A stretch of 56,190 nt of DNA from an uncultured Candidatus Actinomarina sp. GTDB lineage: Bacteria > Actinomycetota > Acidimicrobiia > Actinomarinales > Actinomarinaceae. The translations under genes and the position numbers were made by a program. The notes under the pieces were generated by a model. That model had not been told where the DNA came from, made no database searches, and saw only the letters and a program-made list of their open reading frames with translations. Below, one piece after another: positions 1 to 56,190 of the stretch. Numbering within the stretch: the stretch's first letter is position 1; every line of letters begins with the position of its first letter. The DNA is taken from assembly GCA_902609285.1 (NCBI GenBank), contig CACLRL010000009.1, forward strand, positions 1-56,190, written 5' to 3'.

Positions 1-2
1 AC

Positions 3-551
3 AAAGTTGATCTACTACACGGAAAAATGAAACCGGAGGAGAAAGAGCTTAAAATGTTGCAAATGCAAAATGGAGAAATAGACATTCTTGTGTCAACTGT
101 TGTTATTGAAGTAGGTATTGATATAACAAATGCAACTTTAATGGTTATTGAAAGTGCAGAAAGGTTTGGCTTAAACCAGCTACACCAACTTAGAGGTAGG
201 GTTGGAAGAGGTGAGAAACAATCGGAATGTATCTTTCATATTACAGAAGGAAAAAGCTTTTCAAAAATAACAAATGATGGTCAATCTAGATTAAAAGCTA
301 TTGAAGAAAATGATGACGGTTTTAAATTGTCAGAGATAGATTTACAAATTAGAGGAGAAGGTAAGGTGACGGGTACAACCCAATCTGGTCTCTCTGATCT
401 GAAAATAGCAAACTTGAGAACAGATTATGAAATTCTAGAAAATTCGAAAAATTACTTTTCTGATATCCAAGGTGATGATTTAAAAAATGAATTATTTACG
501 GAAGCAAAAATGTTATTTCCAAATTTTGGAAAAGTTGAAGACTCCACATGA
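3..551 (+). CDS. recG: ATP-dependent DNA helicase RecG, C-terminal fragment (5' end outside window)
   Basis: RecG is a monomeric SF2 helicase that remodels stalled forks and branched recombination intermediates. The reading frame is open from base 3, before the ATG listed in the ORF track, and the codons preceding that ATG read VDLLHGKM, which continues the conserved RecG helicase region, so the true start lies upstream of the window. Visible are the late helicase motifs: DILVSTVVIEVGID and QLHQLRGRVGRG, with the arginine-finger region. The last ~100 residues match the RecG C-terminal end. The stop overlaps the rsmD start (ATGA), and recG-rsmD-coaD is a common actinobacterial order. Identification is firm; the gene is incomplete only because of the window edge. 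Confidence 0.95.
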   Translation, partial: KVDLLHGKMKPEEKELKMLQMQNGEIDILVSTVVIEVGIDITNATLMVIESAERFGLNQLHQLRGRVGRGEKQSECIFHITEGKSFSKITNDGQSRLKAIEENDDGFKLSEIDLQIRGEGKVTGTTQSGLSDLKIANLRTDYEILENSKNYFSDIQGDDLKNELFTEAKMLFPNFGKVEDST

Positions 552-1081
552 GAATAATATCTGGTAAGTTCAAAGGCTCCTTAATCAATACAATCAATGA
601 TTCTTCAACAAGGCCTATGATGAGTAAAGCAAGAGAAGGAATATTTAACATTCTTCAGAGCGATTTCAATAATTCAACTGTTTTAGATCTATATGCAGGA
701 TCAGGCTCATTAGGAATTGAATCATTAAGCAGGGGTGCAGATTATGTAACTTTTATAGAATTATCAACTAAATGTTCAAAGATCATTGAAAAAAACTTAT
801 CTAATATGGAAGTCAACTTTACAGTTTTAGTGACAAAAGTAATCAATTACATAAGTCAATCAAATGAACAATTTGATATTATTTTTTATGATCCTCCATT
901 TTCAACTTCTAAAATAGAAATTGATAATGAATTAAATATTATTCAAAATTTAATGAATAAAAATTCAAAACTTGTCATTCACAGACATAAAAGTTCTGAC
1001 CAATTTGTTTATCCAAACGGGCTAGAATTATATAGAGAAAAAAATTATGGCCAAAGCAGAATAACAATATTGAAAAAATGA
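548..1081 (+). CDS. rsmD: 16S rRNA (guanine-N2)-methyltransferase RsmD
   Basis: RsmD methylates G966 of 16S rRNA (E. coli numbering) using S-adenosylmethionine, acting on assembling small subunits. The 177-residue product has the short N-terminal signature RIISGKFKG, the STRPMMSKAREGIFNIL block, SAM-binding motif I VLDLYAGSGSLG at about residues 45-56, and the catalytic DPPF at 115-118 preceded by hydrophobic residues, as in N2-guanine methyltransferases. Length is normal. It starts inside the recG stop (ATGA) and ends overlapping coaD by 4 bp, so it is very probably co-transcribed and translationally coupled with both. Confidence 0.96.
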   Translation: MRIISGKFKGSLINTINDSSTRPMMSKAREGIFNILQSDFNNSTVLDLYAGSGSLGIESLSRGADYVTFIELSTKCSKIIEKNLSNMEVNFTVLVTKVINYISQSNEQFDIIFYDPPFSTSKIEIDNELNIIQNLMNKNSKLVIHRHKSSDQFVYPNGLELYREKNYGQSRITILKK

Positions 1082-1542
1082 AAGTTTTAATTCCAGGATC
1101 ATTTGATCCACCAACAAATGGGCATATAGAAGTAATCAAAAGAGCTTCAAACGTTTTTGATGAAGTTTTTGTAGGAGTTGTAGTTAACCCACAAAAAGAT
1201 CCAATGTTTGAAGTTGCCGAGAGAAAAAAAATGTTATCCGAAATTTTGGTCGATATATCAAATGTGAGTATTGAGAGTTTTGAGGGCTTGCTAGTTGATT
1301 TTGCTAAAAAAATGAAAATTAATGCAATCGTAAAAGGATTAAGAGCTATGACCGATTTTGATTATGAATTTCAGATGGCTCAAATGAATTTTAACCTAGC
1401 TGATTTTGAGACAATTTTTATACCAGCATCTCCAGAATACGGTTATGTTTCAAGCTCAATGGTAAAAGAAATATACTCTTACGGAGGAGATGTAAGTGCA
1501 TTAGTACCATCTGTGGTTGTGGAGAGATTAAATAATGGGTGA
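1078..1542 (+). CDS. coaD: Phosphopantetheine adenylyltransferase
   Basis: CoaD transfers AMP from ATP to 4'-phosphopantetheine, the penultimate step of coenzyme A synthesis in the cytosol. The nucleotidyltransferase signature PGSFDPPTNGHIEVIKRA is at residues 6-23, with TNGH as the (H/T)xGH nucleotide-binding motif. Further on are the KGLRAMTDFDYEFQMAQMN stretch lining the substrate pocket and the ATP-contacting YVSSSMVKEI near residue 123. The 154-residue length is typical. The start ATG overlaps rsmD by 4 bp and the stop overlaps the next gene by 8 bp, so it sits in the middle of one transcription unit. Confidence 0.97.
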   Translation: MKVLIPGSFDPPTNGHIEVIKRASNVFDEVFVGVVVNPQKDPMFEVAERKKMLSEILVDISNVSIESFEGLLVDFAKKMKINAIVKGLRAMTDFDYEFQMAQMNFNLADFETIFIPASPEYGYVSSSMVKEIYSYGGDVSALVPSVVVERLNNG

Positions 1543-2038
1543 AGAAAGTTCTTCAATTGATAAAGTTTTAAGCGGTGAAATGAAGTTAGAATATATTGAC
1601 CAATTAGAACTGTTAAAAGAAAATTTATCTTCCAATTCTTTTTTAAATAATAGATCAAATAAAAAAGATATCTTAAAGTTAGTAGAAAATTTAATTGACT
1701 TAATGCCTGTAGAGCTTCGGACTGCCAGATTTATTGTTCGTGAACAAGAATTATATTTAAAAAAAGCAAGGGAAGAAGCCGAAGAAATACTTTCAAATGC
1801 TGACAAAGAGTCATCAAGATTAATATCGGAGTCTTTTGTTCTTCAAGAGGCTGTTGTTGAGGCAAATGCGCTAGTAAAACAAGCAGAACAAGAAGCAATT
1901 TTAAGTAGAGCTAGTGTTGAAGATAAGCTTGATAACAAATTAGAAGAAATAAAGTCAAAAATTGACGAGTTATCAGATATTGTCGAAAGAGAAAAAACAA
2001 ACCTAAGGCAACCAAGAAAAATTACTGAACCAGAGTAA
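1535..2038 (+). CDS. Coiled-coil protein, SepIVA/DivIVA-like by position
   Basis: This 167-residue protein is mostly charged helix. From about residue 65 to the end it shows continuous Glu/Lys-rich heptad-like sequence (YLKKAREEAEEILSNADKES and following), with no membrane segment and no enzymatic motif. Sequence alone says only coiled coil, of the kind seen in DivIVA-type or ATP synthase b-like proteins. Its place between coaD and the DUF177 gene is where mycobacteria carry sepIVA (Rv2927c), a DivIVA-like protein involved in septation and polar envelope growth, so a related role is inferred. It overlaps coaD by 8 bp and is 2 bp from the next gene. Function is unproven. Confidence 0.6.
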   Translation: MGEESSSIDKVLSGEMKLEYIDQLELLKENLSSNSFLNNRSNKKDILKLVENLIDLMPVELRTARFIVREQELYLKKAREEAEEILSNADKESSRLISESFVLQEAVVEANALVKQAEQEAILSRASVEDKLDNKLEEIKSKIDELSDIVEREKTNLRQPRKITEPE

Positions 2039-2040
2039 CA

Positions 2041-2541
2041 ATGTCTTTTATTCAAACTAAATATGACATAAGTAGATTATTTAATTCAAAAAGTGAAATA
2101 TCATTTGAATCCAGTGGTCATATAGATGTGAAGTATGCGGGAAACAAAACCACAAAAGATATCCCAATTAATTTGAAAATTCAAATGAGAAACGTGTATG
2201 AAAAATTAGAAATTGATTTAGAACTTAGTTTTACTTTTGAATCTGAGTGTTCAAGATGTCTTGATCTAAATTTAGTCAATAAAGATAGAAATTTAACAGT
2301 TGATTTCAATAAAAATCAATCTAATGATTATGATATTGATTTTGGTTTGGATGAAATTGAAATTTCACCAATCATTTCAGAATTAATCTTAAACGAAATG
2401 AAATTACAATATATTTGTAAAAGTGAATGCAAAGGCCTTTGCACTGAATGTGGTAAAAATCAAAATTTGGCAATTTGCAAGCATCCTAAAAAAAATCTAA
2501 AAGAAAGTCCATTTTCTTCTCTAACTGAGCTAGATTTGTAA
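2041..2541 (+). CDS. DUF177 (YceD-like) protein, large ribosomal RNA accumulation factor family
   Basis: DUF177/YceD proteins are widely encoded just upstream of rpmF and are linked to 23S rRNA accumulation in bacteria and plastids. The 166-residue product has the family's cysteine pairs: CSRC at about residues 70-73, then CKSECKGLCTECGKN near residues 126-140, consistent with a metal site. The rest is beta-rich with no membrane segment. It begins 2 bp after the coiled-coil gene and is followed 17 bp later by rpmF, as expected for this family. Assignment rests on the Cys pattern plus synteny; the molecular function is not established. Confidence 0.85.
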   Translation: MSFIQTKYDISRLFNSKSEISFESSGHIDVKYAGNKTTKDIPINLKIQMRNVYEKLEIDLELSFTFESECSRCLDLNLVNKDRNLTVDFNKNQSNDYDIDFGLDEIEISPIISELILNEMKLQYICKSECKGLCTECGKNQNLAICKHPKKNLKESPFSSLTELDL

Positions 2542-2558
2542 GTTGAAAGGAAATTTTA

Positions 2559-2741
2559 ATGGCAGTACCAAAGAAAAAAATGTCCAAGTCAAGGACAAGA
2601 AGGCGAAAAGCCCAACATAAGGTTTCAAAGCCTCATTTTATAATTGATCCTGAAACAGGTGTAGCAAAACAATCACATCGAGTAAATCCAGTTGATGGCA
2701 CTTACAACGGTAGACAAGTTAAAGAACCAGAAGTTAATTAA
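2559..2741 (+). CDS. rpmF: Large ribosomal subunit protein bL32
   Basis: bL32 is a small basic protein of the 50S subunit. The 60-residue product opens with MAVPKKKMSKSRTRRRKAQH, the classic N-terminus. No cysteine is present, so this is the zinc-independent (C-minus) form: the two CxxC pairs found in many bL32 proteins are absent. A Shine-Dalgarno-like AAAGGA lies a few bases before the ATG. The gene sits between DUF177 and plsX, a very conserved arrangement that links ribosome and lipid synthesis genes. Confidence 0.96.
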   Translation: MAVPKKKMSKSRTRRRKAQHKVSKPHFIIDPETGVAKQSHRVNPVDGTYNGRQVKEPEVN

Positions 2742-2747
2742 TTTATC

Positions 2748-3719
2748 ATGAGTACTATTGCTGTTGATGCAATGGGTGGAGACTCCGCTCCAGAAGAAGT
2801 TGTGAAAGGTGCAATTCTTGCAAAGCAAGAAGGTATTGATGTTATACTTTCTGGTGATAAAAATCTCATATTGAGTTATTTGGGTGATGAAAAAATCCCT
2901 ATAGTTGATTATCCACAAGTCATATCGATGGATGAAGATCCTGCAAAAGCAATTAGAACACATAAAAATTCATCAATTTTAGGCGCGTTAACTTTACTAA
3001 AAGAAAAAAAGGCTGATGCAGTTTTTTCAGCAGGATCGACTGGAGCAACTCTAATTGGATCAATTTCAGTTTTGGGTAAGATCAAAGGTGTTATAAGGCC
3101 GACAATAGCTTCAGTTATACCAAGCAGCGAAAAGGAAGTAATCCTTGTCGATTCTGGGGCCAATCTAGAAGTAAAACCTAAAATTTTATATCAATTTGCA
3201 GTCATGGGATCAAAGCTTGCAGAATTATTATTTGATATTAAAAACCCTAAAATTGGATTAATTAATAACGGTGAAGAAAGTACTAAGGGAAGAGATCTAG
3301 AAAAATCGACATACAAATTATTAAATACTTCTGATCTAAATTTTGTAGGAAATGTTGAAGGAAAAGATTTTGCTAATTCAAAAGTTGATGTATTTGTAAC
3401 GGATGGTTTTACAGGAAATATTGTTCTTAAAACTCTTCAAGGTGTAGCTAAGCTCCAAATGAATCTAATAGCAGAATCTTTAAAAAAGAATTTATTCAAA
3501 CCTCTTTTAAAACCTGTAAAGAATGCATTATCTCCAGTCAAAAGATTATTAAATCCAAACTCGACAAATGGATCTTATTTACTTGGTGTAAATGGTTTAG
3601 TTATTATTGGTCATGGTTCTTCAAACGCTGAAGCTATAAAAAATGCATTAATATTCACAAATAAAGCAATTGAAAAAAAATTTATAAGCAATTTTTCTGA
3701 CGTTTCAAATGAGTTATGA
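2748..3719 (+). CDS. plsX: Phosphate acyltransferase PlsX
   Basis: PlsX converts acyl-ACP and phosphate to acyl-phosphate, the substrate for PlsY in membrane phospholipid synthesis, and acts peripherally at the membrane. The 323-residue product shows IAVDAMGGDSAPEEVVKG at the N-terminus, SAGSTGATL near residue 96, NNGEESTKGRDL near 178, and the DVFVTDGFTGNIVLKT block near 215, all family hallmarks. It starts 6 bp after rpmF and its stop overlaps rnc (ATGA). The rpmF-plsX-rnc order is widespread. Length is normal. Confidence 0.96.
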   Translation: MSTIAVDAMGGDSAPEEVVKGAILAKQEGIDVILSGDKNLILSYLGDEKIPIVDYPQVISMDEDPAKAIRTHKNSSILGALTLLKEKKADAVFSAGSTGATLIGSISVLGKIKGVIRPTIASVIPSSEKEVILVDSGANLEVKPKILYQFAVMGSKLAELLFDIKNPKIGLINNGEESTKGRDLEKSTYKLLNTSDLNFVGNVEGKDFANSKVDVFVTDGFTGNIVLKTLQGVAKLQMNLIAESLKKNLFKPLLKPVKNALSPVKRLLNPNSTNGSYLLGVNGLVIIGHGSSNAEAIKNALIFTNKAIEKKFISNFSDVSNEL

Positions 3720-4396
3720 GCAATAAAGATTTAAAAATATTTGAAACAAACATAGGTTATTCATTCAAAGATATAGAACATTTAAAGATTGCGTTAACAC
3801 ATAAGTCATTCATTGACGAAGAGCCCACAAGTCCCACTAATCAAAGATATGAATTTATTGGAGATACTATTCTTGATTTTGATTTATCACTTTTTCTATT
3901 TGATAATTATCCAAATTTGGATGAAGGTAGTTTAACAAAGATAAGATCCGGAGCAGTTGATCAAAATGCTTTAGTCAATTTAGCTAAGGAAATAGATATT
4001 GGAAAGTTTTTATTTATGAGCAAACCAGAAGAAAGCACTGGGGGAAGAGATAAAAGCTCAATTTTAGAAGATGCTGTCGAAGCACTTATTGCCGCTATAT
4101 ATTTTGATGGAGGGTTAGAAGAAGTAAATAAATTTATTTCTAAGTTTATATATCCCTTAATTGATAAACTTTCCAAGAATCCAGGACAAAAAGATTACAA
4201 GACAAGATTACAAGAATACTTCGCAAAAAAAGGTCAAAAAGTCACTTATACAGCTAAATCTGAAGGTCCTGATCACAATAAACAATTTAATGCTCAAGTT
4301 ATTCTTGAAAATAAAATTATTGGAAAAGGCATTGGAAAATCAAAGAAAAACGCGGAACAAATGGCTGCAAAAGATGCATTTTCAAAAATGAGTTAA
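3716..4396 (+). CDS. rnc: Ribonuclease III
   Basis: RNase III cleaves double-stranded RNA during rRNA maturation and mRNA control. The 226-residue product has the catalytic signature NQRYEFIGDTILDFDLS at residues 42-58 (acidic residues E46 and D50 kept; the usual NERLEFLGD is slightly diverged), the second acidic pair in LEDAVEALIAAIYFDGG, and a C-terminal double-stranded RNA-binding domain from about residue 158 (KTRLQEYFAKKGQ through KKNAEQMAAKDAF). It overlaps plsX by 4 bp. A long hairpin before pnp in this window is one plausible substrate (inference). Confidence 0.96.
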   Translation: MSNKDLKIFETNIGYSFKDIEHLKIALTHKSFIDEEPTSPTNQRYEFIGDTILDFDLSLFLFDNYPNLDEGSLTKIRSGAVDQNALVNLAKEIDIGKFLFMSKPEESTGGRDKSSILEDAVEALIAAIYFDGGLEEVNKFISKFIYPLIDKLSKNPGQKDYKTRLQEYFAKKGQKVTYTAKSEGPDHNKQFNAQVILENKIIGKGIGKSKKNAEQMAAKDAFSKMS

Positions 4397-4468
4397 CAAA
4401 TCTTTTTCAAAATTTAAACAAAATCCCAAAAATTTACTATTCTTATAGTTAACAACAGGGTTAAAGAT

Positions 4469-7117
4469 ATGCATTTAAAATCTATAGTTGCACATGGCTT
4501 TAAGTCATTTGCTGAAAAAACTACTATTAATCTTTCAGAAAAAACCAATGTAATTGTTGGACCAAATGGTTCTGGGAAATCGAATATCGTTGATGCAATT
4601 TCTTGGGTGCTTGGAAATCAAAGCCCAGGATCTCTACGTACTAATAAAATGGAAGATGTAATTTTTGCAGGTACTGAAAAACTCTCCGAGAAAGGATTTG
4701 CTGAAGTTTTTCTAGTTTTTAATCTTGACGATAAAGATGAAATTAACTCTGATGAAGTTTCTATTGGGAGAAAGCTCTATAGAGATGGAACATCTGAATA
4801 TTTCATGAATGGACTTAATTGTAGATTATTAGACATTCAAGAATTCTTGAATGATGTTGGAATTGGAAAACAGCAACATATTATCATTTCACAAGGTCAA
4901 ATTACTGAAATTTTAAATGCTAAACCTGAAGATCATAGAATTACTATTGAAGAGGCATCAGGAATTCTTCCTTTTAAGTTAAAAAAAGACAAAGCTTTAA
5001 GAAGAATTGAATCTGGTGAGAAAGAAATAAAAAGAGCTAAAGATGTATTACGCGAAATTAAAAAACAGATTGATCCATTAAGAAAGCAAGCTGAGCAAGC
5101 CAGACTTCATAAAGAGTTATCAGATCTTTTAAAGGAAAATAAAACTAAATTAAATGTTTTTCAATATAAAAATTTTAATAAAAAATATGAAGATATCAGA
5201 TCTCAATTAGATGAGGTTAATAATTTTATTACTGACTTTGAAAAAAAACTTGAAGAATATAAATCTGACAAATCAAAGCTAAGAAAAGACTTTGGTGAAA
5301 ATGTATCCATAAAATCATTTCTAACTGATGCAATTACTGACGTCACTAAATTTAATGAAGAATTTAAAACTATTTATCAAATTTCATCGGAAAGACAACT
5401 TTCTCTAGAAAGAATCAACGAGCAAAGTAATAGTGAATTAAAAAGATATAAAAATCAAATATTTGACAATAACAATAAAATCTCTCAACTATCAAAATCT
5501 GTTATTGATAAAAAACAAATTATTAAAATTAATTCAAAAAAAATTAAAAACTTAATATTTGAAATTGATGATCTCAAAAGTAAACAGTCTGCAAGTTTAG
5601 AGATTAATGAAGCTTTGTTAAGAAGCGAGATTAATAATTTGAAGTTGGATTTAGAGTCTAAATCCGAATATCTTAATAAATACTCTGAAAACCTAAATAC
5701 TTGGAAAAAAGACGATAAAACGATTAATAAATATCTAATTAAGCATGATAAATATTTACAAAGAAAAAATTTGTCATCCAGATCTTTTAATAAAGTAAAA
5801 ATAAACACTGAAAAAGTAATTAAAAGAGAAGTTAGTTATTTAGACAATGTTTACTCAGAAGCTTTAATCAATAAAAATAATCTTGAAAATAGCTTAGAAG
5901 AAAAATTGTCTTTGATTAAAGAATATAATTCTGGTAATTCCTTCAAGAAAACTCTTGAAGAAAAAGAAGAAGTTTTGACCAATAAGAAAGCCATATTAGA
6001 AGATGAAACTTCTTTTATGAATGAAGAGCTAATTACTTCTACAGAAAAAATTAAATTTCTTACAAACGAAAATGAAAATATTTCAAATAAAATTACTGAA
6101 TTATCAAATCAAAAAAATACCAATGCTATTAAAAATTACAAGAACATAAATCGAAAAGCTTCAGAAGCATACAAAATTTTATCTCAACTTTCTGAAGAGT
6201 TATCACTAAGAAGTAAGAAACTAGAAAATGACTACAGTGATAATGATCTTGAGATTAATAAAATTGAGGACAATTTAGAAAATATATCTAAAAATTTATT
6301 TACTTACAAAGATAAAAAAAGTAATTTAATGGTGAAAGAGTCCGAATACATGTCTCAAAGAGCAGTGTTTTACTCAAATCTTACAAACATAAGTGGTTTA
6401 AATATTGAGGAAATCAATGCATTTGATGTCAATAATCAATCAATAAATGAGTTAGAAAATTCAATAAATAAAACTGAAAAAGATTTGGATTCTCTAGGAA
6501 CAGTTAACTATTTAGCTTCTGAAGATTTTGAATCACTTAATGAAAGATATGAAAACATCTCTTCCAATGTCGAAGAATTAAACTTAACAAAAAAAGAGCT
6601 TTTAAAATATATCGGAGAAATTGAAGAAGAAATCAAATTTAGAATTGAAAATTCATTTAATACAATTTCTGTAAATTTTGAAGAAGTATTTGAAAAACTT
6701 TTTCCTGGAGGTAAAGGTTCATTGAGTTTTACTAACTCAGATAATTTATTAGAGTCTGGGATTGAAATAAACGTCCAACCAAGAGGAAAAAAAGTTAAAA
6801 AATTAAGTTTACTTTCAGGTGGCGAGAGATCACTTGCTGCAATTGCATTTTTATTTTCTGTTTTTAAATCTTTTCCAAGTCCTTTTTATATATTAGATGA
6901 GGTTGAGGCAGCTCTCGATGACGCCAATCTTCATAGAATGTTAAATTTGTTGGAATTCGTTAAAAATGATGCTCAATTTATAATCGTCACTCACCAGCAA
7001 CAAACAATGCAAGCAGGTGATGTACTGTATGGAGTTACTATGCAACCTGGTTCTGGTTCAAGAGTATTTACAAAAACTAAAAAAGATTTTGAATCTTTGA
7101 TCTCAAAAGGAGAGTAA
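4469..7117 (+). CDS. smc: Chromosome segregation SMC-family ATPase, short and without a recognisable hinge
   Basis: SMC proteins form DNA-organising condensins with ScpA/ScpB. The ATPase head is clear: Walker A GPNGSGKSN at residues 31-39, the KMEDVIFAGT block, a Q-loop ISQGQI, the ABC signature KLSLLSGGERSLAAIAFLF and Walker B FYILDEVEAALDD near the C-terminus. However, the protein has 882 residues where bacterial SMC is usually about 1150-1200, and the centre (about residues 400-480) reads as Lys/Glu/Asn-rich helix without the globular Gly-containing hinge that dimerises SMC. There is no CxxC zinc hook either, so it is not Rad50. It follows rnc by 72 bp and overlaps cdd by 1 bp. Family assignment is strong; architecture is odd. 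scpA/scpB are not in this window. Confidence 0.9.
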   Translation: MHLKSIVAHGFKSFAEKTTINLSEKTNVIVGPNGSGKSNIVDAISWVLGNQSPGSLRTNKMEDVIFAGTEKLSEKGFAEVFLVFNLDDKDEINSDEVSIGRKLYRDGTSEYFMNGLNCRLLDIQEFLNDVGIGKQQHIIISQGQITEILNAKPEDHRITIEEASGILPFKLKKDKALRRIESGEKEIKRAKDVLREIKKQIDPLRKQAEQARLHKELSDLLKENKTKLNVFQYKNFNKKYEDIRSQLDEVNNFITDFEKKLEEYKSDKSKLRKDFGENVSIKSFLTDAITDVTKFNEEFKTIYQISSERQLSLERINEQSNSELKRYKNQIFDNNNKISQLSKSVIDKKQIIKINSKKIKNLIFEIDDLKSKQSASLEINEALLRSEINNLKLDLESKSEYLNKYSENLNTWKKDDKTINKYLIKHDKYLQRKNLSSRSFNKVKINTEKVIKREVSYLDNVYSEALINKNNLENSLEEKLSLIKEYNSGNSFKKTLEEKEEVLTNKKAILEDETSFMNEELITSTEKIKFLTNENENISNKITELSNQKNTNAIKNYKNINRKASEAYKILSQLSEELSLRSKKLENDYSDNDLEINKIEDNLENISKNLFTYKDKKSNLMVKESEYMSQRAVFYSNLTNISGLNIEEINAFDVNNQSINELENSINKTEKDLDSLGTVNYLASEDFESLNERYENISSNVEELNLTKKELLKYIGEIEEEIKFRIENSFNTISVNFEEVFEKLFPGGKGSLSFTNSDNLLESGIEINVQPRGKKVKKLSLLSGGERSLAAIAFLFSVFKSFPSPFYILDEVEAALDDANLHRMLNLLEFVKNDAQFIIVTHQQQTMQAGDVLYGVTMQPGSGSRVFTKTKKDFESLISKGE

Positions 7118-7506
7118 TGGATTCTCAAGATAAGAAATTAGCAGAACTGGCAAGAGAAACTGCAAAAAAGGCATATGCTCCATACTCTAATTTTAGAGTT
7201 GGCGCTGCGTTGATAACAGATTCTGGCAATATTTACACAGGCTGTAATATTGAAAATGCTTCTTATCCAGCAACAGTTTGCGGTGAAGATGTTGCTATAT
7301 TTAAGGCTATTTCAGAAGGAGAAACTAAAATCGATACTATAGCTGTCGCGTGCATCGATGCTGAAAATGATACCGCTATATTTCCATGTGGCATATCAAG
7401 ACAACGGATGTCAGAGTTCAATACTGAAAATGTTATTGTTGTCCATAATGATGAAATTAAAAAATATAAATTTGAAGAAGTTTTGCCTTTTGACTTTAAA
7501 TTTTAA
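7117..7506 (+). CDS. cdd: Cytidine deaminase, with one zinc-ligand Cys replaced by Ser
   Basis: Cytidine deaminase hydrolyses (deoxy)cytidine to (deoxy)uridine in pyrimidine salvage. The 129-residue product has YAPYSNFRVGAAL at 20-32, GCNIENASYPATVCGEDVA at 42-60 (zinc ligand C55 and catalytic Glu E57) and PCGISRQRMSEF at 90-101. In tetrameric deaminases the last motif is PCGxCRQ, giving three Cys ligands; here the third is Ser (S94), read directly from TCA. The enzyme may still bind zinc with altered ligands or may be impaired. It overlaps smc by 1 bp, and nucleoside salvage genes lie nearby on the other strand, which fits a salvage role. Confidence 0.9.
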   Translation: MDSQDKKLAELARETAKKAYAPYSNFRVGAALITDSGNIYTGCNIENASYPATVCGEDVAIFKAISEGETKIDTIAVACIDAENDTAIFPCGISRQRMSEFNTENVIVVHNDEIKKYKFEEVLPFDFKF

Positions 7507-7512
7507 ATAAAT

Positions 7513-8430
7513 TTATAAATTTTCAGTAATTTTTGGAACTATTGACAAAGTATCTGCAACCAATCCTAAATCAGCAATTTGAAAAATAGGTGCTTCTTCG
7601 TCTTTATTGACCGCGATTATATATTTTGAATCTTTCATACCTACTTGATGTTGAGTAGCTCCAGAGATTCCAAGAGCTATATAAACATCTGGTTTAACAG
7701 TCTTTCCTGTTTGCCCAACCTGTTGAGAGTATGGCATCCAACCAGCATCAACAATAGCTCTAGTTCCTCCAATTGCTGCATTAAGTTTGGATGCTAGATC
7801 TTGAACTAATGATAAATTTTCACTATCTACCATACCTCTGCCCGCAGAGATGACAATTTTAGAATCTTCTAATTGTGGACCTGTTTTCTCTTCAATAAAA
7901 ATATCAAAAACTTCTGGGTCTTCAGAAGTAATTTCAACAGTTTCGAAATTTATATTTAAATCTAATGCTGCTTCTTCAAATGATTTTGGTCGAATAAGTA
8001 AAAACTTATTTGGCGATGATATCTTTGAATTGTATTCGCTTTCACCACCATTAATTGAGTTTGAAGTAATAACACTTTCACCTTCAATTTCAAAGTTTAT
8101 AACATTTGATATTTGGCTAGATTTAAAATCAACTGATAGAAATGCAATTAAATCTCTTCCAACATATGTTGAGGGTGCTAAAACAAGAGAGATTGTATTT
8201 TCTTCAATTATGTTTTTTAATTTATCTGCTACTGATCCCAAGCTAAGTTTGTTTTCAGAACATTTCATGTAAGTATTCTTGAATGATTCTGAGCCTATGT
8301 TTGGAGATTCTTCAGAACCAACAGTTACTATTTCATAATCTAAACCAAGATCATTAGCTTTTGTTACAATTTCTAAGGCTCCACTTGATAATTTATTATC
8401 TACAACTTCCCCAATGATTAATGTTTTCAT
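7513..8430 (-). CDS. etfA: Electron transfer flavoprotein alpha subunit
   Basis: EtfA pairs with EtfB to carry electrons from acyl-CoA and other flavin dehydrogenases to the membrane quinone pool through ETF:quinone oxidoreductase. The 305-residue product has the N-terminal TLIIGEVVDNKLSSG and a C-terminal FAD-binding domain with ISAGRGMVDSENL, GGTRAIVDAGWMPYSQQVGQTG, KPDVYIALGISGATQHQVGM and the terminal ADLGLVADTL, all typical. It begins 4 bp inside etfB. It converges on cdd with only 6 bp between stops. An enoyl-CoA hydratase elsewhere in the window hints at fatty-acid oxidation as one electron source (inference). Confidence 0.97.
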   Translation of the reverse strand: MKTLIIGEVVDNKLSSGALEIVTKANDLGLDYEIVTVGSEESPNIGSESFKNTYMKCSENKLSLGSVADKLKNIIEENTISLVLAPSTYVGRDLIAFLSVDFKSSQISNVINFEIEGESVITSNSINGGESEYNSKISSPNKFLLIRPKSFEEAALDLNINFETVEITSEDPEVFDIFIEEKTGPQLEDSKIVISAGRGMVDSENLSLVQDLASKLNAAIGGTRAIVDAGWMPYSQQVGQTGKTVKPDVYIALGISGATQHQVGMKDSKYIIAVNKDEEAPIFQIADLGLVADTLSIVPKITENL

Positions 8431-9176
8431 ATGGCTTTTAACTCCTTTAATTTATCAATAATAATTTGAAACCCTTCACCTTCGTCGATTATTTTTTCGC
8501 CTTGCTTGGTAGTTGATACATCTTTAATATCAACAAATTCAAGATTTTGTTGGGCATCGTAATTAATGTCAGCAATTGATATTCTTTCTATGGGTTTTGA
8601 CTTTGCAGCCATTATGTCTTTGAAATTTGGATATCTGGGCTCAACACCTCCTGCAGTAACGGACAATACACAATTGGATGGCATGACTACTTTTTCTGAA
8701 CCTGTAGAGGTTTGTCTTGTTAAGGTTACAGATTCGTCAATATCAACAGCTTTAATATATGATATACATGGAACACCTAACATTCTAGAAACCTGTTGAG
8801 GAATTACACCTGAATATCCATCTGTAGACTCGGTACCAAATATTGTTATATCGGCTTCAACTTTTTTGGATAATTCGCTTAAAACATTTGCTGTCATTAG
8901 AGAATTTGACCCTGATAACGAATCATCTTCTAAAACAAGAGCTCCATCAGGACCCATTTGTAGAGCTTGTTGAATACCTTTTTCAGTTCCCAATGAACCC
9001 ATTGAAATAACTGTAACTTCTGCATCAAATTTTTCTTTTAGCTGTAATGCAACTTCAATTCCATAACGATCTGTATCATCTAAAACTTGTTCATCCGGTC
9101 TATTAATATTCCCGCCATTGTAAGTAATCTCTAGTGCTGGATCAGGAATTTGTTTTGCACAAACAGCTATTTTCAT
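8427..9176 (-). CDS. etfB: Electron transfer flavoprotein beta subunit
   Basis: EtfB is the AMP-binding subunit of the ETF heterodimer. The 249-residue product starts MKIAVCAKQIPDP and shows NRPDEQVLDDTDRYGIEVAL, the VTVISMGS strand, TFGTESTDGYSGVIPQQVSRMLGVPC-like core (read as IFGTESTDGYSG then PQQVSRMLGVPC) and VEPRYPNFKDIMAAKSKP, the last being the segment that docks to dehydrogenases. It lies first in a two-gene minus-strand unit with etfA, overlapping by 4 bp. It is separated by 24 bp from the upstream phosphorylase gene, so it may be read together with the salvage genes. Confidence 0.97.
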   Translation of the reverse strand: MKIAVCAKQIPDPALEITYNGGNINRPDEQVLDDTDRYGIEVALQLKEKFDAEVTVISMGSLGTEKGIQQALQMGPDGALVLEDDSLSGSNSLMTANVLSELSKKVEADITIFGTESTDGYSGVIPQQVSRMLGVPCISYIKAVDIDESVTLTRQTSTGSEKVVMPSNCVLSVTAGGVEPRYPNFKDIMAAKSKPIERISIADINYDAQQNLEFVDIKDVSTTKQGEKIIDEGEGFQIIIDKLKELKAI

Positions 9177-9200
9177 ATTTTCTATTTTAATATCAGATAT

Positions 9201-10022
9201 TTAAATAGCTAAATTAATTTCCTCTAAAAAACGTTTCATAAAACTTTGAAATGTTTGTGATGTTTTGTCTGCAATTTCAATAACTTCATCGTGAGAAAGG
9301 GGAGAATCGGAAATTCCAGCTGCTAAATTTGTTACTAGTGAAAATGCTGTTACATCTATACCGGCATGTCTTGCTACAATTGCTTCAGGAACAGTTGACA
9401 TTCCTACTAAGTCAGCTCCAATTGTTTTTGCAAAATTGACTTCTGATGGTGTTTCATAAGTTGGTCCCGTGAACCATGCATAGACTCCTTCTTTATAGTC
9501 AAAAAAATCTTTTGAAACAGTCTCTGCAATTTTTCTAAATTTATGATTATAAACTTCCGACATATCAGGAAACCTTGGGCCTAGTTCATCTATATTTTTT
9601 CCTATTAGTGGATTGTTTCCAGTTAAATTTATATGATCTTTAAGTGCAACTATATCACCAGGTGAATAATTTGAATTTACACCACCAGCAGCATTCGTAA
9701 TTATTAAATTCTTAATATTTAAATCTGATAAGACTCTTGTAGGCAATACGATATCCTGAATATTGTATCCTTCGTAATAATGTGCTCGACCAGACAAAAT
9801 CGCAGTAATTTTTTCTTTAATTTCTACAAAGGTCATGGTTCCACTATGGCCTTCAACTGAAGGTTTAATAAAATTAGGTATTTCAGAATAATCAAATGAC
9901 TTTAATGGTGTAAATGTTTTCTCAAACCCTCCCATTCCTGAACCTAAAATAATGGCTGAATGAATTTCTGAAGGGAACTCATTTTTGATAAACTGACTTG
10001 ATTCTTTAATTTTATTAATCAT
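9201..10022 (-). CDS. punA: Purine nucleoside phosphorylase (PNP family I, trimeric type)
   Basis: This enzyme phosphorolyses inosine and guanosine or their deoxy forms to base plus (deoxy)ribose-1-phosphate. The 273-residue product has the phosphate-binding ILGSGMGGF near residue 25, GHSGTMTF, GRAHYYEGY, the NAAGGVN motif, PTYETPSEV and GMSTVPEAIVARHAGI followed by SLVTNLAAGIS, the signature of mammalian-type PNP. It precedes deoB's substrate step: the pentose-1-phosphate released here is isomerised by DeoB, encoded 16 bp upstream in the same unit. No promoter is evident in the short gap. Confidence 0.95.
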   Translation of the reverse strand: MINKIKESSQFIKNEFPSEIHSAIILGSGMGGFEKTFTPLKSFDYSEIPNFIKPSVEGHSGTMTFVEIKEKITAILSGRAHYYEGYNIQDIVLPTRVLSDLNIKNLIITNAAGGVNSNYSPGDIVALKDHINLTGNNPLIGKNIDELGPRFPDMSEVYNHKFRKIAETVSKDFFDYKEGVYAWFTGPTYETPSEVNFAKTIGADLVGMSTVPEAIVARHAGIDVTAFSLVTNLAAGISDSPLSHDEVIEIADKTSQTFQSFMKRFLEEINLAI

Positions 10023-10038
10023 TTTGTTTCTTTTATTA

Positions 10039-11193
10039 TCATATATCCTGAATGTAACTTTTTCCTGGAAATATATTTTCTAAACCATAAAATTCAGAAA
10101 TAGTAGAAGCAATGTTTGCAAAAGTGTTTCCGGAACCAATATTTTTTGGAACCAGGTTGTTTTTATAGATTACGAAAGGTACATATTCTCTTGAGTGATC
10201 AGTTTTACCATCTGTAGGATCAGTTCCATGATCACCTGTAATTATTAATACATCGTCATCATGTAAATTATCAATAAGTTTTGAAAGATGTTTGTCGATT
10301 ATTTTTAATCCTTCGTAATAACCTTGTGCATCTTCCCTATGTCCATAAAGCATGTCTAGATCAACTAAATTGATAAAATAAAAATCAAAATCTTCCGATT
10401 TATATTTATCTAAAAGGATTTGCATTCCATTTTCATCACCTTCCGTATGAATTGATTTATTTAGATATTCTTCTCCAAACAAATCTGAGATCTTACCAAT
10501 ACCAAGAGTTGATATATCATTTTGAAATAATTGACTTAACAACGTGTCGCCAGGAGGACTAATACCAAAATCTTTTCTATCATAAGTTCTTTTAAAATTT
10601 CCAATTGGTCCAATGAATGGTCGTGCTATCACTCTCCCTATGTTGTAATCATTACAATGTATTCTTGAGATTTCACAAATCTTATAGAGCTCATCGGTTG
10701 ATATTATATCTTCATGCGCAGCAATTTGAAATACAGAATCTCCGGAGGTGTAAAGTATTAATTGCTTAGTTTCTAAATGTTCTTTTCCAAGTTCATTGAT
10801 TATTTCAGTACCTGAAGCATGAAAATTGCCAATAAAGTTATAACCTGTATCCTTTGAAATATTATCTACTAATTCAACCGGGAAACCATCCGGAAATACA
10901 GCAAAGTCTTTCTTAGTTACTAGTCCTGCTATTTCCCAATGTCCAGTAGTAGAATCATTACCTTTTGATGCTTCCGCAAGCTTTCCAACAATAGAAAAAT
11001 TATTTTCATTATTTAAACCTTCAATTTCTGTAATTGCACCAAAACCAAGTTTTTCAAATGTTGGGAGTTCTAATCCTCCATTTGCTTTGGAAACATTACC
11101 AAATGTATTGGAACCTTTATCTCCATAAATTTCAGCGTCTGGTGCTTCTCCAACACCTAATGAGTCAATAACAATTAATATACATTTTGGCAT
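10039..11193 (-). CDS. deoB: Phosphopentomutase
   Basis: DeoB converts (deoxy)ribose-1-phosphate to the 5-phosphate, passing nucleoside sugars into central metabolism. The 384-residue product is an alkaline-phosphatase superfamily metalloenzyme. It has N-terminal VIDSLGVGEAPDAEIYGDKGSNT (first metal site and catalytic region), STTGHWEIAGL with the phosphorylated Thr region, the RVIARPFIG segment, LVDLDMLYGHREDAQGY, and ITGDHGTDPTDGKTDHSREYVP supplying the remaining metal ligands. It sits between upp (5 bp upstream) and the purine phosphorylase, forming a salvage operon. Confidence 0.96.
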   Translation of the reverse strand: MPKCILIVIDSLGVGEAPDAEIYGDKGSNTFGNVSKANGGLELPTFEKLGFGAITEIEGLNNENNFSIVGKLAEASKGNDSTTGHWEIAGLVTKKDFAVFPDGFPVELVDNISKDTGYNFIGNFHASGTEIINELGKEHLETKQLILYTSGDSVFQIAAHEDIISTDELYKICEISRIHCNDYNIGRVIARPFIGPIGNFKRTYDRKDFGISPPGDTLLSQLFQNDISTLGIGKISDLFGEEYLNKSIHTEGDENGMQILLDKYKSEDFDFYFINLVDLDMLYGHREDAQGYYEGLKIIDKHLSKLIDNLHDDDVLIITGDHGTDPTDGKTDHSREYVPFVIYKNNLVPKNIGSGNTFANIASTISEFYGLENIFPGKSYIQDI

Positions 11194-11198
11194 TTTTG

Positions 11199-11819
11199 TT
11201 AAGTTGTTCCAAAAAGCCTATCGCCCATATCCCCAAGGCCAGGGACAATGTACCAATTTTCATCCAATTTTTCATCAATAGATGCAGTAATTAATGTTAT
11301 ATCTGGATGATTCTCTTTAATCTTCTCAATTCCCTCTGGAGCAGATATAACTGTTAATGCGTGTATATTTTTAGGATTATATTTTTTTACAGTTTCAATG
11401 GCAAAGGAAAGGGATCCTCCAGTTGCTAACATTGGTTCTAAAATAAATACATTTTTATTTACAAGATCAGGTAATTTTTCATAGTAATTTTCTGGTTCAG
11501 CAGTTTCTTCATTTCTTTGAACACCGATATAACCAAAAGATATATTTGGTATGAGCTGCTGAACTCCATCCATTAATCCAAGCCCAGCTCTAAGTACAGA
11601 AATTGCAACAGAGTTATTTTCAATATGTACACCCGTTGTTTTCGTAAGAGGAGTATTAATTTCTATCTCGGATGTAGTTAAATGCTTAGTTGCTTCAACA
11701 ACTAAAAAATAAGATAATTTCGAAGCGGATGTTCTAAACGTATCAAAATCTGTATTCTTGTCTCTTAAATTTGTTAAATAATGATCTTTTAATGGATGAG
11801 ATATTTCAATTAATTCCAT
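11199..11819 (-). CDS. upp: Uracil phosphoribosyltransferase
   Basis: Upp makes UMP from uracil and PRPP. Family features are SHPLKDHYLTNLRDKNTDFDTFR near the N-terminus, ISVLRAGLGLMDG, the PRPP-binding loop VFILEPMLATGGSLSFAIE, and the C-terminal WYIVPGLGDMGDRLFGT. The ORF track starts at 11849, but the additional ten residues have no counterpart in the family, so I prefer the ATG at 11819 (206 residues, close to the usual ~208). No clear Shine-Dalgarno precedes either start. It leads the upp-deoB-punA minus-strand unit and is divergent from rpsP. Confidence 0.94.
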   Translation of the reverse strand: MELIEISHPLKDHYLTNLRDKNTDFDTFRTSASKLSYFLVVEATKHLTTSEIEINTPLTKTTGVHIENNSVAISVLRAGLGLMDGVQQLIPNISFGYIGVQRNEETAEPENYYEKLPDLVNKNVFILEPMLATGGSLSFAIETVKKYNPKNIHALTVISAPEGIEKIKENHPDITLITASIDEKLDENWYIVPGLGDMGDRLFGTT

Positions 11820-11942
11820 AATTTTAGAGTACATTAAATAATTAATCATTACTAGGACTAATTATTGATAGTAAATATAATTTTTAAGTCATTAAGTTAT
11901 AAGTTAACTATTATGATTAACTGCAAATAGATTAGGAATTTA

Positions 11943-12353
11943 ATGCCAGTAAAAATTAGGCTAGCCCAAAGAGGCAAAAAAAAGAATAGAACTTTTAGAG
12001 TTATTGTCGCTGATTCTCGATCGCCAAGAGATGGAAAATTTATTGAAGATCTAGGATTCTATGATCCCCATGAAAATCCCTCAAAAGTTGATATAGATGT
12101 TGAAAAAGCTGTTTCCTGGCTTGATAAAGGTGCACAACCCTCTGAAAGAGCTCAAAAGATACTTGAAATATCTGGAGCATGGGCTCAATGGAGATCATCT
12201 AAAGGTGAAGTAGTTTCGATACCAACTCCACCGGAACCAAAAGTAAAAGGTAGCTCGAAAGCAAATAATAAGAAAAATGAAGAAAATGTCGCAGACGCTG
12301 GAGAAATTTCTGAAGATGTTGATGAAAATGAAAACAAAGGTGAAGAAGAATGA
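11943..12353 (+). CDS. rpsP: Small ribosomal subunit protein bS16 with acidic C-terminal tail
   Basis: bS16 is an early 30S assembly protein. The 136-residue product has the conserved first 80 residues (PVKIRLAQRGKKKNRTFRVIVADSR, then GKFIEDLGFYDPHENPS). Beyond about residue 85 there is a low-complexity Lys/Asn then Glu/Asp-rich tail ending ENKGEEE, the sort of extension known in actinobacteria. It starts the rpsP-khpA-rimM group and its stop overlaps khpA (ATGA). The 93-bp region shared with the divergent upp gene must contain promoters for both directions. Confidence 0.96.
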   Translation: MPVKIRLAQRGKKKNRTFRVIVADSRSPRDGKFIEDLGFYDPHENPSKVDIDVEKAVSWLDKGAQPSERAQKILEISGAWAQWRSSKGEVVSIPTPPEPKVKGSSKANNKKNEENVADAGEISEDVDENENKGEEE

Positions 12354-12604
12354 GTGAAAGTGGAAAGATTGTGAGAAATGTTGTTGAATATATAATTTCT
12401 CAAATCGTTGAGGATGAGAAGTCAGTAAAAGTAGATATATCCTCATCAGATGATGAAAATGTTGCAATTGAAGTTAGAACTTCCCCAAATGATATGGGTA
12501 GAGTAATAGGAAAACGTGGAAGAGTAGCACGAGCAATTAGAACTGTAGCTCAGGCTGCAGCAGATGAAGAAGGCCTTCAATCTTCAGTTGAATTTATTGA
12601 CTAA
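12350..12604 (+). CDS. khpA: KH-domain RNA-binding protein KhpA
   Basis: KhpA is a small single-KH protein that binds RNA, often with KhpB, and affects cell division and translation in Gram-positive bacteria. The 84-residue product has the KH GxxG loop in GRVIGKRGRVARAIRTVAQAAA at about residues 51-72. Size and position, directly after rpsP and before rimM, are exactly those of khpA (formerly YlqC). It overlaps rpsP by 4 bp. Confidence 0.95.
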   Translation: MSESGKIVRNVVEYIISQIVEDEKSVKVDISSSDDENVAIEVRTSPNDMGRVIGKRGRVARAIRTVAQAAADEEGLQSSVEFID

Positions 12605-13064
12605 AGATAATTTATACTACTTAGGAAAACTTGGTAAACCACATGGACTTCTTGGTTTTCAATATATAAACATTGATAAATATTTTAGAGATTTAGATCT
12701 ATCTAATGTAAATATTTCGATTGGTCAAAAAAAATACAAAATCGAAAATTATAAAAAGCATTTAAAGGATAGAAATTTAATTAAATTTGAAAATATAGAT
12801 TCAGTAGATGAATCTGAAAGTCTTAGAAACAATGAAGTATTTATCTCTTCTGAATATAAATACTTAACTAACAAATCTAATTTACCTTGGCCTAAGTTTT
12901 TTATTGGCTATGAATTTTCGAGTAATGTGAAGTTGGTTAATTATTTTTATTCGTCTAATTTAATTATGTGCACAATATCAAATGATAAAGAAGATATTGT
13001 TGTTGCTTATGATGATGGCAATTTTAAGTATGTTGAGAACGCACTCTATTTAACTATTGATTAA
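12564..13064 (+). CDS. rimM: Ribosome maturation factor RimM (divergent)
   Basis: RimM assists 30S head assembly by binding uS19. The N-terminal YYLGKLGKPHGLLGFQ matches the family's IGKIxxPHGLxGE start, and LPWPKFFIGYE marks the beginning of the PRC-barrel domain. The second half is otherwise quite degenerate. The listed ATG lies 41 bp inside khpA and adds about ten residues not expected in RimM; the TTG at 12597 (LTKDNLYYLGK) would give a smaller overlap and a more normal N-terminus. Neither has a Shine-Dalgarno. Unusually, trmD does not follow; it is 6 kb away. The 3' end overlaps a convergent gene by 15 bp. Confidence 0.88.
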   Translation: MKKAFNLQLNLLTKDNLYYLGKLGKPHGLLGFQYINIDKYFRDLDLSNVNISIGQKKYKIENYKKHLKDRNLIKFENIDSVDESESLRNNEVFISSEYKYLTNKSNLPWPKFFIGYEFSSNVKLVNYFYSSNLIMCTISNDKEDIVVAYDDGNFKYVENALYLTID

Positions 13065-13754
13065 CCAATTGTAAATCTTGTTTGTAGGTTCATCATCTAA
13101 ATACTCTGGATGCCACTGAATTCCAATTGCATTCCATTCATTTGTTGCCTCAATTCCTTCGATAACACCATCAAGTGATTTTGCTGTAATCTTTAAGTCT
13201 TTTCCTAATTCATCAATACCTTGATGATGAATACTATTGACTTCAATAATTTCATCTCCAATTATTGCATTTAATTTTGAATCTTCTTCAATTTTGATTT
13301 CATGTATGTGCTTTCTTGCATTTTCATATGGTTTTTGATGGTCTATTTTTTGATACCCAGCTTTTTCTAAATCTTGATATAGGGTTCCTCCTTTATATAT
13401 ATTCAATAATTGATGACCTCTGCATATAGCCAGTGTTTTAATTTTCATTTCCTCTGCAGCTTTAAATATATTTATTTCTGTTGAATCTCTTAAATTATCA
13501 ACTCTTTCGATAGTTTCATCCGGGATTTGATTATACATTTCAGGATTGATGTCTCCTCCTCCAGTAACTATCAACCCATCAATGCCTTTTAAATTTATAG
13601 ATGTTATTTGTTGCTGTGGGAGGATAATAACTTGTGCTCCATGTTCATTACATTGATTTATGAATTCGGAATTTAATACTGAACATTCTATTTCTCCAGC
13701 AGACATTTCAACGTCTTTATTTCCAGTACTTATACCAACAATAAAATTATTCAT
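13050..13754 (-). CDS. Class I glutamine amidotransferase, gamma-glutamyl-GABA hydrolase (PuuD/peptidase C26) type
   Basis: The 234-residue product has a class I glutaminase fold: LIVTGGGDINPEMYNQ near residue 60, the nucleophile elbow LAICRGHQLLNIYKGG near residue 108 with Cys, the basic GxRxHIHEIKI region, and the catalytic His-Glu pair in AIGIQWHPEYLDD at the C-terminus. The GGGDINP signature and NSIHHQGI are typical of the PuuD/C26 subgroup, which hydrolyses gamma-glutamyl bonds, for example in polyamine breakdown. No synthetase partner is adjacent, so the substrate is unknown. It overlaps the RidA gene start by 8 bp and is last in the four-gene unit. Confidence 0.85.
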   Translation of the reverse strand: MNNFIVGISTGNKDVEMSAGEIECSVLNSEFINQCNEHGAQVIILPQQQITSINLKGIDGLIVTGGGDINPEMYNQIPDETIERVDNLRDSTEINIFKAAEEMKIKTLAICRGHQLLNIYKGGTLYQDLEKAGYQKIDHQKPYENARKHIHEIKIEEDSKLNAIIGDEIIEVNSIHHQGIDELGKDLKITAKSLDGVIEGIEATNEWNAIGIQWHPEYLDDEPTNKIYNWLINS

Positions 13755-14166
13755 TTATATAAAACACAGATTGAACTTCAACACATACATTTAATGGCAA
13801 ACTAGAAACACCAACTGCTGATCGGGTTGGTTTATCTGTAAAATATTCATCTAGTTTATCTGTGAATCCATTCAGGACCATTGGTTGGTTCTTAAAGCCT
13901 GAATCAGAATTTACAAATCCAATTACATTTACTGGAATTAATTTTTCAATTTCAGAAACTGTTAAAAGTGAAGCAATTGTTAGTTCTGCACATAATGAAG
14001 CTGCTTTATAGCCCTCATCTATTGAAATATCATTTGGAATTTTTCCAATGAATTCAATATCATCAGAAATAGGAACATGTCCAGAAGTATATATAAAATT
14101 TCCAAGTTTCTTAATTGTTACATAATTTCCAGCTGCTTGAGGTGCTTTCGGTAATTCTTTATTCAC
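13747..14166 (-). CDS. RidA (YjgF/YER057c/UK114) family protein
   Basis: RidA proteins hydrolyse reactive enamine/imine intermediates from PLP enzymes; other family members have different or unknown roles. The 139-residue product has YVTIKKLGNFIYTSGHVP near residue 16, a long helix with CAELTIASLL, and TRSAVGVSSLPLNVCVEVQ near residue 115. The Arg in the last motif binds the substrate carboxylate in active RidA. The PKAPQAAGNYV start is typical of a subgroup distinct from E. coli RidA itself. The GTG start overlaps the gap stop by 8 bp (GTGAATAA), suggesting coupling with gap. Confidence 0.87.
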   Translation of the reverse strand: MNKELPKAPQAAGNYVTIKKLGNFIYTSGHVPISDDIEFIGKIPNDISIDEGYKAASLCAELTIASLLTVSEIEKLIPVNVIGFVNSDSGFKNQPMVLNGFTDKLDEYFTDKPTRSAVGVSSLPLNVCVEVQSVFYINE

Positions 14167-15163
14167 TAGTAGACAATTTTTCTAGTAGATCAACAACTCT
14201 GTTTGAATAACCCCATTCATTGTCATACCAACAAACAACTTTGATATGATTCTTGTTAACTATTTGTGTCGAAGAAGCATCGTAAATGCTTGAATGTGAA
14301 TTTTGTAATATGTCTGTTGAGACCAAAGGAACTTCAGAATACTCAAGAATTCCTTTAAGTTCATTTTCAGCTGCTTTTTTAACAGCATTATTAACGTCGT
14401 TAACGGTAACATTCTCCTCAACTTCTACAACTAGATCGACTACGCTTCCATTGGGGACAGGTACTCTCATAGCCATTCCATCAAGTTTTCCATTAAGTTC
14501 AGGTAGAACCATTCCGACTGCTTTTGCTGCACCAGTAGATGTAGGAATAATATTTTGTGTTGCACTTCGTCCTCTTCTAAAGTCACTATGGGTTGTTTCA
14601 GCAAGTGCCTGGTCATTGGTATATGCATGAACAGTAGTCATAAGTCCAGACTTAATTTTAAAGTTATCGTTAAGTACTTTTGCAATGGGAGCTAGGCAAT
14701 TAGTAGTACAGGATGCGTTAGAAATAAGATTATCGTTCACAGTAAGAGAATCATCATTCACACCAAGAACTACTGTTGCATCTATTTCATCTTTAGGAGG
14801 CACAGTAAGAACTACTTTTTTCGCTCCTGAACTTATGTGCTTTTCTAAAGATGATTTATCACGAAAAAAACCAGTTGATTCAACTACTAAATCAACACCT
14901 AGATCACTCCAAGGAATGTTCGCTGGATCATCATATGAGATTAATTTTATGATTCTGTCTCCAACTATTAAGTCATCACCTTTTAGTTCAACGTGTAAAT
15001 CAAGAACACCCATTATTGAATCATGTTTGAATAAATATACGAGATTCTCCCGATCTCCCAGGTCGTTTATTGCTACTACGTTCAAATCTGAATTTGATTC
15101 CACAATTATTCTTAAAATTGACCTTCCGATTCTCCCGAATCCATTTATTCCTACGTTATTCAA
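14159..15163 (-). CDS. gap: Glyceraldehyde-3-phosphate dehydrogenase (catalytically complete copy)
   Basis: GAPDH oxidises glyceraldehyde-3-phosphate to 1,3-bisphosphoglycerate with NAD(P). The 334-residue product has the Rossmann GINGFGRIGR, the nucleophile motif SNASCTTNCLAPI with Cys152, catalytic His in TVHAYTNDQ, STGAAKAVG and MRVPVPNGSVVDL for substrate phosphate binding, and WYDNEWGYSNR at the C-terminus. The start is TTG (TTGAATAA overlap with the upstream paralogue), so translation is likely coupled. This is the working copy beside a Cys-less paralogue. Position 32 region (NDLG) is compatible with NAD use, but cofactor choice is inferred. Confidence 0.96.
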   Translation of the reverse strand: MNNVGINGFGRIGRSILRIIVESNSDLNVVAINDLGDRENLVYLFKHDSIMGVLDLHVELKGDDLIVGDRIIKLISYDDPANIPWSDLGVDLVVESTGFFRDKSSLEKHISSGAKKVVLTVPPKDEIDATVVLGVNDDSLTVNDNLISNASCTTNCLAPIAKVLNDNFKIKSGLMTTVHAYTNDQALAETTHSDFRRGRSATQNIIPTSTGAAKAVGMVLPELNGKLDGMAMRVPVPNGSVVDLVVEVEENVTVNDVNNAVKKAAENELKGILEYSEVPLVSTDILQNSHSSIYDASSTQIVNKNHIKVVCWYDNEWGYSNRVVDLLEKLSTSE

Positions 15164-16166
15164 ATTGACTACCTAACATCGTCACAGCCTCAATTATTCT
15201 TGAAGCATAACCCCAACCATTATCAAACCAAATAATGAGTTTTAATTTATTGTCATCAATACACATTGTAGATAGGCCATCAACAATTCCTGAGAGTGAG
15301 TTTCCTACAACATCAGAAGACACTATTGGATCATAAGTTATACCAATAATTTTATATAAATCATCTTTGGTAGTTTTTTCATCAAAGAAACTATTTATTT
15401 CTTCTTTTGATGTGTTATTTTTTAAACTTAATGTGAGATCAATAGTACTTCCATCAGGGACAGGAACTGTCATTGAAAAGGAAGCAATCTTTTGGCTTAA
15501 TTCCGGCAATACTGTTTCAATGACCTTAGATGAATTTGTAATTGATGGAATAATATTTTCACCTGCAGCTCTATTTTTCCGGAATCCTTCGCCTGCAACG
15601 TCTGCCAATCTATTTGAATTTGAATAACCATGTACAGTAGTTATAAATACTTCTTCAACCCCGTATTCATTGTTAATCACTTTTAATATAGGTGCTACAG
15701 CGTTAGCAGTATTTGACCCAAAGGAAATTACGCTTGAGTCCAAATCTATTTCATCATCATTGCAACCAGTTATAAATATTGGTATTTCTTCTAAATTTTC
15801 CGGAGTAGAAGCAATAAATACTTTTTTCGCACCTTTAGATATATGCATTTCTGATTCCATTAAATTCTGGGGTTTTCCAGTTGCCAAAATAACTACGTCA
15901 GTATTAAGTGAGTTCCAATCTGATTCTTCTGCATTTTTCCAATTATTAAATACTGTTTTCTTATCGTTAACAAGAATGCCATCGTCCATAACTTTTATTT
16001 CATGATCTAGTTGTCCATAAATTGAATCATATTTAAGAAGATAAATAAGGTTTTCTTTATCAGCGGTATCAGAGACGGATACTATATTTATTTCTTCATT
16101 ATCTAAAGACTGTCTAAACAAATCTCTTCCAATTCTTCCAAAACCAACTAACGAAACGTTAATCAT
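15156..16166 (-). CDS. GAPDH paralogue lacking the catalytic cysteine (probable pseudoenzyme)
   Basis: The 336-residue product is GAPDH-like over its full length: VGFGRIGR at 7-14, DKENLIYLLKYDS, TVHGYSNSN and IIWFDNGWGYASR at the C-terminus. The nucleophile motif is changed to SFGSNTANAVAP, putting Asn at 152 where GAPDH has Cys; the codon reads AAT in the DNA. Substrate-phosphate residues differ too: TGAA becomes TNSS, and the Arg of MRVPVP becomes Thr in MTVPVP. NAD-binding and tetramer-facing segments look preserved. It therefore should not act as a normal GAPDH. It lies directly upstream of the intact gap with an 8-bp overlap, so a regulatory or structural partner role is possible (inference). 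Divergent from cofG. Confidence 0.88.
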   Translation of the reverse strand: MINVSLVGFGRIGRDLFRQSLDNEEINIVSVSDTADKENLIYLLKYDSIYGQLDHEIKVMDDGILVNDKKTVFNNWKNAEESDWNSLNTDVVILATGKPQNLMESEMHISKGAKKVFIASTPENLEEIPIFITGCNDDEIDLDSSVISFGSNTANAVAPILKVINNEYGVEEVFITTVHGYSNSNRLADVAGEGFRKNRAAGENIIPSITNSSKVIETVLPELSQKIASFSMTVPVPDGSTIDLTLSLKNNTSKEEINSFFDEKTTKDDLYKIIGITYDPIVSSDVVGNSLSGIVDGLSTMCIDDNKLKLIIWFDNGWGYASRIIEAVTMLGSQFE

Positions 16167-16243
16167 ATGTCACTTTCCACTTATGTATTTTTATTAAATT
16201 CTTGGTACAATCAAATCATAATATTATCGAATTGTTAAAAATT

Positions 16244-17368
16244 ATGTCTACTTTACATAAAAAAATTGAAAATTATATTTTTGGAGAGATCTCCACAGAT
16301 GAATTATTAGATACTGCCTTTACAAAAAAACAAGAATATTTTGGTAAGGATATAACCTATAGCCCAAAGGTTTTTATTCCATTAACTACTTTATGTCAAG
16401 ATTCGTGTGGATATTGTACGTTCGTTAAATCACCAAAAGAAGGTGGAACTTATTTAACATTTGATGAAGTAGATGCAATTGCATACGTTGGCCAACAAAC
16501 AGGATGCTACGAGGCATTATTTACCTTAGGTGACAAACCCGAAAATAAGTGGTCTTTTGCATTAGAACAATTAAATAAATTTGGGTACGAAAACACTTTT
16601 TCTTATTTAGTAGAGAATGCAAAACGTATAAACGATAAATATCACTTACTTCCTCATATAAACCCTGGTTTGATGTCACAAAATGAAATAATCGAATACA
16701 AAAAACATTCACCGTCAGGTGGTTTGATGTTAGAGACATTTTCGTCAAGAATTAACGAAAAAGGTCATGCTCACTATGGAGCTAAAACCAAAAATATAAA
16801 ATTAAGACTCGATACTTTAAATAATGCAATGGAAGAAAAATACCCTATGACTACTGGTTTGCTGTTGGGTGTTGCTGATTCTAAAGAAGAATTAATATTT
16901 GATATTTTTAAAATAATTCAGACATGTAAAGAAAATACATCAATTCAGGAAGTAATTCTTCAAAACTTTAGAGCTAAACAAAATACGGCTATGAAAAATA
17001 GTTCCGAAATAATTAACGATTTATTTTTAAGAATAATTGCTACAACAAGGATTTTTCTGCCAAACCATATCTCTCTTCAAATTCCACCGAATCTAGTTAA
17101 CGATGTTGATTTGTTTATTAAATCAGGAATAAATGATTTTGGTGGTATCTCGCCTAAAACAATTGATTGGGTTAATCCTGAACATACTTGGCCTGATATA
17201 CAAGAGCTCAAGAAAAGTGTTGAAAGCACTAACCAAGAACTTATCCCAAGACTTCCTGTATATCCGTCATTTATAAACAAGGAATGGCTTAGTCCTCAAA
17301 TATATGAAAAAGTAAGTAGTGTAGTAAATGAGAAAGGATATCCTCGTGAGCATGAATTTACAAAATAA
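16244..17368 (+). CDS. cofG: 7,8-didemethyl-8-hydroxy-5-deazariboflavin synthase, CofG subunit
   Basis: CofG and CofH are radical SAM enzymes that together build FO, the deazaflavin core of coenzyme F420. This product has the radical SAM motif CQDSCGYCTF (Cys 51, 55, 58), preceded by PKVFIPLTTL and followed by GGTYLTFDEV, EALFTLGDKPE, LLPHINPGLMS and the terminal HTWPDIQELK region, matching the first half of actinobacterial FbiC. The ORF track begins at a TTG at 16202; I prefer the ATG at 16244 because family similarity starts soon after and the extra residues look non-conserved. It overlaps cofH by 41 bp in another frame. In most actinobacteria the two halves are one protein, so here the fusion is split. 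Confidence 0.94.
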   Translation: MSTLHKKIENYIFGEISTDELLDTAFTKKQEYFGKDITYSPKVFIPLTTLCQDSCGYCTFVKSPKEGGTYLTFDEVDAIAYVGQQTGCYEALFTLGDKPENKWSFALEQLNKFGYENTFSYLVENAKRINDKYHLLPHINPGLMSQNEIIEYKKHSPSGGLMLETFSSRINEKGHAHYGAKTKNIKLRLDTLNNAMEEKYPMTTGLLLGVADSKEELIFDIFKIIQTCKENTSIQEVILQNFRAKQNTAMKNSSEIINDLFLRIIATTRIFLPNHISLQIPPNLVNDVDLFIKSGINDFGGISPKTIDWVNPEHTWPDIQELKKSVESTNQELIPRLPVYPSFINKEWLSPQIYEKVSSVVNEKGYPREHEFTK

Positions 17369-19199
17369 TGTATCTTTTTTAAGAATTAGACCATGTGATT
17401 CTGACAATGAGATATACCTAAACTCTCGGAAAAAAGAGGGCACATCTTCTTTTTATATAAATAAAAAAGTAAATTTAGAAACCATACATAAAAATGGTTT
17501 TCAAACAGTATCTGATGATATAAATGAAGAAGCCTTTCAATGGTTTGTTAATTATGAAAATTGGAAAGAATTTAAAGATGTTCCAAAATCTCGATTAATT
17601 TACAAAGTGTCATCAAGCATTGAACAGGATTTAGAAGTAATCACTCGATTAAACCCTAGATATATACTTGTTAATAATCTCGAGAGCATCAACAATTTTA
17701 AAAACCTACAACTTTCTTTGATTTTTAAAATTTCAAAATATGTAAATTCTATCGATGAGGCAATTGTGTCTATTAATAAAGGAGTTCAAGATCTTTGGTT
17801 AAGAGATTGGAGTTACAAAGAAATTAAAATTCTTAAAGAAACAATAGATCAAAACCTTTATGAAAGAACTATTTTCTCTCAAGTTCCACTTTATGAAGCA
17901 AGAAAAATACTTTCAAAGTTACATTTTACAAACTATCTTCAATCCCGAGATGTTAGGGGGTATAAGCGCTTTCCTACTAATTGGTCTCCTGGCTCGGGAA
18001 AGGATATCCCTAAACTAAATAAGATAACTCATAATTTATCATCATCATTTAAAACAGTTAATTTTGAAAATATTTTAGAAAAGGCTCAAGATGGATATGC
18101 AATTTCAAAAGATGAATTGAAGGATTTGTTTAAAACATCAGGTAAATACATAAATGATATTGCCGAAGTCGCAAATGAACTTAATGAATCAATTCATCAA
18201 GATAAAGTCACCTTTGTAAAAAATAGAAATATTAATTACACAAATCAATGTTATTTTAAATGTGGTTTTTGTGGATTTTCAAAAGGTCCAAAAAGTCTAG
18301 ACCTAAAAGAAAAGCCGTATAATCTTGAACCTCAGGAGGTTGTTGCAAGAAGCGTTGAGGCATATAAAGATGGAGCTTCTGAAGTTTGTTTACAAGGAGG
18401 TATTCATCCTGAGTACACAGGTCATTTTTATTTAGATTTAGTTAAAAAAATAAAATCGGAAGTACCTGATCTACACATTCATGGGTTCACACCTCTTGAA
18501 ATATGGCAAGGTGCTGAAACAATAAACTTATCAGTTGAAGATTATCTCACTTTATTAAAAGATGCTGGTTTAAATACATTACCAGGTACTGCCGCAGAGA
18601 TTTTGGATAACCGTATAAGAGAATTCTTGTGTCCAGATAAAATAACTGCAGAACAATGGGGATATGTAATGGAAGTTGCTCACTCTCTCGGTATTAAATC
18701 TACCGCTACGATCATGTTTGGACATATTGATGATATTGAATCATGGTCAAATCATTTTGAATTAATAAGAAATATACAGAAAAGAACTAGTGGATTTACG
18801 GAAATTGTACCCTTGCCGTTTGTCCATATGGGTTCACCTATATTTTTACAAGGAAAAAGTATGCCAGGACCTACTTGGGATGAAGTAACACTTATTCATT
18901 CCCTAGCAAGAATCTTTTTCTTTAATAGTATTGAAAATATTCAAGCTAGTTGGGTAAAGCTTGGACATGACGGAGTTTCAAAGTTATTAAATGCTGGGGT
19001 CAATGATTTAGGTGGTACCTTGATTAATGAAAATATAAGTAGAGCTTCTGGAGCCGATCATGGACAACATACTACGGATTTACAATTTATTGAATTAATT
19101 GAAAAAAACAATAAAGTTCCCTTTTTACGAAATACACTTTATACAGAAATAAAGAATTTATCAGAAGACATATTATCCAAAGATGTTATCAAACTTTAA
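17328..19199 (+). CDS. cofH: FO synthase CofH subunit with a ~235-residue N-terminal extension
   Basis: CofH uses radical chemistry to join tyrosine-derived hydroxybenzyl to the ribityl pyrimidinedione. The CofH domain occupies about residues 236-623: TFVKNRNINYTNQCYFKCGFC holds the cluster cysteines 308, 312, 315, followed by EVCLQGGIHPEYTG, LNTLPGTAAEILD, GFTEIVPLPFVH and LNDLGG-type NDLGGTLINENISR. Before it is a region I do not recognise, with repeated beta-alpha-like pattern (LIYKVSSSIEQDLEVI, LSLIFKISKYVNSIDEAI). FbiC has a linker here, but a shorter, different one. The ATG at 17328 has no obvious ribosome site; GTG at 17346 lies 7 bases after AAAGGA and may be the true start. The stop overlaps trmD. 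Confidence 0.93.
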   Translation: MRKDILVSMNLQNNVSFLRIRPCDSDNEIYLNSRKKEGTSSFYINKKVNLETIHKNGFQTVSDDINEEAFQWFVNYENWKEFKDVPKSRLIYKVSSSIEQDLEVITRLNPRYILVNNLESINNFKNLQLSLIFKISKYVNSIDEAIVSINKGVQDLWLRDWSYKEIKILKETIDQNLYERTIFSQVPLYEARKILSKLHFTNYLQSRDVRGYKRFPTNWSPGSGKDIPKLNKITHNLSSSFKTVNFENILEKAQDGYAISKDELKDLFKTSGKYINDIAEVANELNESIHQDKVTFVKNRNINYTNQCYFKCGFCGFSKGPKSLDLKEKPYNLEPQEVVARSVEAYKDGASEVCLQGGIHPEYTGHFYLDLVKKIKSEVPDLHIHGFTPLEIWQGAETINLSVEDYLTLLKDAGLNTLPGTAAEILDNRIREFLCPDKITAEQWGYVMEVAHSLGIKSTATIMFGHIDDIESWSNHFELIRNIQKRTSGFTEIVPLPFVHMGSPIFLQGKSMPGPTWDEVTLIHSLARIFFFNSIENIQASWVKLGHDGVSKLLNAGVNDLGGTLINENISRASGADHGQHTTDLQFIELIEKNNKVPFLRNTLYTEIKNLSEDILSKDVIKL

Positions 19200-19821
19200 T
19201 ATTATTACACTTTTTCCAGAAATTTTTAAGAATTGGCTTGATATTGGAATTTTATCTTCTGGATTTGAGAAAAACCTTTTTGAATTAACCACCACAAACT
19301 TGAGAGACTTTGGTATTGGAAATTACAAACAAGTTGATGATGCTCCTTATGGTGGAGGACCAGGGATGGTTTTAATGATAGAACCAATGGACAATGCAAT
19401 CTCGCAATCAAAGAAAGATGTAAATATTTTTTTAACTCCTGATGGTCAAGAATTGAATGAAGACCTGATTGAAGAACTTCATACCTACAAATCAGCGAAT
19501 ATTATTTGTGGAAGGTACGAAGGTTTTGATCAGAGAATACTCGAACTACATAGTGATTACGAAATTTCTATTGGAAAAACTGTTGTTTCGGGTGGAGAAG
19601 TGCCTGCTATGTTTCTTATGGAAGCACTTTTAAGAAAATTACCTGGAATACTTGGGAATTCTAAATCACTAAAATATGAATCATTTGTTAATGATAAATA
19701 TGACCACCCTACCTATACAAGACCTGAAGTATATAAAGAGATGAAAGTGCCAGATGTTTTACTTTCAGGAGATCATAAGAAAATTGAGGAATGGAAAAAG
19801 AATAATTTAAAAGACATTTAA
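19183..19821 (+). CDS. trmD: tRNA (guanine-N1)-methyltransferase TrmD
   Basis: TrmD makes m1G37 in tRNAs and so prevents frameshifting. The 212-residue product is a knotted SPOUT methyltransferase: FNIITLFPEIF at the start, the DDAPYGGGPGMVL loop near residue 57, the ICGRYEGFDQR motif near 110, the ISIGKTVVSGGEVPAM knot region near 130, and a C-terminal domain with KYDHPTYTRPEVY and VLLSGDHKKIEEW. It is somewhat short (usual about 230-250) but no motif is missing. The start lies inside the cofH 3' end by 17 bp, so trmD here is coupled to F420 genes rather than rimM. Confidence 0.95.
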   Translation: MLSNFNIITLFPEIFKNWLDIGILSSGFEKNLFELTTTNLRDFGIGNYKQVDDAPYGGGPGMVLMIEPMDNAISQSKKDVNIFLTPDGQELNEDLIEELHTYKSANIICGRYEGFDQRILELHSDYEISIGKTVVSGGEVPAMFLMEALLRKLPGILGNSKSLKYESFVNDKYDHPTYTRPEVYKEMKVPDVLLSGDHKKIEEWKKNNLKDI

Positions 19822-19857
19822 AGTAGTTTTAAACCTATAATTTCAACTTGAGGCAAT

Positions 19858-20205
19858 ATGAATCTAATACAAGAAATTGAAAATAACCAATTAAAGTCTG
19901 ATTTACCTGATATTAGATCTGGTGATACTGTAAAAGTCAATGTTAAAGTATCTGAAGGTAATAGAGAAAGAATTCAGACCTATGAAGGCGTTGTAATTTC
20001 GATAAATGGTGTAACAATAAACAAAACCATTACAGTTCGTAAGCTTTCTTTTGGAGTAGGTGTCGAGAGAATATTTCCTATCCATGCCCCAATAATTGAA
20101 TCAATAGAAGTAACACGTAAGGGCAAAGTAAGAAGATCAAAACTTTACTATCTACGTGATCGAATTGGAAAATCAGCAAAAATTAAAGAAGATAGAACTT
20201 CCTAA
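19858..20205 (+). CDS. rplS: Large ribosomal subunit protein bL19
   Basis: bL19 lies at the 30S-50S interface. The 115-residue product has the family sequence: [29 protein letters not shown] in the centre, [19 protein letters not shown] and [22 protein letters not shown] near the end. Length is standard. TTGAGG lies a few bases before the ATG as a plausible ribosome site. The trmD-rplS-lepB-rnhB order is the widespread one. Confidence 0.97.
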
Positions 20206-20264
20206 AGTAAAATAAAATTATTATAAAAATTCTAAAAAATATATTTATTGTTTTCATCGCATTT

Positions 20265-20804
20265 TTGTTTGCAACTATTTTAAGAACATATATATTCCAA
20301 ATTTATTACATACCTAGCCTATCTATGTTTCCAAACATAAATATCAATGACAGAGTTCTTGTACTAAAAGATAAATTATTTGATATCGATTATTCTGTCG
20401 GTGACGTAATAGTGTTTTACTCACCTGAATCTAGTATTCCAAATAATTTAAGCCTGCTTATCGAAAACTTAAAGTTTTGGGAATTAGTAAATAATGAAGG
20501 AAACAATAATCAAACAGTATATATAAAAAGAATTGTAGGTACTCCAGGTGATAACATATCAATTAATAAGAATGGACAAGTATACAATAATAACATTCAA
20601 GTAATTACAGAAAATGTAGTTTCTACAGTTATATTGGACGAAATTGTAATTAAATTAAGTGAAGATGAATATTTTTTACTAGGTGATAATAGAGATAACA
20701 GTTTTGACTCTCGATCATTTGGACCAATTACAAGTTCAAGAATCATTGGAAAAGCTTTCTTCAAAATTTACCCACTTGATCAAATTCAAAATTTAAATGA
20801 TTGA
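20265..20804 (+). CDS. lepB: Signal peptidase I (true start probably upstream at a rare start codon)
   Basis: LepB removes signal peptides from exported proteins at the membrane. Catalytic Ser is in YIPSLSMFPNI, the Lys region in YIKRIVGTPGDNI, and YFLLGDNRDNSFDSRSFGPI is the classic C-terminal box. The TTG at 20265 cuts through the anchoring helix: reading the same frame back to the stop at 20208 gives ILKNIFIVFIAFLFATILRT, a complete hydrophobic anchor, but with no ATG, GTG or TTG. Initiation at ATT (20217 or 20220) or another rare codon near 20220-20247 would restore it. It follows rplS by a few bases on that reading and overlaps rnhB by 8 bp. Confidence 0.93.
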   Translation: MFATILRTYIFQIYYIPSLSMFPNININDRVLVLKDKLFDIDYSVGDVIVFYSPESSIPNNLSLLIENLKFWELVNNEGNNNQTVYIKRIVGTPGDNISINKNGQVYNNNIQVITENVVSTVILDEIVIKLSEDEYFLLGDNRDNSFDSRSFGPITSSRIIGKAFFKIYPLDQIQNLND

Positions 20805-21399
20805 AAATAAAAATTGGGACAAAAATAAAAATCAATTAATTATTGGTGCAGATGAAGTTGGACGTGGACCTTTAGCAGGACCCATTGTTGGAGCAGCTGT
20901 AAAATTAAAATTCCGTGATGTAGATTTACTTTCAGACGTTAGGGATTCTAAAAAACTTTCTCCAAAAAAGAGAGAAGAAATAGTTAAGAGGATTACAAAT
21001 AGCGATATTGAGTTTTCAATATCTGAATGTTCGAATACTTATATTGATAAGAACGGTATATCTGATGCTAATAAGAAGGTATTAAAAGATTCAGTACAAT
21101 CTATTTATACAAAAAAAGAAAAAGTTTACATTGATCACTTCAATATAAATGAATTTAGTGCAATATCATTGATAAGGGGAGAAGATCATAGTTATGCAAT
21201 TGCTTTAGCAAGCATCATTGCAAAAGTTCATAGAGATAAAATAATGACAGAATTTTCAAGCGTTTATCCAAATTACTTATTTGAAAAGAATAAAGGTTAT
21301 GGAACTAGAGAACATCTAGACATGTTGGAGAGATATGGTCCATGCACTATTCATAGAACTTCATTTAATTTAGGGCCCAAGCTACAACAGCAAAAGTGA
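20797..21399 (+). CDS. rnhB: Ribonuclease HII
   Basis: RNase HII cuts the RNA strand of RNA-DNA hybrids and starts removal of single ribonucleotides from DNA. The 200-residue product has the acidic motif IIGADEVGRGPLAGPIVGAAV near residue 15, DSKKLSPKKR, the DHF active-site region, ALASIIAKVHRDKIM and KNKGYGTREHLDML, all signature sequences. It overlaps lepB by 8 bp. Its 3' end overlaps antisense with a possible tiny membrane ORF. Confidence 0.96.
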   Translation: MIENKNWDKNKNQLIIGADEVGRGPLAGPIVGAAVKLKFRDVDLLSDVRDSKKLSPKKREEIVKRITNSDIEFSISECSNTYIDKNGISDANKKVLKDSVQSIYTKKEKVYIDHFNINEFSAISLIRGEDHSYAIALASIIAKVHRDKIMTEFSSVYPNYLFEKNKGYGTREHLDMLERYGPCTIHRTSFNLGPKLQQQK

Positions 21400-21472
21400 T
21401 AATAAGTGCAAATATTATATTTGCATAATCAACTTTATTAGCTTTATATGGCTTATTTGGATCAAACCCCAT
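21365..21472 (-). CDS. Possible small single-pass membrane protein (35 residues)
   Basis: This ORF is too short for the ORF track. On the minus strand an ATG at 21472 opens MGFDPNKPYKANKVDYANI followed by a clean hydrophobic helix (IIFALIITFAVVAWAL) and stop at 21365. The hydrophilic start with Pro and Lys followed by one membrane span has the shape of small actinobacterial membrane proteins with a similar GFDPNKPY start that I vaguely recall, but I cannot confirm this. No Shine-Dalgarno is seen. It overlaps the 3' end of rnhB by 35 bp in antisense and otherwise fills the rnhB to enoyl-CoA hydratase gap. Function unknown. Confidence 0.5.
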   Translation of the reverse strand: MGFDPNKPYKANKVDYANIIFALIITFAVVAWALN

Positions 21473-21492
21473 GACTACATTCTAAATAAATT

Positions 21493-22266
21493 ATGATTAA
21501 AATATTCAGTATGGTTTTAGAAAGTAATATAAAAAATAACTCATTAATTTTGTCTTTTAATAGTCCAGAAACTTCCAACTCAATTTCAGCAGAAGACTGG
21601 AAAGAACTTAAAAAGCAAATCAAAGATTTTGAACAAAGTGAGATTAAGTATCTTGTTTTAAACAGGGTCAATGATAATTTTTCTTCAGGTGCACAATTAG
21701 CAGAAAATTTAAATGCTTCAATGGAAGATGTTTCTGAAGCTTCAAAAATTTTATGGGAATGTAAAAAACCAGTAATATCAGTTGTGGATGGTGTGTGTGC
21801 TGGTGCAGCTTCAAACATGATTCTATTAAGTGACTTTATAATTGCTACACCTGAAACAAGATTTATTGAAGTATTTGCAAGGAGAGGACTTGTTGTCGAC
21901 TTTAGTGGTTCATGGATATTGCCAAGAATAATTGGGGTACAAAAAGCCAAAGAATTTATGATGACTGCATCTGAAGTCAATGGAGAAACATTAGATAAAT
22001 TTGGATTACTTTACAAATTATCCGAAAAAGCAGAGTTAGATAATGAACTAGATAACTTAATCGATCTTCTTGATAAACAAAGTTTCATTTCAATTTGTAT
22101 GATAAAAGATCAAATTAGAAAAGGTCTAAACTCTAATTTTGATGATTCATTAGCAAACGAAACTATAAATCAAAATGATAGATTTATACATTCAGATGTT
22201 ATGGAAGGAATGACTGCTTTTATAGAGAAAAGACAACCAAACTATAAAAATACATTAGATGAATAA
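21493..22266 (+). CDS. Enoyl-CoA hydratase/isomerase family protein
   Basis: The 257-residue product is a crotonase-fold protein. The first oxyanion segment is around FSSGAQLAENLNA, the second in PVISVVDGVCAGAASNMILLSDFIIAT, and RRGLVVDFSGSWILPRIIG resembles the active-site block of PaaG-type isomerases/hydratases, with Asp in FSGSW's VVDF. Which CoA ester it uses cannot be told. The first ATG (21493) and a second at 21511 are both possible; neither has a clear ribosome site. It stands alone between rnhB and the ABC genes, with etfAB elsewhere in the window as possible functional partners. Confidence 0.87.
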   Translation: MIKIFSMVLESNIKNNSLILSFNSPETSNSISAEDWKELKKQIKDFEQSEIKYLVLNRVNDNFSSGAQLAENLNASMEDVSEASKILWECKKPVISVVDGVCAGAASNMILLSDFIIATPETRFIEVFARRGLVVDFSGSWILPRIIGVQKAKEFMMTASEVNGETLDKFGLLYKLSEKAELDNELDNLIDLLDKQSFISICMIKDQIRKGLNSNFDDSLANETINQNDRFIHSDVMEGMTAFIEKRQPNYKNTLDE

Positions 22267-22326
22267 ATAAAAATTAATATATATTCAACTTAGTGTATAT
22301 ATATGCAATAATAATTTTATATAAAT

Positions 22327-22342
22327 GGAGGTCTATAACTTG
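22327..22342 (+). promoter_or_regulatory. Ribosome binding site deciding a TTG start for the ABC binding protein
   Basis: GGAGGT (22327-22332) is followed after 7-8 bases by TTG at 22340. The upstream ATG at 22325 that opens the ORF-track entry overlaps this Shine-Dalgarno and has none of its own, so TTG is the better start. Confidence 0.8.
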
Positions 22343-23191
22343 AAAAGTAAAAAGACATTAATTTTATTTTTTGCTTTAGCAATGGTTGCAACCGCATGTT
22401 CAAGCGCTGCAGTACCTTGCGATGAAGTAGAAATTACAACTGGTGATAATGGTTTACCAGATTTAGATGGATGTGAATTCACATTTGCTGTAGAGAATGC
22501 ATATTTACCTTTCAACTACATTGACGCTGAAACTGGCGAAGCAATGGGTTGGGATTACGATGTATTTAACTATATGGGTGAATTAATGAATTTCACACCT
22601 GTTTATGTTCCAACTGCTTGGGACGGAATGATACAAGCTACAGCCGATGGTCAATTTATGATCGCAGGTGATGGAATCACAATTACTGCTGAGAGAGACG
22701 AAATAGTCGATTTCTCAGATGGTTATATTAATTTAGCTCAAAGAGTACTTGTTGCTGTAAGTAATACTGAAATAACAAGTATTGAAGATCTAAAGAGTGG
22801 TGATTACATCGTTGCAACTCAGAAAGGGACAACTAATTACGACTTTGCTGTAGATGCCTTGGGTGAAGACAAAGTAAAAGCATTTGATGACTTTAACTTT
22901 GCAATTCAGGCTGTAATATCAGGTGATGCAGATGCATCAATAATTGATGAAACAGCAGGATTAGGGTACATGGGAGCAAACAAAGGTGATGTAAAACTTG
23001 TTGGAGGAGACTTAACATCTGAACAACTTGGATTTGCATTTCCTAACGGAAGCCCACTTGTTGATGTTGTAAATCAAGGTCTTGCAGAAATGGTTGCTAA
23101 TGGAAAATTAGATGAGATAAATGCAAAGTTTTTCTCACCAGACTTTACTGTTACTTATGACGATATTGCAGATGTAACTTACGACGAGTAA
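22340..23191 (+). CDS. Amino-acid ABC transporter substrate-binding lipoprotein
   Basis: This is a type II periplasmic-binding-protein-fold protein (SBP family 3, polar amino acids). From the TTG start the N-terminus is KSKKTLILFFALAMVATAC, a lipoprotein signal with a plausible lipobox before Cys (usual Leu at -3 replaced by Ala), followed by a Ser/Ala linker. The mature part shows FTFAVENAYLPFNYID, GWDYDVFNYMGELMNF, TITAERDEIVDFSDGY and the C-terminal GFAFPNGSPLVD, all typical. It is exported and anchored outside the membrane, feeding the permease encoded downstream. A strong hairpin separates the two genes. The exact amino acid is unknown. Confidence 0.92.
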   Translation: MKSKKTLILFFALAMVATACSSAAVPCDEVEITTGDNGLPDLDGCEFTFAVENAYLPFNYIDAETGEAMGWDYDVFNYMGELMNFTPVYVPTAWDGMIQATADGQFMIAGDGITITAERDEIVDFSDGYINLAQRVLVAVSNTEITSIEDLKSGDYIVATQKGTTNYDFAVDALGEDKVKAFDDFNFAIQAVISGDADASIIDETAGLGYMGANKGDVKLVGGDLTSEQLGFAFPNGSPLVDVVNQGLAEMVANGKLDEINAKFFSPDFTVTYDDIADVTYDE

Positions 23192-23210
23192 TTTAAAAAT
23201 ATAATTAATT

Positions 23211-23242
23211 CAATAGGCACGGGACACCGTGCCTATTGTTTT
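23211..23242 (+). terminator. Perfect 12-bp hairpin with T-run between binding protein and permease
   Basis: CAATAGGCACGG (23211-23222) pairs perfectly with CCGTGCCTATTG (23227-23238), loop GACA, followed by TTTT. It looks like an intrinsic terminator, or a partial one or mRNA 3'-stabilising hairpin giving more binding protein than permease, as is common in such ABC operons (inference). Confidence 0.85.
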
Positions 23243-23255
23243 AATATGGTAGTTA

Positions 23256-24014
23256 ATGAAAATTAAAAATTTACTTAAAGCTGAAAATTGGTGGATAATT
23301 ATTTTATCTTCGATAATTTTGTGGATGTTATTTACGATTTTTACCCAACCAGAATATAACAAGGCATTAAATTTTATTATTCCTGGTCTTAGAATCACAT
23401 TTTTATCGACAATAGTATCTTTCATAATTGCTATTTTTCTTGGTCTAATATCTGGTATTGGTCGCATATCAGATAACAAAATAGCTAGTACTTTGTCTAG
23501 AACATATATTGAATTTATTCGTGGAGTTCCAGTTTTAATTTTGATTTTTACAATAGCCTTCGTTGTTGTTGTTGATGCTGCTGAATTGTTAAATATCAAT
23601 AATGGAAATGTTCCTATGCTTATAAGGGCGATAATTGCTTTATCTGTTTTTTATGGAGCTTATATAGCAGAAGTTTTCAGAGCGGGTATTGAATCTGTGC
23701 CTTCAGGGCAACGCGAAGGAGGAGCGTCATTAGGAATGTCAAAAAGACAAATAATGAGATTTATTGTATTACCCCAAGCTTTTAGAAATATGTTACCAGC
23801 TCTAGGAAATGATTTTATATCTATGATGAAGGATTCCTCATTACTTTCAGTTTTAGCTGTTGAAGACTTAACTTATCGAGGGCGTTTGTATTCAGGAAGT
23901 ACTTTCAGATTTGCAGAAACATATTTAGTGCTGACTGTCTTATATTTAATAATTACACTTTTATTATCAGGACTACAAAGAAGGTTGGAAATAAGACTTG
24001 AAAATTCAGATTAA
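23256..24014 (+). CDS. Amino-acid ABC transporter permease (HisM/GlnP type)
   Basis: The 252-residue product has several hydrophobic spans (for example ILSSIILWMLFTIFTQ, ITFLSTIVSFIIAIFLGLISGIG, LILIFTIAFVVVVDAAELL) and the EAA loop GQREGGASLGMSKRQIMRFIVLPQ followed by NMLPALGNDFISMMKDSSL, the contact site for the ATPase. It pairs with the upstream binding protein. No ATP-binding subunit gene follows; xerC overlaps its end by 17 bp. The ATPase is presumably encoded elsewhere or shared. Confidence 0.93.
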   Translation: MKIKNLLKAENWWIIILSSIILWMLFTIFTQPEYNKALNFIIPGLRITFLSTIVSFIIAIFLGLISGIGRISDNKIASTLSRTYIEFIRGVPVLILIFTIAFVVVVDAAELLNINNGNVPMLIRAIIALSVFYGAYIAEVFRAGIESVPSGQREGGASLGMSKRQIMRFIVLPQAFRNMLPALGNDFISMMKDSSLLSVLAVEDLTYRGRLYSGSTFRFAETYLVLTVLYLIITLLLSGLQRRLEIRLENSD

Positions 24015-24849
24015 AGAATTAAAAGATAACTATTTAGAATATTTAAAAAAAATCAAAAATTATTCTGATCATACATGTAAAGCATACGAGAATGATCTGA
24101 ATCAGTATTTAGAATATTTAGATAAATTTAAAGTAGAGTTGTTTGATAATCAGAATTTTGTGAATTTCTTATTTGAAAAGGAATTAGCCAAATCAACTAT
24201 AAATAGAAAATTAACATCAATAAATAATTTTTTGGAGTGGGCATCAAAGATAGAAAATAATAAATCATTTTATAAATTCGAAAATTTAAAAACTGAAAGA
24301 AAATTACCCAATATTTTAACTTCAAATTATATAAATACATTAATAAACGAGTTACCAATAAATACCCCTAAAGAAATAAGAAATAAAGCCATTGTTGAAT
24401 TACTTTATTCATCAGGATTAAGAGTTTCTGAAGTAGTTAATTTAAAGCTGCGTGATATCAAAGACAACAAATCTTTACGTGTTGTTGGAAAAGGAAGAAA
24501 AGAAAGAATACTACCTATGACGGACCAGGCATATAAGACTATTAGTTTATGGAGAATTAATTCTAGAGACGAATATTTAAAAGATAAAAATAATGATTAT
24601 CTTTTTCTTGGAGTTAGGGGAAATCAATTAACTGATAGGGAAGTAAGAAGAATAGTTAAATCTAGTACTGGCACTTTTCCCCATAATTTAAGACATACTT
24701 TTGCAACACATATTTTAGATGGGGGCGCAGATTTGAGAGTTGTACAAGAACTATTAGGTCATTCTGATCCAAGTACAACCCAACTTTATACTCATGTTTC
24801 AAAAAAGAAACTACAAGAAAAGTATAAAAGAACCCATCCAAGAGGTTGA
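23998..24849 (+). CDS. xerC: Tyrosine recombinase XerC/XerD type
   Basis: Xer recombinases resolve chromosome dimers at dif. The 283-residue product has the N-terminal SAM-like core-binding domain (HTCKAYENDLNQYLEYLDKF) and a C-terminal catalytic domain with Arg142 in LLYSSGLRVSEVVNL, Lys in GKGRKERILPM, His229/Arg232 in PHNLRHTFATHIL, His255 in LLGHSDPSTTQLY and Tyr264. It starts with TTG inside the permease gene. xerC next to rpsB-tsf is a frequent actinobacterial order. Whether it is XerC or XerD cannot be separated by eye; no attachment site or phage gene is near, so a housekeeping role is likely. Confidence 0.9.
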   Translation: MKIQIKELKDNYLEYLKKIKNYSDHTCKAYENDLNQYLEYLDKFKVELFDNQNFVNFLFEKELAKSTINRKLTSINNFLEWASKIENNKSFYKFENLKTERKLPNILTSNYINTLINELPINTPKEIRNKAIVELLYSSGLRVSEVVNLKLRDIKDNKSLRVVGKGRKERILPMTDQAYKTISLWRINSRDEYLKDKNNDYLFLGVRGNQLTDREVRRIVKSSTGTFPHNLRHTFATHILDGGADLRVVQELLGHSDPSTTQLYTHVSKKKLQEKYKRTHPRG

Positions 24850-24901
24850 TTAAACCATCAAATTGATTAATATTTAAATGAAATAGACACCATATTTACA
24901 A

Positions 24902-24930
24902 GTTTCCTTGGTGAACGAAAGTTTGGAAAC
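24902..24930 (+). promoter_or_regulatory. Small hairpin in the rpsB leader
   Basis: GTTTCC (24902-24907) can pair with GGAAAC (24925-24930) around a 17-base loop, within the ~120-base gap before rpsB. Ribosomal protein leaders, including rpsB's in several phyla, often carry autoregulatory structure. The stem is only 6 bp, so this is tentative. Confidence 0.3.
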
Positions 24931-24973
24931 CGCATTAGCAAAGAAATATGGGATGAACAACCAAAGGAGAATT

Positions 24974-25687
24974 ATGTCAGCAACAATGAAAGACCTGCTT
25001 GAGGCAGGAGTTCATTTCGGTCACCAAACTCAACGTTGGAACCCTAAAATGGATAAATACATATATGGAGACAAAAGCGGTATTCATATACTTGATCTAA
25101 GAATTACTTATGACACCTTAGAAAAAACACAAGAATTTGTTCAAAAATTAGTAGCAAATAGTGGAAAAGTTCTATTTGTTGGAACAAAACCACAAGCTCA
25201 GAAAGTTATTGAGGAGCAAGCAATTCGTGCACAAATGCCATATGTGAATCATAGGTGGCTAGGTGGAATGCTTACCAACTTTAAAACAATTATTAAGAGA
25301 GTCATTTATTTGAACGAACTTAACTCTTTAGAAACATCTGGAGAAATTAATGCATATCCAAAACCTGAAAGATTAAGAATTAGAAGAGAAATTGAAAAAT
25401 TAACTAAATCAATTGGAGGAATTGTAAATCTAAACAAACTGCCGGAAGCTATATTTATTGTTGATTTGTTAAATGAGACAACAGCACTTACAGAAGCAAA
25501 AAAATTAGATATCCCCGTAATTGGTCTTGCAGATTCAAATGTTGACCCTGAGAATGTTGACTTTGTAATTCCAGGAAATGATGACGCAATACGATCAATT
25601 GAAGTCATCGCAACAGCAATTGCAGACGCATGCTTAAAGGGGCTCGGCAAAAGAGAAGATGTAGAAGTTGGAGAAGACAAAGAATGA
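24974..25687 (+). CDS. rpsB: Small ribosomal subunit protein uS2
   Basis: uS2 binds the 30S platform near S1 or its equivalent. The product has MKDLLEAGVHFGHQTQRWNPKM at its start, KSGIHILDLR, NSGKVLFVGTKPQAQ, NHRWLGGMLTNFKTI and VIPGNDDAIRSIEVIATAI near the end. The ORF track begins at a GTG (24908), but AAAGGAG at 24963-24969 lies 4-5 bases before the ATG at 24974, which gives the standard N-terminus MSATMKDLLEAGVHF; I use that (237 residues). Its stop overlaps tsf (ATGA). Confidence 0.97.
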   Translation: MSATMKDLLEAGVHFGHQTQRWNPKMDKYIYGDKSGIHILDLRITYDTLEKTQEFVQKLVANSGKVLFVGTKPQAQKVIEEQAIRAQMPYVNHRWLGGMLTNFKTIIKRVIYLNELNSLETSGEINAYPKPERLRIRREIEKLTKSIGGIVNLNKLPEAIFIVDLLNETTALTEAKKLDIPVIGLADSNVDPENVDFVIPGNDDAIRSIEVIATAIADACLKGLGKREDVEVGEDKE

Positions 25688-26292
25688 ATATATCAGCATC
25701 CGACGTTAAGAAATTAAGAGACATGTCAGGCGCTGGGATGATGGACGCTAAAGAAGCATTGAAGGAATCAAGTGGTGACTTTGATGCCGCTGTAAAGTAC
25801 CTGCGAGAAAAAGGACTAGCTGATTCAAAAAAAAGATCTGATAGAGACGCAAACCAAGGAACAATTGGTGAATATATCCATTTTCAGCAAGATAGAGCTG
25901 TAGCTGGAGTTTTAGTTGAATTAGCTTGTGAAACAGATTTTGTTGCTAAATCTGAAGAGTTTAAGGATATTGCAAAACAAATTGCAATGCATGTTGCAGC
26001 AATGAAGCCTTCATATTTAAATATTGATGATATTCCTGAAGATAAAATTCAAGAAGAAAAAGAAATTATTGCAAAACAGTCAGAAAATGATGGGAAGCCC
26101 CAAGAAGTTATGGAGAAAATAATCGAAGGTAAAATAAGTTCATATTTCAACGATCATGTTTTAAATGAACAAACTTTCTGCAATCCTGAAATATATGAAG
26201 GAAAAGTTGGGGTAATGATTGATGAAATGTCTGGAAAGCTTGGTGAAAGAATTTATATTAAACAATTTTCGCATTTAGAAGTTGGTAGCTAA
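25684..26292 (+). CDS. tsf: Elongation factor Ts
   Basis: EF-Ts exchanges GDP on EF-Tu. The start at ATG 25684 gives [26 protein letters not shown], the conserved N-terminal UBA-like domain with the DMSGAGMMD motif; the ORF-track start at 25630 lies within rpsB and adds foreign sequence. GGAGAA precedes the ATG. The core contains GAxGxYIHF-like [30 protein letters not shown]. With 202 residues this is the short type found in several actinobacteria and thermophiles. Confidence 0.97.
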
Positions 26293-26294
26293 AG

Positions 26295-26996
26295 ATGTCC
26301 AGAGTTTTATTAAAACTATCTGGAGAATCTTTTGCTGATGATGAAACCAACTTTGGAATTGAGTCAATCACACTAACTAGAATTGCTAATGAAATCGCAA
26401 GAGCGAGTAATGATGGAATAGAGATTGGCGTTGTAGTTGGCGGTGGTAATTTTTTTCGAGGTGTCAGTGAGTCTGCTAAAAATATGGCCCAAGCAAACGC
26501 TGATTATATGGGAATGTTGGCTACCGTTATAAATGCAATTGCACTTAAAGATGCACTTGATAAAAAAGGAATAAATACAAGGGTTCAGTCAGCAATTACT
26601 ATGACGTCTGTTGCAGAACCGTACATTAGATTAAGAGCAATAAGGCACTTAGAAAAAGGAAGAGTTGTAATTTTTGCAGCTGGAACTGGAAATCCATATT
26701 TCACAACTGATACAGCAGCTTCGTTGAGAGCAGCTGAAATTGAGGCTCAAATTGTTCTAAAATCTACAAGAGTTGATGGTGTATATGACAAAGATCCAGA
26801 AAAAGATTCAAATGCTAAATTTTTAAATGAACTCTCTTACAAAGAAGTTTTAGATAAAAAATTGTCAGTTATGGACCTAACTGCGATAACACTATGTGAA
26901 GAAAATAGTATGCCTATAAGAGTATTTAACGGCACAGTCGAAGAAAATATATATAAAGTTCTTAAAGGTGAAGAAATGGGAACATTCATTAAATAA
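26295..26996 (+). CDS. pyrH: Uridylate kinase
   Basis: PyrH phosphorylates UMP to UDP and is a hexameric amino-acid-kinase-fold enzyme, normally feedback-inhibited by UTP. The 233-residue product shows [14 protein letters not shown] at the start, [12 protein letters not shown] near residue 48, [34 protein letters not shown] in the form [36 protein letters not shown] and [19 protein letters not shown]. It lies 2 bp after tsf and 2 bp before frr, the near-universal rpsB-tsf-pyrH-frr run. It also converts the UMP made by Upp. Confidence 0.97.
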
Positions 26997-26998
26997 TT

Positions 26999-27550
26999 AT
27001 GTCAGAAGATATTATTACCGATATAGAAGTTGAAATGACAATTTCAATTGAACATCTTATTGAAGAATTTGGAAAAATTAGAACTGGTCGTGCAAATCCA
27101 AATTTGGTTACGAGTATACAAGTAGATTATTACGGTACGAAAACACCACTCCAACAATTAGCTTCGGTTAGCGTTCCAGATCCCAGGCTCTTAGTTATTC
27201 AACCATTTGATAAGAGTTCATTTGAAGAAATAGAAAAGGCAATACAAAATGCAGATATAGGATTAAATCCTGCAACCGATGGTGACATAATAAGAATTCC
27301 AATTCCTCCATTATCTGAAGAGAGGAGAAGAGAATTATCAAAAGTCGCGTCAAAAGCATCTGAAGATACAAAAGTTTCAATACGTTCACACAGAAGATCA
27401 GGAATAGATAAAATTAATGAATTAAAAGACGATTTACCAGCTGATGAATTAAAAAGGTACGAATCAAAAATACAAGAACTTACTGATAAGTTCGTAAGTA
27501 AAATCGATGAACTCTATAAAATTAAAGAAAATGAGTTACTTGAAGTTTAA
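26999..27550 (+). CDS. frr: Ribosome recycling factor
   Basis: RRF, with EF-G, splits post-termination ribosomes. The 183-residue product contains FGKIRTGRANPNLVTSIQVDYYGTKTPLQQLAS-type sequence (seen in pieces GKIRTGRANPNLV and YYGTKTPLQQLASVSVPD), PFDKSSFEEIEKAIQNADIGLNP and a long C-terminal helix with the conserved RRELSKVASKASEDTKVSIRSHRR. Length matches the family. The last codons overlap cdsA. Confidence 0.97.
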   Translation: MSEDIITDIEVEMTISIEHLIEEFGKIRTGRANPNLVTSIQVDYYGTKTPLQQLASVSVPDPRLLVIQPFDKSSFEEIEKAIQNADIGLNPATDGDIIRIPIPPLSEERRRELSKVASKASEDTKVSIRSHRRSGIDKINELKDDLPADELKRYESKIQELTDKFVSKIDELYKIKENELLEV

Positions 27551-28436
27551 GTTTTTCTTTTCTTCTGATGAAGATGGAACTTTTTGGCCTGGTGTAGTTG
27601 AGTTACCCGTCGAAAAAGAAGTTACAATTGATGATTCATCAAATGATGAAAATAAAAATCAAAGAATTATTACTGGAATAATTCTGTTTACTGTTTTGTC
27701 ACTGTTTTTTCTAAATAAGTTAAGTGCGTTCATTCTATTAATCTTCATAGCTTTTATTGCTGCCAAAGAATGGTTTGATTTATTTGAATACAGTATTTTT
27801 ATACCATATCCACTTCTACTTTTTTCTGCACTAGCTCCGCTAATTGTTGTATATTTTTATGATTTATCAGACATAATTGTTCCATATTTTATCTTCCCCC
27901 TTGGTTTGATAATATATTTAGGTTTTTTTACAAATTATGCAATATACGATAAGTTCGGAAGCGCAATTGTTTTTCATTCATGGTTTTCAGTTGGCATCGC
28001 TTCACTAGCTACATTGATTAGATATGAAGAACTTATATTTGTTTATTTCTCAATTCTTTCCATTTCTATATCAGATATTTTTGCTTATGAAATAGGAAAA
28101 AGGATAGGTAAAAGAAAACTTGCAGAAAATATTTCTCCAAATAAAACTATTGAAGGATTTTTAGGTGGTCTATTAATAGGATCTTTATTTATGACTTTTA
28201 ATTTAACGATAAACCTTGATAAACCATTTTTACAATCATTATTTATCTCTTCATTTTTTATATTTTTTGGTGTACTCGGTGATCTTTTTATGTCAAAAAT
28301 AAAGAGATCTATCAATGTCAAAGATTCGGGTACTATATTTCCTGGTCATGGTGGACTCCTTGACCGAATAGACTCTTACTTGATCAGCTTTCCATTTTTG
28401 TTAATAGTATTTCACTTTTACTATTTAAATTTTTAA
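27531..28436 (+). CDS. cdsA: Phosphatidate cytidylyltransferase
   Basis: CdsA makes CDP-diacylglycerol from phosphatidate and CTP in the membrane, the branch point for phospholipids. The product has multiple hydrophobic spans from about residue 45 on and the full CDS signature KIKRSINVKDSGTIFPGHGG followed by LLDRIDSY near the C-terminus. The first ~40 residues are hydrophilic and cytosolic. The ORF track starts at 27507; the ATG at 27531 gives a smaller overlap with frr and is preferred weakly. PlsX, PlsC-like and RseP genes elsewhere in the window belong to the same envelope theme. dxr, often the next gene, is absent here. Confidence 0.94.
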   Translation: MSYLKFKFFFSSDEDGTFWPGVVELPVEKEVTIDDSSNDENKNQRIITGIILFTVLSLFFLNKLSAFILLIFIAFIAAKEWFDLFEYSIFIPYPLLLFSALAPLIVVYFYDLSDIIVPYFIFPLGLIIYLGFFTNYAIYDKFGSAIVFHSWFSVGIASLATLIRYEELIFVYFSILSISISDIFAYEIGKRIGKRKLAENISPNKTIEGFLGGLLIGSLFMTFNLTINLDKPFLQSLFISSFFIFFGVLGDLFMSKIKRSINVKDSGTIFPGHGGLLDRIDSYLISFPFLLIVFHFYYLNF

Positions 28437-28452
28437 ATGAGATAATGATTAT

Positions 28453-29553
28453 ATGAACGGTTTATTAACGATATTAATGCTTACTTTTTTTGTTGTAATG
28501 CATGAAGCAGGTCATTATTTTGCTGCTAGATTTTCAAAAGTAGCAGTTTCTGAATTTTTTGTAGGATTCGGTCCAAAAATATTTTCTTTTAAAAAAAATG
28601 GTACTGAATACGGCCTTAAGGGTATTCCCTTTGGTGGCTATGTAAAAATACCTGGTATGGACGAATCTGAAGCAACTAAAGATTATGCTGAGGATGAATT
28701 ATTTCATACTTCCAGATGGACTACAAAGCTGTTTATTGCTTCTGCAGGAATAATTGTTAATTTTATCACCGCATGGATTATTTTATTTTCAATATTTATT
28801 TTTAATGGAGTTACACAACCGACGCTTCAAATTGATACAATCGGTCAATCTGTAAATAATGAAAAATTATCTCCTTCTGAATTTGCCGGACTAAAACCAG
28901 GAGACACCATCACTCAATTTAATGGCTTGAATGTTGAATCATGGGAAGATTTGGTAAAAAATATTGAAATTAATCCTAATAAAGAAGTTTCTATAAAGTA
29001 CATAAGAAATGGTGGTGTATATCTTACGACTACAGTTTTAGAATCAAGAAATATAAATGGTAATAATTTAGGATATCTTGGAGTATCTCCAGTAATAGAG
29101 CAACAAAATGTTGGAATTATTAATTCGGCAATTTTTTCAACAAAACTTGAATATGAAATGACTTTGGCAGCGGTTGATGGAATCTTTACCCTATTAAGTC
29201 CAGAAAATATAAGAACATTATTAGGTACATATTCTGGTCAAGATATTCCAGATGAATCTCGACCACTTAGTCCAATTGGTTTGGCCCAAGCAGGAAGTCA
29301 AATTGCTGACAATGGATATGTGAACCTTTTTAGTTTGCTAGCTTTTGTAAATGTATTTTTAGCAGTGTTTAATGCTATACCCCTTATACCACTTGATGGA
29401 GGAAGAGTTTTATTGTCTCTAATAGAGGGTATAACTGGTAAGAAGATTCCTGATAAGAATCTTTATCCTATTGCAGCTTTAGTAATTATTGTTTTTGTCT
29501 TTATTGGAATTACAGCATTTTATTTAGATATAACTCAACCAATTAACTTATGA
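28453..29553 (+). CDS. rseP: RseP-type site-2 intramembrane metalloprotease
   Basis: Site-2 proteases cut membrane-bound anti-sigma factors and signal peptide remnants inside the bilayer. The 366-residue product has [10 protein letters not shown] at residues 17-26 (HExxH zinc motif), [32 protein letters not shown]-type sequence seen in pieces, a PDZ domain around residues 130-200 ([13 protein letters not shown]), and the third zinc ligand in [16 protein letters not shown] near residue 305. Hydrophobic spans flank these. It sits between cdsA and ispG as in most actinobacteria, overlapping ispG by 4 bp. Confidence 0.95.
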
Positions 29554-30770
29554 AAATAAATAGAAGAAAAACGTCACAATTATCCGTAGGTAAAGTCGGA
29601 GTTGGTTCTGACTTTCCAATCTCTGTTCAATCTATGACAACAACAAAAACAAAAGATGTTGAAGGAACTCTTGCACAAATTTATGAGATAGCTTCAAATG
29701 GAGCAGATATTGTAAGGGTCACATGTAATGATATTGATGCTGCTAAAGGACTTGTTGAAATTACTCAAAGAAGTCCAGTACCAATAATTGCTGACATTCA
29801 TTTTCAATATAAACTTGCACTTGCAGCTATAGAAGCAGGGGTGCATGGTTTGAGGTTAAATCCTGGAAACATACGCAAAGAATCACAAATAAAAGATGTA
29901 GCTAAAGCAGCCTTAGATGCAAATATACCGATTCGAATTGGTGTAAATGGTGGCTCCCTTGATAAGGATTTGCTTGAAAAATATGGAGATTCTACACCGG
30001 AGGCGTTAGTAGAGTCAGCACTCAAGGAACTAAAGTATTTAGAAGATGTAGATTTTAATGATATAAAAATTTCTGTGAAACATTCAAATGTTCGAGCAAT
30101 GATCGAGTCTTATCGTTTATTAGCTGAAAAAGTAAATTATCCATTACATCTTGGAGTTACTGAAGCAGGACCCCTTCCAGGTGGATTAATTAAATCAACA
30201 GCAGGTATTGGAACATTATTAAATGAAGGAATTGGTGACACTATTCGTTATTCATTAACTACAGATCCAATAGAAGAAGCAAAGAGTGGTCGCCAATTAT
30301 TAGAATATTTAGGCTTACGTGAAAGAAATTCTTTAGATCTAATTGCGTGTCCGAGTTGTGGTAGGGCAGAAGTTGACGTTATTAAAGTAGCTGAAGAAGC
30401 TCAAAATGTTCTAAATAATGAAAACATTCCTCTTCAGGTTGCAGTAATGGGATGTGTTGTAAATGGACCAGGAGAGGCTAGGTCTGCTGATTTAGGTATT
30501 GCAGCTGGTAAAAATAAAGGTCATCTTTTTATAAGAGGTGAAGTTGTAAAAGTTGTAAATGAAAAAGACATGGTCTCATCGCTATTGGAAGAAGCTAGAT
30601 TAATTGTTGAAGAAGGCATAGAAGCAAGGCTTGCTAAAGCAGATGAAAATGCAGCGGAAATTGCGCAAAAAGATGTTGATGATTTGTTAACTTCTCAAGG
30701 TGACATAAATAATTTTCTTGAAAGAAAAAAATCAGTTGTGGAGATTACATCAAATCAAGATAATGAATAG
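29550..30770 (+). CDS. ispG: 4-hydroxy-3-methylbut-2-enyl diphosphate synthase IspG
   Basis: IspG is an iron-sulfur enzyme of the non-mevalonate isoprenoid pathway that reduces MEcPP to HMBPP. The 406-residue product has [19 protein letters not shown] at the TIM-barrel start, [25 protein letters not shown], the cluster ligands in [14 protein letters not shown] and the [17 protein letters not shown] block. The C-terminus carries an additional ~50-residue charged tail. Its ATG overlaps the rseP stop. IspG here shows that the organism uses the MEP pathway, though dxr is not in its usual place next to cdsA. Confidence 0.97.
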
Positions 30771-30791
30771 TTAACGTAATAGAATACAAAT

Positions 30792-32216
30792 ATGGTAAAA
30801 AAATTAACCCCTATGTCAGAGGATTTTAATCAGTGGTATACAGAAATTGTTCAATCAGCTGACCTTGCTGACTATTCACCTGTTAAAGGAACAATGGTAA
30901 TAAAGCCGTATGGATATGCACTATGGGAAAATATTCAAGCTTACTTAGATAAGAGATTTAAAGAAACAGGACATCAAAATGCATATTTTCCAATGTTTAT
31001 CCCAAAATCCTTTATTGAAAAAGAAGCTGAGCATGTTGAGGGCTTTTCTCCAGAGCTTGCTACGGTGACCCATGCCGGTGGAAAAGAGTTAGAAGAACCA
31101 TTGATTGTAAGGCCAACTTCGGAAACCATTATTAATCATATGTTTTCTAAATGGATATCAAGTCATAGAGACTTACCAATGTTAATAAATCAATGGTCCA
31201 ATGTCGTAAGGTGGGAAATGAGAACAAGACTTTTTCTAAGAACCTCTGAGTTTTTGTGGCAGGAAGGTCATACTGCACATGCAACAGAGGATGAAGCAAG
31301 AGAGGAATCTCTTAAAATGCTTGATATTTACGAAGAGTTTGCACGAGACATAGCTGCTGTTTCAGTGGTAAAGGGAACAAAATCAGAAATGGAAAAATTT
31401 GCAGGAGCAACAACTACGTATTCAATCGAAGCAATGATGAATGATTTGAAAGCACTACAAGCTGGTACATCACATGAGCTTGGTCAAAACTTCTCTAAAG
31501 CATTTGATATTAAATTTTCTGATGAAAATAATAAATTACGACATCCATTTCAAACAAGCTGGGGTGTAAGTACAAGATTAGTTGGTATGATAATCATGGC
31601 ACATGGTGATGACAAAGGATTAAAACTTCCTCCAGAACTAGCACCGCACCAAGTTGTTATTGTTCCTATCATTCCCAATGAAGATCAGAGATCACGTGTT
31701 TTAGTTGCGGTAAACAAGTTAATTGAATCATTAGATCATGTGAGAGTTTTTATTGATGACAGACCTGAAGTATCTCCTGGATTCAAATTTAATGAATGGG
31801 AGCAAAAAGGTGTACCAATTCGCATAGAAGTTGGTCCAAAAGATATTGATAATGAATCGGTATTAATTTATAGAAGAGATGATGAATCAAAAAATCAATA
31901 TCCCTTTGAAGGAATCGATAAAGTGGTAGATAAAACCCTGAATGATATTCAAAAGAATCTACTTATTACTTCAGAAAATACAGTTAAGTCAAATACTTAC
32001 CATGTTGATTCATATGATGAGTTGATTGAGACTTTAAATGATCAAAGAGGATTTGTTTCATGTTTCTGGGATGAAAACAAAGAAGATGAAATTAAAGTTA
32101 AAGAAAAGACAAGTGCGACATTGCGGTGTTACCCAATTAATAATAAGGAAATTGAAAAATCAGTTAACTCTAAAGATAATGATGGTAATTTTGCAATATT
32201 TTCCAAAGCATATTAA
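30792..32216 (+). CDS. proS: Prolyl-tRNA synthetase, archaeal/eukaryote-like short type
   Basis: ProRS charges tRNA-Pro. The 474-residue product is the type without the bacterial editing insertion: DYSPVKGTMVIKPYGYALWENI, the class II motif 2 region VVRWEMRTRLFLRTSEFLWQEGHTAH, motif 3 GVSTRLVGMIIMAHGD, then an anticodon-binding domain and a C-terminal domain ending AIFSKAY. In relatives the C-terminal domain binds zinc through Cys residues; here only about two Cys remain (in SCFWDE and LRCYP), so zinc binding is probably lost. It starts 21 bp after ispG and ends before a strong hairpin terminator. Confidence 0.95.
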   Translation: MVKKLTPMSEDFNQWYTEIVQSADLADYSPVKGTMVIKPYGYALWENIQAYLDKRFKETGHQNAYFPMFIPKSFIEKEAEHVEGFSPELATVTHAGGKELEEPLIVRPTSETIINHMFSKWISSHRDLPMLINQWSNVVRWEMRTRLFLRTSEFLWQEGHTAHATEDEAREESLKMLDIYEEFARDIAAVSVVKGTKSEMEKFAGATTTYSIEAMMNDLKALQAGTSHELGQNFSKAFDIKFSDENNKLRHPFQTSWGVSTRLVGMIIMAHGDDKGLKLPPELAPHQVVIVPIIPNEDQRSRVLVAVNKLIESLDHVRVFIDDRPEVSPGFKFNEWEQKGVPIRIEVGPKDIDNESVLIYRRDDESKNQYPFEGIDKVVDKTLNDIQKNLLITSENTVKSNTYHVDSYDELIETLNDQRGFVSCFWDENKEDEIKVKEKTSATLRCYPINNKEIEKSVNSKDNDGNFAIFSKAY

Positions 32217-32277
32217 ATATTCTTTATCTAAAATCATTTATCGGTTAATATTAAGTTATACAACTTAACTACAAAAT

Positions 32278-32302
32278 AGTGGGTTCAAAACCCACTTTTT
32301 TT
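32278..32302 (+). terminator. Intrinsic terminator after proS, immediately before rimP ribosome site
   Basis: AGTGGGTT (32278-32285) pairs with AACCCACT (32289-32296) with loop CAA, followed by a run of seven T. It is a canonical Rho-independent terminator. The rimP Shine-Dalgarno begins only 7 bases after the T-run, so any transcript of rimP-nusA must either read through it or start very close by. Confidence 0.85.
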
Positions 32303-32308
32303 ATGAAT

Positions 32309-32318
32309 GGAGGTGATC
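32309..32318 (+). promoter_or_regulatory. Full-length Shine-Dalgarno sequence for rimP
   Basis: GGAGGTGATC is complementary to ten consecutive bases of the standard 16S rRNA 3' end (GATCACCTCC). It lies 2 bases before TTG (32321) and 5 before ATG (32324), with core GGAGG 7 and 10 bases upstream. It is by far the strongest ribosome site noticed in the window. Confidence 0.85.
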
Positions 32319-32323
32319 AGTTG

Positions 32324-32794
32324 ATGATCAAAGACAACATTTTCACTGCCATTTCATCCTTTTTATCATCCGAAGATTTAGAACTTTATGATTTAAACAT
32401 TGCAGGTAATGAAGCCATTTCTAAAATCGAGATATTTATATTTTCTGATGAAGAGTTGAGTTTAAGTATTTTTAAAAGATTAAATTACCAGATTCAAAGA
32501 TTATTAGAAGAATTAGGAGTTGAAAAAGGATCATACGAACTAGTTCTTTCCAGCCCTGGAATAGAACGTTCATTAAAAACAAATAGACATTTTGAACTTG
32601 CTTTAAATCAGGAAATAAAAATTAAACTTTTAACGCCTCATGATGGGGTATATACATTTGTTGGTTTATTGGCCCAAGTAAATAGTAAGGACATAAAAAT
32701 ATTAATTGATAATAAATCTATTGATTTTGAATTAGAAAATATTAAAAAAGCGAATATTAGTTTTGATAAATTTAAAGTTAAGGCAAACAGTTGA
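32324..32794 (+). CDS. rimP: Ribosome maturation factor RimP
   Basis: RimP helps 30S assembly, particularly uS12 binding. The product has the family signature SYELVLSSPGIERSLKTNRHFE near the centre and a C-terminal SH3-like domain with LAQVNSKDIKILID. The ORF track starts at GTG 32279 within the terminator hairpin, which is not credible; the very strong Shine-Dalgarno supports TTG 32321 or ATG 32324, and I use ATG. It overlaps or abuts nusA. The rimP-nusA-infB-rbfA order is the standard one. The N-terminal half is poorly conserved in sequence but of the right size. Confidence 0.94.
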   Translation: MIKDNIFTAISSFLSSEDLELYDLNIAGNEAISKIEIFIFSDEELSLSIFKRLNYQIQRLLEELGVEKGSYELVLSSPGIERSLKTNRHFELALNQEIKIKLLTPHDGVYTFVGLLAQVNSKDIKILIDNKSIDFELENIKKANISFDKFKVKANS

Positions 32795-32801
32795 GGTAAT
32801 T

Positions 32802-33821
32802 ATGCAATTAGGAAGTGATATTAAACAAGCAATAGAATCTTTAGCTCTTGATAAAGGTGTTGCAGTAGAAAGCATGTATGAAGCTTTGGTTTCTGCATTC
32901 AGATCGGCATATATGAGAATCCCAGGTGCTGCAGAAGAAGCAAGAGTAACTTTAGATCCTGAGAGTGGACAAATTACAGTTTATGCTCAGGAGCTAGATG
33001 TTGATGGAAATGTGATTAAGGAGTGGGAGCCAGATATAAGTGATTCTGATTTTGGTAGGATTGCAGCACAATCATTTAAGCAAATGATGTCTACAAAAGT
33101 ACGTGACGCAAAAAGAGCAACTGTTCTTGACGCTTATATTGGAAGAGAAGGGGAGTTGGTAACTGGAATCGTTACTCAATTTGATGCAAGATTCAATCAG
33201 ACCATTATTGATCTACAAGATGCTGAAGCAGTTATTCCATCAAGTGAAAGAATCCCATTTGAAAGACTCGAAAGAGGAAATAGAATAAAAGCTTTAATTA
33301 CTGAGGTACGGGAAGATGCAAAAGGAATACCAATTGTTGTAAGTAGAAACCGGGGCGAATTCGTTCAAAGAATGTTGGAACTAGAAGTACCCGAACTTAC
33401 CGATGGAACAGTTGAATTACGTGCTATTGCAAGAGAAGCAGGAAGTAGAACAAAAATAGCTGTTTTTTCAAACGACCCAAATGTTGATCCAAAAGGAGCG
33501 TGTGTTGGTTCAAGAGGATCCCGGGTTAGACAGATAGTAAATGAGTTAAAAGGTGAAAAATTAGATGTAGTTGAATGGAGAGAAGACAAAGTAAGATTTA
33601 TAATCGAAGCGTTGGGGCCAGCTGATATTGATGAAGTCATAATTGATGAACATACACAATCAGCGAAAGTAATTGTTAAAGATTCACAACTATCATTGGC
33701 TATTGGAAAAGAAGGTCAAAATGCTCGTCTTGCTGCGAAGCTTACTGGTTACAAAATTGATATTGAAGGTCTGGGAGATTCACCTCCAGAGGAGGAAGAA
33801 CCAAAGCAAGAAGAAGAGTAA
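32802..33821 (+). CDS. nusA: Transcription termination/antitermination factor NusA
   Basis: NusA binds RNA polymerase and RNA to modulate pausing, termination and antitermination. From the ATG at 32802, preceded by GAGGT, the 339-residue product has the N-terminal polymerase-binding domain (AIESLALDKGVAVESMYEALVSAF), an S1 domain around GELVTGIVTQFDARFNQTIID, and two KH domains with VDPKGACVGSRGSRVRQIV and LAIGKEGQNARLAAKLTGYKID. A short acidic tail follows. The ORF-track start (TTG 32763) lies inside rimP and is rejected. ylxR, usually next, is absent: infB starts 8 bp later. Confidence 0.96.
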   Translation: MQLGSDIKQAIESLALDKGVAVESMYEALVSAFRSAYMRIPGAAEEARVTLDPESGQITVYAQELDVDGNVIKEWEPDISDSDFGRIAAQSFKQMMSTKVRDAKRATVLDAYIGREGELVTGIVTQFDARFNQTIIDLQDAEAVIPSSERIPFERLERGNRIKALITEVREDAKGIPIVVSRNRGEFVQRMLELEVPELTDGTVELRAIAREAGSRTKIAVFSNDPNVDPKGACVGSRGSRVRQIVNELKGEKLDVVEWREDKVRFIIEALGPADIDEVIIDEHTQSAKVIVKDSQLSLAIGKEGQNARLAAKLTGYKIDIEGLGDSPPEEEEPKQEEE

Positions 33822-33828
33822 GTATTAA

Positions 33829-35874
33829 ATGGCAAAAAAACGAATACATCAAATAGCTAAAGAACTTGATATTGCATCTGCAGATGTTTTACATAAAGCT
33901 AAAGAACTAGGTTTTGAAGTTAAAACAGCTTCTTCAGGCCTTACTCCAGAAGATGAAGAGTTATTGGTTTTAGCAATTAATGAAGAATCGACAACTTCTG
34001 AAGGTCCTCAAGATGAAAATAAAGATCATCAAGAGAAAAATATTAACGATTCCGAAGAAAAAAATATAGATCTACTGATCAAAGAAGATGATCCTGTTCT
34101 TGAAGAAAATGATGTAGAAGTCAATATTATTGAAGTTACAGAAGGATCAACACCTGAAGATATATCATTGATTTTTGAAACTGATGCTACAACAGTAGTT
34201 GGTGATCTAATGTCCTTAGGAATTATGCAGTCAATTACTTCTAACCTTAAGAATGAAGAAATTGAAAAATTATTTGAAAAATACAATGCAATCCCAGAAT
34301 TTATTGAAAAAATTGAAATAAAACGATCAGATATAATTCAATCTGAAGATTTTGATGATGATGAAAGTTCATTAAAATCAAGGCCTGCAATTATAACTGT
34401 CATGGGCCATGTAGATCATGGTAAAACAAGTCTTTTAGATTATATAAGAAAAGAAAAAGTTGCTTCTGGCGAAGCTGGTGGAATTACTCAACATGTTGGA
34501 GCATATAATGTTACAAATGATTCTGGAAGCGTTACTTTCATAGATACACCTGGTCATGAGGCATTTACACAAATGAGAGCAAGGGGAGCTGATGTTACAG
34601 ATATTGTCGTCTTAGTTGTAGCAGCAGACGATGGTATTATGCCGCAAACTGTTGAAGCTATAAATCATACAAAAGCAGCTGATGTGCCAATGATTGTTGC
34701 TATAAACAAATGTGATTTACCAGATGCAAATCCCGCACTTGTAAAAGCTGATCTAACAAAATATGAAGTAGTTTCTGAAGACCTTGGAGGAGATGTTCCA
34801 GTAGTTCAAATATCAGCCATTACAGGAGATGGTATTGATGATCTATTAGAGACGCTTAATTTAGTCGCAGAGATAGAAGAATTAAAAAGTAATTATGATT
34901 CTGAACCTTCTGGATTCATTATTGAATCGAGGATGGAAGTAGGTAAAGGAAATGTTGCAACGATAATTGTAAAAAGAGGCACATTGAAATCAGGTGATTT
35001 TATATATGCTGGTTCAGCATTTTGCAGAGTAAAATCTATTTTTGATCACAATGGAAAGACTTTAAAATCAGTAACTCCTGGATCACCAGCTGACATTATA
35101 GGTTGGGATGATTCACCAATAGCAGGTGATCAATTTGTAGCAACCAAAAATCAAAAACTTGCAAAGAGTAAGGCCGAAGAAAATAAAAATAAACTAAAAG
35201 AATTTGATGATACAAGCTATACCGTTGAATCAAGAGTATCTGAAATGATGCAACTTCTACAAGAAGGTGAATTAAATACAATAAATATAATTGTAAAAGC
35301 AGATACAAACGGTTCGGTAGAAGCTATCAAAGACAGCTTACTAAAGCTTTCTGATGGTGATGTAAATATCCAAATTGTTCATGCTGCTGTAGGAGGGATT
35401 GTATTATCAGATGTTGATCTTGCTGGTGCAACAGGGTCATTAATTGTTGGATTTAATGTAAGACCTGATAGTCAGGCAAGAAATATGGGACAAAGTAAAG
35501 GAATAGACATACGAACATATAATATTATTTACGAACTTATTGATGATATTAATGAAGCAGTTCGTGGTCAGCTTACCGTCAAGACAGAAGAAACTGTTAT
35601 TGGCATGGTGAATGTTCAAACAACTTTTAGAGCACCTAAAGTTGGTGTTGTAGCTGGTTCTGTTGTAGCTGAAGGGAAAGTTGATCTAGATGCTAAAGCT
35701 CGACTCCTTAGAGATGGGGTGGTAATTTATGAAGGAAGTATTGTTTCATTAAGAAGGTTTAAAGATAATGTTGAGACTGTTAATGAGGGACTTGAATGCG
35801 GAATTGGATTGTCTGATTATAAAGATATAAAACAAGGTGATGTAATTGAAGTCTTAGGAGAAGTTGAAGTATAA
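33829..35874 (+). CDS. infB: Translation initiation factor IF-2
   Basis: IF-2 is the GTPase that places initiator tRNA on the 30S subunit and drives subunit joining. The 681-residue product has an IF2_N domain at 1-45 (RIHQIAKELDIASADVLHKAKEL), an acidic linker, a second N-terminal helix domain, then the GTPase with G1 GHVDHGKTS, G3 DTPGHEAF and G4 NKCDLPDA, followed by the C1/C2 domains ending in KQGDVIEVLGEVEV. It is short for an actinobacterium because the usual long Pro/Gly-rich linker is missing. rbfA follows with a 5-bp gap. Confidence 0.97.
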   Translation: MAKKRIHQIAKELDIASADVLHKAKELGFEVKTASSGLTPEDEELLVLAINEESTTSEGPQDENKDHQEKNINDSEEKNIDLLIKEDDPVLEENDVEVNIIEVTEGSTPEDISLIFETDATTVVGDLMSLGIMQSITSNLKNEEIEKLFEKYNAIPEFIEKIEIKRSDIIQSEDFDDDESSLKSRPAIITVMGHVDHGKTSLLDYIRKEKVASGEAGGITQHVGAYNVTNDSGSVTFIDTPGHEAFTQMRARGADVTDIVVLVVAADDGIMPQTVEAINHTKAADVPMIVAINKCDLPDANPALVKADLTKYEVVSEDLGGDVPVVQISAITGDGIDDLLETLNLVAEIEELKSNYDSEPSGFIIESRMEVGKGNVATIIVKRGTLKSGDFIYAGSAFCRVKSIFDHNGKTLKSVTPGSPADIIGWDDSPIAGDQFVATKNQKLAKSKAEENKNKLKEFDDTSYTVESRVSEMMQLLQEGELNTINIIVKADTNGSVEAIKDSLLKLSDGDVNIQIVHAAVGGIVLSDVDLAGATGSLIVGFNVRPDSQARNMGQSKGIDIRTYNIIYELIDDINEAVRGQLTVKTEETVIGMVNVQTTFRAPKVGVVAGSVVAEGKVDLDAKARLLRDGVVIYEGSIVSLRRFKDNVETVNEGLECGIGLSDYKDIKQGDVIEVLGEVEV

Positions 35875-35878
35875 GAAT

Positions 35879-36226
35879 ATGGAAAAAGGCTTAAGGGGAG
35901 GAAGAGTAAATCGGATCAATCCGATGATACAACAGATAATTTCTGATTGCTTTTTGAATAGCTCAGACCCTACATTAAACAAAGCAACAGTAACCTTGGT
36001 TTCTACGTCACCTGATCTAAAAAAAACTAGTGTATTTGTTTCTTCGATAGAAAATAATAAATCTTCACTCAATCATTCATTATCTAGAAGTAAACAAAAA
36101 ATACAAAGAGTTCTTGCAAAGGAGATGAAAACCAAATATGTTCCAACAATCATATTTGAGTTAGATCATTCTTTTGAAGATATCGATAAAATTAACAAAA
36201 TTATTGGTTCACTAAATGACAAATAA
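35879..36226 (+). CDS. rbfA: 30S ribosome-binding factor RbfA
   Basis: RbfA is a cold-associated factor of 30S maturation that binds near 16S helix 1. From ATG 35879 the 115-residue product starts EKGLRGGRVNRINPMIQQII and contains VTLVSTSPDLKKTSVFVSS and the C-terminal YVPTIIFELDHSFEDIDKIN, with the KH-like fold signature FxxDxS in diverged form. The ORF-track start (TTG 35864) overlaps infB and adds no family residues. Position after infB is standard. It overlaps the DHH phosphoesterase by 11 bp. Confidence 0.93.
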   Translation: MEKGLRGGRVNRINPMIQQIISDCFLNSSDPTLNKATVTLVSTSPDLKKTSVFVSSIENNKSSLNHSLSRSKQKIQRVLAKEMKTKYVPTIIFELDHSFEDIDKINKIIGSLNDK

Positions 36227-37160
36227 TATTTCAGATTACATTAATAGTGGTTCTGTCTTTATCACTGGGCATGTGAATCCTGATGGAGATGCTTTAGGTG
36301 CAGCATTTGCATTAAAATTGTATTTGGACAGTAAAGATCTTTCAGCCGATATAAATTTTGACATAACTACAAAATTACCTTCCAACTTAAACCATTTACC
36401 ATATGACCTGATCTCCAGTAGCAATAAAGAAAAATACGAGACAGCTTTTGTTTTTGACTGTGGCAATTCATCAAGGCTAGGTAAATTTGAAAATCTTGTT
36501 TTAGAAGCAAAAAATATTATTGTAATTGATCACCATGTAGATCCTTCATTTGGAGATGTACAGATCATTGATTCAAATGCCGCAAGTACTACTCAAGTTT
36601 TATTCAGGCAATTTAAAGAAGAAAAAATTGAGATTAGTGAGGATATGGCAAATTGTTTATTGACTGGTTTAATCACAGATACTGGAAGATTTCAATATTC
36701 AAATACTACATCTGAGGTTTTTAATATTGCTTCTGAATTACTTGATGAAGGTGCAAATTTATCACAAATAAGTGAAAATATTTATGGATCTATAGAATTT
36801 AATGCCTTAACACTTCAAAGTAAAATCATTGAAAGAATAGTTCTTAAAGAAGAAATTAAGTTCGCACATTCAATTGTATATCAGAATGATTATGCCGATT
36901 ACCAGGTTGAACCACAAGAAACAGATTTTTTAATCGATGTTGTCAGACTTGTAAAAGAGTCAAATGTGGCTTTGCTGTTAAAAGAAGAAAAAGATGGAAC
37001 ATTTAAAGGAAGTTTAAGATCAAGAGGAGATATTAATGTTCAACAAATAGCTTCAATTTTTGAAGGTGGTGGACATGTAGCTGCAAGCGGATTCTCAAGT
37101 AATGATTCTCCTGAGAATATCATTGAAAAAATCGAGTATGAAATTAGAAAATCTCTCTAA
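36216..37160 (+). CDS. nrnA: DHH/DHHA1 phosphoesterase, NrnA-like oligoribonuclease / pAp phosphatase
   Basis: NrnA-type enzymes degrade short RNA pieces and dephosphorylate 3'-phosphoadenosine 5'-phosphate (pAp). The 314-residue product has GHVNPDGDALGAAFALKLYL with metal ligands near residue 20, FVFDCGNSSRLG, the DHH motif in IVIDHHVDPSFGD near residue 107, GLITDTGRFQYSNT near 150, and the DHHA1 domain glycine motif FEGGGHVAASGF near 285. It lies between rbfA and truB as usual. pAp hydrolysis would be of interest next to sulfur genes, but that is inference only. Confidence 0.92.
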   Translation: MTNNISDYINSGSVFITGHVNPDGDALGAAFALKLYLDSKDLSADINFDITTKLPSNLNHLPYDLISSSNKEKYETAFVFDCGNSSRLGKFENLVLEAKNIIVIDHHVDPSFGDVQIIDSNAASTTQVLFRQFKEEKIEISEDMANCLLTGLITDTGRFQYSNTTSEVFNIASELLDEGANLSQISENIYGSIEFNALTLQSKIIERIVLKEEIKFAHSIVYQNDYADYQVEPQETDFLIDVVRLVKESNVALLLKEEKDGTFKGSLRSRGDINVQQIASIFEGGGHVAASGFSSNDSPENIIEKIEYEIRKSL

Positions 37161-38019
37161 CTTTTATTTAGTAAATAAACCTCGTAATTGGACATCCCAA
37201 GATCTTTGTACAGTTTTTAAAAGAAAATTTGCATTTTCTAAAGTTGGTCATTCAGGTACATTAGATCCAAATGCAAGTGGTTTGATGCTTCTTGCTACGA
37301 ATAAATATACAAAACTCTTCGATTATTTGAAAGATACAAATAAAACATATGAGTTTGAAGCATTATTTGGTCTTGAATCAGATAGTTTTGATACTGATAC
37401 AGACGTTAGAGAAGTAGATTCAATAAACTTAAAATTATTAAAAAAAGAACTTGATGAAGGTATTGCTAGTCTTACAGGAAAAATAAAACAAACACCTCCA
37501 ATTTATTCCGCTATAAAAGTTGATGGAAAAAGGTTGTACAAATACGCTAGGCAAAATAAAAATGTTGATATTCCTGAAAGGGAAGTGGAAGTCAGCAGTT
37601 TTAATCTATTAAATTTTGAAAATAATAAAGCTACATTTTCAGCATCAGTAAGTAAAGGAACATTCATCCGATCATTGGTAGTTGACCTTGCAAGTTACTT
37701 AGGAACAAAAGCTGTTGTATCCTCAATTGTCAGAACGTCTATAGGTGATTTAAATAGTAAAAATTCACCAATCATAGATGAAATTAATACGAAAACAGAA
37801 AATGACATACCTGCTCCAGTAGTATGGACTGAATTATTCAATCTACCTATCATTTCAGTCGGTGATGATTTAATTGAAGAAATTAGCAATGGCAACTTTT
37901 TATCTAATGAATATTTTGGAGAAAAAAAACTTTCAATTATTGAAAATAAAAACACTATTCTTGCAATTTACGAACCTTACAATGAGAATAAATTTAAACC
38001 ACAAAAAGTATTAATATGA
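37138..38019 (+). CDS. truB: tRNA pseudouridine(55) synthase TruB
   Basis: TruB makes pseudouridine 55 in the tRNA T-loop. The product from ATG 37138 has FYLVNKPRNWTSQDLC, the catalytic Asp in KVGHSGTLDPNASGLM, KTYEFEALFGLESDSFDTDTD and the QTPPIYSAIKVDGKRLYKYAR block, then a C-terminal domain. The ORF-track start at 37102 lies inside the preceding gene and is less likely. The stop overlaps ribF by 4 bp. Confidence 0.95.
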   Translation: MKLENLSNFYLVNKPRNWTSQDLCTVFKRKFAFSKVGHSGTLDPNASGLMLLATNKYTKLFDYLKDTNKTYEFEALFGLESDSFDTDTDVREVDSINLKLLKKELDEGIASLTGKIKQTPPIYSAIKVDGKRLYKYARQNKNVDIPEREVEVSSFNLLNFENNKATFSASVSKGTFIRSLVVDLASYLGTKAVVSSIVRTSIGDLNSKNSPIIDEINTKTENDIPAPVVWTELFNLPIISVGDDLIEEISNGNFLSNEYFGEKKLSIIENKNTILAIYEPYNENKFKPQKVLI

Positions 38020-38912
38020 AAATTTACAATAATTCATCACCTGATACAAATATAGAAAATAGTTCTGGAGTTGTATGTATTGGTGGATTTGATGGGATTC
38101 ACTTGGCCCATCAACAATTATTTAAGAAAACAATAAGCATTTCTAAAGAGTTTGACATAATCACTTTTGAAGTGATACCAAAAATTTACTTCAATGAAAA
38201 TTTGAAACCTTTGATATCAAATAAAGGTAGGGAAAAAATTTTTTCTACTTTTAATCCAAATAACCTAATATATTTAAATTTCGAAAACTTTAATAAAATT
38301 TCACAAGAACAATTTTGCAAATACTTGAAGAATAATTTAAACGTGAAAAAGATTGTCGTTGGCAAAGATTTTAAGTTTGGCAACAACAGGTCAGGTGATA
38401 TAACTTCACTAATTAATTTTTTTGGCGTCGCGAATGTTTATTTACTTGACGATTTTCTTATAGATAATGAGAAAGTCTCATCTACAAAAATTCGTTACTA
38501 TCTTTCAAATGGTGAAATTGAAAAAGCTAATGTTTATCTTGGAAGAGAATTTTCATTTATTGGTACTGTAATTGAAGGCAAGAAGCTTGGAAGAAGTCTA
38601 GGTTTTCCAACAGCTAATTTGTCATTAGAACAAGAAACTTTTATTCCTAATTTCGGTGTTTATGCAGGAACAGTAAATATAGATAATGAGATTTTCAATG
38701 CAATAGTAAATATTGGAATAAATCCTACTGTTGATGATCAATCAACCGTTAAAATTGAAGCTCATATTTTTGACTTTTCATCTGACATATACGATCAAAA
38801 GGTAGAACTTTCATTAAACAAATTTATTCGTAAAGAAATAAAATTTAATAATATTGATGAATTGAAGATTCAAATAGCTGAGGATATTAAAACAGCAAAG
38901 AAATACTTTTAA
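38016..38912 (+). CDS. ribF: Bifunctional riboflavin kinase / FAD synthetase
   Basis: RibF makes FMN and FAD from riboflavin. The 298-residue product has an N-terminal adenylyltransferase domain with CIGGFDGIHLAHQQLF (nucleotide-binding motif; typical form GxFDGxHxGHQ), VGKDFKFGNNRSGD and SSTKIRYYLSNGEIEKANVYLGR, then a C-terminal riboflavin kinase domain with GKKLGRSLGFPTANL, FGVYAGTV and AIVNIGINPTVDD. Flavin enzymes encoded in the window (ETF, the flavin-reductase-like protein) would use its products. It overlaps truB and precedes rpsO. Confidence 0.95.
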   Translation: MKIYNNSSPDTNIENSSGVVCIGGFDGIHLAHQQLFKKTISISKEFDIITFEVIPKIYFNENLKPLISNKGREKIFSTFNPNNLIYLNFENFNKISQEQFCKYLKNNLNVKKIVVGKDFKFGNNRSGDITSLINFFGVANVYLLDDFLIDNEKVSSTKIRYYLSNGEIEKANVYLGREFSFIGTVIEGKKLGRSLGFPTANLSLEQETFIPNFGVYAGTVNIDNEIFNAIVNIGINPTVDDQSTVKIEAHIFDFSSDIYDQKVELSLNKFIRKEIKFNNIDELKIQIAEDIKTAKKYF

Positions 38913-38951
38913 TTTACACTTTAGATTCATTAACTACTATTATTATCTCGA

Positions 38952-39209
38952 ATGAAGACCAAAAATGAATTAATTAAAGAATACGGTAAATCAGATAATG
39001 ATACCGGGTCAACAGAGGTTCAAGTAGCCTTACTTACAAAAAGAATTGAGGATCTAACTGGTCATTTAAAAGATCATAAAAAAGACCATCACACACGAAG
39101 AGGTCTTTTGATGCTTGTAGGTAAAAGAAAAAGGCTTCTTCAGTATCTTGAAAATCAAGATGTTGAGAGATATAGATCTTTGATTGATAAACTTGGTCTA
39201 AGAAAGTAA
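38952..39209 (+). CDS. rpsO: Small ribosomal subunit protein uS15
   Basis: uS15 is a primary 16S-binding protein of the 30S platform. The 85-residue product is slightly short at the N-terminus but has [28 protein letters not shown]-type sequence ([16 protein letters not shown]), [21 protein letters not shown] and [12 protein letters not shown]. It precedes pnp, as in most bacteria, with a structured leader between. Confidence 0.97.
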
Positions 39210-39227
39210 ATAAATATAAGATAGAGC

Positions 39228-39270
39228 GTTGTTAATTGAGAGCTTTTAAGGAAAGCTGGCAATTAATAAC
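39228..39270 (+). promoter_or_regulatory. Long hairpin in the pnp leader, candidate RNase III / PNPase autoregulation site
   Basis: GTTGTTAATTG (39228-39238) pairs with CAATTAATAAC (39260-39270), 11 bp with one G-U. Inside is a second stem AGCTTT/AAAGCT with loop TAAGG, separated by a 2x2 internal loop. It lies just before pnp and lacks a T-run, so it does not look like a terminator. Enteric pnp leaders contain a hairpin cut by RNase III and then degraded by PNPase for autoregulation; a similar role here is inferred. Confidence 0.7.
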
Positions 39271-39292
39271 CTCATCTTGGAAAAGAGGATAA

Positions 39293-41569
39293 ATGTCCGT
39301 AACAAATGTCACATGTAATATTGGTGATAAAGAAATAAAATTTGAAACAGGTAAATTAGCACTTCAGGCACCTGGATCAGTAGTTGTAACATCTGGAGAT
39401 ACAAATGTTTTAGTAACAACTGTTGCTAATACTTCGGTTAGAGAGGGTATTGATTTCTTTCCTTTAACTGTAGATGTTGAAGAAAGAATGTATGCAGCAG
39501 GTAAAATACCTGGAGGATTTTTCAGAAGAGAAGGAAGACAAACTGAGAAAGCTATACTGGCTTGTCGATTAATAGACAGACCTTTACGACCTTCTTTTGC
39601 AGATGGTTTTAGATGTGAAACTCAAATTATTGCAACTGTATTGAGCGTTGATAATGAAAATGAATATGATGTGTTATCACTCAATGCTGCATCTCTTGGA
39701 CTTCAATTAGCAGGCATACCACTAGAATCTCCCGTTGGAGCTGTAAGAATGTCTTTAATTAATGACGAATGGGTTGTTCAAGCTACTAATACTGAACAAG
39801 AAGAATCAATATTTGAAATGGTCATCGCTGGAAAGCTGAATGAAAAAAATGAGATTGACATAGTTATGGTTGAAGCGGGCGCAAAAGAAAACACCTTTGA
39901 AAAAATTGATTCAGGTAGTGTTGCTCCCTCCGAAGATATTGTTGCAGATGGGATAGATTTATCTAAAGAATATATCCAAGCCTTAATAAATGCTCAGAGA
40001 GAATTAGTATCTATGAATGATGTACCTTCTGTAGATTGGCCAATTATTGAAGACTATTCGGATGAATTAAAATCAAAAATTGAAGCTAGTTGCAAAGACG
40101 AATTAAATGAAATTTCCTCCATTACTGAAAGATCTGAAAGAAGTAGTCGACAAAATGAATTACAAGAAAAAGTTATAGAAGAGTTTTTAGATGAAGAAGA
40201 GGATAACTCGAAAGCAATTAAGTTAGCCTTCAAATCAATATTTAAGGAATTGGTAAGAGACAGAGTAGTTAGTGGTGGTCCAAGACTTGACGGAAGATCA
40301 CCAACAGACATTAGAGATATATCATCTGAGATTAACTTACTACCAATGGTCCATGGTTCATCCTTATTTCTAAGAGGAGAAACACAAGTATTGAACGTAA
40401 CAACTTTAGGCATGTCAAGACTTGAACAAATGCTAGACACGATAGATACTGTTACTTCAAAGAGATATATGCATCACTATAATTTTCCACCATATTCAAC
40501 TGGTGAAGCTTACATGATGAGAGGTCCAAAAAGAAGAGAAATTGGTCATGGAGCATTAGCTGAAAAAGCAATGCTACCTGTCATTCCTCCAAAAGCAGAT
40601 TTTCCTTACACCATAAGAGTTGTTAGTGAAGCAATATCATCTAATGGATCAACATCCCAAGCCTCAGTTTGTGCATCTAGTCTTTCTTTGATGTCAGCAG
40701 GAGTCCCAATAAGAGAACATGTATCTGGGATAGCAATGGGTTTAATATCTAAAAATAGTGAATTTGTAACACTTACAGATATCTTGGGTGCGGAAGATGC
40801 ATTGGGAGATATGGACTTTAAAGTCGCAGGAACAAGGGGAGTGATTACTGCTCTTCAATTAGATATGAAAATTGAGGGCTTGCCATCAGATATTTTAAGA
40901 AAAGCTTTGGAACAAGCAAAAGATGCAAGACATCACATCTTAGATATAATGGAAGATACCATTTCAGAACCAGCTGATTCATTATCAGGCAATGCACCAA
41001 GGTTAGAGTCAATAGAATTACCAAAAGATAAAATTGGTGAAGTCATAGGACCTAAAGGTAAAAATATTAGAAAGATTGAAGAAGAAACTGGAGCTAGCGT
41101 TGAAATTGATGATGATGGAATCCTTACTTTAGGCTCTACTGAACAGGATTCTTTAGATACTGCTAGAGAAATGGTAATGGCAATTATTGATCCAGAAGAG
41201 CCTGAATTAAATCAAGAATATGAAGGTGAAGTTGTAAGTCTTGCAAAATATGGAGCTTTCATCAATATACTTCCTGGTAGAGATGGATTAATGCATATTT
41301 CTAAATTTAACTCTGAATTACGTGTAAATAACCCTGAAAAAATCTTAAATGTTGGGGATAAAATCATGGTCGTAGTTGATTCAATTGAGAATGGTAAAGT
41401 TGGCCTTACACCAGTAAATGATTTAGAAATTCCAGAAGATGCTATTGAAAAAAGACAATCTAGTAATAAAGATAGAAACTCAAGATCATCAAAACCAAAA
41501 GATAACAAAAATGGTAACAAAAACCGTAAAAGAGTATCTTTTGAGGATGAATTCGAAAAAGGTATCTAG
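39293..41569 (+). CDS. pnp: Polyribonucleotide nucleotidyltransferase (PNPase)
   Basis: PNPase is the trimeric 3'-5' phosphorolytic exoribonuclease of mRNA decay. The 758-residue product has two RNase PH domains (ITVDVEERMYAAGKIPGGFFRREGR-type sequence in pieces, DRPLRPSF; and DGRSPTDIRDI, SLFLRGETQVLNV, MHHYNFPPYSTGE, GHGALAEKAMLPVIP), a KH domain (IGEVIGPKGKNIRKIEEETG) near residue 580 and an S1 domain (EGEVVSLAKYGAFINILPGRDGLMHIS) near 640. GAGG at 39285-39288 serves as ribosome site. A basic tail rich in Asn, Lys and Ser follows. Confidence 0.97.
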   Translation: MSVTNVTCNIGDKEIKFETGKLALQAPGSVVVTSGDTNVLVTTVANTSVREGIDFFPLTVDVEERMYAAGKIPGGFFRREGRQTEKAILACRLIDRPLRPSFADGFRCETQIIATVLSVDNENEYDVLSLNAASLGLQLAGIPLESPVGAVRMSLINDEWVVQATNTEQEESIFEMVIAGKLNEKNEIDIVMVEAGAKENTFEKIDSGSVAPSEDIVADGIDLSKEYIQALINAQRELVSMNDVPSVDWPIIEDYSDELKSKIEASCKDELNEISSITERSERSSRQNELQEKVIEEFLDEEEDNSKAIKLAFKSIFKELVRDRVVSGGPRLDGRSPTDIRDISSEINLLPMVHGSSLFLRGETQVLNVTTLGMSRLEQMLDTIDTVTSKRYMHHYNFPPYSTGEAYMMRGPKRREIGHGALAEKAMLPVIPPKADFPYTIRVVSEAISSNGSTSQASVCASSLSLMSAGVPIREHVSGIAMGLISKNSEFVTLTDILGAEDALGDMDFKVAGTRGVITALQLDMKIEGLPSDILRKALEQAKDARHHILDIMEDTISEPADSLSGNAPRLESIELPKDKIGEVIGPKGKNIRKIEEETGASVEIDDDGILTLGSTEQDSLDTAREMVMAIIDPEEPELNQEYEGEVVSLAKYGAFINILPGRDGLMHISKFNSELRVNNPEKILNVGDKIMVVVDSIENGKVGLTPVNDLEIPEDAIEKRQSSNKDRNSRSSKPKDNKNGNKNRKRVSFEDEFEKGI

Positions 41570-42085
41570 TTACTTACGATTGCCGGTTAGTTTTGTAGGA
41601 TTTGTCGATTCAGTAGTTACGTAAGCATCTGGATTAATTTCGGAGACGATTTTAAGAACATCTCTTACTTTTTTACGTGGAGCAACACACCAAGCTATGC
41701 TGACTTCACCTTCCATACCTTCACCATTTATTAAAGTAACTCCAAAACCTTTATTCCTTAATTCAGTTGCGACTTTTTGACTGTCGGCATCTTTAGGTGA
41801 AAAAATTCTAACAACAACATCACCTATTGCAATACTGGACTCAATATAAGAACCAACAATAGTACCTGCTGCAAAACCAAGTGCGTAACCTATTGCTAAA
41901 AATGGATCATTCAAATCTCTAATTACTTGTGAAATAGCAATTATCCAAATACCAGATTCAATAAAACCTAATAGTGCGCCAAAAAGTGGTTTTCCTTTAT
42001 TCACATAAAGAGTTCTTAAAGTTCCTAAAGATTGATCAATTAATCGTAAGATGAATATGTAACCCGCGGCTAAAAGTAATTCCAT
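41570..42085 (-). CDS. UPF0316 / DUF2179 membrane protein
   Basis: The 171-residue product has two or three hydrophobic helices in the first ~100 residues (LLLAAGYIFILRLIDQSLGTLRTLYV, ALLGFIESGIWIIAISQVI, AIGYALGFAAGTIVGSYIE) and a soluble DUF2179 domain at the end (KVATELRNKGFGVTLINGEG...). DUF2179 domains are ferredoxin-like and are thought to bind small ligands; in YitT-type relatives they occur with transport-like membrane parts. No function is known for UPF0316. It abuts pnp tail-to-tail with no gap, and its ATG is 2 bp from the acyltransferase stop. Confidence 0.85.
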   Translation of the reverse strand: MELLLAAGYIFILRLIDQSLGTLRTLYVNKGKPLFGALLGFIESGIWIIAISQVIRDLNDPFLAIGYALGFAAGTIVGSYIESSIAIGDVVVRIFSPKDADSQKVATELRNKGFGVTLINGEGMEGEVSIAWCVAPRKKVRDVLKIVSEINPDAYVTTESTNPTKLTGNRK

Positions 42086-42087
42086 TT

Positions 42088-42822
42088 TTAACTTTTGAGC
42101 TTTAAAGTCATCTCGTCATATACATTTTTCATTTTATGATGAGTGTCTTTTACAAGTTGTTCAATACTCTCTTTGTTGTACTTTGACATATCGATTGGTT
42201 CTAGTGTTTTTATCATTGCTTTACCACTTTTCATAAATTTGCTTCCTCTTGGCCAGATATCTCCAGTACCAGCAATTACAACGGGCAATATGCGAACATT
42301 ATTTTGCCGAGCAATATGAAATGCACCATTTTTAAATTCTTTAAATTCATTTTTATCAACACGTGTTCCTTGAGGATAAACCATTAATGACCATCCATTT
42401 TTGAATAAATTTTTTGCTTGTTCATTTATAGATTCACGATCATTTGGATTGTCTCTATCGACTTTTATAAAATTGAAAGATTTTGCTGCTGTTCTAAAAA
42501 CGGGTAGTTTATACACTTCTTTTTTTGCCATGAATGCCCATTTAATTTTTAAAAGTTTAAAAAGGATCAAAGAATCAATATTTGATAAATGATTTGAGAT
42601 AACAACAAAAGATTCATTATTTTTATACTCAACTGCTTTTGTAAATGTAGTTTTTGCACGTGCGGCCCACAACCATGGATTTACCCAAGATTGGGCTATA
42701 TAATATTTTAATTTTCCGTATTTATTGAATAGACCAACAAACCAAATTGCATAAGTTACAGGGATTGTGTAAATAGCCATAATAAACAAATTGAACCAGC
42801 TTAATACTTTATTCTTGAGCAT
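42088..42822 (-). CDS. 1-acyl-sn-glycerol-3-phosphate acyltransferase family protein (PlsC-like)
   Basis: PlsC-type enzymes acylate lysophosphatidate in phospholipid synthesis. The 244-residue product has an N-terminal membrane helix (WFNLFIMAIYTIPVTYAIWFVGLF), the catalytic HxxxxD motif in SNHLSNIDSL (His78, Asp83), a KVDRDNPNDRES region, and YPQGTRVDKNEFKEFKNGA, equivalent to the EGTR glycerol-phosphate binding motif with Gln for Glu. Substrate could be lysophosphatidate or another lyso lipid. It reads away from the 5-formyl-THF cyclo-ligase gene, 38 bp apart. Confidence 0.87.
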   Translation of the reverse strand: MLKNKVLSWFNLFIMAIYTIPVTYAIWFVGLFNKYGKLKYYIAQSWVNPWLWAARAKTTFTKAVEYKNNESFVVISNHLSNIDSLILFKLLKIKWAFMAKKEVYKLPVFRTAAKSFNFIKVDRDNPNDRESINEQAKNLFKNGWSLMVYPQGTRVDKNEFKEFKNGAFHIARQNNVRILPVVIAGTGDIWPRGSKFMKSGKAMIKTLEPIDMSKYNKESIEQLVKDTHHKMKNVYDEMTLKLKS

Positions 42823-42860
42823 GGCCTAATAATACAGTGATATGATATTCATAAGTAAAA

Positions 42861-43370
42861 ATGATTGAAAAAAATAAATTAAGAAGTAACTTAAAAAATT
42901 TAGATTATAAGGATTTTGCTCTTTCAGAAATTAATATCCAATTTTTAAATACATTAATACATCAAAAAAAAGTTTGTACATACATCCCAAATAAAATGGA
43001 GATAAATATAAATAAATACTTAGTCAATTTTTTACAACTTCAAACAACTTATTTAGTTGGCGAGGTCCTTAATATTTGTTTACTGAACGAACCGTTTTTA
43101 GAAAATAAATACAAAATCGCTGAACCAGCAATAAAGATACCCGTCTCAGATACTCAAGTATTTCTAATTCCAGGTTTAGGATTTACAAAAGAAGGTATCC
43201 GATTAGGAAGAGGTAAAGGTCTCTATGATAAGCTATTGTCAAAATATTCTACAGCTTTAAAGATTGGGATATGTGCAAATAAAAACTTATTAGATGAGAT
43301 ACCAACGGAAGAACATGATATATTGATGGATTATATTTTGACAGAGAACGAAAATTTTAAAATACATTAA
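42861..43370 (+). CDS. 5-formyltetrahydrofolate cyclo-ligase
   Basis: This enzyme converts 5-formyl-THF to 5,10-methenyl-THF with ATP, returning a storage folate to the active pool. The 169-residue product shows the N-terminal RSNLKNLDYKDFALSE-like region, a central TYIPNKMEININ, and the family's diagnostic LIPGLGFTKEGIRLGRGKGLYDKLL near residue 113 with C-terminal DEIPTEEHDILMDYILTE. It is a bit short but intact. It is followed 12 bp later by the LLM oxidoreductase gene and may be read with it. Confidence 0.9.
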   Translation: MIEKNKLRSNLKNLDYKDFALSEINIQFLNTLIHQKKVCTYIPNKMEININKYLVNFLQLQTTYLVGEVLNICLLNEPFLENKYKIAEPAIKIPVSDTQVFLIPGLGFTKEGIRLGRGKGLYDKLLSKYSTALKIGICANKNLLDEIPTEEHDILMDYILTENENFKIH

Positions 43371-43382
43371 AATTAAATAATT

Positions 43383-44423
43383 ATGGATGTAAGCATTAAT
43401 GTTGGATACTTTGGTCCACATATATCAGATGACAAAGATTTATTTAAAAAACTTGATGATATAGGTGTCTCTTGTGTTTGGACTGCAGAGGCATATGGTT
43501 ATGATGCTGTAACACCACTTGCATATTTTTCGGCCTTAACAAACAATATGAATATTGGATCTGGAATAATGCAAATACCTGCTCGTACTCCAGCTATGAC
43601 TGCCATGACCGCTGTTACGCTTGATCAGATGTCAAAAGGAAGATTTAGATTAGGACTTGGTGTTTCTGGGCCCCAGGTAGTTGAAGGTTGGCATGGCGTA
43701 CCATATGGTAAGCCACTTGCAAAAACAAGAGAATATGTAGAACTAGTAAGAAACATTATCAAAAGAGAAGGAAAAGTTGAGCACAATGGTGAATATTACA
43801 AACTTCCTCTGTCCGGAGAAAATACTTCTGGTCTTGGAAAGCCATTAAAGCTTATTGATCAACCTTTAAGAGATGAGATACCAATTTATCTAGCAGCAGT
43901 AGGCCTTAAAAATGTTGAAATGACCGCAGAAATTGCCGATGGGTGGCTACCTTTTATGTATTCTCCTCTTAAAGGCGAAGAGATTTATAAAGACTCACTA
44001 ACAAATGGATTTAAAAAATCGGGAGTAGCAGACAAAAAAGATAAATTTGAAATTGTAACAACTGTAATTGGTCGCGTATGTGATGAAGAAGAGATTGATG
44101 AATATTTATATCCAGCAAGAAATGTTTACACACTTTATGTTGGAGGCATGGGCGCAAAATCCAAAAATTTCTATTACAACCTTTTTTGTGAATACGGATA
44201 TGAGGATATTGCCGATGAATTACAAAATCTCTATTTAAGTGGTAATAAAAAAGAATCAGAGAAAATGTTTCCAAAAGAATTACTAGATGAACTTACATTA
44301 GTTGGCACAAAAAAAGATATTGAAAACAAAGTAGAAATGTGGAAAGAAAGTAATGTAACTGAAATTTCTTTATCACTTCCTATTGATTTTGAAACTGTTA
44401 AATTTATAAAAGAATTACTTTGA
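43383..44423 (+). CDS. LLM-class, probably F420-dependent, oxidoreductase
   Basis: The 346-residue product is a luciferase-like (bacterial luciferase/F420 reductase) TIM-barrel protein. It starts INVGYFGPHISDDKDLFKKLDDIGVSCVWTAEAYGYDA-like (key parts FKKLDDIGVSCVWTAEA), followed by NIGSGIMQIPARTPAMTAMTA, TLDQMSKGRFRLGLGVSGPQVVEGWHG and IPIYLAAVGLKNVEMTAEIADGWLP, matching actinobacterial F420-dependent family members. Whether it uses F420 or FMN is inferred from those matches and from cofG/cofH in the same genome. Its stop overlaps the CCAEP radical SAM gene (TTG/TGA overlap of 4 bp), pointing to a shared pathway. Substrate unknown. Confidence 0.88.
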   Translation: MDVSINVGYFGPHISDDKDLFKKLDDIGVSCVWTAEAYGYDAVTPLAYFSALTNNMNIGSGIMQIPARTPAMTAMTAVTLDQMSKGRFRLGLGVSGPQVVEGWHGVPYGKPLAKTREYVELVRNIIKREGKVEHNGEYYKLPLSGENTSGLGKPLKLIDQPLRDEIPIYLAAVGLKNVEMTAEIADGWLPFMYSPLKGEEIYKDSLTNGFKKSGVADKKDKFEIVTTVIGRVCDEEEIDEYLYPARNVYTLYVGGMGAKSKNFYYNLFCEYGYEDIADELQNLYLSGNKKESEKMFPKELLDELTLVGTKKDIENKVEMWKESNVTEISLSLPIDFETVKFIKELL

Positions 44424-45763
44424 AAATTCTTTTAACTTCTTTTTATGATTTAGGCAAACAACCAAAAATTATTGCAGAGATTGCCGATAAATATAATAAC
44501 ACTGAAGTGCATTTTGATTTTGTTGATTTTTCAGTAGATAATCAAAATATAGATCTAGATACTTATGATGTGCTTGGAATTTATGCACCGATGCATACAG
44601 CAACAATTCTTTCAATTGAATATATTAAAGATAAAAAACTGCCCGATAAAGTATTTACATTTGGATTGTATGGATCTGTTCTTGAAGATTTCAATCCTTT
44701 AATTAAATATATCAAAGATATTGAAAGTGAGGAACTTACTTCTTTTTTAAAACTTAATGAAAACCAAAAATTTTCATTAAAAGACAATATACCTAATAGA
44801 CAAATATTTCCCGATATCTCAAATTACGCACATTTAGTAGATGGATCAAATAATCTTGTTGCTGGATCAGTAGAAACTACTTACGGTTGCAAGCATTCGT
44901 GTACTCATTGTCCCGTTCCAATCTCTTTTAATGGAAGTTTTAAAACGTATTCTTTAGAAAAAATAGTTAATGATGTCCAAAATCAGGTGAATCAAGGTGC
45001 AAAACATATATCATTTAATGACCCAGATTTTTTTAATGGCCCAATTCACGCATTGAAAATTCTTGAGGCATTAAATCACAAATTTCCAGAAATAACCTAT
45101 GATTCAACAATAAAAGTAGAACATATTATAAAATTTAAAAAATATTTTAAAGAACTAGCGTCTTTGAATATGGCTTTTGTGATTTCTGCATTCGAAACAA
45201 CTAATGACAAAGTTTTAACAATTCTTGAAAAAAACCATACAAGCAATGATTTAAATAATTCAATAGAGACTTCAAAGGAATTTGGTATTGATATACGACC
45301 AACATGGATGCCTTTTTCTCCATGGACAGAATTAGAAGATTTATCAAATATCGTAGAATTAATCGAAGGTTATCAATTACGTGAGACTGTAGATCCCATT
45401 CAATTAACTATTAAATTGTTAATACCTAAACACTCCCTCATAATTAAAAGACCTGAAATAAAAAAATATTTAGGTGATTATGAAAAAGAATCATTAAGTT
45501 TTCAATGGCAATATGAAAATATTCATGCTGAAAAATTACAATTTACCCTTTTTGATTTTATTTTGAATAATTCAGAATTAGATGAGCATAAACAATATCT
45601 AGGGATGGTAAGTATTATTGAAGAATTTACACGTACAAAATTAATAACAAATACAAACTATGACTTTAAGAAAGTACCTAAGTTATCGGAAACATGGTTT
45701 TGTTGTGCAGAACCCAGTAAAATTCAACTCGATAGAATTAAAACAAATAAGGCATTGATATGA
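44420..45763 (+). CDS. Radical SAM protein with CCAEP C-terminal tail
   Basis: The 447-residue product has a cobalamin-binding-like N-terminal Rossmann region (about 1-130, ILLTSFYDLGKQP then YDVLGIYAPMH), a radical SAM domain with CKHSCTHC (Cys 157, 161, 164) after ETTYG, strand motifs HISFNDPDFFNG and FVISAFETTND, and an Asn/Lys-rich C-terminal part ending in WFCCAEPSKIQ (Cys 428-429). I recall a named radical SAM (seleno)protein family recognised by a CUAEP or CCAEP tail, and this appears to be its Cys form. Product and substrate are unknown. The B12-like domain has no DxHxxG motif visible, so cobalamin use is uncertain. It starts with TTG and overlaps both neighbours by 4 bp. Confidence 0.85.
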   Translation: MKILLTSFYDLGKQPKIIAEIADKYNNTEVHFDFVDFSVDNQNIDLDTYDVLGIYAPMHTATILSIEYIKDKKLPDKVFTFGLYGSVLEDFNPLIKYIKDIESEELTSFLKLNENQKFSLKDNIPNRQIFPDISNYAHLVDGSNNLVAGSVETTYGCKHSCTHCPVPISFNGSFKTYSLEKIVNDVQNQVNQGAKHISFNDPDFFNGPIHALKILEALNHKFPEITYDSTIKVEHIIKFKKYFKELASLNMAFVISAFETTNDKVLTILEKNHTSNDLNNSIETSKEFGIDIRPTWMPFSPWTELEDLSNIVELIEGYQLRETVDPIQLTIKLLIPKHSLIIKRPEIKKYLGDYEKESLSFQWQYENIHAEKLQFTLFDFILNNSELDEHKQYLGMVSIIEEFTRTKLITNTNYDFKKVPKLSETWFCCAEPSKIQLDRIKTNKALI

Positions 45764-46266
45764 CAGAAATTTCAAGTGAGGAGATTAATGTTTCAACGTG
45801 GAAAATTCCTAGTCCACTAGGTATTATTGGTAGTCATTCAGATGGTCAATTCAATGGAATGACGGCTAGTTGGATATCACAAGTTAGCATGGAGCCAGCT
45901 CTTATCGGCGTGGGGATAGATAATAAAAGTGTTACTTTTAATCTAATGAATAGCAGTGATTACTTTTCATTGAATATGTTCTCTCCTGATTACACTAAAG
46001 TTTTTGTAAAATTTTCGAAACCAGCACAATATACAGAAGGTTTTTTGAATAAGGAACCGATTACATTATCAGATAACTCTGTTCCGATTTTTGATAATGC
46101 GACAGTTTGGTTTGAATTAAAAACTACTCAAAAAATAAATTTGGGAACGCATACCTTTTTTATTGGGGAAATTATTGATTGTAAGACTCTTAATCCTGAT
46201 GAACGAGTTGCATATATGGGTGATACTCGAATGAAGTATGGGGGAGTCCCTAGAGGTGGACACTAG
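45760..46266 (+). CDS. Flavin reductase-like, FMN-binding split-barrel protein
   Basis: The 168-residue product resembles the flavin reductase domain family: TWKIPSPLGIIGSHSDGQFNGMTASWISQVSMEPALIGV-type start (pieces PLGIIGSHSDGQFNGMTASW and VSMEPALIGVGID), SDYFSLNMFS, and HTFFIGEIIDCKTL near the end, a pattern for FMN-binding reductases or heme/flavin binders. Its ATG overlaps the radical SAM stop. It may supply reduced flavin or electrons to the LLM enzyme or the radical SAM protein (inference). No NAD-binding motif is separate, as usual for this family. Confidence 0.87.
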   Translation: MTEISSEEINVSTWKIPSPLGIIGSHSDGQFNGMTASWISQVSMEPALIGVGIDNKSVTFNLMNSSDYFSLNMFSPDYTKVFVKFSKPAQYTEGFLNKEPITLSDNSVPIFDNATVWFELKTTQKINLGTHTFFIGEIIDCKTLNPDERVAYMGDTRMKYGGVPRGGH

Positions 46267-46342
46267 TTTACAATAAATTAACAAACTCAATGTCTTATAT
46301 TTAATATCAAACTTTATACTAAACTATCTTTGAAAGGATTAA

Positions 46343-46879
46343 ATGAAATTAAAAAAAGGCGACAAGATTGAAGATATAACATTACCTTCAATTGATGGTA
46401 CAACTTTCAACTTAGAGGCAATAAAAGGAAAAAAAGCTATGGTATCTTTCTATCGTTACTCTTCTTGTCCATTTTGTCACTTACGAATAAATGAGATAAT
46501 AAATAAAAAAAATGAATTTGGTGATGATTTTGTTCCGATTGCAATATTTGATTGTGATTTTGATGATTTAGTTAAGAATTCTAAAAAACATGATGGCAAC
46601 ATCACAATTTTATGTGATGATGACCGTGTTTATTTTGATAAATATGAAGTACAAAATAGTTTCTTTAGATTTTTATTAGGTATAACAATTAGGGTAGATC
46701 GCTTTTTTCGAGCCCTTTCTAAGGGTTACAATCCTGCTTCAAATATGAGTGGTGCTTTTTTAGGATTGCCTGCAGATATTTTAATTGATGAAAATGGAGT
46801 TGTAGAAAAAGCACTATACGGTGCTCATACTGCGAATCATATACCAATGAAAGAGGTAATTGAGTTTTCAAATAGTTAA
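46343..46879 (+). CDS. Peroxiredoxin-like, AhpC/TSA thioredoxin-fold protein
   Basis: The 178-residue product has the N-terminal GDKIEDITLPSIDGTTFNLEAIKGKKAMVSFYRYSSCPFCHLRINEI, seen in pieces, with a CxxC pair SCPFC at Cys 42 and 45, where peroxiredoxins carry TxxC. This is typical of peroxiredoxin-like proteins with a thioredoxin-style CPFC site, and it could act as a reductase or peroxidase. The C-terminus has the DILIDENGVVEKALYG strand-helix. AAAGGA lies before the ATG. It follows the flavin reductase gene by 76 bp, so it may have its own promoter or be part of the redox cassette. Confidence 0.87.
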   Translation: MKLKKGDKIEDITLPSIDGTTFNLEAIKGKKAMVSFYRYSSCPFCHLRINEIINKKNEFGDDFVPIAIFDCDFDDLVKNSKKHDGNITILCDDDRVYFDKYEVQNSFFRFLLGITIRVDRFFRALSKGYNPASNMSGAFLGLPADILIDENGVVEKALYGAHTANHIPMKEVIEFSNS

Positions 46880-46890
46880 AATATAAATTA

Positions 46891-48408
46891 TTGAGAAAAC
46901 AAAATTTAGAATTTAAGTTCACAGATCTTGAACATGTTTATAACGTAAATGAGAAAAATAATACTTCTCTCTTAATTGACATAAAGTCTAGTAACGAAGA
47001 TCCATATTCTTTATCTCCTGCTTTTGAATCAGTAATTGAACGATATTGTTGGGTACCAAAAAGTAAAAGTGATTTTTTAAATCTTGATTTATCAGTACAA
47101 AAAGACACAAAAATCTATTTCAATAATAAACTTGCTGATTCAAGTAAATTCAAAATATCTGCGAAAGACGGTCCCAAAGAATATAATTTTATGTTTCGCA
47201 AAGATGACCAGATTGCAAAATATTCTATAGTTTGTCTACCTGTAAATTTTCCTCCCTTAAATATCAATATAACTAATTCATCGATGGTTGCAGATGGCAA
47301 TATATTCACTAGTGTTTTTATCGTTCCTAAAATTGTGCATTGGCCTCTAATTATCAGAGATGTAATTGAATATTTTCCAGGATTAAAGAAATACTATATT
47401 AAATATCTTTATCAGAATATAAGAACAAGAATAAATATTCCAAAAATAGTAAAACATCAAACTGAAAAAAAACTCACAAAATATAGAAAATATCTTCCTT
47501 ACATCATGATGCTAGATAAGTTCGGTGTTCCAATATGGTACAAGATGGCAGGTATAGGCTTTTCAGCATTTCGTCCATACAAAAATGGGTATTATTACGG
47601 AGCAGTAAGCAACTACCCACAATTTGCTATTGGTTTAGGAAAAACTGTTTTATTAGATGAAGATTTTAATATAGAAGGTTTTAAACAAATTATCGAGAAA
47701 GATATTTATACAGAACTTCATGAATTTCAGTATTTAGATGATGATACAGTAATACAAATAGGATCCAAAACTCATAAATTTCAAAATCAAAAAGTAGAAA
47801 GTGGGATAATCTCAATTGAAAATGAACAGAAGGGTACTAAATTTTTATGGGACTCTATTGATCATGTTTCCCCTGAGTTTTCAAAAGTTCCAATCAAAGA
47901 GTGGGGGATGAATACTAATGATTATTTTCATATGAATGCTGTAAGAATTATGAAAGATGGTAACTACCTAGCTTCTGCTCGCCACACACAGACAATAATG
48001 AAAATTGATAAATCATCAGGAAAAATTTTGTGGCATATGGGAAAAGGAAAATTAAATAATTTTAAATTTATTAATGACCCATACGATGGCTTTTCTCATC
48101 AACATGCCCCAGAAGAGCTTGAAAATGGAAATATACTTATTTGGGATAATGGTATTGATTCGATAAAAGATGGGTCAAGAGTTGCTGAATATAAAATTGA
48201 CGAAACTTGTTATACTGCAACACTTGTTTGGTCAAAAGAATTTAAAAATTTACAAGCGAATGTTGCTGGAAATTGCCACAAGATAAGTGAAAATAGTTAT
48301 ATTGCTGCATTTGGGTCTCAGGGATATATTGAAGAATTTAATAAAGACGGAACAAAGGTCTTGTCTATTGACCCAGGTGGATTGATCTACCAAGTTAGAA
48401 AATCTTAA
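46891..48408 (+). CDS. Arylsulfotransferase (ASST)-like beta-propeller protein
   Basis: ASST enzymes move sulfate groups between phenols and are usually periplasmic. The 505-residue product has beta-rich sequence, with LHEFQYLDDDTVIQIG near residue 278, DYFHMNAVRIMKDGNYLASARHTQTIMKIDKSSGKILWHMGKG near residues 345-390 (pieces), FSHQHAPEELENGNILIWDNG and a final NCHKISENSYIAAFGSQG. These repeat the HxN and HxHxPxxLxNGNxLxxDNG patterns of the family. The first ~150 residues form a separate beta-rich part. A signal peptide is not evident from the TTG start, so it may be cytosolic or start elsewhere. Function and sulfate donor are unknown. Confidence 0.8.
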   Translation: MRKQNLEFKFTDLEHVYNVNEKNNTSLLIDIKSSNEDPYSLSPAFESVIERYCWVPKSKSDFLNLDLSVQKDTKIYFNNKLADSSKFKISAKDGPKEYNFMFRKDDQIAKYSIVCLPVNFPPLNINITNSSMVADGNIFTSVFIVPKIVHWPLIIRDVIEYFPGLKKYYIKYLYQNIRTRINIPKIVKHQTEKKLTKYRKYLPYIMMLDKFGVPIWYKMAGIGFSAFRPYKNGYYYGAVSNYPQFAIGLGKTVLLDEDFNIEGFKQIIEKDIYTELHEFQYLDDDTVIQIGSKTHKFQNQKVESGIISIENEQKGTKFLWDSIDHVSPEFSKVPIKEWGMNTNDYFHMNAVRIMKDGNYLASARHTQTIMKIDKSSGKILWHMGKGKLNNFKFINDPYDGFSHQHAPEELENGNILIWDNGIDSIKDGSRVAEYKIDETCYTATLVWSKEFKNLQANVAGNCHKISENSYIAAFGSQGYIEEFNKDGTKVLSIDPGGLIYQVRKS

Positions 48409-48411
48409 GTT

Positions 48412-49260
48412 TTAATTTCTACTTTTATATACAGCGTAAAATCCAATCAAGATTGAACTTATTAAAAAGTAATTTAAAGCTACAATCGTTATCACATTTA
48501 TGCCTAACAGTGATGCTACAGCTGCTGCCACAGGAAAATTTTGCAATGTACCTTCAGCAAGTATGCCCATTCTGTCTTCTTCACTAATTTTTGATATTTT
48601 CGAAATTAAATTAATTCCAATAAAAATAGTTATTAAATTTAAAATTACAAAAATAGATGATGATCTGAAGATATCAAATATAATGTCACTCAATTCTATC
48701 GGCACTCCAATTGCTATAACTAAGGTAACAACTGTGAAGACTTTTTTAATAGATGTTTGTGAATTTAATGCTTTTTGTGGAAAGTAGTGCTTTATGGCCA
48801 TTCCAATAAACACAGGAATTAGGACAAGGTACAGAAGTTGAATTAATAATTCTGTAGAGTTAATTTGTACCTGAAGACCAATATTTTCATTGAAAATTGA
48901 GGCAATATTTAACCAAAAGGGTATTGTTCCAAATGCTATAAGTTGCGTAATAACTGTAAGAGATGTTGTAAGTGCAACATTACCTTTCATCAAAGAAGAA
49001 TACATTGAAGAAATATGACCTCCAGGTGCACACATAATTACTATTATTCCTATTGAAATTGATTGATTATCAATAAATAAACTTGTCACTATTCCAATAA
49101 TTGGCAAGAAAGTTATTTGTGTTAACAGACCTACAAATGAGCTTTTTGTATTTACTAATAAATTTTTAAAACTATCTATGTCTAAATCTGTACCAACACC
49201 GATCATCAATAAAGGAATTAAATAAGGTATCAAATCTAAAAAAATTGAACTAATTTCCAT
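48412..49260 (-). CDS. Bile acid:sodium symporter (BASS/SBF) family transporter
   Basis: The 282-residue product is nearly all hydrophobic, with about nine segments. The conserved blocks PLLMIGVGTDLDIDSFKNLL, IVIMCAPGGHISSMYSSLMKGNVAL and AEGTLQNFPVAAAVASLLG, the last with the family's substrate-region GxxNxxLA-like pattern, mark it as a BASS-family membrane carrier. Bacterial members move a variety of organic anions or are uncharacterised, so no substrate is proposed. It converges on the ASST-like gene with 3 bp between stops. Confidence 0.87.
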   Translation of the reverse strand: MEISSIFLDLIPYLIPLLMIGVGTDLDIDSFKNLLVNTKSSFVGLLTQITFLPIIGIVTSLFIDNQSISIGIIVIMCAPGGHISSMYSSLMKGNVALTTSLTVITQLIAFGTIPFWLNIASIFNENIGLQVQINSTELLIQLLYLVLIPVFIGMAIKHYFPQKALNSQTSIKKVFTVVTLVIAIGVPIELSDIIFDIFRSSSIFVILNLITIFIGINLISKISKISEEDRMGILAEGTLQNFPVAAAVASLLGINVITIVALNYFLISSILIGFYAVYKSRN

Positions 49261-49394
49261 CTTTTTAATATTATTGGAAAAATAATGAAAAGTATTAATT
49301 GTAAATTTAATTGCAAAATAACAAAATTAACTTAATATGTTTTCTTTTTATCGCAATGTCGAGTATTTAAAAGTAGAATTTACTTTAGGTACCA

Positions 49395-50087
49395 ATGAAA
49401 AAAGTAGCATTTAAATTTTTTACATATGTATCAATATTTTTGGTTCTTCCAATTTTAAAATTATTTGGTAAAAAATTTTATGAAACTAACGTAGTACCGA
49501 AGCTTTTAACTATTCTTTGTAATACAAAACCTAATCATTATCAGAGAAAAAAGGTTGTACCTTTAGCAATCGGAGATGTAGTTGAAATAGGTGTAGGTCC
49601 AGGATTAAATTTGCAATACTATAACATTGAAAATGTAAACAAAGTTATTGGAATAGATCCTTCAGACGAACTTAACAAAATTGCTAAAAAGAATGCTGAT
49701 AAGGTTAATTTAGATATTGTATTTAATTTATCCTCAGCTGAAAGTATTGATTTACCAACATCATCTGTTGATTCAGTAGTTTGTACTTTTTCATTGTGTT
49801 CAATTCCTGATCCAAATAAAGCTTTAAATGAAATTTATAGGATTTTAAAGCCAGGAGGTAAATACTTTTTCTGTGAACATGGTATTTCTCCAGACATTAC
49901 CACTAGAGTTTTTCAAAATATTACAAACATATTTTATCCAAAATTATCAGGAGGTTGTCATGCAAATAGAGATATACCAAAGTTAATTACTGATGCCGGA
50001 TTAAATATTGTTGAAAAAGACACAATGTACTTACCTGGATCAGTAAAGTTTCTTGGATACAATTACTGGGGTTTAGCTGTTCGCTAG
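49395..50087 (+). CDS. Class I SAM-dependent methyltransferase (METTL7/UbiE-like)
   Basis: The 230-residue product has an N-terminal hydrophobic segment (FFTYVSIFLVLPILKLFG) that may anchor it, and a methyltransferase domain with motif I VVEIGVGPGLNLQYYN near residue 60, the acidic GIDPSDEL, VDSVVCTFSLCSIPDPNKAL and RILKPGGKYFFCEHGIS. The combination of hydrophobic N-terminus and CEHG motif resembles METTL7 proteins, some of which methylate thiols. Substrate is unknown. It lies 134 bp downstream of the divergently read BASS gene and converges on the dehalogenase by 4 bp. Confidence 0.85.
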   Translation: MKKVAFKFFTYVSIFLVLPILKLFGKKFYETNVVPKLLTILCNTKPNHYQRKKVVPLAIGDVVEIGVGPGLNLQYYNIENVNKVIGIDPSDELNKIAKKNADKVNLDIVFNLSSAESIDLPTSSVDSVVCTFSLCSIPDPNKALNEIYRILKPGGKYFFCEHGISPDITTRVFQNITNIFYPKLSGGCHANRDIPKLITDAGLNIVEKDTMYLPGSVKFLGYNYWGLAVR

Positions 50088-50992
50088 AAATCTTTTATTG
50101 ATAATATTGCATCAACGCATGCAAGTGGTTGGTCTTCTTGTAAAAAATGTCCAGCGTCCTCAATTGTTACATGAGGCATATCTTTGCACCCAGGGACTAA
50201 TTTATAAAATGAATTTTCAACACCAGAAAATATTGGATCCTTATCACTAAATGCACATAAAAATGGTTTATTCCATTCTCTTAGCATTTTCCATGCTTCC
50301 TTATTAGGTTCTGCACTTGGAGTTCTAAGGGTTCCGGGTACTAAGTTTGGAAATTGTCTAACTCCCTGTTTGTGATCATCGCTAGGGAACGGAGCATTAT
50401 AAGCATCAAGTGCATCTTCATCTATCCCTTTAGTTGTACCATTTCTGACTTGTCCTGCAACATGAAGATCAGATTTTATCTGTAAAAACTCCCTAAACAC
50501 AGCAAACCCTTCACTTAAAGGAGCTTTACCAGTGGGTAGTCCTGTATTAGCAGCAATTATTTTTTCGAATCTATCATCATATTTAGCTGCTAGTCTTAGG
50601 CCGATCAAGCCTCCCCAATCTTGACAAAAGAGTGTTATATTTTTTAAATCAAGTTTTTCAATAAATTGGGACATCCATTCAACAAATCCTTCATAGCTGT
50701 AGTTGTACCTGATTGAAAATTTATCTGATTTTCCAAATCCAGGTAGATCTGGAACAATTACCCTATATCCACTTTCCTTTAATGGATTAATCATATTTCT
50801 ATAAAGATATCCCCATGTTGGATTTCCATGCATCAACAATACAACTTCAGTACTTTCACTGTTTTCATCAACATAGTGAATATTGATATCACCAAATTCA
50901 GAAGATACAGATACAAAATTTTCTTCGAAATTCCATCCAGCGATATTTTCAAATAAGCTTAAGTCAGTTTTTAAAATTGTCATTGTATTCAT
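50084..50992 (-). CDS. Haloalkane dehalogenase-like alpha/beta hydrolase
   Basis: Haloalkane dehalogenases replace halide by hydroxyl through an Asp nucleophile. The product has HGNPTWGYLYRNMI (oxyanion/halide-binding Asn-Trp, at 55-68 from ATG 50992), PDLPGFGKSDK, the nucleophile elbow FCQDWGGLIGLR (Asp125 then halide-binding Trp126), a cap domain, the acid-region SDKDPIF and the catalytic His in EDAGHFLQED. The QDWGG elbow and HGNPTW set separate dehalogenases from epoxide hydrolases. The ORF-track start is a TTG at 51007; ATG at 50992 or 50983 is more likely. Actual substrates are not predictable. Confidence 0.88.
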   Translation of the reverse strand: MNTMTILKTDLSLFENIAGWNFEENFVSVSSEFGDINIHYVDENSESTEVVLLMHGNPTWGYLYRNMINPLKESGYRVIVPDLPGFGKSDKFSIRYNYSYEGFVEWMSQFIEKLDLKNITLFCQDWGGLIGLRLAAKYDDRFEKIIAANTGLPTGKAPLSEGFAVFREFLQIKSDLHVAGQVRNGTTKGIDEDALDAYNAPFPSDDHKQGVRQFPNLVPGTLRTPSAEPNKEAWKMLREWNKPFLCAFSDKDPIFSGVENSFYKLVPGCKDMPHVTIEDAGHFLQEDQPLACVDAILSIKDF

Positions 50993-51073
50993 AATAGTTT
51001 TAAACAACTAACTTTTCATCTCAATCTTTTTTAAAACTATCAACCAGCCTCAGTTTTAATTAATATATGTGTA

Positions 51074-51700
51074 ATGACTATGTTACTCAAAAAGTTCTCC
51101 CCATATCTGATTGGAGTTATTTTAGGAATTTTAAGTTTTATTCCCTTTACAAGACAAACTACGATTGCATCCTTTTTAACGGGATTTGGAAGTAATACTG
51201 TTAGTCAATGGAATTACTTTTTAGATTATGGATCAGAATCTCAAAATATGTGGCAAAGATCATACGTTTCACTTCTTGGATTATTACCCAGCGCAAGTCC
51301 AGAAGTCATATATTTGTCAGCATCAGTGGATGATAATGGTGATGGATTGCTGGGTAATTGTGAATATACGTTAAACGGTGTAGTCCCAAAAGCAAGATAT
51401 TGGAGTTATGCTATTTATGGAAATGATAATTATTACTTACAAGATCCAAATAATTTAAAAAGTGATCCAACTTATGAAGACCTGTTCGCTCAAGTTACTA
51501 ATGGATATGAAATCACAAGAAATATTGGCGAAAACTACGAAATCAAAATAGGAAATAATTTAGTAAAGCAAGATGGAACTTTAAGTCATTTTGGAAATGA
51601 TTTCAATTTGATATTAAGGATATATGGACCAGATTTACAATATTATGACGATCCAAGCTCAATACCTGTTGCCAAAATATTGAAAGATAATTGTAAATGA
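51074..51700 (+). CDS. DUF1214-type membrane-anchored protein
   Basis: The 208-residue product has one N-terminal hydrophobic helix (FSPYLIGVILGILSFIPFT) followed by an extracellular-looking domain with SPEVIYLSASVDDNGDGLLGNCEYTLNGVVPKARYWSYAIYGNDNYYLQ, read in pieces, the usual DUF1214 core (L-xAxxDxxG then ARYWSxxxY). No catalytic residues are known for this family. The stop overlaps the next gene by 4 bp, and in many bacteria DUF1214 and DUF1254 proteins are adjacent or fused, supporting a joint role of unknown nature. Confidence 0.78.
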   Translation: MTMLLKKFSPYLIGVILGILSFIPFTRQTTIASFLTGFGSNTVSQWNYFLDYGSESQNMWQRSYVSLLGLLPSASPEVIYLSASVDDNGDGLLGNCEYTLNGVVPKARYWSYAIYGNDNYYLQDPNNLKSDPTYEDLFAQVTNGYEITRNIGENYEIKIGNNLVKQDGTLSHFGNDFNLILRIYGPDLQYYDDPSSIPVAKILKDNCK

Positions 51701-52236
51701 ATAATTCTCTTTTAAAAATATCAATAATGGCGATAGTAACTCATCTTCTTTTAATTTTTTTAGGTCCGTATATAGTTATGAATCAATTAGATAGAAATAT
51801 TGCAGACGCTATAGCTAATCCTTTTGAAGGTTGTGAAGATACTTATGATGGAATTGTCGGCAATTTAGATCAAGTATGTATCTCTAGGAGATCAGCTGCG
51901 AGAATGCCAAATTATGATTTTATTTACACCATGTGCAGATATGATTTATCATATGGAGACTTATATGTTTCGATGCCAGTTCCAGAAGACGAAAGATATT
52001 GGGTAGTTCACGTTCACAACAACAATACAAATGTTGCTTTCAAAATAAATAATTTAGAAATAGATACAGAAAGATATGAGTTGTTAGTAACAAATAAAGA
52101 AAATATAAACAGTTCTTTAAAGACAATTAGAACAACTGATAGAGGTACGGTTTTTTGGAGACTGCTTGTGAATACAGCTGAAGAAATAGATACATTAGAT
52201 AAACAAAGAAGGACAACTGTCTGTGAATACAGATAA
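51697..52236 (+). CDS. DUF1254-like membrane-anchored protein
   Basis: The 179-residue product has one N-terminal membrane helix (KISIMAIVTHLLLIFLGPYIVM) and a domain with ARMPNYDFIYTMCRYDLSYGDLYVSMPVPEDERYWVVHVHNNNTN, read in pieces, the pattern of DUF1254 proteins (RxxxDxxY..DLS.G...VSxPxxxxRYW). It overlaps the DUF1214 gene by 4 bp and the MBL gene by 14 bp, so the three genes form a unit. Function is not known. Confidence 0.75.
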   Translation: MNNSLLKISIMAIVTHLLLIFLGPYIVMNQLDRNIADAIANPFEGCEDTYDGIVGNLDQVCISRRSAARMPNYDFIYTMCRYDLSYGDLYVSMPVPEDERYWVVHVHNNNTNVAFKINNLEIDTERYELLVTNKENINSSLKTIRTTDRGTVFWRLLVNTAEEIDTLDKQRRTTVCEYR

Positions 52237-53458
52237 ACAATATAACCCAATAGAACTTTCAAAGGAATATCTAAAAAAATCAACTTTAGATAACCAAGTA
52301 AGTATTGAGCAAGGATTCAATGTTGAATTGTACGAAGTATCAAATAATTTAGCATTTATTAAAAACTTTGGAAATATAGCTGTTTTCAAAAATGATACAA
52401 CAGGTTTACTAATTGATACTGGAATGGGTGTGTCATCGATGCAAGTTATTGAAAAGTTAAAAGAATGGGGTATTTCTGATATTGAATATATTATCTATAC
52501 CCATGGCCACGTTGATCATGTTACAGGTACTGAATATATTGTAAATGCATTTAAGGGTACAACTAAAATAATCGCACATGAAAACGTAACAGAAAGGTTT
52601 GATAGATATAAAAAAACAATAGGTTATAACGGAATTATTAATCAAAGACAGTTTGGATTGCCCTCTCCAGTATTTCCTAATGATTTCGCCTACCCAGATA
52701 TAACTTATAGCGACAAGTATGAGCTCGAATTTAACGATTCAATCCTTACACTAACTCACGGTAAGGGAGAAACTGACGATGCAACGTATATTTATTCCAA
52801 CAAAGACGATGCTTTATTCACAGGTGATTTCTTTATATGGTCACTGCCAAATGCAGGTAATCCCTCTAAAGCACAACGTTATGTCGGATTTTGGGGTGAA
52901 GTATTAAAAAAAATGTCAGAATATAATCCAGAATATTTATTTCCTGGGCATGGTCCTTTAATCAAGGGAAAAAATACAATAAAAGAAATACTCTTAGATA
53001 CAAGTAATTGTTTATCTTGGATTGAGGAGAATGTTCTTAACTTAATGAACAAGGGTTATTCATTACGTGAGATTCAATCAGAGTTGGTTTTACCAGAAGA
53101 ATATTTTAAACCCTATCTTGTGTCTGTTTACGATGATTTTTCATTTTTAATCAATTCTGTCTGGAGACAATATGGTGGTTGGTATTCCGGTACACCATCT
53201 GAGCTCAAACCTCCAGAACTTGAGGACATTGGAAGAACATACATAGATATGGCCGGAAACGAAAATAATTTACTTAAGTTTTTAGAATTTTTGGTAAGCT
53301 CTCAAAAGTACAGAGAAGCTTCGGTAATTGTTGATGCGGCCCACAGTGTAAATTCTGATTTGTTCTCAGACATGAAGAAAGCAATTTATTTGAAACTAGC
53401 CGAGGAAGAAACCTCTCTCATGGCAAAAGGAATTTACAAATTTAATCATGATTCTTGA
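52223..53458 (+). CDS. Metallo-beta-lactamase-fold hydrolase, alkylsulfatase-like
   Basis: The 411-residue product has an MBL domain with THGHVDHVTG (His94, His96, Asp98, His99), TGDFFIWSLPNAGNPSKAQRYVGFW with the bridging Asp, and LFPGHGPLIKG with the last His. After it comes a helical part with SVWRQYGGWYSGTPSELKPP, resembling the dimerisation region of SDS-type alkylsulfatases. Likely reaction is hydrolysis of a sulfate ester or related bond, with substrate unknown. It starts with GTG inside the DUF1254-like gene, and no ATG is near. No signal peptide is seen. It converges with umuD with no gap. Confidence 0.85.
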   Translation: MNTDKQYNPIELSKEYLKKSTLDNQVSIEQGFNVELYEVSNNLAFIKNFGNIAVFKNDTTGLLIDTGMGVSSMQVIEKLKEWGISDIEYIIYTHGHVDHVTGTEYIVNAFKGTTKIIAHENVTERFDRYKKTIGYNGIINQRQFGLPSPVFPNDFAYPDITYSDKYELEFNDSILTLTHGKGETDDATYIYSNKDDALFTGDFFIWSLPNAGNPSKAQRYVGFWGEVLKKMSEYNPEYLFPGHGPLIKGKNTIKEILLDTSNCLSWIEENVLNLMNKGYSLREIQSELVLPEEYFKPYLVSVYDDFSFLINSVWRQYGGWYSGTPSELKPPELEDIGRTYIDMAGNENNLLKFLEFLVSSQKYREASVIVDAAHSVNSDLFSDMKKAIYLKLAEEETSLMAKGIYKFNHDS

Positions 53459-53974
53459 TTAGAGATCATGTATTACACTAGTGACCACACCCCATATCTG
53501 TGCTTCACTTTTTCCATTTAACTCAATTGGTTCGTAGTCTTCATTTTCTGGCTGCAAAACGATTGATGACCTTTTTTTTACATACCTTTTTACGGTAAGC
53601 TCACCATCAATTATTGCAATTACTACATTTCCATTTTCTGCTTTGATACTTTTATCAACTACCAAAATATCATTTGGGAATATTCCTGCATTTATCATTG
53701 AATTTCCGGAGGCACGAACTAAAAAGGTTGATGCGGGATGCTTTACCAGGTATTGATTAAGATCAATCTTATCTTCTAAATAATCATCAGCAGGGGATGG
53801 AAAACCTGCTGCAACCCTCTCTGTATACAATGGGATCTCATAAAGACCTTTACTTACTATCTCTGAAATGTATCTAACTTTACTTTCTGGGACTCTTATA
53901 GCTTTGGTTGACTCCCCATATTTTCCCTGCCCTTTTGGTCTACCAGCACCTTTTCTTGCTCCGCCTTTTGTCAT
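53459..53974 (-). CDS. umuD: UmuD/LexA-type S24 peptidase
   Basis: UmuD self-cleaves during DNA damage to form UmuD', which activates polymerase V. The 171-residue product has FPSPADDYLEDKIDLNQYLVKHP (pieces), the cleavage site at Ala56-Gly57 in VAAGFPSP, catalytic Ser92 in RASGNSMINAGI and Lys129 in ELTVKRYV. The N-terminal ~45 residues, GGARKGAGRPKGQGKYGESTKAIRVPESKV, contain a basic GARxGAGRP motif seen in several UmuD/S24 proteins and may bind DNA (inference). It is divergent from umuC over 59 bp with a palindrome, unlike the usual umuDC operon. Confidence 0.92.
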   Translation of the reverse strand: MTKGGARKGAGRPKGQGKYGESTKAIRVPESKVRYISEIVSKGLYEIPLYTERVAAGFPSPADDYLEDKIDLNQYLVKHPASTFLVRASGNSMINAGIFPNDILVVDKSIKAENGNVVIAIIDGELTVKRYVKKRSSIVLQPENEDYEPIELNGKSEAQIWGVVTSVIHDL

Positions 53975-53997
53975 AAAAATGTCTTTCTTTTATCTTA

Positions 53998-54015
53998 GAA
54001 TAGTGTACAGTATTC
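53998..54015. promoter_or_regulatory. Palindromic operator candidate between umuD and umuC
   Basis: GAATAGTGTACAGTATTC reads as an 18-bp palindrome with 16 of 18 positions self-complementary, in the 59-bp gap between the divergent genes. It differs from the E. coli SOS box (CTGTATATATATACAG) and from the actinobacterial CGAACRNRYGTTCG consensus. Possible binders are LexA or the N-terminus of this UmuD itself; neither is tested. Confidence 0.6.
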
Positions 54016-54033
54016 AAAGGAATAAATAAAGAA

Positions 54034-55299
54034 ATGAATAATAAAATTTTTGCTTTAGTCGACTGTAATAACTTTTATGCATCGTGTGAACGAGTGTTTA
54101 ATCCGAAACTTGAAGGAGAGCCAATCGTTGTTCTTTCCAATAATGACGGGTGCATTGTTGCACGATCAAACGAAGCAAAAGCACTAGGTATTCCAATGGG
54201 AGCTCCGCTATTCAAATATGAACAATTAATAAAGAGAAACAATGTTCATGTATTCTCATCAAACTACACATTCTACGGAGATATGTCAGCAAGAGTGATG
54301 ACATCTCTTCGTTCAATAGTTGGGGACATCGAGATTTACTCAATAGATGAAGCTTTTTTAGATATAAGTAAATTTTATTATTGTGATTTAAAAGAGACAG
54401 CAGATGAGATACGAAGACAAATAAAACAATGGACAGGAATACCTATCTCAATAGGTATTGGGCCATCCAAAACATTAGCAAAAGCCGCAAATAGACAAGC
54501 TAAAAAATATGAAGAATCAAATGTCTTTGATATACGAGAGGAGTCAGAAAGAATTAGAGTCCTAAAAAGTTTAGAACTTGAAGATATATGGGGGATATCA
54601 ACAAGATGGGGTAGGAGGCTTAGAACTATCGGGATCAACTCCGCGTATGAGCTTTCAACAGGAGATCCAAGACAGATACGAAAAACACTTAGCATTGTGG
54701 GAGAGAGGATATATCACGAACTTAACGGCATATCGTGCATGCAAATTGAAGAAGTCAAAAATAAAAAAAATATAATCTCATCGAAATCTTTTGGAAAAAA
54801 AGTTACAAAAGTATATGAACTTGAAGAAGCTGTTTCAACCTATGTTGCAAGAGCATGTGAAAAATTACGATCCCAGAACTCAAGAGCTGGAGGAATTCAT
54901 GTATTTTTGAGAACTAGCCCATTTGTAGATATTGATAAAAAATACAGCAATGGAATGAGTTCATTTTTTACAATTCCAACCAGTAACACTTCAAAGATAA
55001 TCAAAGAAGCAAAAAGATTAACGAATAAATTATTTCTCCCAAACTATGAGTATCAAAAAATAGGAGTTATTTTATTAAATATTTCTGATGCCAGGAATGA
55101 ACAATTCAGCTTTCACGAGAGGGAGAATTATGAACAGTCAGATATTCTCATGGAATCGTTAGATCATCTAAATGACAGGTTTGGAAATGGAACTATTTTT
55201 ATGGGAGCACAAGGCATTCAAAAAAATTGGAAGATGAGAGCTGATAGGAAGTCAGCAGCATATACAACAAAATTATTAGATATTCCCGAAGTAAGTTAA
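54034..55299 (+). CDS. umuC: DNA polymerase V catalytic subunit UmuC (Y-family)
   Basis: UmuC is the error-prone polymerase for copying damaged DNA. The 421-residue product has [19 protein letters not shown] at the start (first catalytic Asp, steric-gate Phe/Tyr region), [40 protein letters not shown] with the paired catalytic Asp-Glu near residue 105, and [23 protein letters not shown] little-finger domain with a C-terminal DUF4113-like [15 protein letters not shown] is present. Length is typical (about 422). AAAGGA lies upstream at a loose spacing. It overlaps the MFS gene by 4 bp tail-to-tail. Confidence 0.95.
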
Positions 55300-56190
55300 C
55301 TTTTAATTGATTTCCAAAAAGATCTAGTTCTTAAGAACCAAAAGAAACCAACACTAAAACCTATAGCTGGAAATATTGTGAATAAAGTCATCACATCATA
55401 TTTTGTTGCTAAAAAGCCAATAATTAAATTCGAGATAGTAAACATGAAAAAATAAAAAGAATAATCCAATCCTGCAATTCTTCCGCGTATATTATCTGGT
55501 GTTAATATTTGGATTCCATAAGATGAAAATGCCCATTGAGCTCCACCACCACAATGTGCTAACACAAGAAGTATTGTCGTAATATATAAAGTAGGAGAGA
55601 AAGGTATAAGAAAATAAAATATCCCCCAAATCATAATGGAAGGACCTATTGTTGATAAAAGTTTTTGGTCAGTCTTACCAAACAAATATCTAAACATTAC
55701 TGGGCCTATAAATGCACCAATACCTCTCGCACTCCACATAAGTCCAGCGCCTAAATCACCAGTATCATAAACTTCTAAAGAAAGAATTGTAAATAAAGAA
55801 AGTAATCCAGCTGCTGAAATACCAAACATACCTTTTGTAATTGTTAAATAGAATATTTTTTTATCAGTTAAAACAAAATCAAGTCCATCTCTAAATTTAA
55901 CTTTCTCATTTTCAGACATAGATAATATATTTTCACTTAAGTTTGTTTTGATTAAAAAAACTAAAAAAGCTGAAAACATAAATGATAAAAAATTAATAGT
56001 GAATAATTGGTTTCTTGTTAGAAACTCTGATAAAAATCCACCTAATCCAGCACCTAGACCAGCAGCTATTCCCCATGTTGAGAAATTTAATACATTAGCT
56101 TCTGGTAAATTATCTCTGCTAACTACATTCGGTAAGGCTGCATCAGAAGCTGGCATGTACGCACAGTTAACAACGCCAAGAAGTGAAAAT
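55296..56190 (-). CDS. MFS transporter, 5' end outside window
   Basis: The product has many hydrophobic segments with short loops, the form of a major facilitator. The ORF-track ATG at 56156 is probably internal: the frame continues open to the window edge with [18 protein letters not shown], matching the N-terminal-half (A.xMPA..AxLPxVV) motif found at helix 4 to 5 of EntS/MFS_3-type exporters. The remaining part includes a central hydrophilic loop ([16 protein letters not shown]) and the second half, with [19 protein letters not shown] near the end. Substrate unknown; related proteins export siderophores or drugs. Confidence 0.83.

What the first reader, a model, noticed from the sequence alone, without database searches (positions are those of the whole stretch)
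43383..46879. Overlapping LLM oxidoreductase, CCAEP-tail radical SAM, flavin reductase, peroxiredoxin-like cassette
Three genes overlap by 4 bp each (LLM, radical SAM, flavin reductase) and a CxxC peroxiredoxin-like gene follows. The radical SAM protein ends in WFCCAEP, and I recall a radical SAM (seleno)protein family defined by a CUAEP/CCAEP tail whose substrate is unknown. Translational coupling of a probable F420 enzyme, a radical SAM enzyme and a flavin reductase suggests one undescribed redox pathway, possibly with F420 made by cofG/cofH elsewhere in the window.
Basis: partly seen in the sequence, partly recalled or inferred. Interest (0 to 1): 0.75.

Follow-up and report, generated by a model that had tools for sequence, protein, structure and literature searches.

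The report
Radical SAM enzyme with distant ligase partner
A radical enzyme of unknown substrate in a tiny ocean bacterium lies between two redox genes that are probably not its partners; its real partner appears to be an ATP-dependent amino-acid ligase encoded elsewhere in the genome, and together they probably make an unusual small amino-acid compound, in the way that related enzymes make an arsenic antibiotic.

Summary
The genes are as described: LLM (43383-44423), radical SAM (44420-45763) and flavin reductase (45760-46266) overlap by 4 bp at two junctions; a redoxin gene follows. The host is Candidatus Actinomarina. The WFCCAEP tail is real and conserved: homologues have CC or, with an in-frame TGA, CU there. 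The proposed LLM/radical SAM/flavin reductase pathway is not supported: 10 of 51 same-strand junctions here overlap by 4 bp; LLM is a core gene; LLM and flavin reductase are adjacent without the radical SAM gene in 16 compared genomes; distant homologues have neither gene nearby. Another partner appears: an ATP-grasp amino-acid ligase. It lies directly upstream of the radical SAM gene in 16 of 24 actinobacterial genomes and is found in 23 of 24 (10 of 373 without it). In Actinomarinales it is unlinked (about 69 kb away where both share a contig), yet present in all 15 genomes with the radical SAM gene and in none of the informative genomes without it. The nearest characterised relative is ArsL (arsinothricin synthesis), and RCCLKC/ArsL-type clusters independently recruited an ATP-grasp ligase. 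ArsL-like chemistry on a soft element held by the tail thiols is the best guess; the substrate is unproven.

The parts
44420..45763 (+). CCAEP-tail radical SAM protein (447 aa), the centre of the finding
   Evidence: NF040546 366 bits (cut-off 500, not reached), ArsL NF040542 208 bits, all others at most 34 bits; PF04055; AF2 model pLDDT 92; nearest solved folds are AprD4, OxsB, MgmA
44888..44911 (+). C157-x3-C161-x2-C164 motif expected to bind the radical SAM [4Fe-4S] cluster
   Evidence: invariant in 27 homologues; no other invariant Cys except the tail pair, so no auxiliary cluster is indicated
45695..45715 (+). W-F-C-C-A-E-P tail; vicinal C428-C429 (45701-45706), the second aligned with in-frame TGA (Sec) in distant homologues
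43383..44423 (+). LLM-class F420-dependent oxidoreductase (Rv3520c subfamily); neighbour, judged not a partner
   Evidence: TIGR03559; found in 38 of 42 Actinomarinales, independent of the radical SAM gene
45760..46266 (+). flavin reductase-like protein (PF01613); neighbour, judged not a partner of the radical SAM protein
   Evidence: adjacent to LLM in rSAM-less genomes, tree discordant with species tree
46343..46879 (+). AhpC/TSA-Redoxin protein with CPFC motif; optional neighbour
   Evidence: PF00578, weak NF040769 SelL-related; no match in rSAM+ loci L009, L010, L011, L079 and present in rSAM-less loci
42861..43370 (+). 5-formyltetrahydrofolate cyclo-ligase (MTHFS), constant upstream neighbour of LLM
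   Evidence: TIGR02727 88.8 bits against 84.9; adjacent to LLM in every Actinomarinales locus compared

Best explanation
The radical SAM protein is one half of a conserved two-enzyme pathway whose other half is an ATP-grasp ligase of the L-amino-acid-ligase type. In this genome the ligase is encoded on another contig (G000:C6:51143-52294), divergent from a core HesB-NifU (NfuA-like) Fe-S gene. [Shown: co-occurrence, conserved neighbourhood in other actinobacteria, homology of both proteins.] The LLM and flavin reductase flanking the radical SAM gene in Actinomarina are not its partners; the gene has come to lie between them in a variable stretch. [Shown by comparison; the direction of the event is inferred.] Mechanism, inferred: like ArsL, the enzyme uses one [4Fe-4S] cluster without cobalamin to cleave SAM; a soft electrophile or metalloid, most likely As(III), is held by the vicinal CC (or CU) tail and receives the 3-amino-3-carboxypropyl group, giving a free amino acid with a carbon-heteroatom bond; the ATP-grasp enzyme then links that amino acid to a second amino acid or carboxylate. 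The pairing I hold at about 0.85, the ArsL-like chemistry at about 0.4, arsenic in particular at about 0.3.
For: Pairing: ATP-grasp directly upstream of the radical SAM gene on the same strand in 16 of 24 rSAM+ genomes of a 397-genome sample of the phylum, within about 5 kb in 2 more, elsewhere in 5; the one exception, G062, has its rSAM gene at a contig end. Genome level 23/24 against 10/373, Fisher p 2e-28; GTDB-family level 11/11 against 4/64, p 3e-10. Actinomarinales: all 15 rSAM+ genomes have the ligase; of 27 others, G021 and G039 have it but lack LLM and flavin reductase hits too, as does G003, where a ligase fragment lies at a contig edge. In two rSAM-less clades the ligase is absent between the same flanking genes, thiamine diphosphokinase and HesB-NifU, although it lies about 69 kb from the rSAM gene where both are on one contig, so one deletion does not explain joint absence. 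HesB-NifU is present in 41 of 42. Ligase: profile best matches 3vot L-amino acid ligase BL00235 (E 3e-60) and BacD. ArsL likeness: second-best family at 208 bits, others at most 34; 45 of 65 near-invariant CUAEP positions identical in three RCCLKC/ArsL proteins, including Q14-P15, E152, CxHxCxxC, DxDFxN, H210, K271, F-x-PW and the tail CC. RCCLKC/ArsL clusters of Bacillota and Pseudomonadota also hold an ATP-grasp gene beside ArsR, ArsM or ArsN1 genes, from a separate ligase clade: two recruitments by related radical SAM enzymes. ACP transfer to As(III) by ArsL is published (PMC8552651).
Against: No arsenic or selenium gene recurs near the CUAEP genes (only the 25 commonest families are shown), and none was seen in the Actinomarina neighbourhood. 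The ligase is kept without the radical SAM gene in several nearly complete actinobacterial genomes (for example G087, G373, G382, G099), and those placed in the tree are nested inside the ligase clade, which suits a ligase acting first or having its own use at least as well as one needing the radical SAM product. The Actinomarina protein is divergent (about 27-34% identity to distant members, below the NF040546 cut-off). Within Actinomarinales the co-occurrence rests on few independent events. The Thermomicrobium roseum megaplasmid has the CUAEP gene but no full-length actinobacterial-type ligase; its chromosome could not be searched.
Confidence: 0.5

Rival explanations
1. Canonical radical SAM chemistry on the ligase product: the ATP-grasp enzyme makes a dipeptide-like compound and the radical SAM enzyme modifies it with a 5'-deoxyadenosyl radical, the CU/CC tail serving as hydrogen-atom donor or redox pair, as in the C-terminal GCUG/SCCS tail of thioredoxin reductases (from memory).
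For: Nested distribution: the radical SAM gene almost always comes with the ligase, but the ligase can occur without it. Exchange of Sec and Cys at one position is typical of a redox or hydrogen-donating residue. Fold neighbours such as AprD4 and OxsB act on small molecules.
Against: The nearest characterised family by far, ArsL, does not work this way and keeps the vicinal CC as RCCLKC.
Confidence: 0.33
2. One reading: LLM, radical SAM protein and flavin reductase form one coupled redox pathway in Actinomarina, possibly F420-linked.
For: All 13 rSAM+ Actinomarinales loci compared, besides the window, keep the order MTHFS-LLM-rSAM-flavin reductase, with a 4-bp overlap or a gap of a few bp at LLM/rSAM. 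cofG/cofH are present.
Against: LLM is core and broadly vertical; LLM-flavin reductase pairs exist without the radical SAM gene; LLM without flavin reductase exists; no LLM/flavin reductase near distant homologues; 4-bp overlaps are common here.
Confidence: 0.07
3. The radical SAM protein and ligase modify a protein or ribosomally made peptide instead of a free amino acid.
For: ATP-grasp and radical SAM enzymes both occur in RiPP pathways (general knowledge).
Against: No recurrent neighbour gene beside the pair other than HesB-NifU was found, though very small genes were not called; the ligase is closest to free-amino-acid ligases BL00235 and BacD.
Confidence: 0.1

Closest known systems
CUAEP/CCAEP-tail radical SAM (seleno)protein, NCBIfam NF040546
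   Same: WFC(C/U)(A/S)EP tail, single CxxxCxxC, full-length homology; the window protein falls inside this clade and outside ArsL (100/100)
   Different: Score 366 bits, below the curated 500; all-Cys; gene not next to the ATP-grasp partner but between LLM and flavin reductase genes
ArsL, arsinothricin biosynthesis radical SAM enzyme (RCCLKC-tail), NF040542
   Same: 45 of 65 near-invariant CUAEP residues, vicinal Cys at the C-terminal tail, an ATP-grasp gene in several RCCLKC clusters
   Different: Tail RCCLKC instead of WFCCAEP; no ArsM, ArsN1 or ArsR gene recurrent near the CUAEP genes; separate clade; score 208 bits against a cut-off of 450
L-amino acid ligase BL00235 (3vot) and alanine-anticapsin ligase BacD (relatives of the ligase partner)
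   Same: Full-length ATP-grasp homology (E 3e-60 and about 1e-32)
   Different: Stand-alone dipeptide ligase or bacilysin pathway; no radical SAM partner known to me
AprD4 (6fd2), radical SAM diol dehydratase
   Same: Top fold match, TM-score 0.68
   Different: 11% identity; no vicinal Cys tail known to me

Membership tests
NF040546 CUAEP/CCAEP-tail radical SAM | curated score of at least 500 bits | tested here: not met
   366 bits; no Actinomarinales member reaches the cut-off
NF040546 CUAEP/CCAEP-tail radical SAM | C-terminal C-U/C-A-E-P tail | tested here: met
   WFCCAEP in the window protein; CC(A/S)EP in the other Actinomarinales loci, one with an ambiguous base (L013)
NF040546 CUAEP/CCAEP-tail radical SAM | groups with CUAEP proteins rather than ArsL in a tree | tested here: met
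   100/100 branch separating 27 CUAEP rows from 6 RCCLKC/ArsL rows
NF040542 ArsL | RCCLKC tail | tested here: not met
   tail is WFCCAEP
NF040542 ArsL | curated score of at least 450 bits | tested here: not met
   208 bits
NF040542 ArsL | arsenic gene context | tested here: not met
   none near the window gene; none recurrent near distant CUAEP genes among the families shown
NF040542 ArsL | transfers 3-amino-3-carboxypropyl from SAM to As(III) | not testable with these tools
   needs an enzyme assay
ATP-grasp L-amino acid ligase (partner protein, outside the window) | full-length homology to a solved L-amino acid ligase | tested here: met
   profile A2 against 3vot, E 2.6e-60, profile positions 33-413 of 417
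TIGR03559 LLM class F420-dependent oxidoreductase (43383-44423) | curated score of at least 335 bits | tested here: met
   414 bits

The most novel reading that the evidence does not exclude
Marine Actinomarinales and several other actinobacterial families carry a two-enzyme route to a so far unseen small molecule: a metalloid- or chalcogen-containing amino acid made by a Sec/Cys-tailed radical SAM enzyme and joined to a second amino acid by a dedicated ligase, a cousin of arsinothricin outside any arsenic operon.
Probability: 0.3. Interest if true: 0.8.

Novelty: new variant of a known kind. Interest (0 to 1): 0.55.

Why it matters
The CUAEP/CCAEP family has a name, but no function for it was found in the papers held here. 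Linking it to one specific amino-acid ligase, adjacent in many actinobacteria and kept in step when unlinked, turns an orphan into a two-enzyme pathway that can be reconstituted with two genes. The parallel with RCCLKC/ArsL clusters, which recruited a different ATP-grasp ligase, suggests a product class (an unusual amino acid that is then ligated) and a concrete first substrate to test, As(III). If right, it would add C-heteroatom chemistry to streamlined open-ocean bacteria.

Tried and rejected
Translational coupling as evidence of shared function: rejected, since 10 of 51 same-strand junctions here overlap by 4 bp. LLM and flavin reductase as partners: rejected. HesB-NifU as a specific partner: rejected for Actinomarinales because it is core, 41 of 42, although its place beside the ligase is conserved. 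Shared ancestry of the ArsL-linked and CUAEP-linked ligases: not found; they fall in separate clades, although the generic rows have long branches. A third recurrent neighbour: none among 109 flanking proteins. Papers naming CUAEP, CCAEP, RCCLKC or NF040546 for this enzyme: none found in the held library; a 2026 selenoproteome review does not contain the terms NF040546 or CUAEP. LLM as a replacement for MetF: left open, because no cobalamin-dependent methionine synthase activation domain was found.
Full report
Observation. The window is G000:C9, and its nearest named relatives are Candidatus Actinomarina. The ORFs are as described. LLM and radical SAM overlap at TTGA, radical SAM and flavin reductase at ATGA; the redoxin starts 76 bp further on. 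Exactly 10 of 51 same-strand junctions in the window overlap by 4 bp, so the overlaps say little.

Families. The LLM is TIGR03559 (414 bits, cut-off 335). The radical SAM protein scores 366 bits against NF040546 (CUAEP/CCAEP tail; cut-off 500), 208 against NF040542 (ArsL; cut-off 450) and at most 34 against anything else. The third protein is a flavin reductase (PF01613), the fourth an AhpC/TSA-type redoxin. The AF2 model of the radical SAM protein is confident (pLDDT 92.3, pTM 0.90) and resembles AprD4, OxsB and MgmA. No cobalamin-binding Pfam domain is detected.

Tail. In 27 aligned homologues from Actinomarinales and other actinobacteria the only invariant cysteines are C157, C161, C164 and the tail pair C428-C429. 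In 15 of 22 distant loci read, position 429 is an in-frame TGA followed by the conserved (A/S)EP. This is strong evidence for a functional vicinal CC/CU tail and against an auxiliary cluster. In a tree the window protein and its Actinomarinales relatives lie inside the CUAEP clade, which separates from RCCLKC/ArsL at 100/100. Because the curated NF040546 cut-off is not reached, I call it a divergent branch of that clade and not an equivalog member.

Neighbours in Actinomarinales. The radical SAM gene occurs in 15 of 42 genomes. In the loci compared it always lies between LLM and flavin reductase. LLM is found in 38 of 42 and flavin reductase in 33 of 42. Among 20 rSAM-less loci compared, 16 have LLM followed 3-8 bp later by flavin reductase, and four (G004, G010, G017, G025) have LLM without flavin reductase. 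The LLM tree broadly follows the species tree, whereas the flavin reductase of the window clade groups with a different clade (weak support within that part). The stretch between LLM and the haloalkane-dehalogenase-like gene is thus a variable region, and the radical SAM gene is one of several optional residents.

The real partner. In distant actinobacteria the radical SAM gene has no LLM or flavin reductase homologue nearby, but an ATP-grasp gene usually lies immediately upstream, itself often divergent from a HesB-NifU gene. A profile of these ligases (A2) was searched in the same 397 genomes of the phylum: 23 of 24 rSAM+ genomes have it, against 10 of 373 others (Fisher p 2e-28). By my reading of the coordinates, 16 are directly upstream, two are within about 5 kb, and five are elsewhere in the genome. 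In the exception, G062, the radical SAM gene abuts the contig end, so the upstream position cannot be seen. At family level all 11 families with the radical SAM gene have the ligase, against 4 of at least 64 without (p 3e-10).

Co-occurrence when unlinked. The Actinomarina genome has a full-length homologue of the ligase (31% identity, E 1e-52) on another contig, divergent from HesB-NifU exactly as in distant genomes. Across 42 Actinomarinales it is found in all 15 rSAM+ genomes and in two others, G021 and G039, that also lack LLM and flavin reductase hits, so the locus is probably unassembled there. G003, also lacking LLM, has a ligase fragment at a contig edge. In rSAM-less clades the ligase is absent between the same flanking genes, thiamine diphosphokinase and HesB-NifU. 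HesB-NifU itself is in 41 of 42. Where ligase and radical SAM gene are on one contig they are about 69 kb apart, for example in G006, G019 and G036. The species tree implies only one or two independent joint gains or losses within this order; the phylum-level association carries more weight.

What the pair may do. The ligase is an L-amino-acid-ligase-type ATP-grasp enzyme (3vot E 3e-60, BacD about 1e-32). [quoted passage not shown] Of 65 near-invariant CUAEP positions 45 are identical in three RCCLKC/ArsL proteins, including the tail CC. RCCLKC/ArsL clusters on plasmids of Alicyclobacillus, Priestia, Pantoea and Klebsiella also contain an ATP-grasp gene next to arsenic genes; the Pseudomonas amygdali cluster does not. 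These ligases form a separate clade from the CUAEP-linked ones, so a ligase seems to have been recruited twice by related radical SAM enzymes. The inference is that this kind of enzyme makes an amino acid that is then ligated. The substrate atom is not shown; no arsenic genes recur near CUAEP genes.

Caution on order of steps. Several nearly complete genomes keep the ligase without the radical SAM gene (for example G087, G373, G382, G099), and those placed in the tree are nested within the CUAEP-linked ligase clade. This fits a ligase that acts first, followed by radical modification, at least as well. I therefore give the canonical-radical rival 0.33.

Novelty. No paper in the held library names this tail or family. 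The enzyme family is known by name; the ligase partnership and its persistence when unlinked appear to be undescribed. I rate it a new variant of a known kind.

Noticed in passing
42861-44423: MTHFS and LLM are adjacent in every Actinomarinales locus compared; canonical MetF (PF02219) was found in only 2 of 42 genomes and the LLM's best solved relatives are F420-dependent methylene-H4MPT reductases, so the LLM could be a folate reductase. The MetH activation domain was found in none, which leaves the idea open.
   Followed up: partly
44420-50087: Variable gene stretch between LLM and a haloalkane-dehalogenase-like gene; content differs between close relatives, and the methyltransferase at 49395 is either about 90% or about 50% identical among genomes that are otherwise near.
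   Followed up: partly
17328-19199: The cofH ORF has an apparent N-terminal extension of about 240 residues with no NCBIfam match; the CofH domain starts near residue 241.
   Followed up: no
L133:7001-9777, L134:3126-7918, L135:6548-9320, L086:3436-8272, L088:2741-7275: RCCLKC-tail (ArsL-like) arsenic clusters on plasmids of four genera carry an ATP-grasp ligase, which is not part of the published three-gene arsQML pathway; a ligated organoarsenical product is conceivable.
   Followed up: partly
L119, L120, L121, L123: Actinobacterial genomes with the CUAEP-type ligase beside HesB-NifU but no CUAEP radical SAM gene; the ligase may have a second use there.
   Followed up: partly
46891-48408: Arylsulfotransferase (ASST)-like protein, present only in some Actinomarina genomes.
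   Followed up: no
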